From: Microcaldota archaeon
GTDB taxonomy: Archaea; Micrarchaeota; Micrarchaeia; Anstonellales; JAGGVH01
Assembly (NCBI GenBank): GCA_021158105.1
Contig: JAGGVH010000008.1
Location: forward strand, 1-32,227
Direction: 5' to 3'
Length of the DNA: 32,227 nucleotides
Positions 1 through 32,227 of the stretch are shown in pieces. Both the position numbers and the translations under genes were made by a program. Within the stretch, counting starts at the first letter, position 1. Each line of letters begins with the position of its first letter. Below the pieces are notes generated by a model that did no database searches, was not told the origin of the DNA, and saw nothing but the letters and a program-made list of their open reading frames with translations.

Positions 1-569
1 CAAACTCATTAACAAATGAAATTAATTGGCATTCACTCGTTAAGAATCTTTCACATCCTACTGTTGCAGAATATGTTGAGATTCTTAATAATCTGTTTGT
101 TCTTTTATATATTGAAAAATCAAGACGTTCATTGACCGGCTCGCCCAAAAACAAAAAAGTATATTTTTATGACCCGTTTTTTTATTGGTTATCATTATTC
201 AGAGCTAGGAAAATGCATTCATTAAGTTTGAACAATCTGTCAAGTGATGTAATGGGTAAACTGGCAGAATTATCATTATTTGTTAATCTTGCACAATATA
301 TTGATAAGAACAAAAAAGAAAATGATTTTGACATACGCAGATATATTCATTTTGAAAAAGATAAAAAAGGTGAAATTGATTTTGCTGTTAAGTTAAATAA
401 TAAAACCTTTTATCTTGAATCAAAGTTTGGTAAGCATATATCTACAAAGAGAGAGGGTGTAATCTATCTAACCAGAGATAAAATATCAAAAAATTCAATC
501 CCTTTATCAATATTTTTATTATTTCCCAAGAAAAGTGTTAATCTGTTAGATTCTTTTGAATTTTATTAA
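1..569 (+). CDS. DUF4143-type ATPase, C-terminal part (5' end outside window)
   Basis: The frame is open from base 3 at the window edge to the TAA at 567-569, so the gene begins upstream; the TTG at 132 is only an internal codon. The visible 188 residues match the C-terminal half of the archaeal/bacterial AAA ATPase family carrying DUF4143. First comes a winged-helix-like stretch (HPTVAEYVEILNNLFVLLYI), then a basic link ending in KVYFYDPFFYWL, then a nuclease-like fold with GKLAELSLFVNL and EIDFAVKLNNKTFYLESKFG. The E...ID...E.K spacing resembles the PD-(D/E)xK-like tail of this family. The P-loop domain would lie upstream and cannot be seen. Such proteins are widespread, often of unknown or toxin-antitoxin/defence-like function; no partner gene is visible here. 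The assignment rests on remembered family pattern. Confidence 0.7.
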   Translation, partial: NSLTNEINWHSLVKNLSHPTVAEYVEILNNLFVLLYIEKSRRSLTGSPKNKKVYFYDPFFYWLSLFRARKMHSLSLNNLSSDVMGKLAELSLFVNLAQYIDKNKKENDFDIRRYIHFEKDKKGEIDFAVKLNNKTFYLESKFGKHISTKREGVIYLTRDKISKNSIPLSIFLLFPKKSVNLLDSFEFY

Positions 570-626
570 ACTATACTTTCAATCATTTGCATTTTTTTGA
601 AAGTCTGGTTTCAATAAGATAAAATG

Positions 627-659
627 GGAGGTGAGGGATTGAGGAGCCAACCCCTCTCC
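627..659 (+). other. Hairpin over the ribosome site of the possible small ORF
   Basis: GAGGG (633-637) can pair with CCCTC (652-656), and after a three-base bulge GGA (627-629) with TCC (657-659). The Shine-Dalgarno octamer lies within the left arm. It may be a regulatory hairpin or just a GC-rich terminator of the upstream ATPase gene. Confidence 0.25.
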
Positions 660-728
660 TTTATCCTTTGGATGAAATGCAAGGTAGTGATTTTATGTTG
701 TCAACGGGGCGACAAACATAAAGATTAA
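639..728 (+). CDS. Possible 29-residue small protein
   Basis: A full-strength Shine-Dalgarno octamer GGAGGTGA (627-634) sits four bases before a TTG (639) that opens a 29-codon frame ending in TAA at 726-728. The predicted peptide has one hydrophobic stretch (about residues 7-20) with three cysteines and a charged tail; I recognise no family. The ribosome site could be partly hidden in a stem with 652-659. The end overlaps the convergent small gene by four bases. A chance match in a short intergenic region is quite possible, so this is only a candidate. Confidence 0.2.
   Translation: MRSQPLSFILWMKCKVVILCCQRGDKHKD
692..722. terminator. Inverted repeat between convergent genes
   Basis: TTTATGTTGTC (692-702) pairs with GACAAACATAAA (711-722) with one bulged A and an eight-base loop. 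It lies just before the end of the minus-strand small gene, where transcripts from both sides converge. It could act as a two-way terminator; archaeal terminators are usually just T-rich, so this is tentative. Confidence 0.3.
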
Positions 729-940
729 ATTTCTCTTATCGGGAGTGTAACCTTAATCTCTTCACATTCTTCGCCAATGTCAACATCATCCCTCTCAACA
801 TTTTCTGGGTCAGTCTTCTCAAGTTTCATAATGATTTTGTTTTGTCTTTTTTTAATCTCACTTTCATATCCGTACTGTGAAAGAAAACATTCCATTGCCA
901 ATATTTGCTCGAGCTTATAATTTGTTATATTTATATACAT
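725..940 (-). CDS. Small acidic protein of unknown function
   Basis: This codes for 71 residues from the ATG at 940. The GTG at 949 is in frame, but it overlaps the near-perfect Shine-Dalgarno site GAGGTGATC, which sits correctly for the ATG. The predicted fold is beta-alpha: a first strand (MYINITNYKL), a helix (EQILAMECFLSQYG), a basic strand (KRQNKIIMKL), then a very acidic segment rich in D and E, ending in a strand (EIKVTLPI). I do not recognise a family. It follows the HD gene by about 80 bases on the same strand, so it may be the last gene of that operon, but its own strong ribosome site suggests independent translation. Confidence 0.6.
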   Translation of the reverse strand: MYINITNYKLEQILAMECFLSQYGYESEIKKRQNKIIMKLEKTDPENVERDDVDIGEECEEIKVTLPIREI

Positions 941-954
941 CTTGATCACCTCTT

Positions 955-1007
955 TTTAGGTGTATTCTTAGCAGGTTTAAAAATAGAACCAAACACCTAT
1001 TTTCCAG
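955..1007. repeat. Nested inverted repeat upstream of the small gene
   Basis: AGGTGT at the left and ACACCT at the right of this gap can pair, and inside them GGTTT...GAACC forms a second stem around an A-rich loop. On the minus strand this lies between the HD gene stop and the ribosome site of the small gene, so it could be a terminator or leader structure. Stems are short and the call is weak. Confidence 0.2.
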
Positions 1008-1021
1008 TTTCCGGTGCCTGT

Positions 1022-1948
1022 TTATTGTTCATTATTAATCTGTTTATCCTCTTTGTGTTTTTCAGCAAAGAATATGTCATGAGTAATCCATGGGTATTCC
1101 TCTTCGATGTATTCTCTTAATGCATTGTTTTTTAGGACAGGTTTTATTTCTTCTAACCACCTATCAAATTTATAAAATAATACATTCCACGGGCTACACA
1201 ATATTCTAAGGATTCTGTTGATTCTTGTAGGTGTCATTTTTATTAAACGTTGGTAAAGATTGCCCTGTCCTTTCGGTCTTTTTCTGGATAGGGCGGCGTC
1301 AATGACATCTGCAATTTCTATCAAAGCAGAAGCGTCGACTGTGTCTTGAATAAACAATTCTATGTTTTGGATATCCTTCATTCTCTCAGATATCTCAGGC
1401 AATGTTGAAAATTTTGCAATTACTTCCATAGGGTTGATTCCGTATGGGTTTTCAGAACGAAGGAGATGATGAGTGCCAGCGACCATGCCAGCAAATAAAT
1501 AATTCTGAGAACTTAATATTTCAAATCCTTTCAATGCATGTTGTTGTATTTCTTTAAATGCTTCTTCATCAATGGGAATATTTTCATCTGTGAACCATGC
1601 TTGGTTAGTGCAAGTAATTTTACCAATGTCATGAAGTAATCCACAATAAAATGCGCCCGAAGGATTGCCATCCACCATCATTTCTGCATATTCAGCATTG
1701 AGTGTTACACGTACACTGTGACTCAACAGGTTATGAGTTTTAAGTTGCATATTTCTTAAGAAGTTTAGGTACCACTTAGAATATCTGTCAAGGTCGTTTT
1801 TAGCTTCATTTCGATTGATACCTTCAATTCCTAACTTAAACAGATAATTTGAAGTTAAAGGTATAAAATTTATGAATCCGTTAAAGAAAGCACTCCTTTC
1901 TTTTATTATAAATTCTGGGAGTTCTTTAGTTTTTATAAATGTTGGCAT
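1022..1948 (-). CDS. HD-domain phosphohydrolase
   Basis: The protein has 308 residues with the full metal-binding set of the HD superfamily: H77 (LSHSVRV), H106-D107 (LLHDIGK), H137 (QQHALKGFEIL), H160-H161 (GTHHLL) and D214 (IADVIDA). The five-site arrangement with HD followed by two further histidines resembles HD-GYP and related HDIG enzymes, which hydrolyse cyclic nucleotides or other phosphate esters. The exact HD-GYP signature is not clear and the substrate cannot be read from sequence. It follows the DHH phosphoesterase gene by 32 bases. A TATA-like box at 1971-1980 lies about 27 bases before the ATG and no Shine-Dalgarno site is seen, so it may also be made from a leaderless internal transcript. 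The N-terminal 70 residues are not recognised. Confidence 0.8.
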   Translation of the reverse strand: MPTFIKTKELPEFIIKERSAFFNGFINFIPLTSNYLFKLGIEGINRNEAKNDLDRYSKWYLNFLRNMQLKTHNLLSHSVRVTLNAEYAEMMVDGNPSGAFYCGLLHDIGKITCTNQAWFTDENIPIDEEAFKEIQQHALKGFEILSSQNYLFAGMVAGTHHLLRSENPYGINPMEVIAKFSTLPEISERMKDIQNIELFIQDTVDASALIEIADVIDAALSRKRPKGQGNLYQRLIKMTPTRINRILRILCSPWNVLFYKFDRWLEEIKPVLKNNALREYIEEEYPWITHDIFFAEKHKEDKQINNEQ

Positions 1949-1970
1949 ATGTTGATTTATGGTAAAATAT

Positions 1971-1980
1971 CTTTATAAAT
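1971..1980 (-). promoter_or_regulatory. TATA-like box for the HD gene
   Basis: On the minus strand this reads ATTTATAAAG and is centred about 27 bases before the ATG at 1948, the distance expected for a leaderless archaeal transcript. It abuts the stop codon of the upstream DHH gene. No Shine-Dalgarno site precedes the HD gene, which fits a separate leaderless start. Confidence 0.4.
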
Positions 1981-2883
1981 TTATCTTATCTCTTGCGACT
2001 TTAATATATATTTAATTTTTTGTTCGACCTCTGTGACAATCTCTGTGCCCATCAACGGGCAGAACATTGATGCGGCGTGCATATGTCCCCCCGCCGTGCA
2101 ATTGTAAACCTCAAACGAATGCAGGATATTCGCGCAATTGACTGGTGAGTTCCCACTACGCAACATTACTTGAACTCCATTGGATTTTTCTTTAAACATT
2201 ATTACAATGTCTGCAATTTCGTTTAATCCTTCTGCAATGTTGGGGTCAAAACTGTTTGAATTGACAATGAGTATTACTTTACCTGATTCAACAACTGTCT
2301 TAGAATTCTTTAAAGATTTGATTATATTAACCCTTTCTCCCACAGATGAATAATGTTGTGTTAGCATGTAAACCAACCTGTTATATTGTTCATATGAAAT
2401 TAGCAACTGAAGTATTTGGAGTGTGTGTGGGGATATAAAACGTAATATGTTTGTATCGTCCAGTATGCCTGCAGCTGCTGCAACAGTTTCCCACCCTTCA
2501 AGTTTAATTTCCCGTGCGATGATTTCACAGGTTGATGATGCGTTTGTATTGATAAAATAATAATCTGCTTCTATCTTCGGGTTGACATGGTGGTCAATTA
2601 TAACTTTACACTTCTCTATCCCAACCATATCTGGAGAATTGGCGTCAACAACTATTATGTCACTGTGGTTGTTTGGCAATTTACCAATTTCAATATTCTG
2701 TGCAGATCTTGGGATTATCTTATTAATAATTCTCTGTGCATGATGGATAATATAATCGGGTATAAACAGTTTGCAGTTGAGTTTGTTTGCGATTATCAAT
2801 CCTGAACATACTGCGTCAACGTCGGCATGGGAATGGCATAAAACGGCAGGGTTCTTAAGTTTTAATAGAACATCAAGCACCAA
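1981..2883 (-). CDS. DHH-family phosphoesterase (NrnA/oligoribonuclease-like)
   Basis: The protein has about 300 residues and shows the DHH/DHHA1 two-domain layout. Motif I is HADVDA (H19, D21, D23), motif II is VVDANSPDM (D80), motif III is the diagnostic DHH (97-99), and motif IV is GILDDT (D142). The C-terminal DHHA1 domain carries AGGHMHAAS in place of the usual GGGHxxAAG. Such Mn-dependent enzymes hydrolyse short oligoribonucleotides, pAp or linear dinucleotides. The start is either TTG at 2883 or GTG at 2880; the Shine-Dalgarno site AGGTGA (2892-2887) overlaps the upstream stop codon and sits better for GTG (six-base spacer). The overlap implies translational coupling with the PrsW gene. 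The neighbouring HD hydrolase suggests shared nucleotide turnover, an inference. Confidence 0.85.
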   Translation of the reverse strand: MVLDVLLKLKNPAVLCHSHADVDAVCSGLIIANKLNCKLFIPDYIIHHAQRIINKIIPRSAQNIEIGKLPNNHSDIIVVDANSPDMVGIEKCKVIIDHHVNPKIEADYYFINTNASSTCEIIAREIKLEGWETVAAAAGILDDTNILRFISPHTLQILQLLISYEQYNRLVYMLTQHYSSVGERVNIIKSLKNSKTVVESGKVILIVNSNSFDPNIAEGLNEIADIVIMFKEKSNGVQVMLRSGNSPVNCANILHSFEVYNCTAGGHMHAASMFCPLMGTEIVTEVEQKIKYILKSQEIR

Positions 2884-2891
2884 ACTTCACC

Positions 2892-4331
2892 TTATATTCT
2901 CATGTTCTTTTCATGATAAGTTACAGTATAAATGATTACAAATATTATCAATAAAAATATCACTGTGATTGGATTAAACATTACTGGGAGGCCAAAGATT
3001 TCTCCACCATTTACTGTGCTGCCGTCAATGATTGCACTGACGTTGAACATAATATGTAAAGGTATTGACAACATCAATGACACAATCCATGCTATTATCA
3101 ACATCTTGCGATCGTTTGTTAATGATTTGACATGTCCGATTATCGACCCACCGACACCAGTTACAATGCCGTGTGCTAAGCTATTGAATATTGAACGATA
3201 AACAATCAATTGAACCCATGGGAAGAATCCTAATGTGAACGGGTCAGCCCGTGATGCAAAATAGAACAGGTTTTCAATAAAACTAAACCCAATCCCGATC
3301 GTAAATCCAAACAACAGCCCTGTTATTGAATTGTCAAATATATGATGCAGTGATATTATAAACAATCCCAAACTTTTTGTTATCTCTTCAATCATCGGTG
3401 CAATCAATGCTGCGGTTAATAATAAATATAAAACACTGTTTTCATCAACATTATGCCCTTTTATTAGTCCAATCACTGAGGTGTTCAGTCCAAATGCGAT
3501 GTATGCAGCCACACCACCAAACAAGAAAAGTCCAAAAAAGAATTTTAACGGTTTGAATTCTTTGGTTTTTTCACTGTACCATGCAATTGCTAAGTAGATT
3601 ACAGGGAACAATAGTGCTCCCAATATACTTAAGATAAAGATTTGTGGCCACAGGGCATTTCCAGCGTTTCCATAATAATAATTTGTAACTATCCCCATTA
3701 TAATTATAATAATAAGCTCCACAATCCATGTGAATGGGTTGATTAATAATGTTGCAAACTCTTCGTAAATATCTCTTGCCCTCGGGAAGAAGAATGTTTC
3801 AACATTAAACGGTTTGACCGATAATGTTTGAGATACAAGGATTATGAATAATATAAATATGATTGCAATGATCGGTACAGTTACAATATTTGAACGGATA
3901 ATCCATTCTGCCACGCCCTTTTCATACTTTGACCAGTCTTCTTTAATCATAAAGAATTTGGTAGGATGTTTGCCATCATCATCTTCATTCATGAATATTA
4001 CAAACTGGCGAGTGTTATATGTTTTTTTATTGTATGATGTTTGAATGTTTATTCTGGTATGTATTTTTGTATTGGCGTCTATCGGGCCAATGGGTTTGAT
4101 AACATCAATCTTTTCGTCTTTAACTTCTCCAATGTATAGGATTTTAGGTGTATCTTGAGAATTTGTCACGTCAGCTTCAATGGTTATCAGGCCTTCTTTA
4201 TTGTCAAAGTTTGTATCACTTACTTTTATGTTACATAATAGCGTTGTTTTGACTTTTGTCAGTGGGATAGTGTATGAATGTAAAATTAATGAAAAGACAA
4301 TTATCAACATTATTATTTTTATCACTTTCAT
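2892..4331 (-). CDS. PrsW-family intramembrane protease with extracytoplasmic N-domain
   Basis: The protein has 479 residues. It begins with a signal anchor (MLIIVFSLILHSYTIPL), followed by an outside beta-rich domain of about 110 residues, then roughly ten membrane segments. The PrsW signatures are present: EEITK (E315, E316, K319), FIENLFYF (E353, N354), FNSLAHG (H387) and PLHIMFN (H426). PrsW enzymes are glutamic-type membrane proteases related to CPBP/Abi proteases and cut membrane proteins such as anti-sigma factors in bacteria. The outside domain is not part of the usual core and may sense or bind substrate. The start is ATG 4331 with GGTG six bases upstream. It lies 16 bases after the TPR-AAA+ gene and 8 bases before the DHH gene, so it is surely part of the operon. 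Confidence 0.85.
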   Translation of the reverse strand: MKVIKIIMLIIVFSLILHSYTIPLTKVKTTLLCNIKVSDTNFDNKEGLITIEADVTNSQDTPKILYIGEVKDEKIDVIKPIGPIDANTKIHTRINIQTSYNKKTYNTRQFVIFMNEDDDGKHPTKFFMIKEDWSKYEKGVAEWIIRSNIVTVPIIAIIFILFIILVSQTLSVKPFNVETFFFPRARDIYEEFATLLINPFTWIVELIIIIIMGIVTNYYYGNAGNALWPQIFILSILGALLFPVIYLAIAWYSEKTKEFKPLKFFFGLFLFGGVAAYIAFGLNTSVIGLIKGHNVDENSVLYLLLTAALIAPMIEEITKSLGLFIISLHHIFDNSITGLLFGFTIGIGFSFIENLFYFASRADPFTLGFFPWVQLIVYRSIFNSLAHGIVTGVGGSIIGHVKSLTNDRKMLIIAWIVSLMLSIPLHIMFNVSAIIDGSTVNGGEIFGLPVMFNPITVIFLLIIFVIIYTVTYHEKNMRI

Positions 4332-4347
4332 GTTTACACCTTAAATG

Positions 4348-6099
4348 TTAAAATGGTATGGGTACCCATAACCCTATGTTTTTTATAATCTTTGCAAATA
4401 ACTTATTGTACCACTTGTTTCTTTTATTTATCACATCGAGCAATGCTTTGAACTGGTCTTTTTCTGCAGGACCCAACTTGCTCTCAGTAATCTTAATATG
4501 TTCTTTGCCATCAACAATCGTCTTTTCTTCCTGTTTGCCTATCTGTTTGTTTGCTTGTGCATACCATGGCGGGAGCGAAGACTTTTTCTTTTTCACTGCA
4601 GCGATAAGGTCACCAATGCCAACCTTTCTTAGTTTAACTCTTTTTCTTGCTTCTTTTTCTGCTTGGTCTGGGTCCATACCACTTTGTACGAGTTTATCTT
4701 TAATCTTTTCAATCTTATGGAATGCTTCCCTCCACGGTCGCGCAGCAGCTTCATCAACAATCGCTCTAAGGTCAGCTGCCGCATACCCCCACGTAGCCAG
4801 TGCTAGCCTGTTCCATGCAATGTTTTTTGCGATCTTGTCAGCAGGCAACTTTTTCTTTAATCTTAATTTTAATATCTCCTTTCGTGAAGTGAAATCAGGT
4901 TCTGGAACATAGATAAGTTTACCAAGACGGCCCGCCCTTCTCAGTGCAGGGTCAACGTCCCATGGTGCATTTGTTGCGCCGACAATAAGGAAATCTTTGT
5001 TTGACGACTCGACACCGTCGATCTCATACAACAACTGATTAACTGCAGCTTTTAAGTACTGTGCACTTTCACCCATCTGGTCACGTCTCCCGCCCAATGC
5101 ATCAATTTCATCAATGAATAGTATACAAGGTGTGTTTTTCCGTGCAGTTTCAAAAATCTTGTGAATATTCTTTTCTGTTCCGCCGACATATTGGTCTAAA
5201 ATGTCTGATAATTTCACATTCAAAAAGTTGACTTCACATTCGCCTGCAGACGCTTTCATCACATAACTTTTACCACATCCTGGTGGGCCGTAAAGCAGTA
5301 TTCCTCCACCGCCCAGTACACCATATTCTTCTGCAAGGTCTGGGCGTTTTAACGGGTAGACAACCGCTTCTCTTAGCTCTTCTTTTAATTTTTCCATACC
5401 CGCAACATCAGCAAAGCTCATGTCAGGTTTTGTAAGAAACTTTGCAGTGTCAACCTCTTTACCTTGCCCGGGCCCGGTGGTTGGTATTGAAGATTCTGAA
5501 GGAACATATTCACCACTCATCTTACTTTTAGCAAGTTCGAGGTGCTGTTTTGCTTCTTCAAGGTTGGGGTTGAGTTCAAGTGCCTTGTTATAATCCTTGA
5601 TAGCATCGTTTAACCTGTTTAAATAATCGTATGCCAACCCTCTGACATGATATGCCTCTGCAAAGTTTGGGTTGAGTTCAATGACTTTTGTAAAATCTTT
5701 AATGGCACTTTCAAAGTCTTCTTTACAAGCATATGAAAGCCCTCTGTTGTAATATGCCTTTAAATATTTATCATTCAACATGATAGCCTTTTCATAATCT
5801 TCAATGGCCTTATCAAATTCTTTTTTTCTATAGTACGCATCGCCTTTGTTGTTGTATATCACTGGGTTGTTCGGGTCAAGTTCACTGGCTTTAGTATAGT
5901 CAGCAATCGCCTTATCAAAGTTTTTTAAGTAATAGTATGATAATGCACGCGCAAAATATGATTCAGAAAATGTTGGGTTTAACAGGATTGCCATGTTATA
6001 ATTTTCAATAGCCTTTTCATATTGTCCTTTCTCAAAATAGGCATTGCCCTTGTGATAGTACACTCTTGCATCCATTCCCCCAGAACCTCCCATCGGCAA
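4348..6099 (-). CDS. TPR-repeat AAA+ ATPase (Cdc48/Vps4-like single ring)
   Basis: The protein has 583 residues. After a glycine-rich start, five tetratricopeptide repeats plus a capping helix fill about residues 9-192. A linker then leads to one AAA+ domain (about 225-465). This has Walker A GPPGCGKS (271-278), pore loop YVGG (304-307), Walker B LFIDEIDAL (from 327), sensor-1 ATNAPW, and arginine-finger region LRRAGRLGK, where the usual GRFDR is changed to GRLGK. The C-terminal 120 residues are basic and end with KNIGLWVPIPF. The family remodels or unfolds proteins; the TPRs replace the usual substrate-receptor domain. The start is TTG 6099: it has GGTGA five bases upstream, overlapping the stop of the FKBP gene, while a nearby ATG (6103) is out of frame. 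Genes on both sides deal with protein folding and cutting. Confidence 0.88.
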   Translation of the reverse strand: MPMGGSGGMDARVYYHKGNAYFEKGQYEKAIENYNMAILLNPTFSESYFARALSYYYLKNFDKAIADYTKASELDPNNPVIYNNKGDAYYRKKEFDKAIEDYEKAIMLNDKYLKAYYNRGLSYACKEDFESAIKDFTKVIELNPNFAEAYHVRGLAYDYLNRLNDAIKDYNKALELNPNLEEAKQHLELAKSKMSGEYVPSESSIPTTGPGQGKEVDTAKFLTKPDMSFADVAGMEKLKEELREAVVYPLKRPDLAEEYGVLGGGGILLYGPPGCGKSYVMKASAGECEVNFLNVKLSDILDQYVGGTEKNIHKIFETARKNTPCILFIDEIDALGGRRDQMGESAQYLKAAVNQLLYEIDGVESSNKDFLIVGATNAPWDVDPALRRAGRLGKLIYVPEPDFTSRKEILKLRLKKKLPADKIAKNIAWNRLALATWGYAAADLRAIVDEAAARPWREAFHKIEKIKDKLVQSGMDPDQAEKEARKRVKLRKVGIGDLIAAVKKKKSSLPPWYAQANKQIGKQEEKTIVDGKEHIKITESKLGPAEKDQFKALLDVINKRNKWYNKLFAKIIKNIGLWVPIPF

Positions 6100-6104
6100 T
6101 CATT

Positions 6105-6665
6105 TCACCCCGTGACAACAACATCTTTGCCAGTGCTTTGTTTTATCATGTTAGATATATCTTTAACCTTTTTTATGTTTGAGTTGTCTGTTTTTATTAT
6201 AATTTTATTTCCTTCTGTTTTAATTTCACCGGTTATGTTGTAAAATTCCAGGAATAGTTTGGCCTTATCGATCGGGTCATCACCAGCCTTTTTTAACAGT
6301 TTGATTTTGTACCTTATATCTTTGTCTGCAAGTGGATGGTTGAGGTCGACAATCACTCGCGAACCGCTGACAGATTTTACCAGTGCAGGTCTCCCGTCAA
6401 GACTGATGACCATCCCGGGCACCGGACGGAGTTTGTTATCTTTGAACCGTTTTTCAGAAACTACTCTTACAAGTTCTTTGTTTCTTTTGCCAAAAGGCAA
6501 CTTGACAATGCATTCTCCGCTTTCATTAACAGAAAGGTTTTTTATCAAATCATTAACCTTTTTCGGGAAACTGTTTGAATCTGTCTCAACCAATAATTTA
6601 ACTTTTTTGTCAATTGGCTCATTTGTGTTTGCATTGAATGTTTCATATTCTATCATAGCTAACAT
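6105..6665 (-). CDS. FKBP-type peptidyl-prolyl isomerase, long archaeal (SlyD-like) type
   Basis: The product is about 187 residues, close to archaeal FKBPs with an inserted chaperone flap. Visible are the N-terminal half of the FKBP barrel, a flap region with PGMVISLDGRPALVKSVSG, and the strongly conserved VDLNHPLADKDIRYKIKLL segment that closes the barrel. A C-terminal extension of about 50 residues (KAKLFLEFYNITGEIKTEGN) looks like an added alpha/beta domain. These proteins speed proline isomerisation and hold unfolded chains. I favour ATG 6665 (GGTGG four bases upstream); ATG 6668 and 6656 are possible. It is the first gene of the operon leading into the TPR-AAA+ ATPase. Confidence 0.88.
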   Translation of the reverse strand: MLAMIEYETFNANTNEPIDKKVKLLVETDSNSFPKKVNDLIKNLSVNESGECIVKLPFGKRNKELVRVVSEKRFKDNKLRPVPGMVISLDGRPALVKSVSGSRVIVDLNHPLADKDIRYKIKLLKKAGDDPIDKAKLFLEFYNITGEIKTEGNKIIIKTDNSNIKKVKDISNMIKQSTGKDVVVTG

Positions 6666-6811
6666 CATACCACCTTTTATTATCAACTACAAAACTTCAG
6701 TCAATCAACCCAAGTTTTGCAATCTATAGTATTCCAGTCTAAACCAACCCATATCACTTTTAACGGTGAGGCTTTTAAAACTTTACCCTTTAAATTCTTT
6801 TAGTTTTTTAG

Positions 6812-6819
6812 TTATAAAA
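6812..6819 (+). promoter_or_regulatory. TATA-like box upstream of 6847 gene
   Basis: TTATAAAA lies 28-35 bases before the ATG at 6847. It would give a short leader that still includes the GAGG ribosome site at 6836-6839. The gap between this gene and the divergent FKBP gene (6666-6846) contains no other clear feature; a second AT box (TTTTAAAA) lies near 6773-6780. Confidence 0.4.
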
Positions 6820-6846
6820 TTTAATACGGAATTATGAGGGATTGAT

Positions 6847-7785
6847 ATGAATAAAAAGAATACACTATTGCTACAACTCTTTTCAATAGCAGTATTATTA
6901 TTTTTTCTGTTTCAGATGTTGGGGCCTGCAATCTCAAACTTCCTAAGTTTTGGACATTCAAAGATTACAACACAACACGTTGTGGGTAATGGGACAATTA
7001 CTGCGTTTTTGTCATCTGCGAGGTTTGTCCCGTCATCTGACAATGGTAAATATGTTACAATCTTGTCCAATCTGTCGGCCAATGGAACAATAAATTATCA
7101 TGAGCAAGAATCTGGGGCGACAACATTTTATGAGATTACATTCTCAAACGCCAGTAATATAGGGGTGGTAAGGGATATGCTTTCGCCTTATGGGACATTC
7201 CTTGTGCGTGCGTCAATCAAACCATTGAATAGTACTAACATGCAACTTTCATTATTAGTTTCTGGGTACCACAGTGTAGGCGATACAGTGCCTGTCCAGT
7301 ATGATGTTGAAATGAGGGATGATAAAGTGTTATCAATAAGCAACGGTGCATTGCTGCCTTCAAATATTGCAATTGATCAGGATGTTAACATAACTGACAC
7401 GGGTGCAGTAACGTTAGAGGTTTATCTTCCGTCAGAAGATGACGATTTTGTTAACCTTATGAAAAAATATAATGTGTCAGTGTCATACCTTCCGATAAAT
7501 AACAAGTATCGTTTTAAAACACGGTTGCTAAATATAACCTCTCCTAAGCAGGTGTATGGTGAAGTGAGTTCTATTGTCAATGAAAAGAATGGGACATTAA
7601 AGTTTTCAGAAGAAGTATCAGTTGCGCCGCAAACACAACTTGGCAGGATACCGTTATCATTAGAATCTTCTAAAGGGTATGACAAAGGTGATTATGTCCA
7701 TTTGAATGCTAACATGTTGGTGTTGGAAGGGATTGTGCTGCAAATTAATGATTATACTATTAACACTGTTAATCAAACGGGATGA
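6847..7785 (+). CDS. Membrane-anchored extracytoplasmic protein, unknown function
   Basis: The protein has 312 residues. Residues about 7-31 (starting NTLLLQLFSIAVLLFFLF) form a signal anchor after a short KK start; the rest is polar, rich in S, T, N and short beta strands, with many N-x-S/T sequons, as in archaeal surface proteins. It has no cysteine, no obvious class III pilin peptide and no known domain that I recognise. A weak internal repetition of beta-alpha units (EITFSNASNIGVVRDML and LEVYLPSEDDDFVNLMKKY) suggests two or three related modules. The ribosome site GAGG is seven bases before ATG. The zinc-ribbon gene follows after about 20 bases and is probably co-transcribed. Confidence 0.7.
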   Translation: MNKKNTLLLQLFSIAVLLFFLFQMLGPAISNFLSFGHSKITTQHVVGNGTITAFLSSARFVPSSDNGKYVTILSNLSANGTINYHEQESGATTFYEITFSNASNIGVVRDMLSPYGTFLVRASIKPLNSTNMQLSLLVSGYHSVGDTVPVQYDVEMRDDKVLSISNGALLPSNIAIDQDVNITDTGAVTLEVYLPSEDDDFVNLMKKYNVSVSYLPINNKYRFKTRLLNITSPKQVYGEVSSIVNEKNGTLKFSEEVSVAPQTQLGRIPLSLESSKGYDKGDYVHLNANMLVLEGIVLQINDYTINTVNQTG

Positions 7786-7806
7786 TAATATAACCTTGGT
7801 GATCGT

Positions 7807-8181
7807 TTGTTTTTGGACATAATAAAAAAGATAGTTCCAGGCGCGGGTAGTAGTGGGAGGTGTAGGTTTAAACTTAAATGCATTGTTTGCGGGCACGAGC
7901 TCACCGGCGAGGAGAAGAATTGTCCAAACTGTGGGACGTCGCTTGACTTGATGTTTACAAAAACGTGTCCAAAGTGTGGTTATGAAAACCTGTGGAGTGC
8001 TGACAGGTGCGAACAGTGCGGCGAAGACATATCATGTGTTCCACCGACAGGGTATGAAATGAAAGGCGGCAAAAAACATAAAGGCAAAAGTAAAATTGTT
8101 TACAGGTGTCCAATGTGCGGGTTTGAAGCAGACTATCCGTTTGAAACATGTCCTGTGTGCGGACAGAAATTAGTTTATTGA
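7807..8181 (+). CDS. Triple zinc-ribbon protein
   Basis: The protein has 124 residues. Six CxxC knuckles pair into three zinc ribbons: C25/C28 with C39/C42, C54/C57 with C68/C71, and C101/C104 with C115/C118. Between ribbons two and three is a basic, glycine- and lysine-rich link (KGGKKHKGKSK). The N-terminus (FLDIIKKIVPGAG) could be an amphipathic helix. Such strings of ribbons occur in archaeal proteins of unknown role and usually bind nucleic acid or other proteins. The start is TTG 7807 or TTG 7813; the ribosome site GGTGATC (7798-7804) serves either. The stop overlaps the convergent AT-rich ORF by seven bases. Confidence 0.75.
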   Translation: MFLDIIKKIVPGAGSSGRCRFKLKCIVCGHELTGEEKNCPNCGTSLDLMFTKTCPKCGYENLWSADRCEQCGEDISCVPPTGYEMKGGKKHKGKSKIVYRCPMCGFEADYPFETCPVCGQKLVY

Positions 8182-9539
8182 TTGTTTATTTTATCTACTA
8201 ATTCCGAATGGTCAAAACCCCACCTTACAGTTATGATTCCACCTGTTTCATAAACTTTACCTTTTTCATCTACCTTGATGAATACATCGAAGCTTAAATA
8301 TTTTTTGTAGAATGGAGTGATCCCAAGCCCTATCTCTCCACCGAATCTTTTCTTGTTAAGTTTTTTCTCATCCGTTACTACATAGTATCCAAAGGTTGAA
8401 TCTATCTCAATTGGACCAAAATAATCTTTTGGATAATAAAAATATTCCCCACCGATGATTATATCAAATATTAAACAATTGGTATACTTAAGATTAGTAA
8501 CATAATATTTTTTATTATCATCATCAATATGAATTGTTTCTGTAAGCATTATGGTTGGTTCTGAGTCATACATAGTACAATCACCGAACGTTCTACCCAT
8601 CCCAATAATATATTCATTAATCTTGTTGTTATCAGGGTCAAACCAAAAACCAAATCTCATTCTCAAAGGAAGGTTTATATCCATTGAGACTTCATATTTA
8701 TCTTCTTTTTTTGTTCCAACTGCATAATTGTAAAAGTCAAAGTATTTTTTATTCTTTATACCGTATCGAGTACTTAAAGCTATTCCAAAATGTTTTATTA
8801 ATTTTGGTAGTTCAAAACGTGGTAGCATATCTATATTACTATTGAACAATGTCTCATATCTATTTCTGATGTAAGATAAACCATCCTGACTCTCTAAAAG
8901 TTCCAGACGTTCCAGTTTTATATTTTTATATCTCTTCTCTACTTTTTCAGAATATTTTTCAACTGAATCTTTATCAGCCTGTGAGCAAAAATCCATATAA
9001 TCTTTTACAAGGACTATTTCATAGTTTGTAAGCTTTTCTACATACGTGTCATCGTCCATATTGTTATTTAAAAAATTTATCATATTCTTACCAGGTATTT
9101 CTAGGTAACATACGCCCGCAATGGAGTCTTTTTCTGTGTCATGATAGAGGCGAGTTTCTGTTTTAGGGATATAATAAGATGTCATGGCGCGATCTCCGGG
9201 ATAAGCATTTTCTGGTACTGAATATTCATATTCAACAATTACCTTATATTCTTTAGTTACCAACTCACTATAATGATATGTATAATAAATAGGGTAAAGG
9301 TAATAGTTATTGTTTTTTGAATCATAATATATAATAGTTGAGAGAATGGAAAATGGCTTTGTTTCTATGGTGCCATGACGATGTTTTTTCAGTGTTTCAT
9401 AACCATAATGATTGTTTGTTATTAAGACTATTCTCTGGGTTGTTATGTCATACATTTTCATAAATGAATCTTTAACTAAAAATGGAGAGATAGACAATGT
9501 TATTTCATTTGTATTTAAGCAATTTTTTTTTACTCTCAA
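8175..9539 (-). CDS. Beta-rich protein, likely downstream half of a frameshifted secreted protein
   Basis: The frame has up to 454 codons. The only possible early start (TTG 9539) has no ribosome site and lies inside the upstream ORF, so an independent start is poorly supported. The last 200 residues alternate polar and hydrophobic positions in many short strands with aromatic borders (MDINLPLRMRFGFWF, FGGEIGLGITPFY, YLSFDVFIKV, GGIITVRWGF), much like a beta barrel or large beta sandwich. I recognise no family. Fusing it in frame to the upstream ORF across the run of nine A (9523-9531) would give one protein of roughly 670 residues with a signal peptide. The region is visibly more AT-rich than the pilus and RtcB genes, hinting at later acquisition. 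Confidence 0.5.
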   Translation of the reverse strand: MRVKKNCLNTNEITLSISPFLVKDSFMKMYDITTQRIVLITNNHYGYETLKKHRHGTIETKPFSILSTIIYYDSKNNNYYLYPIYYTYHYSELVTKEYKVIVEYEYSVPENAYPGDRAMTSYYIPKTETRLYHDTEKDSIAGVCYLEIPGKNMINFLNNNMDDDTYVEKLTNYEIVLVKDYMDFCSQADKDSVEKYSEKVEKRYKNIKLERLELLESQDGLSYIRNRYETLFNSNIDMLPRFELPKLIKHFGIALSTRYGIKNKKYFDFYNYAVGTKKEDKYEVSMDINLPLRMRFGFWFDPDNNKINEYIIGMGRTFGDCTMYDSEPTIMLTETIHIDDDNKKYYVTNLKYTNCLIFDIIIGGEYFYYPKDYFGPIEIDSTFGYYVVTDEKKLNKKRFGGEIGLGITPFYKKYLSFDVFIKVDEKGKVYETGGIITVRWGFDHSELVDKINNQ

Positions 9540-10188
9540 ATTCGTTTAGTTTTTTAGTGTAATAATTCAATAATGAATCATTTGCAATGATGTTATTTAA
9601 TTTTGTGGCTTTTTCTTTTTCTTTCTCTTTAAATTCATTCAATAGATTTTCTTCAAATTCATTCAATAATTTTCTATTTTTTGCCTTAATCTCCTTAGCA
9701 TAAATATATCTTTTTTCGTTGGTGTATTTGATGAGCGGATTCTTTCTTTTAATAGTAATACAACTTATTGGATTTTTTATATCTATTCTGTTATCAACAG
9801 TTGTTTCTACAATAAGGAAATCAGAGGCACTTTCATCTATTATCCAATCATTTATTTTTCTGATTACGTCATTGGCGTTTCCTTCTATAGGAATTTGAAT
9901 ATAATTTATAGGATATTTCAGTTTGATTATATCATTAAGCAAAGATAAAACTGTAGATATTCTTGTTGGGTTGTCTTTATAAAAAGATAATTTAGATAAT
10001 GTAAAATATAATTCTTCGGTTTTATTTCTGTTATTTACATCAATTGATTTTAGTTGTTCTTTGAATATGTATTCAGATGTGGGCTTATGTTTAAAAAATT
10101 CATTATTTGCTTGCGGTTTACTTTGATTTTGCCCATTACTTACTGCAATCATAGAAGATAAAATAAGGATGGGTATGGTCTTTTTCAT
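9505..10188 (-). CDS. Secreted protein with signal peptide, likely upstream half of a frameshifted gene
   Basis: The product has 227 residues. It starts with a classic Sec signal peptide (KK, then IPILILSSMIAVSNG, with cleavage plausible before QNQ). A region with one alpha/beta domain follows (about 60-165), then a charged helix (KEIKAKNRKLLNEFEENLL) with NEF/K/E repeats and a lysine-rich end. No known domain is recognised. The frame ends 18 bases after entering a run of nine A; deleting one A would join it to the next ORF. No Shine-Dalgarno site precedes the ATG, and the AT-rich upstream DNA can supply a promoter. Bacterial-looking signal peptide and AT richness suggest horizontal transfer, which I infer but cannot prove. 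Confidence 0.5.
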   Translation of the reverse strand: MKKTIPILILSSMIAVSNGQNQSKPQANNEFFKHKPTSEYIFKEQLKSIDVNNRNKTEELYFTLSKLSFYKDNPTRISTVLSLLNDIIKLKYPINYIQIPIEGNANDVIRKINDWIIDESASDFLIVETTVDNRIDIKNPISCITIKRKNPLIKYTNEKRYIYAKEIKAKNRKLLNEFEENLLNEFKEKEKEKATKLNNIIANDSLLNYYTKKLNEFESKKKLLKYK

Positions 10189-10196
10189 ATGATATA

Positions 10197-10257
10197 ATAT
10201 TATAACATATTATTAAAAAGCTATTGGTGATATGCCATATATTATAACATATCATTA
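10197..10257. repeat. Two 19-bp near-identical direct repeats in a promoter gap
   Basis: ATATTATAACATATTATTA (10197-10215) and ATATTATAACATATCATTA (10239-10257) differ at one base; the starts are 42 bp apart, four helical turns. They lie 9-27 and 51-69 bases before the ATG of the minus-strand secreted ORF. They could be operator sites or repeated promoter elements; low complexity could also produce them. Confidence 0.45.
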
Positions 10258-10282
10258 CTAAATGTAAATATTTATTGAATAG

Positions 10283-10534
10283 TATTTTGTTGATAATAAT
10301 CACGATGGCAAGGTTGACATGTGGGCAGTGACAATCAATGGTGTTATATCTTATGCTTATGATATGACTGGTGACGGCATACCTGATGTCTATGACTCTG
10401 ACGGTGATGGTACGTATGACGCCTGGGACTTGGACAGTGACGGCACGATTGATGAAAGGGATGTTGACAATGATGGCGTAGTAGACCTTCATGACAACGA
10501 TTTTAATGGGGTGTTTGATGAGCTTGAGCAATAG
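10283..10534 (+). pseudogene. Remnant of a calcium-loop (EF-hand-like/thrombospondin type 3-like) surface protein
   Basis: From 10283 to the TAG stop at 10532-10534 the frame encodes a string of aspartate-rich loops of the type DxNxDGxxD, DSDGDGxxDxxD. These are the pattern of dockerin or thrombospondin type 3 calcium repeats. The first loop (DNNHDGKVD) lies before the first ATG at 10319, yet an in-frame TAG at 10280-10282 closes the frame and no ATG, GTG or TTG lies between. The ATG at 10319 could still yield a 71-residue fragment, but no ribosome site precedes it and there is no signal peptide. I read it as the 3' end of a larger surface-protein gene whose front was lost, perhaps when the adjacent AT-rich ORFs arrived. 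Confidence 0.6.
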
Positions 10535-10540
10535 ATAAAA

Positions 10541-10548
10541 TTTATAAA
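10541..10548 (+). promoter_or_regulatory. TATA box of the pilus operon
   Basis: TTTATAAA lies centred about 25 bases before the ATG at 10570, the spacing of a leaderless archaeal promoter. No Shine-Dalgarno site precedes that ATG, in agreement. It starts seven bases after the stop of the calcium-loop remnant. Confidence 0.55.
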
Positions 10549-10569
10549 CCTCACATTCATAGGATTACC

Positions 10570-12318
10570 ATGGCAACTGTAAAGACTAAGATTGATGAGA
10601 TGTGTATTCTCCTTGAACAGAATGCTGAAGGGTTGGCAGTTTCAGAGATTGCTGATTATCTTAAGATTGATAAAGATATGGTTGAAAAGATTGCAAATGT
10701 TTTATCTTCTGTTGGCACTGTTTCAATCGAATATTCCCCCATTTCTGGCAATAAGATTATATTAAAACAGAAAAAATGGTTATTGCCTCATAAAACAGTA
10801 ACAGGCAAGGTTGCAGATGAATATGTATTGAACGTTAAAGGTATAACTGGTGATGTTGAGATAAAAAAGCCTGTGGGCAGTTTAGTTTATCATTACATAT
10901 TAACAGTTGTGGACATTGGTCCGTACACACAGGCATATTTAGAAGGTGTTAGGGATAAAATCGCAAGAGTTGTGATCATTTCACCAGAGGAATTGATGAA
11001 TACTAAGAAAACAAGTATTGTTTATGATAAATTTAGAAAGGCAGCTGAGCCATATTTTAATCTTCCAGGGATAACCAAAGAAAAGAAAGAAATACTCATG
11101 GGTTCTTTGCTTATCAAAATGTATGGCCTTGGCAAACTTGAATTTTTCTTGGTTGATGACAACTTAGAAGAGATCAGCATAAACGGTTCAAACGTGCCTT
11201 TAAGTGTTTATCATAAGAAGCACGGGTGGTGTAAAACAAATATTGTTATCCCAACAGAAGAGGAGATTTTTGAATATGCCGCCCAGATTGCCCGGCGGTC
11301 TGGCAGGGACATAACATTGTTATCACCTATAATGGATGCGCACCTTGAAACTGGTGACAGGGTTGCCGCCACATTGTTTCCCATAACCAGTTCTGGAAAC
11401 ACAATAACAATTCGTAAGTTTGCACGTAAACCTTGGACGATTGTAGATTTTATTGATCCGTCGCTTGGAACATTAAGCATTGAGATGGCGGCATTCTTAT
11501 GGTTGGGTGTGCAGTATGAACTTAACATATTAATTTCAGGCGGTACTGCAAGCGGTAAGACTAGTTTGTTGAATACGCTTGTGGCAATGATACCCGCAAA
11601 TCAAAGAGTGGTAAGTATTGAGGATACCAGAGAGATCAATCTGCCACAATATTCACAATGGAACTGGATACCTATGACTACTCGTTCAGAGAATGTAGAG
11701 GGCAAAGGTAAAGTTACAATGATAGACCTGATCCAGTCGTCGTTCAGGCTCAGGCCTGATAGGATGATCATTGGCGAAATCCGAAGGCCATTGGAAGCTC
11801 GAGCGATGTTTGAAGCAATGCACACTGGTCATTCAGTTTATACAACTATGCATTCTGAGAATGCAGACCAAATATTACGAAGGTTAAAGAATGAACCGTT
11901 CAATGTTCCGCCTGTTGAAATGCAGTCTTTACATCTTATTGTTGTCCAACACAGGGACAGGCGCACAGGTAAAAGAAGGACGTATGAAGTGTCAGAAGTT
12001 TTAACAACAACTACTAATACTACCCCATTAAACAAGGTGTATCTGTGGCACCCAAAGACTGACAAGTTTGAAAAGTTGTCTGAAAGTATAAGAGTGTTTG
12101 AAGAGCTTAACATGTATACTGGCATGATGCCAAAAGACATTGCCAAGGATTTAAAAGAAAAGAAAGTTATACTTGATTGGATGTTAAAAAAGGGTGTCAG
12201 GGACATTGATTCTGTTGGTGCAGTGATTAATGCATATTATACTAACCCTAATAAAGTGTTTAAACTTGCTAAGTCAAAATCACCTCCCGCTAAGGTTTTT
12301 TCAATATTAAAAGAGTGA
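10570..12318 (+). CDS. Type IV pilus/type II secretion assembly ATPase (GspE/VirB11/TadA-like)
   Basis: The protein has 582 residues. An N-terminal winged-helix-like segment (about 1-65) is followed by an archaeal N-domain, then the secretion ATPase core. Motifs are Walker A GGTASGKTS (324-332), Asp-box region IEDTREINLPQ (350-360), Walker B MIIGEIRRP (399-407, catalytic E403) and His-box HTGHSVYTTMHSE (418-430). The family forms a hexameric cytoplasmic motor that drives pilin polymerisation or secretion through a TadB/TadC-type membrane platform. The next two genes encode just such platform proteins, spaced 4 and 1 bases apart, so the three form one machine. The extra N-terminal winged helix is not in bacterial homologues as I know them. 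No pilin gene is seen next to it. Confidence 0.92.
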   Translation: MATVKTKIDEMCILLEQNAEGLAVSEIADYLKIDKDMVEKIANVLSSVGTVSIEYSPISGNKIILKQKKWLLPHKTVTGKVADEYVLNVKGITGDVEIKKPVGSLVYHYILTVVDIGPYTQAYLEGVRDKIARVVIISPEELMNTKKTSIVYDKFRKAAEPYFNLPGITKEKKEILMGSLLIKMYGLGKLEFFLVDDNLEEISINGSNVPLSVYHKKHGWCKTNIVIPTEEEIFEYAAQIARRSGRDITLLSPIMDAHLETGDRVAATLFPITSSGNTITIRKFARKPWTIVDFIDPSLGTLSIEMAAFLWLGVQYELNILISGGTASGKTSLLNTLVAMIPANQRVVSIEDTREINLPQYSQWNWIPMTTRSENVEGKGKVTMIDLIQSSFRLRPDRMIIGEIRRPLEARAMFEAMHTGHSVYTTMHSENADQILRRLKNEPFNVPPVEMQSLHLIVVQHRDRRTGKRRTYEVSEVLTTTTNTTPLNKVYLWHPKTDKFEKLSESIRVFEELNMYTGMMPKDIAKDLKEKKVILDWMLKKGVRDIDSVGAVINAYYTNPNKVFKLAKSKSPPAKVFSILKE

Positions 12319-12322
12319 TATC

Positions 12323-13168
12323 ATGTTTGGTCTGATGCCGGTATGGATTGATTGGGCACCGGGGTTTCTTAAGGTGATTATATATATTTTTGAACCGCTG
12401 ATAGAGGGATTCCTAAAAAATATAAAACTTCTTAAAGTTAGACCTGAAACTTATGTTTTGAATATGTTGATCAATACATTATTATACACAACTATATTAT
12501 TCCTGATAACATATTTTGGGTATACATTGTTTGGGATTGTATATGATACTTCATTTATTATAATCATATTTTTCATCATTTTAATATTTTTTATTTTCTA
12601 TCCTAAGATTATAATTTCACAATTGAAAGAACGTATTGACAGGGAACTGTTTTATGCGCTGCGTGATATGACAGTTCAAGTGTCTGCAGGCATACCATTG
12701 TATAATGCAATAAAAAATATTGCCAAAAGTGATTATGGTGTAGTTTCTGATGAATTTAATATGGTGGTTTCTGATATTGAAGCAGGAATATCATTAGATG
12801 ATGCATTAAAACGTATGATGGATAGAACATACTCAGATTATCTCCGGAGAGTATTATGGCAAATTATTGTTGTGATCAAGTCTGGGTCGCCTGTTGTGAA
12901 CGTTTTAGAGAACATATCACAGTCATTAAAGAATTCCCAAAACAGAAAGTTGTCAAGTTATTTGTATGAGATGAATTTATGGGTTATTATCTATTTAATC
13001 GTTTCAGTCACCATTCCTGCACTAGTTTTTGTGTTATCATCAGTATTTACAACGTTTGTTGGTGTTAATCCTTTTTCATTTGTATTGTTCTTTTTGATTT
13101 TGTCATCAATATTTCAATTGTTGATAATATGGTATGTTAAGATTAGAAGACCCAACGTGGTGGAATGA
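12323..13168 (+). CDS. Type II secretion F-domain membrane protein (TadB/FlaJ-like), first copy
   Basis: The protein has 281 residues with two N-terminal membrane helices (about 44-66 and 76-95), a cytoplasmic T2SSF helical bundle (about 100-215, with ALRDMTVQVSAGIPLYNAI and DDALKRM) and two C-terminal helices (about 220-245, 250-270). This is the membrane platform fold of archaeal pili and archaella. GAGTGAT lies just before the ATG, and the upstream ATPase stop is only four bases away. It lacks one half of the longer double-domain FlaJ type; the following gene provides the second half, as in Tad-type systems. Confidence 0.88.
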   Translation: MFGLMPVWIDWAPGFLKVIIYIFEPLIEGFLKNIKLLKVRPETYVLNMLINTLLYTTILFLITYFGYTLFGIVYDTSFIIIIFFIILIFFIFYPKIIISQLKERIDRELFYALRDMTVQVSAGIPLYNAIKNIAKSDYGVVSDEFNMVVSDIEAGISLDDALKRMMDRTYSDYLRRVLWQIIVVIKSGSPVVNVLENISQSLKNSQNRKLSSYLYEMNLWVIIYLIVSVTIPALVFVLSSVFTTFVGVNPFSFVLFFLILSSIFQLLIIWYVKIRRPNVVE

Positions 13169-13169
13169 T

Positions 13170-14033
13170 ATGAAATTTAAAAGTGCACTTGACATGACTG
13201 GACAAAAACCATTTGAATGGTTATTTAGGACATTTTTGTTATCTTTATTCATGTCAATAATCTTTTCAGTATTATCATATGTTTTTGCAGATGATATTGT
13301 GTTTACATTAGTAGTTTTTATTTCAGTTAATTTGTTAATCTTGGTTTTCTCATTATTGTATGTTTATTATAAGGCATCACAGGTCATTGAAGAAATTGAT
13401 TTGGTTTTGCCAGATTACCTAGACAATGTTGCAGGATATATCAAGGCAGGCTTTTCACCAATACTTGCTCTTAAAAGCGGGTTAAGGGAAGAGTATGGTA
13501 TATTAAACACTTCTCTTAACCTTGCAACAATAAAATCTCTTGGTCCTACACCAGCAGAGACTGAAATTTTGAAAGCAACATCTGAATTGGGTTCTGATAA
13601 ACTCCAACGGATTTTAACACTGTTTCTAACTTCTTATATTAGTGGGGGCAAGGTGGGAGTAATGCTTGAGAGGATAGCAAATGATTTACGCGAGGCTAAT
13701 GAACTTAAAAAGAAATTAGTGACAGGTGTTAATGTTTATATAATTTTTATTTCATTATCTTTAATCTTTATTTTGCCATTGATAATTTCAGTATCGCTTA
13801 AGTTTTTAGAGATTGGGCTGGAGAGTGAAATTAGTCAGTTTGATATGTCTGGGATGACCACGTTGGGTGTATTATTTTTGACAGTCAGTTCAATGTTGAC
13901 GGGGATGTTCATCGGTGCAATTCGGTACGGTAGAGAACTTATGGGATTTAAGCATTCGTTATATATGGCATTGTTATCAAATGTGATGTTTGTTATATAC
14001 TCAAATTATGTTATCCATTTGTTGATGTCTTAA
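13170..14033 (+). CDS. Type II secretion F-domain membrane protein (TadC/FlaJ-like), second copy
   Basis: The protein has 287 residues from ATG 13170, which has GGTGG six bases upstream and lies one base after the previous stop; the frame extends further upstream but that would overlap the previous gene. Two N-terminal membrane helices (about 22-42, 46-66), a T2SSF bundle (about 75-190, with LPDYLDNVAGYIKAGFSPIL and GGKVGVMLERIANDLREA) and two or three C-terminal helices are visible. It pairs with the previous protein to make the inner-membrane platform for the ATPase. The gene ends 14 bases from the convergent RtcB gene. Confidence 0.88.
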   Translation: MKFKSALDMTGQKPFEWLFRTFLLSLFMSIIFSVLSYVFADDIVFTLVVFISVNLLILVFSLLYVYYKASQVIEEIDLVLPDYLDNVAGYIKAGFSPILALKSGLREEYGILNTSLNLATIKSLGPTPAETEILKATSELGSDKLQRILTLFLTSYISGGKVGVMLERIANDLREANELKKKLVTGVNVYIIFISLSLIFILPLIISVSLKFLEIGLESEISQFDMSGMTTLGVLFLTVSSMLTGMFIGAIRYGRELMGFKHSLYMALLSNVMFVIYSNYVIHLLMS

Positions 14034-14047
14034 CAAGTAATTGTCTA

Positions 14048-16861
14048 CTATCCTTTCACAACACCTAATGGCACCATCTTGCCCACTGCTCTGCTTATTC
14101 CTGCACGGACTACGCTGTCAATGACGTCATCAATATTTTTATAAGCGTCCGGGGCTTCTTCTGAGATTACTTTTTTGTCAGCTGCCCAGATAAAGATGTC
14201 TTTGGTGTTCAGGTTATTCTTAACATTTTGCCATGGATATTGTTTGATTGCCTGATGGCGTGACATTACTCTTCCTGCCCCGTGGCATGTTGAGCCGAAT
14301 GTTTCTTCCATTCCTTTCTTTTCGCCAACCAATACGTATGATGCAGTGCCCATGCTGCCAGGGATTAAAACGGGTTGGCCGATGTCCTTATAAACTACAG
14401 GGAGTTCTGGACGGCCCGCTGCAAACGCGCGCGTTGCGCCTTTTCTGTGGACGATGAGATTCATATTTTTGCCGTCAACTTTATGCCTTTCAAACTTTGC
14501 AATGTTGTGTGCAACGTCATAAACGAGTTTCATATCTTCGCTGACTGAACCGCCGAACACTGCATCAAAACTTTCTCTGACCCAATGCATTATAATATGC
14601 CTGTTTGTGAATGCATAATTTACTGCGCATTTCATTGCAGCAATGTAATCGTCAGCAGGTTTTGAACCTATCTCACCATAACATAATTCATTGTCTTTAA
14701 GTTTAATGTTATGTTGTCTGTCATAATCCAACATCACACGTATTGAGTCGTCACACACCTGATGACCGAAACCTCTTGATCCGCAGTGTATCATTACTAC
14801 AACTTGATTCTTAAATAGTCCAAACTTCTTTGCAGTGTCTTCGTGTAATATATCTTCAACCTTCTGAACTTCTAAGAAATGGTTGCCTGCTCCTAATGTA
14901 CCGAGCTGTGGGAGTCCTCTCTTTATTGCTTTTTCAGAGACTTTAGAAGGGTCAGCACCGTCCATCCTACCATTCTCTTCACAGTGTTCAATGTCATCCT
15001 TTCGTCCGTAGCCCTGTTCAACAGCCCATTCTACGCCTCCGACCAATACACTTTCAAGTTCACCCCTGTTTAATTTTAACCTGCCTTTTGAGCCTACCCC
15101 GCTTGGCACATTCTTAAAAAGTGTTTTGACAAGTTCTTGAATCTTGGGTTTGACGTCGTCAGTTGTAAACGGAGTGGTCACAAGTCGTACCCCGCAGTTT
15201 GAAACGATGATTCCGTTAGCGATAAAATTATGTGTTTTTTCGATAGTAAAATCATATACCTTTCCCTTATATTGTTTCTTTTCTATTGAATATATCTCTG
15301 CACCAAAACCACCAAACATTGCATAATACTTCATCTGTTTTTTAACAAAGGAAGCAAACGAGGGAAAATCCAATGATAATCGTGTCCCTGCATTTTCATA
15401 TAATGCACGTTCTATAAATCTGTCATTTATCCTCCCTTTCAACATTTTCTTAATTTCGTTTGTCCTAAATCCTTGTTTTCTTTTATCTCTTATCCATTTT
15501 GCAAGTTTATTCCGTTCCATTCTATGTTTTAATTTTTTTCTTAAATACAACACAGCAATCATGGCCAAGAGCTTTCTTTTAACATTGTATTCAAAACCAA
15601 TTTTAGAATATAATCTTATCAAATTTCCAGGTTTCCCGTTTATGAATAATCTTAATCTGACTTTTCCGTTTTTGTTTTCAATGGTTGATATCTTTGATAT
15701 TCTTATCCCCAAATCTTCTAAAATCTGGCTAATTTGCAACATAAACAATCTTAAATTGTTCTCCAATCTTTTTTCTTTAGTCATTGTAATGTTAGGTAAA
15801 TATAAACATGTTTTACTCATAGTTTTTGGTTTGGACATCTCTGCACCAAAATAACCTGCCAAGAATTGTCGTTTGACCCATAAAGGACCTTTCATGATCC
15901 ATTCAGGAACGGCGAATTTAGTTTTTGTTTTATTACCTAATGGCATACCAAGCTCAATAAGTTTAATGATAAATTCTTTTGAATGAATATGAAGCTCCCA
16001 ATTATCAGCCCGAAATTTTTTACCATCAATATTATGATTTCTTTTCCGATGATATAACTTAGAATTATATCCTAACAATTTTAAATCATTAGACATCTCT
16101 TCAAGGTCTTCTTTAACACCGTAAGCTACAGCATATAATCTGTTTCTGGATTTATATACTGTGCCATCGCCGATTAAATATCCTAAAATTTTTGTGATTA
16201 TTGATAATTTTTTATCTTCTTCTAAATTTTTATATCTTTTATATTCAACTCCCTCAAATGGCAAACTTAGAAGAATATCATTTTCTGTTAAATCTTTTGC
16301 TAACTTTTTACCATTTGTAGTAAACACTGGGTGGTCCCCCGTACATTTTATTATGCCACTGTCTGAACTAATCTTATATATCTCACCGTCATAGTTCCGA
16401 TGCATAAAGTTTTCAATGTTTGATTTGCCATCTTTTGACAACACCCCATACTGCGAGATGATATTAAATAGGTAAGTGTTGCCATTTGTCGCAAGAATAA
16501 TATTTGATAGAAAATTATGGTTTTTCATCTTAATATTCCAACCATATGGGGTTGGTATTTTCATATCACCTGTTAGACAATTTATATCATAGCCTACTCC
16601 CCCGGGTGAAATTATGCCGTTATCAGCGTCAAATGCGGCAACGCCGCCTATCGGAAAACCATATCCTTCATGGCCGTCTGGCATAACAAGGGCATGTTTG
16701 ACAATGTTGGGCAGTGTTGCAACATTGCTTATTTGTGTGAATGTTCTATCCCGCAACATTCCGTTTTTCAGTTTTTCGTTTGCGATTATGTGGACTGGAA
16801 CGTTCATGTCACCATGCTTCTTTATCTCCCAAACAGTATCAGTTATCTTTTCTATCTCCAT
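14048..16861 (-). CDS. rtcB: RtcB RNA-splicing ligase, interrupted by an intein
   Basis: The precursor has 937 residues: N-extein 1-94, intein 95-555, C-extein 556-937, giving a mature ligase of 476 residues, the normal length. RtcB joins 2',3'-cyclic phosphate and 5'-hydroxyl RNA ends using GTP and Mn, sealing tRNA exons after the splicing endonuclease. Extein signatures are PDGHEGYGFPIGGVAA, GGVGYDIN/CGVRLV (the Cys after the intein is the conserved Mn ligand), LGTLGAGNHFLEVQ, MIHCGSRGFGHQVC, GSMGTASYVLVG and CHGAGRVMSR, which includes the guanylylation-site histidine region. The start is ATG 16861 with AGGTGA upstream. Three intron-containing tRNA genes lie within 6 kb and need this activity. 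Confidence 0.95.
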   Translation of the reverse strand: MEIEKITDTVWEIKKHGDMNVPVHIIANEKLKNGMLRDRTFTQISNVATLPNIVKHALVMPDGHEGYGFPIGGVAAFDADNGIISPGGVGYDINCLTGDMKIPTPYGWNIKMKNHNFLSNIILATNGNTYLFNIISQYGVLSKDGKSNIENFMHRNYDGEIYKISSDSGIIKCTGDHPVFTTNGKKLAKDLTENDILLSLPFEGVEYKRYKNLEEDKKLSIITKILGYLIGDGTVYKSRNRLYAVAYGVKEDLEEMSNDLKLLGYNSKLYHRKRNHNIDGKKFRADNWELHIHSKEFIIKLIELGMPLGNKTKTKFAVPEWIMKGPLWVKRQFLAGYFGAEMSKPKTMSKTCLYLPNITMTKEKRLENNLRLFMLQISQILEDLGIRISKISTIENKNGKVRLRLFINGKPGNLIRLYSKIGFEYNVKRKLLAMIAVLYLRKKLKHRMERNKLAKWIRDKRKQGFRTNEIKKMLKGRINDRFIERALYENAGTRLSLDFPSFASFVKKQMKYYAMFGGFGAEIYSIEKKQYKGKVYDFTIEKTHNFIANGIIVSNCGVRLVTTPFTTDDVKPKIQELVKTLFKNVPSGVGSKGRLKLNRGELESVLVGGVEWAVEQGYGRKDDIEHCEENGRMDGADPSKVSEKAIKRGLPQLGTLGAGNHFLEVQKVEDILHEDTAKKFGLFKNQVVVMIHCGSRGFGHQVCDDSIRVMLDYDRQHNIKLKDNELCYGEIGSKPADDYIAAMKCAVNYAFTNRHIIMHWVRESFDAVFGGSVSEDMKLVYDVAHNIAKFERHKVDGKNMNLIVHRKGATRAFAAGRPELPVVYKDIGQPVLIPGSMGTASYVLVGEKKGMEETFGSTCHGAGRVMSRHQAIKQYPWQNVKNNLNTKDIFIWAADKKVISEEAPDAYKNIDDVIDSVVRAGISRAVGKMVPLGVVKG
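15197..16579 (-). other. Intein with LAGLIDADG homing endonuclease inside RtcB
   Basis: This in-frame insert codes for 461 residues. It starts with Cys (CLTGDMKIPTPYG, block A) and has block B with CTGDHPVF (the TxxH motif), LAGLIDADG motifs LGYLIGDG (intein 132-139) and LAGYFGAE (240-247, Glu at the acid position). A basic helix-turn-helix-like region lies around 350-395. Block F is VYDFTIEKTHNFIANG and block G is IIVSN, followed by Cys+1. Ends are exact because GYDIN/CGVR is an invariant RtcB motif. The penultimate residue is Ser rather than the common His. Both endonuclease acids are present, so it may still be active. RtcB inteins at this site are known in other archaea such as Pyrococcus. 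Confidence 0.95.
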
Positions 16862-16929
16862 TGTATCACCTTAACCTCACATTTAATCTGAATGTTTACA
16901 TTTTAACATTGTTGCAAATATTGTATAGT

Positions 16930-19302
16930 TTAGACATTATTTTGTTTAAAAACTTTATTAAGCAATTCAAACAAAGAGTATCCTGAGAATTTGCCAACGA
17001 TTATCTTATTACCTAAAAAGAACATTACTGTTTTTCTGCCTTTACCATTGATATTCTGAACAAATATCCCTTTGACTTTAACATGAGAAACGGGTGTGTC
17101 CAACAATCTCAAATATTTCATCATTCTATGCAGTAATATGCCGATCAGGCTCCTGTTTCCTGTGGTGAACGGATAATTTTCAATCTCACCAGTGACTTTG
17201 TATTTTGCAACAGAGAATGGGATTTTTGATATTGGAACTTTCATGGCTTTTAAACTCATAGGTTTTAATGTGCCTTTATCTATTATCAGATTCTTCTCAG
17301 GATGTAATATCAAGAACCGTTCTATTGACAATTCCCGCCATTCTTTTGGGATTTCAATCAAATCATCAATGTCAACTTCGTTTTCTTTTTCTAGCCTGCT
17401 TAGTATAATAGATTCCCATTCTGGCCATTTGTTTGTCATAGTGTCAATCTTTTGGTTTAATAGTTTAATGCAGTATTCTGCACGGCTGATCGATTGTTCG
17501 CTGAGTATGCGCGCCTGTTGTTGGTCGTCAATTTCATATATGAGTTGAGTTATTCGTTTTATGGGTATGGATAATAATAATTCTTCTTCATCATTTGTGT
17601 CTATCCTCATTGATGACGCCTTGTTCAACAGGTTGTGGATGCGTTCAATCTGGGTTTTTAGATGTTCCAAACTTTTTATGTTCCTGTTTTTTAGGTCGCC
17701 TTTGACTTCTGGTGCACCAAACAGTTTAAGTTTAACATATTCTTCAATCCCGAAATATAACGATATTACTGATAAAAATACTAAAAAGCTTCCGAATGTA
17801 CCAATGGGATTTTTTAAGATGTATTCCTGTAAAGAACTTAACGAGTCAAACGATTTGGCAGTTGAATTATAAGTGATAACTCCGGCAATCAAGATTAAAA
17901 GTATACTTAAACCAATGTATTGGACATAATTGGGGTTTGCAGAACCCAACCAATCATAAAAGATCTGTTTGATGTTTTTATGTGAAAGGATCCCGTTTAT
18001 AATTTCCCATACTAGTTCAAATACCCATACTACATATCTTATGATTATGCCCAACAATCCTGCAAATATCCCTATCGCAAAGAATGACCCGAACAGGAAC
18101 AGGAATGATGTTAAGTTGTTTATGACAGATAATGAAAATAAAACTATTGGTGTGTTTTCAACCTCAGCAGATTCAACAGTTATCTTTGGACTGTTGATCG
18201 ATGCGACGGACTCGTTCGATAACGGGGAATATGTGTCGAATGCATAAATGATGTATCCGGGTGCTTCATCACTTCCAACCTGTGACAGTTCCCAAATTAT
18301 TTTGTTATCCTTAAACTTTGTATAGTTTGATGAGATTATTACATTGTTGACTGTCCACGGGATCTGTTCTTCAACAGTGATTTTTGAGTATGGGCTTTCA
18401 GATCTATGATAGATTTCAATGATTACTGTGTATTCAACATGTTTCAGAGGCGGTTGGGTGTATACATAAGAAATCCCATTTGATGATGTGTTTTGTGTTG
18501 AATTATAAATAACTATATTTTCTGTTAATTCATTTATCATATCTTGGAGGTATTCAGTTTTATAATCTATTGGAAAACCTATTTTTAATCCGCCTGCAAC
18601 CGGTGACAATAACGGGTTGGAATTGACTGATGACGAATCTTCGTTGATCATAATAATCTTTTTTATGATATCATTTATGTCATCCTTTGTTAAGTTGCGG
18701 TAGTCATAAGAGTTTAAGAAGTTCTCAACATCTTGTGTGTCATTGTTAAGTTTGTTTATCGAAATACTAAAGTCTAAAACATCTTTAATAAATAGTTCGC
18801 CGAACGATGTTTTTCCTAAGTCGCACTTTGGCGTGTGGCATTGCCGTTGGCAGGACTGCAAATCAAAACATAAGTTGTATTCATCGTTTATAGTGTTATA
18901 TAGCCCGACCTGCAACAGTCTATTCTTTTCATCAGGTTCTTTTGTTGACTTGAACAGTTTAAGGTCCTCTTTGAGTTTGTTGATTGTTGTTTTTGGGATT
19001 GAATAGTATGTTGTATGGGATGCTTGAGCGGACGGTTCTTTTATTGTAATGTTCAGTTTAGACGTATCATAAACGTACCTCTCCAGTATATACCTTTTAA
19101 GAGTTGTTTTGTTGTCGTAAACTTTTTGAGAGAATTCATAAACCCTCTGGTCAATGATTTTATTATTGTCAAAGTCTTCATTGTAGATTTTATAAAGTGT
19201 TTCAGGTTGACTTTCGTGTTGGGCAGTTTGAGTAACACACCCTAATAATGTGAATAAAATGATTAAACTTATCACAGCAAAATAATTTTTAACAGTTTTC
19301 AT
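16930..19302 (-). CDS. Large lipoprotein-like multi-pass membrane protein, unknown function
   Basis: The protein has 790 residues from ATG 19302 (GGTGG four bases upstream; an upstream in-frame TTG lacks a site). It begins with a signal peptide ending in a lipobox, LLGC (C22). About 360 residues outside follow, with N-glycosylation-like sequons and a cysteine cluster (CFDLQSCQRQCHTPKC) that could form two disulfides. Then come hydrophobic segments around 370-440 and two more helices (about 455-475, 495-520). The last 270 residues are polar and probably cytoplasmic, with helical and possibly coiled-coil parts. A region before the first membrane segment (EYTVIIEIYHRSESPYSKITVEEQIPWTV) looks like a beta-sandwich. 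I know no family. It precedes RtcB by 68 bases on the same strand. Confidence 0.7.
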   Translation of the reverse strand: MKTVKNYFAVISLIILFTLLGCVTQTAQHESQPETLYKIYNEDFDNNKIIDQRVYEFSQKVYDNKTTLKRYILERYVYDTSKLNITIKEPSAQASHTTYYSIPKTTINKLKEDLKLFKSTKEPDEKNRLLQVGLYNTINDEYNLCFDLQSCQRQCHTPKCDLGKTSFGELFIKDVLDFSISINKLNNDTQDVENFLNSYDYRNLTKDDINDIIKKIIMINEDSSSVNSNPLLSPVAGGLKIGFPIDYKTEYLQDMINELTENIVIYNSTQNTSSNGISYVYTQPPLKHVEYTVIIEIYHRSESPYSKITVEEQIPWTVNNVIISSNYTKFKDNKIIWELSQVGSDEAPGYIIYAFDTYSPLSNESVASINSPKITVESAEVENTPIVLFSLSVINNLTSFLFLFGSFFAIGIFAGLLGIIIRYVVWVFELVWEIINGILSHKNIKQIFYDWLGSANPNYVQYIGLSILLILIAGVITYNSTAKSFDSLSSLQEYILKNPIGTFGSFLVFLSVISLYFGIEEYVKLKLFGAPEVKGDLKNRNIKSLEHLKTQIERIHNLLNKASSMRIDTNDEEELLLSIPIKRITQLIYEIDDQQQARILSEQSISRAEYCIKLLNQKIDTMTNKWPEWESIILSRLEKENEVDIDDLIEIPKEWRELSIERFLILHPEKNLIIDKGTLKPMSLKAMKVPISKIPFSVAKYKVTGEIENYPFTTGNRSLIGILLHRMMKYLRLLDTPVSHVKVKGIFVQNINGKGRKTVMFFLGNKIIVGKFSGYSLFELLNKVFKQNNV

Positions 19303-19333
19303 GTATCCACCGTGTTGGATAAACAATTTAAGG

Positions 19334-19342
19334 TTTTTAAAG
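19334..19342 (+). promoter_or_regulatory. TATA-like box of tRNA-Ala
   Basis: TTTTTAAAG lies centred about 28 bases before the first base of tRNA-Ala at 19367, the normal archaeal spacing. The same short gap holds the start region of the divergent lipoprotein gene. Confidence 0.4.
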
Positions 19343-19366
19343 ATTTCCTAAGAAAAGTGGACATAT

Positions 19367-19529
19367 GGGCCCGTGGCGCAGTGGTAGCGCGCCTGGTTGG
19401 CAATCAGGAGGTCGAGGGTTCTGTCCTTTTCTTTCTTTGAAAGAAAGAAAACGACACCGAAAAGAAAGAAACAGGTTGTTTTCTGTTCAAAAAAGAAAGA
19501 AAGGATGCCTAAAAATCCCCCCGGGTCCA
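19367..19529 (+). tRNA. tRNA-Ala(GGC) with a T-loop intron
   Basis: Exons are 19367-19421 and 19513-19529, together 72 bases. The acceptor GGGCCCG pairs with CGGGTCC (one G-U) and the discriminator is A. The D-stem is GCGC/GCGC and the anticodon stem CCTGG/TCAGG with loop TTGGCAA gives anticodon GGC. The T-loop after splicing reads TTCAAAT, the consensus. The T-stem GAGGG/CCCCC has one A-C mismatch (positions 50-64), which could be repaired by editing or weaken the gene. The intron sits between positions 56 and 57, away from the common 37/38 site. The CCA end is not encoded. Confidence 0.85.
19422..19512 (+). other. 91-nt tRNA-Ala intron at position 56/57 with bulge-helix-bulge
   Basis: The boundary fits the archaeal splicing-endonuclease motif. 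Exon GGGT pairs with intron GCCT (four pairs, two of them G-U). The bulges are TC^T on the 5' side and AA^A on the 3' side, and intron GTCC pairs with GGAT. Cuts after the second base of each bulge restore a consensus T-loop. The interior holds a 12-base inverted repeat of TTTC/GAAA tracts (starting 19428) and further purine tracts. Confidence 0.8.
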
Positions 19530-19530
19530 T

Positions 19531-19737
19531 TTAATCAAAACTTACTGATTGTATGAGTTTAGAAAATTCGTCCCATTGGGTTTTGGGTATTCTTGTACCG
19601 TTTTTTGTAAACCCAGTATATGTGTCAGTATGGACAAATTCTCTTATTGTTACGCCCTCAACACCACCATAATCATCAATTTTTATGACGATGTCAGTAG
19701 TATCACTCTTTTTTATTCTTCCAATTTCTTTTTCCAT
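19531..19737 (-). CDS. PC4/p15-like transcriptional coactivator (ssDNA-binding)
   Basis: The protein has 68 residues. After a basic start (KEIGRIKKSD) comes the PC4-type fold: strands IVIKIDDYGG and VTIREFVHTDTYTGFTKNG, then the typical helix RIPKTQWDEFSKLIQSV. The family (PC4/YdbC-like) forms dimers that bind single-stranded DNA or melted promoters and appears in small archaeal genomes. The match is to the short form that has only the core. AGGTGAT lies five bases before the ATG. The stop codon falls two bases after the end of tRNA-Ala on the opposite strand, so the two transcripts converge with no spacer. Confidence 0.7.
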   Translation of the reverse strand: MEKEIGRIKKSDTTDIVIKIDDYGGVEGVTIREFVHTDTYTGFTKNGTRIPKTQWDEFSKLIQSVSFD

Positions 19738-19787
19738 AATATCACCTGCCTTAGTTTTTATCTTAACATTTTTAAATACTTATACAT

Positions 19788-19797
19788 TTAAATATTG
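19788..19797 (+). promoter_or_regulatory. TATA-like box of tRNA-Val
   Basis: TTTAAATATT lies 35-44 bases before tRNA-Val (19832), which would give a short 5' leader of about ten bases to be removed by RNase P. The same AT-rich gap can serve the divergent PC4-like gene. Confidence 0.35.
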
Positions 19798-19831
19798 TGC
19801 ACTGATACATTGTTTGTGATAACAATGTGAT

Positions 19832-20026
19832 GGGCCTGTAGTCTAGTGGTTATGACGTCCGCCTTACAGAACCTTTCTTTTTCTTGTAAGAAAAAGAAAC
19901 GTTCACGAAAGAAAAAGAACATTTTGTGAGATGTTCATGAAAAAAGAACATTTGTAAAAATGATTTCATAAGAAAAAGGAGGATTAAGAACGCGGGAGGT
20001 CGCCGGTTCAAGTCCGGCCAGGCCCA
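19832..20026 (+). tRNA. tRNA-Val(TAC) with a canonical intron
   Basis: Exons are 19832-19868 and 19991-20026, together 73 bases. The acceptor GGGCCTG pairs with CAGGCCC, discriminator A. The anticodon stem TCCGC/GCGGG encloses loop CTTACAC with anticodon TAC. The T-arm GCCGG-TTCAAGT-CCGGC is perfect. The intron is at the usual 37/38 site. A T-rich stretch (TTCTTTTATTTATTTT) follows at 20027 and may end transcription. CCA is not encoded. Confidence 0.92.
19869..19990 (+). other. 122-nt tRNA-Val intron with bulge-helix-bulge and internal repeats
   Basis: The splice motif is textbook: exon CTTA pairs with intron TAAG, bulges are CA^G and AA^C, and the anticodon stem forms the outer helix. Inside is a hairpin of TTTCTTTTTCTT and its complement (about 19874-19900). 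An imperfect direct repeat follows (AAAGAACATTTTGTGAGATG and AAAGAACATTTGTAAAAATG), and GAACAT/ATGTTC can pair. At 122 bases it is long for an archaeal tRNA intron. No open reading frame is present. Confidence 0.85.
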
Positions 20027-20040
20027 TTCTTTTATTTATT

Positions 20041-20307
20041 TTACTCATAACCCTTCACCCCTTCTTAGGAGGGGGATCAGGAATACCAAATGAATCAGAG
20101 ATTCATTGGTCCTGTGAACGTTACGACGTTCACATGGAACATAAAACTGAGGGGGAACCTGGGTTCCCCTGCGGTTCTGTGCGGGGGTCTGGATGAAATC
20201 TAACGATTTCATAACCCCCCGTTCAGATTAACATCTTCGCGGGGGTGGCGGTCTGATGAACGACGATTCGTTCATAACCCTTCACCCCCTTGCTCGCTTC
20301 GCTCGCT
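20041..20307 (+). repeat. Hairpin-dense spacer with partial tRNA-Leu 5' copies
   Basis: This gene-free gap holds at least five clean hairpins. These are 20078-20114 (nested, ending ATGAATC/GATTCAT), 20114-20133 (GTGAACGT/ACGTTCAC), 20152-20169 (GGGGAACC/GGTTCCCC), 20182-20221 (CGGGGGT outside, ATGAAATC/GATTTCAT inside) and 20256-20275 (ATGAACGA/TCGTTCAT). The 16-mer CATAACCCTTCACCCC occurs at 20046-20061 and 20273-20288. GCGGGGGTGGCGG, the first 13 bases of tRNA-Leu, occurs at 20239-20251, and a shorter GCGGGGGTCTGG at 20181-20192. No TATA box is evident in the last 60 bases, so tRNA-Leu may be transcribed through this spacer. Confidence 0.75.
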
Positions 20308-20441
20308 GCGGGGGTGGCGGAGTCTGGTCAAACGCGCACGGTTCAGAACATTTTCTTGTTTGATGAATACAGGATTGAATTAAGAAAATGGTTAAAGCCG
20401 TGTGGTTTAGGCCTACGCCGGTTCAAATCCGGCCCCCCGCA
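20308..20441 (+). tRNA. tRNA-Leu, probably anticodon CAG, with an intron
   Basis: Exons are most likely 20308-20347 and 20397-20441. The acceptor GCGGGGG pairs with CCCCCGC, discriminator A. The D-arm TGGCGGAGTCTGGTCAAACGC is typical of tRNA-Leu. The anticodon stem CACGG/CCGTG, a long variable arm (20403-20416) and the perfect T-arm GCCGG-TTCAAAT-CCGGC make it class II. With a 37/38 intron the loop is TTCAGAG and the anticodon CAG. If the cut were after position 35 the loop would be TTCAAAG and the anticodon CAA, also leucine. CCA is not encoded. Confidence 0.88.
20348..20396 (+). other. 49-nt tRNA-Leu intron with relaxed splice motif
   Basis: CATTTTCTT (20349-20357) pairs with AAGAAAATG (20382-20390), and the anticodon stem forms the outer helix. 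Between them lie seven bases on each strand, exactly the size of a four-pair helix plus a three-base bulge. The expected central helix (TTCA with GTTA) is nearly unpaired, so the exact cut sites are less certain than in the other two tRNAs. Confidence 0.6.
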
Positions 20442-20470
20442 TTAAGATAAAACATAAATATGGTGGTATT

Positions 20471-20956
20471 ATGGAAGGCAGTAAAAGAAAATCATGGGAT
20501 GAATATTTTTTAGATATTGCAGACATGGTCGCTACAAGGAGCACATGTGATAGGGGGAGAGCAGGTTGTGTGATCACAAGAAACAACCGGATACTTGTTA
20601 CGGGATATGTTGGCGCACCGTCCGGGTTGCCGCATTGTGATGACGTTGGCCATCTCATGAGAAAGGTTGTTTATGAGGACGGGTCAGAAAGTATGCATTG
20701 TGTGAGGACTGTCCATGCCGAACAGAATGCGATATGTCAGGCTGCTAGGATGGGCATTGCGATTGAAGGCGGAACATTATACTGCAAAATGGTGCCATGC
20801 CGAACATGTGCAATGTTAATCATTAATTGTGGGATAAAAAGGGTTGTTTGCAGGAGAAGGTATCATGCTGATAAGGACAGTATTGAAATGTTTAAACAGG
20901 CAGGTGTTGAACTTAAAGTTATAGAAAACAAAGTAGAGGAGTATGATAACCAGTGA
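20471..20956 (+). CDS. dCMP deaminase family zinc protein (ComEB-like)
   Basis: The protein has 161 residues, the usual length. Catalytic zinc site residues are H82 and E84 (VHAEQNAI) and C110, C113 (PCRTC). The N-terminal part has the dCMP-deaminase features RxSWDEYF, ATRSTCDRGRAGCVI and GYVGAPSGLPHC, and GSESMHCVRTVHAE is typical of the deoxycytidylate branch. The enzyme turns dCMP into dUMP, the substrate of thymidylate synthase. GGTGG lies four bases before the ATG. The 3' end overlaps the convergent CPBP protease gene by 38 bases, so the two transcripts are antisense to each other there. Confidence 0.9.
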   Translation: MEGSKRKSWDEYFLDIADMVATRSTCDRGRAGCVITRNNRILVTGYVGAPSGLPHCDDVGHLMRKVVYEDGSESMHCVRTVHAEQNAICQAARMGIAIEGGTLYCKMVPCRTCAMLIINCGIKRVVCRRRYHADKDSIEMFKQAGVELKVIENKVEEYDNQ

Positions 20957-21569
20957 AATATTTTATAACAATCAATCCGATGATGCTTATCGTATTAATC
21001 AATAAATGTAAGGCAATAGAGTTTCCAATCCCCCATCTTTTATAAACCCAACCTAATAAAACTCCAAAAATCAATGCAGCAATCACTTCATAGATTGAAC
21101 CGTACATAACATGCGACGATGCGAATAATATTGCTGATAATATTATTCCAATACGTGGGACAAGCGCGCCCCTAAAGAATATTTCTTCTGTGACAGGTGC
21201 AACCAACACACCCAAAATAATAAACCACCAACCCAACATGTTTGCTTTCTGGTAGACTAAGTATGTGTCAGGTCTTACACCTAAAAGTATTAAGAATATA
21301 AATGCAATTATGATAAATGTCATTGTTAATACATACAGACCAATAATCCTAAGTATGAATTTGATGCTAATGTTTGGTATAAGTTCCTTGAGCTTTAGTT
21401 TTGATAAATACAATCCGCAGAAAAAGAGGAATGATTGAAGGATTATTGTTTTAAGTATACTTAATGATGGTGAAGAGAATAATTCTGGGTATATAATATT
21501 ACCTGTGATTAATAATATTAAAAAAATACCTAAAAATATTGAAAGAATACGTAAATTATTTCTTTTCAT
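20919..21569 (-). CDS. CPBP-family intramembrane metalloprotease (CAAX protease-like)
   Basis: The protein has 216 residues from ATG 21569 (GTG 21587 is also possible but lies deeper inside the eS31 gene). Seven or so membrane helices carry the Abi/CPBP motifs: EEIFFRG (E128, E129, R133), FASSH (H153) and HLLINT (H188). The family cuts prenylated or other membrane proteins and in bacteria can handle bacteriocin self-immunity. Its start overlaps the end of the eS31 gene by 14 bases in another frame, so it is probably coupled to the ribosomal-protein operon. The tail overlaps the convergent dCMP deaminase gene. Confidence 0.85.
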
Positions 21570-21717
21570 AATACCCGCATTTTCCACATGACCATCTGTC
21601 TTTATGTTCTGCTAAATAAACACCTGGTCCGCATTTAGGGCAAGTTTTTCTCCCAGGTGTATATCTTTTTTTTGGTTCATTCCTTTTTCTCTTTGGTTTT
21701 GGATTTTTCTTTGCCAT
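21556..21717 (-). CDS. rps27ae: Small ribosomal subunit protein eS31 (RPS27AE)
   Basis: The gene has only 53 codons. A lysine/arginine-rich N-terminus ([17 protein letters not shown]) leads into one zinc ribbon, [20 protein letters not shown] with a second knuckle CGKCGYYE. CPKCGxGxxLAxHxDRxxCGKCGY is the signature of archaeal eS31, the part that in eukaryotes is fused to ubiquitin. GGTGAT lies five bases before the ATG at 21717. It follows the eS24 gene by 17 bases, as in many archaea, and overlaps the CPBP gene by 14 bases. Confidence 0.93.
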
Positions 21718-21734
21718 CAAAATCACCTTATATC

Positions 21735-22112
21735 TTATTCTTTTTTGTCACTGTCTGTTTTTTCATCTGGTTTTGGTTCTGTTTTGGTTTGTTCGCTGCT
21801 TGGTTTATCTTCTTCCTTTTTTCCTTCAGTGACTTCTTTCTTTGCATGCCTGTCTATGATATATTTTGGCTCGTTCCTCTTTAATGCCTCTTCGCTCTTA
21901 TAAACGTGTACTCTGCATAAGACATTGTGCATTCCTGCCCTGTTAAACACTTTCTTTACGATTGTTAAGTTCGGTTTTGAGTTGACCAATGCAGAAAATT
22001 TGTCTCTGATTTGTATACGTTTAGGCGTTGCGCCTTCAAAGTCAATAGATAGTTCATATTCTTCTCTGTCTAATAATTTATTTTCAAATTTGTTAATAAT
22101 ATTTATATCCAT
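21735..22112 (-). CDS. rps24e: Small ribosomal subunit protein eS24
   Basis: The protein has 125 residues from ATG 22112 (GGGTGA five bases upstream; the GTG at 22121 overlaps the site). The core with [31 protein letters not shown] and [19 protein letters not shown] is the eS24 family. After the core a 30-residue tail rich in K, E and D ([16 protein letters not shown]...) extends beyond the usual archaeal end and is probably disordered. The start lies six bases after the aIF5A stop, whose TGA is part of the ribosome site. Confidence 0.95.
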
Positions 22113-22117
22113 GTTAT

Positions 22118-22522
22118 TCACCCTTCAACAACCTTAGTTATCCCACATCTGTTCATTGCACATATCAATTCAACCATTTTGCCTTCCTGTACTTGATTTT
22201 TGAATTCATCTGGAATTTGCATGTCAGAAATTTCATATGTTTGCATGTCCATTATTTGGATAGTGTCACCGTTTATTGAAATGATCTGGGCAGTTTTTCG
22301 TGATATTATTGGTATTTCAACTGTCGCGTCTGATGGTACTGAAATTATCTTTTTTGTCTTTTCAAACAAACCTATACCTGTGATTGCAAGCTTAGCATGA
22401 CCGTGTTTGCCCGGTGCAGAAGCATCTATATTAACTACTCTGCACGGGATACCGTCTATTAATATATATTTTCCTACTTTAACTTCTTTTGCCTCTGCAA
22501 ACGTTTTTTCACCATCACTCAA
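22118..22522 (-). CDS. eif5A: Translation factor aIF5A
   Basis: The protein has 134 residues. The N-domain has ASAPGKHGHAK, where K39 is the lysine changed to hypusine or deoxyhypusine; the C-domain is an OB-fold (IISINGDTIQIMDMQTYEI). aIF5A helps ribosomes through stalling motifs such as polyproline. The start is TTG 22522 with GGTGAT about four bases upstream; no ATG is near. It is the first gene of aIF5A-eS24-eS31-CPBP, all packed within 20 bases or overlapping. The modification enzyme gene is not in this window. Confidence 0.95.
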   Translation of the reverse strand: MSDGEKTFAEAKEVKVGKYILIDGIPCRVVNIDASAPGKHGHAKLAITGIGLFEKTKKIISVPSDATVEIPIISRKTAQIISINGDTIQIMDMQTYEISDMQIPDEFKNQVQEGKMVELICAMNRCGITKVVEG

Positions 22523-22632
22523 AATATCACCCCTAATATATCATCATAAACAAATAACATAGCAATTCATATGGGTCAAGAAATAAATACTTTTCTTGAG
22601 AAACATTATTAAACGTTTGTGTTATGGTTAAG

Positions 22633-23181
22633 TTATTTTCTAGTCCTGGCATCATCAACAATCGCCAGCCATGACTCTCCAATTTTTGTTAAATAGTTGC
22701 CGAATGTTTTGCTTAATACAATGCGCATCGGCCGATACTTTCTTTTGCTTTCTTTGCTTATTATTGTATCTCTGTAAACCTTAACCATGCCCACCCTTTT
22801 AAGTCGTGGGAGTACGCGATTGTAGAATGTAGCCTTGGAAATGTTGTTTTCTTTTATAAACTTGCCAATCTGTTCGCTGTCCATTTCAAGGTTATCATTT
22901 AGTGCAGTCATAAACTTTGTTGCAATCTCGTTATATTTCTCTTGATATTCCTTGGGAAATACAAAATTTATAACCTCCTCAACTGACCAGAAGTTTCTTG
23001 TAGGGATTTCATTATCATCCTGAAATTTCCTGAGCTTTTTTGAATAGTATGGTGGCAGATATAACGATTCTCGCGAAGGGATTCCCCTAGAAGGAATACT
23101 TTTTTTTTCGTTATTGTCATCATTGTTATTGTGATTATGTTCCATATTCTCTATATCATTTTCGTCCTCGTTCATAATCAT
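22633..23181 (-). CDS. Winged-helix DNA-binding protein with acidic N-terminus
   Basis: The protein has 182 residues. Residues 1-35 are low complexity (N, D, E, H). Residues 95-175 look like a winged helix: TALNDNLEMDSEQIGKFIKE, the recognition-type helix KATFYNRVLPRLKRVGMVKV, and a basic wing with SKESKRKYRPMRIVLS. The middle (SLYLPPYYSKKLRKFQ) is unassigned. It could be a transcription regulator or replication-linked factor; I cannot name a family. No ribosome site precedes the ATG, and an A-rich TATA-like stretch lies about 25 bases before it. It diverges from the helicase gene with a gap of 46 bases, so it may regulate that gene. Confidence 0.7.
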   Translation of the reverse strand: MIMNEDENDIENMEHNHNNNDDNNEKKSIPSRGIPSRESLYLPPYYSKKLRKFQDDNEIPTRNFWSVEEVINFVFPKEYQEKYNEIATKFMTALNDNLEMDSEQIGKFIKENNISKATFYNRVLPRLKRVGMVKVYRDTIISKESKRKYRPMRIVLSKTFGNYLTKIGESWLAIVDDARTRK

Positions 23182-23227
23182 ATTAAATTGGTTATCTTTT
23201 TAATCATTCGCCTAAAAATAATGTCAT

Positions 23228-24748
23228 ATGCTGCGCATTGCTCCGCGAGATTACCAAAAGAGGATATACAATTCAATCATAAACAATGGTAATACGATAG
23301 TCGTCTTGCCGACAGGACTCGGAAAAACATTAATAGCATTGATGATTATTGATGACAATTATCAAAAAGGCGGGAAAAGTATTTTTCTGGCACCTACACG
23401 GCCACTTGTTGAACAGCATTTTTCTTCGATTTTAACTAAGACAGATATCCCATCGCAAGATGTAGTTATGATAACAGGCACAATACCTTCAAATAAAAGA
23501 AAAGAGTTATGGGATAGGAAAGTTGTTATATCTACTCCCCAGACCGTTGCAAACGATATCAAGAAAGGAATCATTAATTTTGATTATTCAGTTTGTATAT
23601 TTGATGAAGTGCACCGTGCAATTGGAAAATATGCTTATACTGAAATAGCAAACATCGCAAAAAGGAATGGTGCATTGCTCATAGGGTTGACTGCATCGCC
23701 CGGCAGTGACAGAAAAAAGATCAAAGAGATTATGGCCCATCTTGGTATTACTAATGTTGAGATTGGTGATAAGAATGATAAGGACATCTCTCCTTATCTT
23801 CATCAAACTAAAATACGATGGATATCTGTTGAACTTCCTGATGAACTTAAGAAAGTTTCAAACATTTTAAGAACTATGATAAAGGAAAAGGTCGCCTTTT
23901 TCAGTTCATGGGGGATTAAGGGCAACATGTTTTCAAAGTCATACTTGGTCAAACTGAAAGATAAACTCCTTAAGATGACATCAAGCAGAAAATATTTATT
24001 GTTATCCCAGTATGCCTACTTGTTTAATCTGATCCACCTGTTGGAATTAATCGAAACACAAGGTTCAACTACAGGGTTGAAGTATATTGAAAAGTTAAAA
24101 GGAAGAGACTCAAAAGCAGTTAAGGCGATGTTTAATGATAAAAGGTTTGTTGAAGTGATTAATCTTTTAAATTCTGGTGTGGAGCATCCTAAGTTATCTA
24201 AGCTTGTGGCTCTTGTTAAGCATGAAAAAGGACAGATTATTATATTTTCGCAATATGTCTCCCAAATCAGATTAATATCTAAAAAGCTTGATGATAACGA
24301 TATTCTAAATCATATTTTCATTGGACAGAGAAAAGGGTTTACACAGAAGAAACAAAAAGAGATAATTGAAAGGTTTAGAAATAAGGAGTTTAATGTTCTT
24401 GTATCTTCTAGCGTTGGTGAAGAGGGGTTGGACATTCCTAGTGTTGACACAGTTATCTTTTTTGAACCGATCCCTTCAGCTATAAGGAGCATTCAGAGGA
24501 GGGGGCGTGCGGGCAGGGCAAGAGCGGGCCAAGTTATAATATTAATGACAAAAGATACACAGGATGAAGTTTTTTATTGGTCATCATACCACAAAGAAAA
24601 AAAGATGAAGAAAATTATGCATTCTATATTAGACAGAAAGGTAATAGGTCAGAATAAAAAGTTACAAGTTAAAAGGCATAAGAAAGGTAAAAATAGGAAT
24701 AAAAAAGTAAAGAAGGATTTACAGACACGTATAACTGATTTCCAATAA
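23228..24748 (+). CDS. Hef/FANCM-like superfamily 2 helicase without nuclease domain
   Basis: The protein has 506 residues. Helicase motifs are Q-like RDYQKRIY, Walker A LPTGLGKT (27-34), Ia APTRPL, II DEVH (126-129), III TASPG (155-159), IV IIFSQY, V SSVGEEGLDIPSVDTVIFFEP and VI QRRGRAGRA. The segment between the two RecA domains (about 200-310) is the helical insert of Hef/MPH1/FANCM. Full-length euryarchaeal Hef carries a C-terminal XPF nuclease; here the protein ends after a lysine-rich stretch with LQTRITDFQ, which looks like a PCNA-binding peptide. The role is probably fork reversal or branched-DNA repair. No ribosome site; the start ATG 23228 seems leaderless. Confidence 0.88.
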   Translation: MLRIAPRDYQKRIYNSIINNGNTIVVLPTGLGKTLIALMIIDDNYQKGGKSIFLAPTRPLVEQHFSSILTKTDIPSQDVVMITGTIPSNKRKELWDRKVVISTPQTVANDIKKGIINFDYSVCIFDEVHRAIGKYAYTEIANIAKRNGALLIGLTASPGSDRKKIKEIMAHLGITNVEIGDKNDKDISPYLHQTKIRWISVELPDELKKVSNILRTMIKEKVAFFSSWGIKGNMFSKSYLVKLKDKLLKMTSSRKYLLLSQYAYLFNLIHLLELIETQGSTTGLKYIEKLKGRDSKAVKAMFNDKRFVEVINLLNSGVEHPKLSKLVALVKHEKGQIIIFSQYVSQIRLISKKLDDNDILNHIFIGQRKGFTQKKQKEIIERFRNKEFNVLVSSSVGEEGLDIPSVDTVIFFEPIPSAIRSIQRRGRAGRARAGQVIILMTKDTQDEVFYWSSYHKEKKMKKIMHSILDRKVIGQNKKLQVKRHKKGKNRNKKVKKDLQTRITDFQ

Positions 24749-24874
24749 TGTGCAACATATTTACTGTGGCGTTTTGTGTAGTATTATATTGTGTGATAAT
24801 AATCTTTAATGAGTGTACACGATGACACCCAATACAATAATGTTCAATGGTTTAGTATATAAGGAAGTGATGTT

Positions 24875-25531
24875 ATGGTTAGAGAGTATATTTTGTTGTC
24901 TGAGAAGCATCCAGAAGTATTGTCTTATTTGACAGAGGATGAGATTGATAATATCTATAAATCTTTTAAATCAGATGAATTGAGAGAGTTTGGACTAGAA
25001 TTAAAACAAAGGTTAAATTCTTCTTTTGTTAGTACTATTAATAAATTGGTTGATGTTGCATTTAATCAACAAAAAATTAAGAGAATTTCTAAACTGTTAT
25101 CATATACCTATATAGATATTACTCTTTTGAATAAAAGGATTGGTCTTTTTGTTGCTCGTGAGTGGTCATTTCATAGGATTGAATGGATAACTGAACGCGA
25201 AAAGGAGTATTTGAAAAAGTATGTGTTGTCATATGTTAATTGTGATAACAGGGTAACCGCTCTGAAAACATTAAAAAAGGTTTTTGATCATGATGTTAAG
25301 AATGGCTCTATCTCCCCTGAAAGTGTTATGCGCTATTTTAGTTCTATAGAAATGTCTTTACAAGACCAAAACAATGTTCATGTTACTTCAGTTTTAAGAG
25401 ATATTATAGGGTATTTTAATAAAATCCATCAGAAGAATAATGGATGGAAATGCACTAAAAGATTTAATGGGGGGCTACAAGTCCATAGATTACCACGTAG
25501 AAGTTACCGTGTTTATATAAAAGAAGTTTAA
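24875..25531 (+). CDS. Alpha-helical protein of unknown function
   Basis: The protein has 218 residues, nearly all predicted helix, no membrane segment and two separated cysteines (in SYVNCDNRV and WKCTKR). The C-terminus is basic with KCTKRFNGG and HRLPRRSYRVYIKEV, which could bind nucleic acid. I recognise no family. The start has GTGAT a few bases upstream. The 120-base gap before it (24749-24874) holds no clear gene. The stop overlaps the end of the convergent KH gene by four bases. Base composition is AT-rich, like the 27-32 kb genes. Confidence 0.6.
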   Translation: MVREYILLSEKHPEVLSYLTEDEIDNIYKSFKSDELREFGLELKQRLNSSFVSTINKLVDVAFNQQKIKRISKLLSYTYIDITLLNKRIGLFVAREWSFHRIEWITEREKEYLKKYVLSYVNCDNRVTALKTLKKVFDHDVKNGSISPESVMRYFSSIEMSLQDQNNVHVTSVLRDIIGYFNKIHQKNNGWKCTKRFNGGLQVHRLPRRSYRVYIKEV

Positions 25532-26025
25532 CTGTATTTAATCTCTATATCTGCTCCAAAGAACTGTTTGAGTGCAATTTCAAGTGTATCTTCATTCATA
25601 GGTAATTTTTCTTTATTACCTATTAAAATTTTCCAGATCTTGCCTGTTTTTGTATATTTTACATTAATCCCTTTCAAAACTGCAGGTTCTATCAGTTCTG
25701 ATACGAGTTTATGCCTGGTTTCTGAGTGCTTAATAATCCTTATTTTTTTGTTTAATTTTTTTGATAATGCACTTGCTATACTCCCACCACGTCCTATTAA
25801 CAATCCTATGTTTTGTTTTGTTGTGATTATGATTACATCACCTATTTCAATTGCTTTTTCAAATCCAATATTGTTTAGATTTTTTTCTTTTGCAACTTCA
25901 TACAATGCTTTTGAAACATTAATGTCTGTTTTACTGAGTTTGCCTTCCCTTAATTTTTTCCTGGTGTCTTCTGACAGCTCACCTTTTTCTATCTCTTCAA
26001 TAGGTATTGGCAACTGCAAACTCAT
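25528..26025 (-). CDS. KH-domain RNA-binding protein
   Basis: The protein has 165 residues from ATG 26025 (GGTGG six bases upstream). The KH core has IIITTKQNIGLLIGRGGSIA, with the GxxG loop as GRGG (78-81), followed by ALSKKLNKKIRIIKHSETRH. An N-terminal helical part (about 1-50) and a C-terminal beta part (WKILIGNKEKLP) flank it. The order of elements recalls the KH of NusA-like archaeal proteins. RNA is the likely ligand. It follows the Alba gene by 55 bases on the same strand. Confidence 0.75.
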   Translation of the reverse strand: MSLQLPIPIEEIEKGELSEDTRKKLREGKLSKTDINVSKALYEVAKEKNLNNIGFEKAIEIGDVIIITTKQNIGLLIGRGGSIASALSKKLNKKIRIIKHSETRHKLVSELIEPAVLKGINVKYTKTGKIWKILIGNKEKLPMNEDTLEIALKQFFGADIEIKYS

Positions 26026-26080
26026 TTTAGACCACCTGAGCAATTTAAAAGAAAAAGAAAGAAAAATGTTCTATTTATGT

Positions 26081-26386
26081 TTATTCCTGTGGCGACCTTG
26101 TCAGTATTATTTCGATTGCTGAAACATTTATCTTTGTACCATCTTCAGAAGTCAATTGTTCTGTTGTTATCTTTATGTCTTTTATTTTAATGTCTGGCAT
26201 AAACTTGTTCTTTACACCTTCAACAACGTCCACCGCTTTTGATATCAGTTTACCTCTGGCTTTCACTAAAACCTCTTTTGCTCCCTGATGGAATTGTGTG
26301 ACTACTGCCCACATATACTCTTTTGTATATTTTTTCCCTATATATACAACATTGTCCTGTTCTTTTTGTTGTGTTTCTTCAGTCAT
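26081..26386 (-). CDS. albA: Chromatin/RNA-binding protein Alba
   Basis: The protein has 101 residues from ATG 26386. The start is set by a full Shine-Dalgarno site GGAGGTGA five bases upstream, which contains the stop of the DUF460 gene. Family residues are VVYIGKK (the DNA-contacting lysine pair), VVTQFHQGAKEVLVKARGKLISKAVDVVEGV and TEQLTSEDGTKINVSAIEIIL. Alba forms dimers that coat DNA and also bind RNA. Its place between DUF460 and KH genes suggests an RNA-related setting here. Confidence 0.95.
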   Translation of the reverse strand: MTEETQQKEQDNVVYIGKKYTKEYMWAVVTQFHQGAKEVLVKARGKLISKAVDVVEGVKNKFMPDIKIKDIKITTEQLTSEDGTKINVSAIEIILTRSPQE

Positions 26387-26391
26387 GTTTG

Positions 26392-27261
26392 TCACCTCCG
26401 ATTTTGTTTACTAGACCTATATTCATCAATTAGTTTAACAAGCAAGTTTTTTAAATCTGTTCCACCACTTTTTTCTTTGTTTTCAAACACTTTTTTTGGG
26501 CCGGATTGCTTTTTTCTTCTGTTTTTTATACTATTTTTAAGTTTTTTAATGATTTTCTTTTGATGGTTTATCTTATACATTAACTTTTTAATTTCTTTAT
26601 CCTTATACAGTTCAGAACGCATACTCCTTCTTAACTTATTATTTTCAAGTTCTATTTCGTTAATCTTACTCTTCAATGATTTGATTTCTAATCTTAAACT
26701 CTGGTTATCGTTCATAATCCTTTTAACCTCTGATTCTAAAAATTTAATATATTCCTCTGTTTTTCGTTTCCCCCTCTTCCCAATTTTTGTTTCTTTATTT
26801 TTGTTTATTTTGTTTATTGCCAGAACATCTTTGATTGTATATCCTTTTATAATTTTCTCTTTTATTTCATCTTTCTTTTCATCAGTCATTTTCATTGATT
26901 CTATGTGCCTGAATTTGTTTTCAAATTTTCTGTATAACCACAATGCCGCCCCGCCTGCGTCTCTCTGGTGGAGGTCTTTTATTGGTAAATCTGATGTTAT
27001 CTTGGTTTTATAATCCTGCGTCATGGACTGCTCTGGTGTGAATATTTTAACATTCATCATTGCACCGATCTTCTGGACAGTGTCTGGTGTGGGGACTTTA
27101 TCTGTGGCAATGGCTATTATCTTGCCATGCTTAGTCATTTCTTTTATTATTTTCTCCTTGCCAGCATTCTTTATGCTTCCTGTGTACACCAAGTTACCTT
27201 TCAAATCTAAAAGACAAATGCCGAACGTTGTTCCCGGGTCAATCCCTGCAATCAGTCGCAT
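26392..27261 (-). CDS. DUF460-family protein (RNase H-like fold), short form with coiled coil
   Basis: The protein has 289 residues. The N-terminal 130 have the RuvC/YqgF-like fold: first strand IAGIDPGTTFGICLLD with the acidic D of the catalytic site, VATDKVPTP-type segment (ATDKVPTPDTVQKI), and the typical DLPIKDLHQRDAGGAALWLYRKF near the third acidic position. A long coiled coil follows (about 165-245) and then a basic tail. COG2433/DUF460 proteins are usually over 600 residues with a C-terminal domain; this one ends early, but I see no frameshift. The stop overlaps the ribosome site of Alba, so the genes are coupled. Nuclease activity is predicted, not proven. Confidence 0.85.
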   Translation of the reverse strand: MRLIAGIDPGTTFGICLLDLKGNLVYTGSIKNAGKEKIIKEMTKHGKIIAIATDKVPTPDTVQKIGAMMNVKIFTPEQSMTQDYKTKITSDLPIKDLHQRDAGGAALWLYRKFENKFRHIESMKMTDEKKDEIKEKIIKGYTIKDVLAINKINKNKETKIGKRGKRKTEEYIKFLESEVKRIMNDNQSLRLEIKSLKSKINEIELENNKLRRSMRSELYKDKEIKKLMYKINHQKKIIKKLKNSIKNRRKKQSGPKKVFENKEKSGGTDLKNLLVKLIDEYRSSKQNRR

Positions 27262-27348
27262 GACATTTTATACAGCTTTAAAATTATAAAACTTTCATAA
27301 TACAACACAAACAAAGGTTTAAATATATTTTGTGTTATAATATATAAT

Positions 27349-29205
27349 ATGGTGGGTGAAAAAGTGCACAAAACAAATGGTAATAAAAAAGTGTCAAAAG
27401 AGTTAAATATTGATAAAAAACATGATGTTTTTAGGAAAATTATTGAAACAGATACATCCAATTGGTTTGATTATGATACAATAACTCGATTTAATTCAAT
27501 TGCATGTGACAGTTCAACATCACTCAGTGCAAGATATGGTGTTTTTGTTAAAGTTGTTGATGGTAGTGTTTATCCTTCTGGTACTTTTAAAGATATAAGA
27601 AATTATTCGCTTATTTTAAGTGATGCTGGAAAAGAGAAAGTAGCATATGTTCATATTACATGTGGTAATTCAGGGATTTCCTTAGCAAAACTTTGCAGAG
27701 AATGGACTGAAAGGACAGAGGGCAGGCAGGAGAGAATAGCTGTTATTATCATTGGTAAGGATGCAGATAGAAATGCAATCAAAACTTTAAAAAAACTTGC
27801 AAGAATGGATAGAGGGAAAAGCATAATTCTTCTTAGTACAAACCTATCAAAACATGAGATTACTGATGTCCAATTACGTGAGATTGCTTTAAAAGCTACA
27901 AAAGGTAGAGTAAAACCAAATGAGGTTCGTCTTGTTGAAAGAATCTCTGATGAAGATACTGGATATGCGCTTTTTGCAAAGCAGATATTCAAAGAAAATA
28001 AGGATTCAAAAGCAATCTTTCTTCCAGTTGGTGGTGGCGAATTTTTTTATAATCTTTGTAGAGAATTCATAAAACTTTATAACGAAAATAATTTGCCTCT
28101 CCCTAAAATTATAGGTGTTAGTCCAAAAGGTGCGAATCCCTTTACATTGGTAGGTAGGGTGGATGAGACTGATGAGGAATATAAAATGAAAGTTTTCAAT
28201 GCACCAGACAATAAAGTTTTCATTAAAACAAGAAACACTGTTGTGAAAACGCTTGAAACACCATGCTCAAATTTTTATCCTTTAGTTAGAAAACTTATTC
28301 TTCAGCATCCTCAAATTGAAATTATGCTTGTTTCAGATGATGAAGTTAGGGAAGAATTAAAAGAGGTTTCACGATATTATAAAATTGAGCCCGCAAGTGC
28401 TACAGCATTTGCTGGATGTTATAAGGTATGTAAACATCTTAATTTAACAGAAAATGATAAAATAACTATAATAAACACAGGTAAAGGTGTAAATAAACTT
28501 CCAAAGAAAAAGAAATGGTGGACAACTCCTTTGATGGTTGGTGGTTCAGTAATAGTCACATTTTTTGCAACGCTTGGTGTTTACTCATATACTTGGAAAT
28601 ATCATTGGAATATCATGCATGATGCTGAAACGAGATTTGTTAAAAAGCATATTTCCAAAACATTTAAGAACCAGACTATTGCATCTTTCGGACGAAAAGA
28701 AAGTGATATTGATTTTGATATTTCTCTTAGGTTATATGCTACAAAGAATGGTTCAAAAATAAGTTATGATGATTATATTGATTATCTTCTTAAGCATGGG
28801 TTTATAACAAAAGAAGAATATTCTAGGCAAGTTTCAAAAGGCAATGATGTAAATTCTCCTGTAATAGATACATCAACACATTATGTTTTATCTCCATATG
28901 ATTCTGTAGTATATGCTTATAAGTTGCTTCCGCCTGTAATAACATCAAATTTATGGAGATATATGGAAAGCTATGAATATACAAATGATTTTTATCAGTT
29001 TTCGAATGATTTTTATCGATTTTCTCCGGATTCCTTTACATTCACAGATACACTCTCAGATGCTTCACTCAATTGGGAATTTACCTTTTCAAGGTATAAT
29101 CTCATAGAAGAAAACCTTTCAATTGTTGATAAAATGAAAATAACATTTTCTGGTTGGTGGAACATTCTGGTTAGAAAATTAAAAAATGTTTCAGACCCAG
29201 ACTAA
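27349..29205 (+). CDS. Threonine-synthase-like PLP enzyme fused to a membrane anchor and unknown domain
   Basis: The protein has 618 residues. Residues about 45-385 are a fold-type II PLP enzyme: GTFKDIRN holds the Schiff-base lysine K81, CGNSG (105-109) matches the substrate loop SSGN, PVGGGEFF (226-230) is the phosphate loop, EPASATAFAGC and NTGKG complete the core. A KKKKWW border precedes one membrane helix (about 393-412), then about 200 residues with NDFYQFSNDFYRFS repeats and many aromatic residues, likely outside if the enzyme is inside. No known threonine or cysteine synthase has such a tail to my knowledge. The start is ATG 27349 or GTG 27364, the latter with GGTGA four bases upstream. 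Substrate unknown. Confidence 0.75.
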   Translation: MVGEKVHKTNGNKKVSKELNIDKKHDVFRKIIETDTSNWFDYDTITRFNSIACDSSTSLSARYGVFVKVVDGSVYPSGTFKDIRNYSLILSDAGKEKVAYVHITCGNSGISLAKLCREWTERTEGRQERIAVIIIGKDADRNAIKTLKKLARMDRGKSIILLSTNLSKHEITDVQLREIALKATKGRVKPNEVRLVERISDEDTGYALFAKQIFKENKDSKAIFLPVGGGEFFYNLCREFIKLYNENNLPLPKIIGVSPKGANPFTLVGRVDETDEEYKMKVFNAPDNKVFIKTRNTVVKTLETPCSNFYPLVRKLILQHPQIEIMLVSDDEVREELKEVSRYYKIEPASATAFAGCYKVCKHLNLTENDKITIINTGKGVNKLPKKKKWWTTPLMVGGSVIVTFFATLGVYSYTWKYHWNIMHDAETRFVKKHISKTFKNQTIASFGRKESDIDFDISLRLYATKNGSKISYDDYIDYLLKHGFITKEEYSRQVSKGNDVNSPVIDTSTHYVLSPYDSVVYAYKLLPPVITSNLWRYMESYEYTNDFYQFSNDFYRFSPDSFTFTDTLSDASLNWEFTFSRYNLIEENLSIVDKMKITFSGWWNILVRKLKNVSDPD

Positions 29206-29216
29206 AATAAAAATTT

Positions 29217-30221
29217 TTAATAATATGGAAACATATTAACATAATCTGAGGAAATTATTGGCAGAATTTCATAATCCTTTATATTTTCAAACTTTTCTCT
29301 AAATTGATTTATAAACATCTTTATTTCATTTTCATTCTTTGCATAAAGGTGTACCATAACACCCCAAGCGCCAAACTGTTTTGTTGCCTCATCAACAAGT
29401 GGATGTGTTGCAAGATAATTAAACATTTTTTGTTCAGTTTCTTTATAGTAATATCTCAATGAAAAAAGAATAAAATATGATTTATGTAGTTTATCATTAA
29501 TAAAAGTTTTATATCCCTTGATAATACCTCTATCTTCTAATTTTTTAATTCTGTAAAGGATTGTTTTATAACTTAATTTTGTGATGTTTGCAAGCTCTGT
29601 GCTTGTTAACCTGCAGTTTTGGCTGATGTATTTTAAGATTAGTTTATCAACATCATCAATTTTTACTGTTTCATAACTTACAGGAATTGATATGATTTTA
29701 TTTTTCAAAAGAGATTTTGGAGAGAGATATTTTATGGGGTAAATATAATGGTTTTTAACATAGACATCTTCTATTTCACCCATTATGTTTGGAAAATGTG
29801 TATAACATAAATCAATAAAGTTGTCATAATCAATATAATTTTTGACATATATTGCTATGTATAAATCATACTTGCCGCCAAGAGTTGAAATGTTATATAC
29901 TCCCCAACCACTTTCAATGAATTCCCTTACCTTCCTAACTGATATGGGGTCAACTTTTTTAAGTTTGAAAAATAATCTATAATGCTCAAATCCTAAGTAG
30001 TTCATATTTATTATTGTAGAAAACGATCTTATTGTTTTATTTTCAATTAAACGATTCAATCTGTAAGAAACCACCTGCACCGACCGTCTTGTAGAATATG
30101 CAATTTTTTTAATACTTATTTTGGGATTGTCAATTAACATTTTAATTATCCTGATATCTAATTTATCCAAGGAATTGTTCTCTTTTGCGATTATTCTCTT
30201 ATGATTATTAATTTTTTTCAT
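29217..30221 (-). CDS. Lrp/AsnC-family regulator with two tandem modules
   Basis: The protein has 334 residues, twice the usual length. Each half has a helix-turn-helix and a RAM-type ligand domain. First module: DKLDIRIIKMLIDNPKISIK and RRSVQVVSYRLNRLIE, then the ligand fold with GGKYDLYIAIYVKN. Second: DVDKLILKYISQNCRLTS and SYKTILYRIKKLEDRGIIKGY, then FGAWGVMVHLYAKNENEI. The family senses amino acids and controls their metabolism, so the adjacent PLP-enzyme fusion is a fair candidate target. It converges with that gene (11-base gap) and diverges from the ATPase gene. Confidence 0.85.
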   Translation of the reverse strand: MKKINNHKRIIAKENNSLDKLDIRIIKMLIDNPKISIKKIAYSTRRSVQVVSYRLNRLIENKTIRSFSTIINMNYLGFEHYRLFFKLKKVDPISVRKVREFIESGWGVYNISTLGGKYDLYIAIYVKNYIDYDNFIDLCYTHFPNIMGEIEDVYVKNHYIYPIKYLSPKSLLKNKIISIPVSYETVKIDDVDKLILKYISQNCRLTSTELANITKLSYKTILYRIKKLEDRGIIKGYKTFINDKLHKSYFILFSLRYYYKETEQKMFNYLATHPLVDEATKQFGAWGVMVHLYAKNENEIKMFINQFREKFENIKDYEILPIISSDYVNMFPYY

Positions 30222-30335
30222 TATATTTAATTATTAGATAGAAAAACATATAAAAGTTTCTAATATTCAAAAAAAATTGCAATTGAATTTATATATCTAT
30301 ATATACAAAATATATAACAGAAAGATGTGGTATAC
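30222..30335. promoter_or_regulatory. Divergent promoter region between Lrp-like and ATPase genes
   Basis: A TATA-like TTTTATATG (minus strand, 30254-30246) lies about 28 bases before the Lrp-like ATG. For the plus strand TTTATATATC (about 30289) and AAATATATAA (about 30308) lie about 42 and 24 bases before ATG 30336. A regulator of the Lrp type often binds its own promoter, and the AT tracts would suit that, but no clear palindrome is seen. Confidence 0.4.
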
Positions 30336-32030
30336 ATGGGGAAAATTAATAGATATCTTGAATGTTTTATATATTCAGAAAAGGTTACTGTCAATGAAAA
30401 TAAAAATTTTTATGATAATCTGATTAATACTCGTGCCCCCTTCTTAGGACTCATAAGATTTTCAGATATTCTTTCCTTAAGAGGCCTGTCTTTTATAGTG
30501 AAATGCCAAGGCAACACTATACGATTATTTGTTAAGAGTAAACCTAATCTTTATGTTCAGGCACCTCTTGTTTTTCCTTATAGGTTAGAAAGAGCGAAAA
30601 ATGTTGAGTTTGTAAACGGGAGAATCCCTTTAGGATTACACATAATACCTGATGGCAATATGTTTAATTTTATTATAAAAGAAAATCTACAAGAGATTCA
30701 TATGAGAATTATTAAAATCTTAGGCAAATTTTATGGGTTGGGCACAACAGTTAATAAGAATGGTAAGAAGAGTGTTTTATTACTGTTAAACCCTGCAAAG
30801 TTTTTTGAGATTGACTTGGAGAAAAATCCTGCCTTTTATATAAAACTTTTAGATCCTCTTCCAAAAATGATGACTTTACATTCTTCTAAACCCGTATTTG
30901 AATCTACTGATGTAACAATTGGTGTTGATACATATGATCCTTTCCAGCATACACTTGTGGTGGGAACCTCCGGTGCCGGCAAAACCAAATATTTAGAGAT
31001 ACTTATAAGGGCAGTTTTGGAACATAATAAGGATACTCATATTGTTGTCATAGACCCCCATGATGAATTTTCAAAAGAGTTGCCAGAGGGTAAAGTGATT
31101 AATTTTAAAGATAATTATATTGAACCTTTAGATACTGGTGGTGATAAAAGTCCATTACAAGCTCAATTGATTGCACATACTATTACGTCAACAATCGGAC
31201 AAGAAAACAAGTATGCTGAGAGGGTAGTTTTTTATGCAGTTCACCTTTTAGCATCAATAGATAAACTGACATTGAAAAATATTAATTTTCTCCTAACTGA
31301 TTCAACAAAGAGGGCAGAGTTTGCTTCACAATGTGATAATGAAGAAGTCAAACGATTTTTTGATGAAGAGTTTCAAGACATTTACATGCAACATTTTAAC
31401 GATTCAATACTCCCTATTACTAATTTTATAGGTGAATACCTTCTTTTCCTTGGAGGGGAGAAGAAAAGAGAAAAGTTGAATGATTTAGTAGAAAAGAATA
31501 GGTTAACTATTATCTCTTTCAATCCACACTATTTTGGAAGGAACATGATAAAATTTTTTGCAGCATCAATTGTTAATCAGATGTATACTCTTGCGATCAA
31601 CGGAAAAATAACACACCCAACATTGCTTATGATTGATGAGGCTGCAATCATTCAAACAAAAATAATGAAAAATATCCTTGCAGAATCAAGAAAATTTAAT
31701 CTTTATCTTTGTTTGTCTGCCCAGTATCTTAATCAGTTTTCAAAAGAAATCCTTGATTCTGTAATGGGTAATGTGCGCAATATCATTGCTTTCAAGGTTA
31801 CAAAAGAAGATGCAAGGATACTCAGTTCAACAATGGAAATTAAAGTTGAAGAATATTTTAAGAAAAAGCTAAGTCCGAGTGAACTTGAACAGGCAATAAG
31901 GGAGATGTTCATCAATCTTGACCCGCAGGAATGTATAGTTAGGCTCTTTGATGGTAAAAAATATATTTTGCCTATGAAAGTCAAAACTGTTGATATGAAA
32001 AAATGGGAGAATGAAGAAAAAGATGTATAA
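30336..32030 (+). CDS. HerA/VirD4-like (DUF87) P-loop ATPase
   Basis: The protein has 564 residues from ATG 30336; GTG 30327 is an alternative. An N-terminal domain of about 200 residues leads to the ATPase core with Walker A VVGTSGAGKT (208-217), VVIDPHDEFSKELP right after the first strand (a hallmark of the HerA/FtsK group), Walker B LLMIDEAA (430-437) and the later FNLYLCLSAQYLNQF motif typical of VirD4/TrwB-like coupling ATPases. The family pumps DNA or protein through a pore, as in conjugation, or works in DNA repair. No relaxase or NurA nuclease is in view. The role here is open. The following gene starts 50 bases downstream and may be a partner. Confidence 0.8.
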   Translation: MGKINRYLECFIYSEKVTVNENKNFYDNLINTRAPFLGLIRFSDILSLRGLSFIVKCQGNTIRLFVKSKPNLYVQAPLVFPYRLERAKNVEFVNGRIPLGLHIIPDGNMFNFIIKENLQEIHMRIIKILGKFYGLGTTVNKNGKKSVLLLLNPAKFFEIDLEKNPAFYIKLLDPLPKMMTLHSSKPVFESTDVTIGVDTYDPFQHTLVVGTSGAGKTKYLEILIRAVLEHNKDTHIVVIDPHDEFSKELPEGKVINFKDNYIEPLDTGGDKSPLQAQLIAHTITSTIGQENKYAERVVFYAVHLLASIDKLTLKNINFLLTDSTKRAEFASQCDNEEVKRFFDEEFQDIYMQHFNDSILPITNFIGEYLLFLGGEKKREKLNDLVEKNRLTIISFNPHYFGRNMIKFFAASIVNQMYTLAINGKITHPTLLMIDEAAIIQTKIMKNILAESRKFNLYLCLSAQYLNQFSKEILDSVMGNVRNIIAFKVTKEDARILSSTMEIKVEEYFKKKLSPSELEQAIREMFINLDPQECIVRLFDGKKYILPMKVKTVDMKKWENEEKDV

Positions 32031-32079
32031 AATGTTATGTGTAAGTTTGAAAAATTAAGATTAATAAACAGGTGGTAAT

Positions 32080-32227
32080 TTGGGTACAACTGATGAAAAT
32101 GAAACCTACAATATAGTAAATGAAGCATGGAAAAAAACTTGTAGAATAGTTTTAGGGGGTGAGATTGGAGATCTGGCAGAATACAGAAATTATTTAACGT
32201 TTGGCGGAATTAAGCCTTTCATACAGA
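32080..32227 (+). CDS. Start of an unidentified protein (runs off the window)
   Basis: TTG 32080 follows GGTGG (32071-32075) with four bases between, and the frame stays open to the last base, giving 49 residues. The visible part is an acidic start followed by a helix (NIVNEAWKKTCRIVLGGEIG) and LAEYRNYLTFGGIKPF. I recognise no family from this piece. Spacing of 50 bases from the HerA/VirD4-like gene makes co-transcription likely. Confidence 0.55.
   Translation, partial: MGTTDENETYNIVNEAWKKTCRIVLGGEIGDLAEYRNYLTFGGIKPFIQ

Follow-up and report, generated by a model that had tools for sequence, protein, structure and literature searches.

Fold-type-II PLP enzymes are known as soluble enzymes of metabolism. 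The described proteins closest to the one considered here are the threonine synthases (PDB 6nmx, 6cgq, 2zsj and 1uim) and the serine racemases and serine-threonine dehydratases (2zpu, 3l6b and 1pwe), the latter being a soluble family with a glycine-rich GGGG loop and neither a transmembrane (TM) helix nor an outer domain, in all of which our protein differs. Reuse of a PLP domain for sensing and control is known from the MocR-type regulators, in which a fold type I PLP domain serves as an amino-acid sensor; these have another PLP fold and bind DNA rather than the membrane, and offer an analogy only. Sensing across a single membrane span is exemplified by STIM1, a single-pass EF-hand sensor. 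In the Ced and Ted DNA-import systems of archaea, CedB and TedB are VirB4-HerA ATPases (PMC9905601).

The locus described here lies in a 32,227-nucleotide stretch of DNA from a Microcaldota archaeon (contig JAGGVH010000008.1), which was analysed whole and is called the window throughout. An uninterrupted open reading frame on its forward strand (27349..29205, 618 aa, ATG start, no internal stop) was recognised, together with comparison of homologues, as a gene in which a PLP domain, a TM helix and an outer domain are fused. A putative TATA-box-like, AT-rich element, TTTAAATATATTTT, can be read from the sequence at 27318..27331 (+), ~25 bases before the ATG, and its nearness to the start codon suggests a leaderless archaeal transcript. 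Literature searches returned no paper joining Micrarchaeota, threonine synthase and transmembrane, and nothing relevant on the fusion itself.

The fold-type-II PLP domain occupies residues 58-380 (27520..28488, +). Pfam PALP (PF00291) spans residues 58-378 with an E-value of 3.9e-16 and 59.7 bits against a gathering cut-off of 35, most of the core was modelled well by AlphaFold, and Foldseek with that model returned threonine synthase, serine racemase and dehydratases at E-values of about 1e-15 to 1e-12, the match to the threonine synthase 6nmx having an E-value of 2.1e-15. With the threonine synthases the protein shares its fold (Foldseek E 2e-15, target-normalised TM score ~0.65), the Lys, Asn and Thr cofactor contacts and an EPxxA motif, at 18-22% identity; with the racemases and dehydratases it shares the fold (target-normalised TM score ~0.7 for the racemases) and the cofactor Lys. 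The roles tested by alignment, those of Schiff-base Lys, PLP O3' Asn and pyridine-N Thr/Ser, fall to K81 in GTFKD (codon 27589-27591), N107 in CGNSG (27667-27669) and T377 in NTGKG (28477-28479, all +), each aligned with the PLP-contact motifs of the reference enzymes. Among the 14 TM homologues, the Asn and the Thr are kept in 14/14 and the Lys in 13/14, with Arg aligned at its position in L038, where the Lys is apparently lost. The type II PLP core proposed by the first-pass annotation is thereby borne out, and the window protein is, on motif and model comparison, a member of the fold-type-II PLP superfamily that is predicted to bind PLP.

The phosphate loop is GGGE in the window protein (residues 228-231, 28030-28041, +) and GxGE in 13/14 TM homologues, a form shared by the two TM-less relatives nearest to them. 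Glu here replaces the Gly found at the fourth loop position of the reference enzymes (GTGG, GGGG and the GNAG of threonine synthase). Side chains vary at this position in other threonine-synthase-like proteins of the order too, so that GxGE alone is no argument against PLP binding; within the sequences compared, GxGE is a diagnostic feature of the loop.

The retention of catalytic residues, the nearest folds (threonine synthase, serine racemase and dehydratases) and the existence in the order of TM-less relatives are all in keeping with an ordinary metabolic enzyme that is anchored to the membrane, for example beside a transporter, and that acts on a hydroxy-amino acid by beta-elimination, replacement or racemisation, in which case the ATPase linkage described below would be incidental. 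We consider this explanation somewhat unlikely, given that the ATPase is linked in 11/12 genomes, that every NCBIfam equivalog was missed (24-29 bits against cut-offs of 167-421), that divergence is unusually fast for a housekeeping enzyme and that the outer domain is conserved. Biosynthetic threonine synthase was itself rejected, both on the NCBIfam cut-offs and because homoserine dehydrogenase (PF00742) is missing from 16/16 genomes tested, including that of the window (G000, ~89% complete), with controls positive in 14/14; the membrane helix and the outer tail likewise set the protein apart from threonine synthase. At another locus, the window's genome has a gene for an ordinary CysK-type enzyme.

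Downstream of the PLP domain, a basic flank (LPKKKKWWTTP) that is predicted to be cytosolic is followed by a single hydrophobic helix at residues 395-413 by hydropathy, the two together covering 28498..28587 (+); in the AlphaFold model the helix extends over residues 392-447. In 14/14 homologues 4-8 Lys/Arg precede the helix and the net charge after it is ~zero, which predicts an N-in/C-out topology with the PLP domain cytosolic and the tail outside. This putatively extracytoplasmic tail (residues 414-618, 28588..29202, +) is lineage-specific: Pfam gave no match in the last 205-220 residues, and among 301 genomes the window-type tail is carried only by the window's genome and by a second genome of the genus, G001. 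The membrane tether noted previously, made up in the window protein of KKKKWW, one helix and a tail of ~205 residues without a Pfam match, is real, and one helix followed by an outer domain is conserved across genomes. The NDFYxFS repeats reported with it come to no more than a neighbouring pair in the window protein, with NDFY at residues 546 and 553, and are of minor interest because there are only two and they are not conserved in G001. The most conserved tail block between the window and G001 is DTSTHYVLSPYDSVVYAYKLLPP, and the window tail was poorly modelled by AlphaFold, with pLDDT mostly below 50. A match to this tail in G003 (L010) was judged spurious.

The tail of the sister family (f7), which is 124 residues long in L040, was modelled alone and gave a confident helical structure (pLDDT 92, pTM 0.85) with a helix-loop-helix at NRDGDTFVSSEE, and an EF-hand-like loop is found at that aligned position in 8/12 sister-family tails. 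A regular expression for the EF loop matched 9 times in these tails, once elsewhere than at the aligned position, where shuffling led us to expect 0.29 matches. The same tails scored below the cut-off of the Pfam EF-hand models, and against the PDB all Foldseek E-values were above 2, with about half of the weak matches being calmodulins or other EF-hand proteins. The resemblance to STIM1, that is an extracytoplasmic EF-hand-like domain, one TM helix and a cytosolic output, applies to the sister family only and is one of topology, the window tail having no recognisable EF loop. The idea that the window tail is a degenerate EF-hand, to which YATKNGSKISYDDY is similar by eye, found no support: scanning the tails of the window protein and of G001 with the loop pattern turned up no canonical 12-residue Ca2+ loop, and profile-profile comparison detected no homology between the window tail and the EF-hand-like sister tails (probability 0.1%). 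Each tail type is confined to these fusions, apart from one marginal match.

Across 301 genomes of the phylum, the PLP family was matched in 17 at E <= 1e-20, and the TM form, consisting of PLP domain, one TM helix and outer tail, is represented by 14 proteins in 12/301 genomes, all from one Micrarchaeota order; the named contigs that carry the family belong to Micrarchaeota/'ainarchaeum' MAGs. A scan of 85,000 species added a single match, a weak one to a TM-less Woesearchaeota protein. Viral origin was rejected, since viral contigs held no relatives of the PLP protein and PHROG gave no match for it. The window tail has no homologue outside the genus and the contig ends ~200 bases past the ATPase, both of which might suggest that a frameshift or misassembly had joined two genes. 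We regard such an artefact as exceedingly improbable: the homologue from the same genus, that of G001, can be aligned across both the TM helix and the tail (query 54-611, 36%), and 12 further proteins from 10 genomes show the same fusion of PALP, TM helix and tail without internal stops. These independent full-length homologues demonstrate that the fusion is genuine; throughout the TM clade the tails are kept along with the cofactor residues, and no frameshift was found, so that none of the outcomes which the first-pass annotation had named as refuting occurred in this clade. In a tree of 40 PLP proteins of the phylum, all TM forms are united at 98/91 with one ankyrin form nested inside, and a single gain of the TM architecture is the simplest reading of this clade.

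The protein evolves at different rates along its length and relative to its partner: median pairwise identity is 63% in the ATPase, drops to 37% in the PLP core and is lowest, at 17%, in the tail, which is the fastest-evolving part. Such a gradient would be expected of a surface protein for specificity or contact, in which the outer domain does the work (recognition of self, host or phage) and the PLP domain is mainly a cytosolic anchor or scaffold. Three divergent PLP-TM paralogues surround the ATPase in one locus of G064 (L039 4337-11011), L038 apparently lacks the catalytic Lys, and the PLP core has been reused with ankyrin repeats, all of which fit this reading. Opposed to it is the near invariance of the PLP-contact residues at low overall identity; that these residues stay intact while the rest of the protein diverges fast implies selection for cofactor binding, and we therefore hold the surface-protein explanation to be unlikely. 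In the third G064 paralogue the Lys loop is altered, and the D that follows the catalytic Lys has become A. The ankyrin proteins of G061 (L050 6010-8634) and G034 (L051, L052) carry the same PLP core with ankyrin repeats in place of the TM helix, and an EF-hand-like loop, DINYDGELNFRE, lies close to the end of the G061 protein.

The near-constant neighbour of the PLP-TM gene is a HerA/VirB4-like ATPase, which the first-pass annotation had overlooked. In the window it lies at 30327..32030 (+), was identified from Pfam and NCBIfam matches and neighbourhood comparison, and has a conserved N-terminal domain together with DUF87 (2.8e-10) and TrwB_AAD_bind (1.4e-6) matches in Pfam that place it in the HerA/VirB4 class. 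The ATPase is adjacent and divergent, or parted from the PLP-TM gene by the Lrp gene alone, in 10/12 TM-PLP genomes. In G060 it lies within 4 kb, and in G067, where the PLP gene is 186 bases from a contig end and another contig holds the ATPase, truncated close to its N-terminus, the two are probably adjacent across the contig break. It is present in 12/12 TM-PLP genomes compared with 44/84 genomes of the order (hypergeometric P 1.9e-4, phylogeny ignored). Both genomes with the ankyrin form, G061 and G034, are without the ATPase and without the Cys-rich family described below, and this joint loss of TM helix and ATPase suggests a shared function of the TM form and the ATPase. In G001 (C84, C112, C6, C10) pieces of the ATPase are scattered, some at contig ends, and the C-terminal half of the ATPase and a Cys-rich array appear to have been split from the PLP gene by the assembly.

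Next to the ATPase there are often arrays of proteins from a Cys-rich family, which occurs in 44/84 genomes of the order. Beyond the ATPase these arrays hold 2-5 paralogues (L035, L038, L039, L040, L041, L042) built of ~260-aa modules with the motif RCFEVDxCxxCSDxYFCHNCENxxDCMFCFN; the modules have no Pfam or NCBIfam match, number up to ~30 matches per genome and presumably resemble the Cys-rich proteins of CPR bacteria. The window's genome shows none of these, its contig ending directly past the ATPase. About 32 genomes have the ATPase and the Cys-rich family without the PLP-TM protein, which is accordingly dispensable to them. TM-less threonine-synthase-like PALPs with GTHKDRM/GSAA motifs (L152, L049 16182-17201, L154) adjoin Cys-rich genes in G037 and the ATPase in G060, or lie near an HTH_10 regulator in G076, so that association of PALPs with the ATPase system is recurrent. 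In G012 the same slot is taken by a radical-SAM protein of 1075 aa with one TM helix (L115 10578-13802), which adjoins the ATPase, is convergent with a tandem Lrp gene and is another membrane-tethered enzyme in the ATPase system; its tail did not match the EF-hand-like tail. Pilin-like small proteins (class III signal-peptide-like) are encoded near the PLP-TM or ATPase genes in three genomes (L036 5286-5753, L106 3084-3557, L115 6266-6724).

Between the two genes of the window, at 29217..30221 (-) and convergent with the PLP gene, lies a tandem Lrp/AsnC-type regulator with two HTHs and an AsnC ligand-binding domain. Its presence agrees with the first-pass annotation; as a conserved partner it did not hold up, being beside the PLP-TM gene in only 3/12 genomes (window, G001 and G064), convergent every time. 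Elsewhere the window encodes a PrsW-type intramembrane protease (2892-4331) adjoining a 583-aa protein that combines TPR repeats with a fused AAA ATPase domain (4348-6099, -), a type IV filament assembly operon (10570-14033, +) in which a T2SSE pilus/archaellum-type ATPase is followed by two T2SSF membrane proteins, and an RtcB RNA ligase of 937 aa (14048-16861, -) with an intein bearing a LAGLIDADG endonuclease domain.

The partner ATPase belongs, like CedB and TedB, to the HerA/VirB4 class that powers DNA translocation; Ced and Ted as described have no PLP protein, unlike the window locus. A match to the CedD model was weak (1e-11, far below the cut-off), and simple TM counts with selected Pfam scans recognised no CedA/VirB6-like channel and no pilin in the conserved neighbourhood, for which reason we do not file the locus under Ced/Ted. 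A known defence system was also rejected, PADLOC giving no match for the PLP protein and only generic HerA/mad8 ATPase matches for its neighbour.

Taken together, the explanation we favour, tentatively and at a little short of an even chance, is that the PLP-TM protein is a PLP- and amino-acid-binding membrane accessory of the HerA/VirB4-like ATPase system. Weighing against it are the ~32 genomes that do without the protein, the unusual GxGE loop, the apparent loss of the catalytic Lys in one homologue and the poor model of the window tail. It would be a single-pass N-in/C-out protein whose cytosolic PLP-binding domain belongs, within fold type II, to the threonine-synthase-like branch and whose outer part is a lineage-specific domain, which in the sister family is confidently predicted to be helical and contains an EF-hand-like loop, and its host system would be the set of Micrarchaeota genes built on the ATPase and, in relatives, the Cys-rich arrays. 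On the cytosolic side of the membrane the PLP domain would bind PLP and an amino acid, via catalysis or the formation of a stable aldimine, and the membrane helix would couple this state to the outer domain, which evolves fast. In this way the protein might sense, gate or modify the ATPase machine depending on amino-acid supply or contact outside. The amino-acid sensor role suggested earlier may hold; the substrate channelling suggested alongside it is not borne out, as nothing supports channelling through a single helix. A bolder version, which we find doubtful, is that a receptor-like transmembrane protein, with a recruited PLP domain as its sensor or effector in the cytosol, controls an undescribed HerA/VirB4-ATPase transfer machine in Micrarchaeota, which would make this the first membrane-spanning fold-type-II PLP protein to serve signalling and not metabolism.

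The Micrarchaeota are poorly understood archaea that are largely host-dependent, and our analysis points to an ATPase and Cys-rich-array system in about half of the genomes of one of their orders. In a class of enzymes otherwise known as soluble, the PLP-TM proteins form a conserved membrane-anchored clade with a fast-evolving outer domain and a linkage to a translocase-class ATPase. If the explanation we favour is true, PLP chemistry or amino-acid binding would be wired into a cell-envelope machine.
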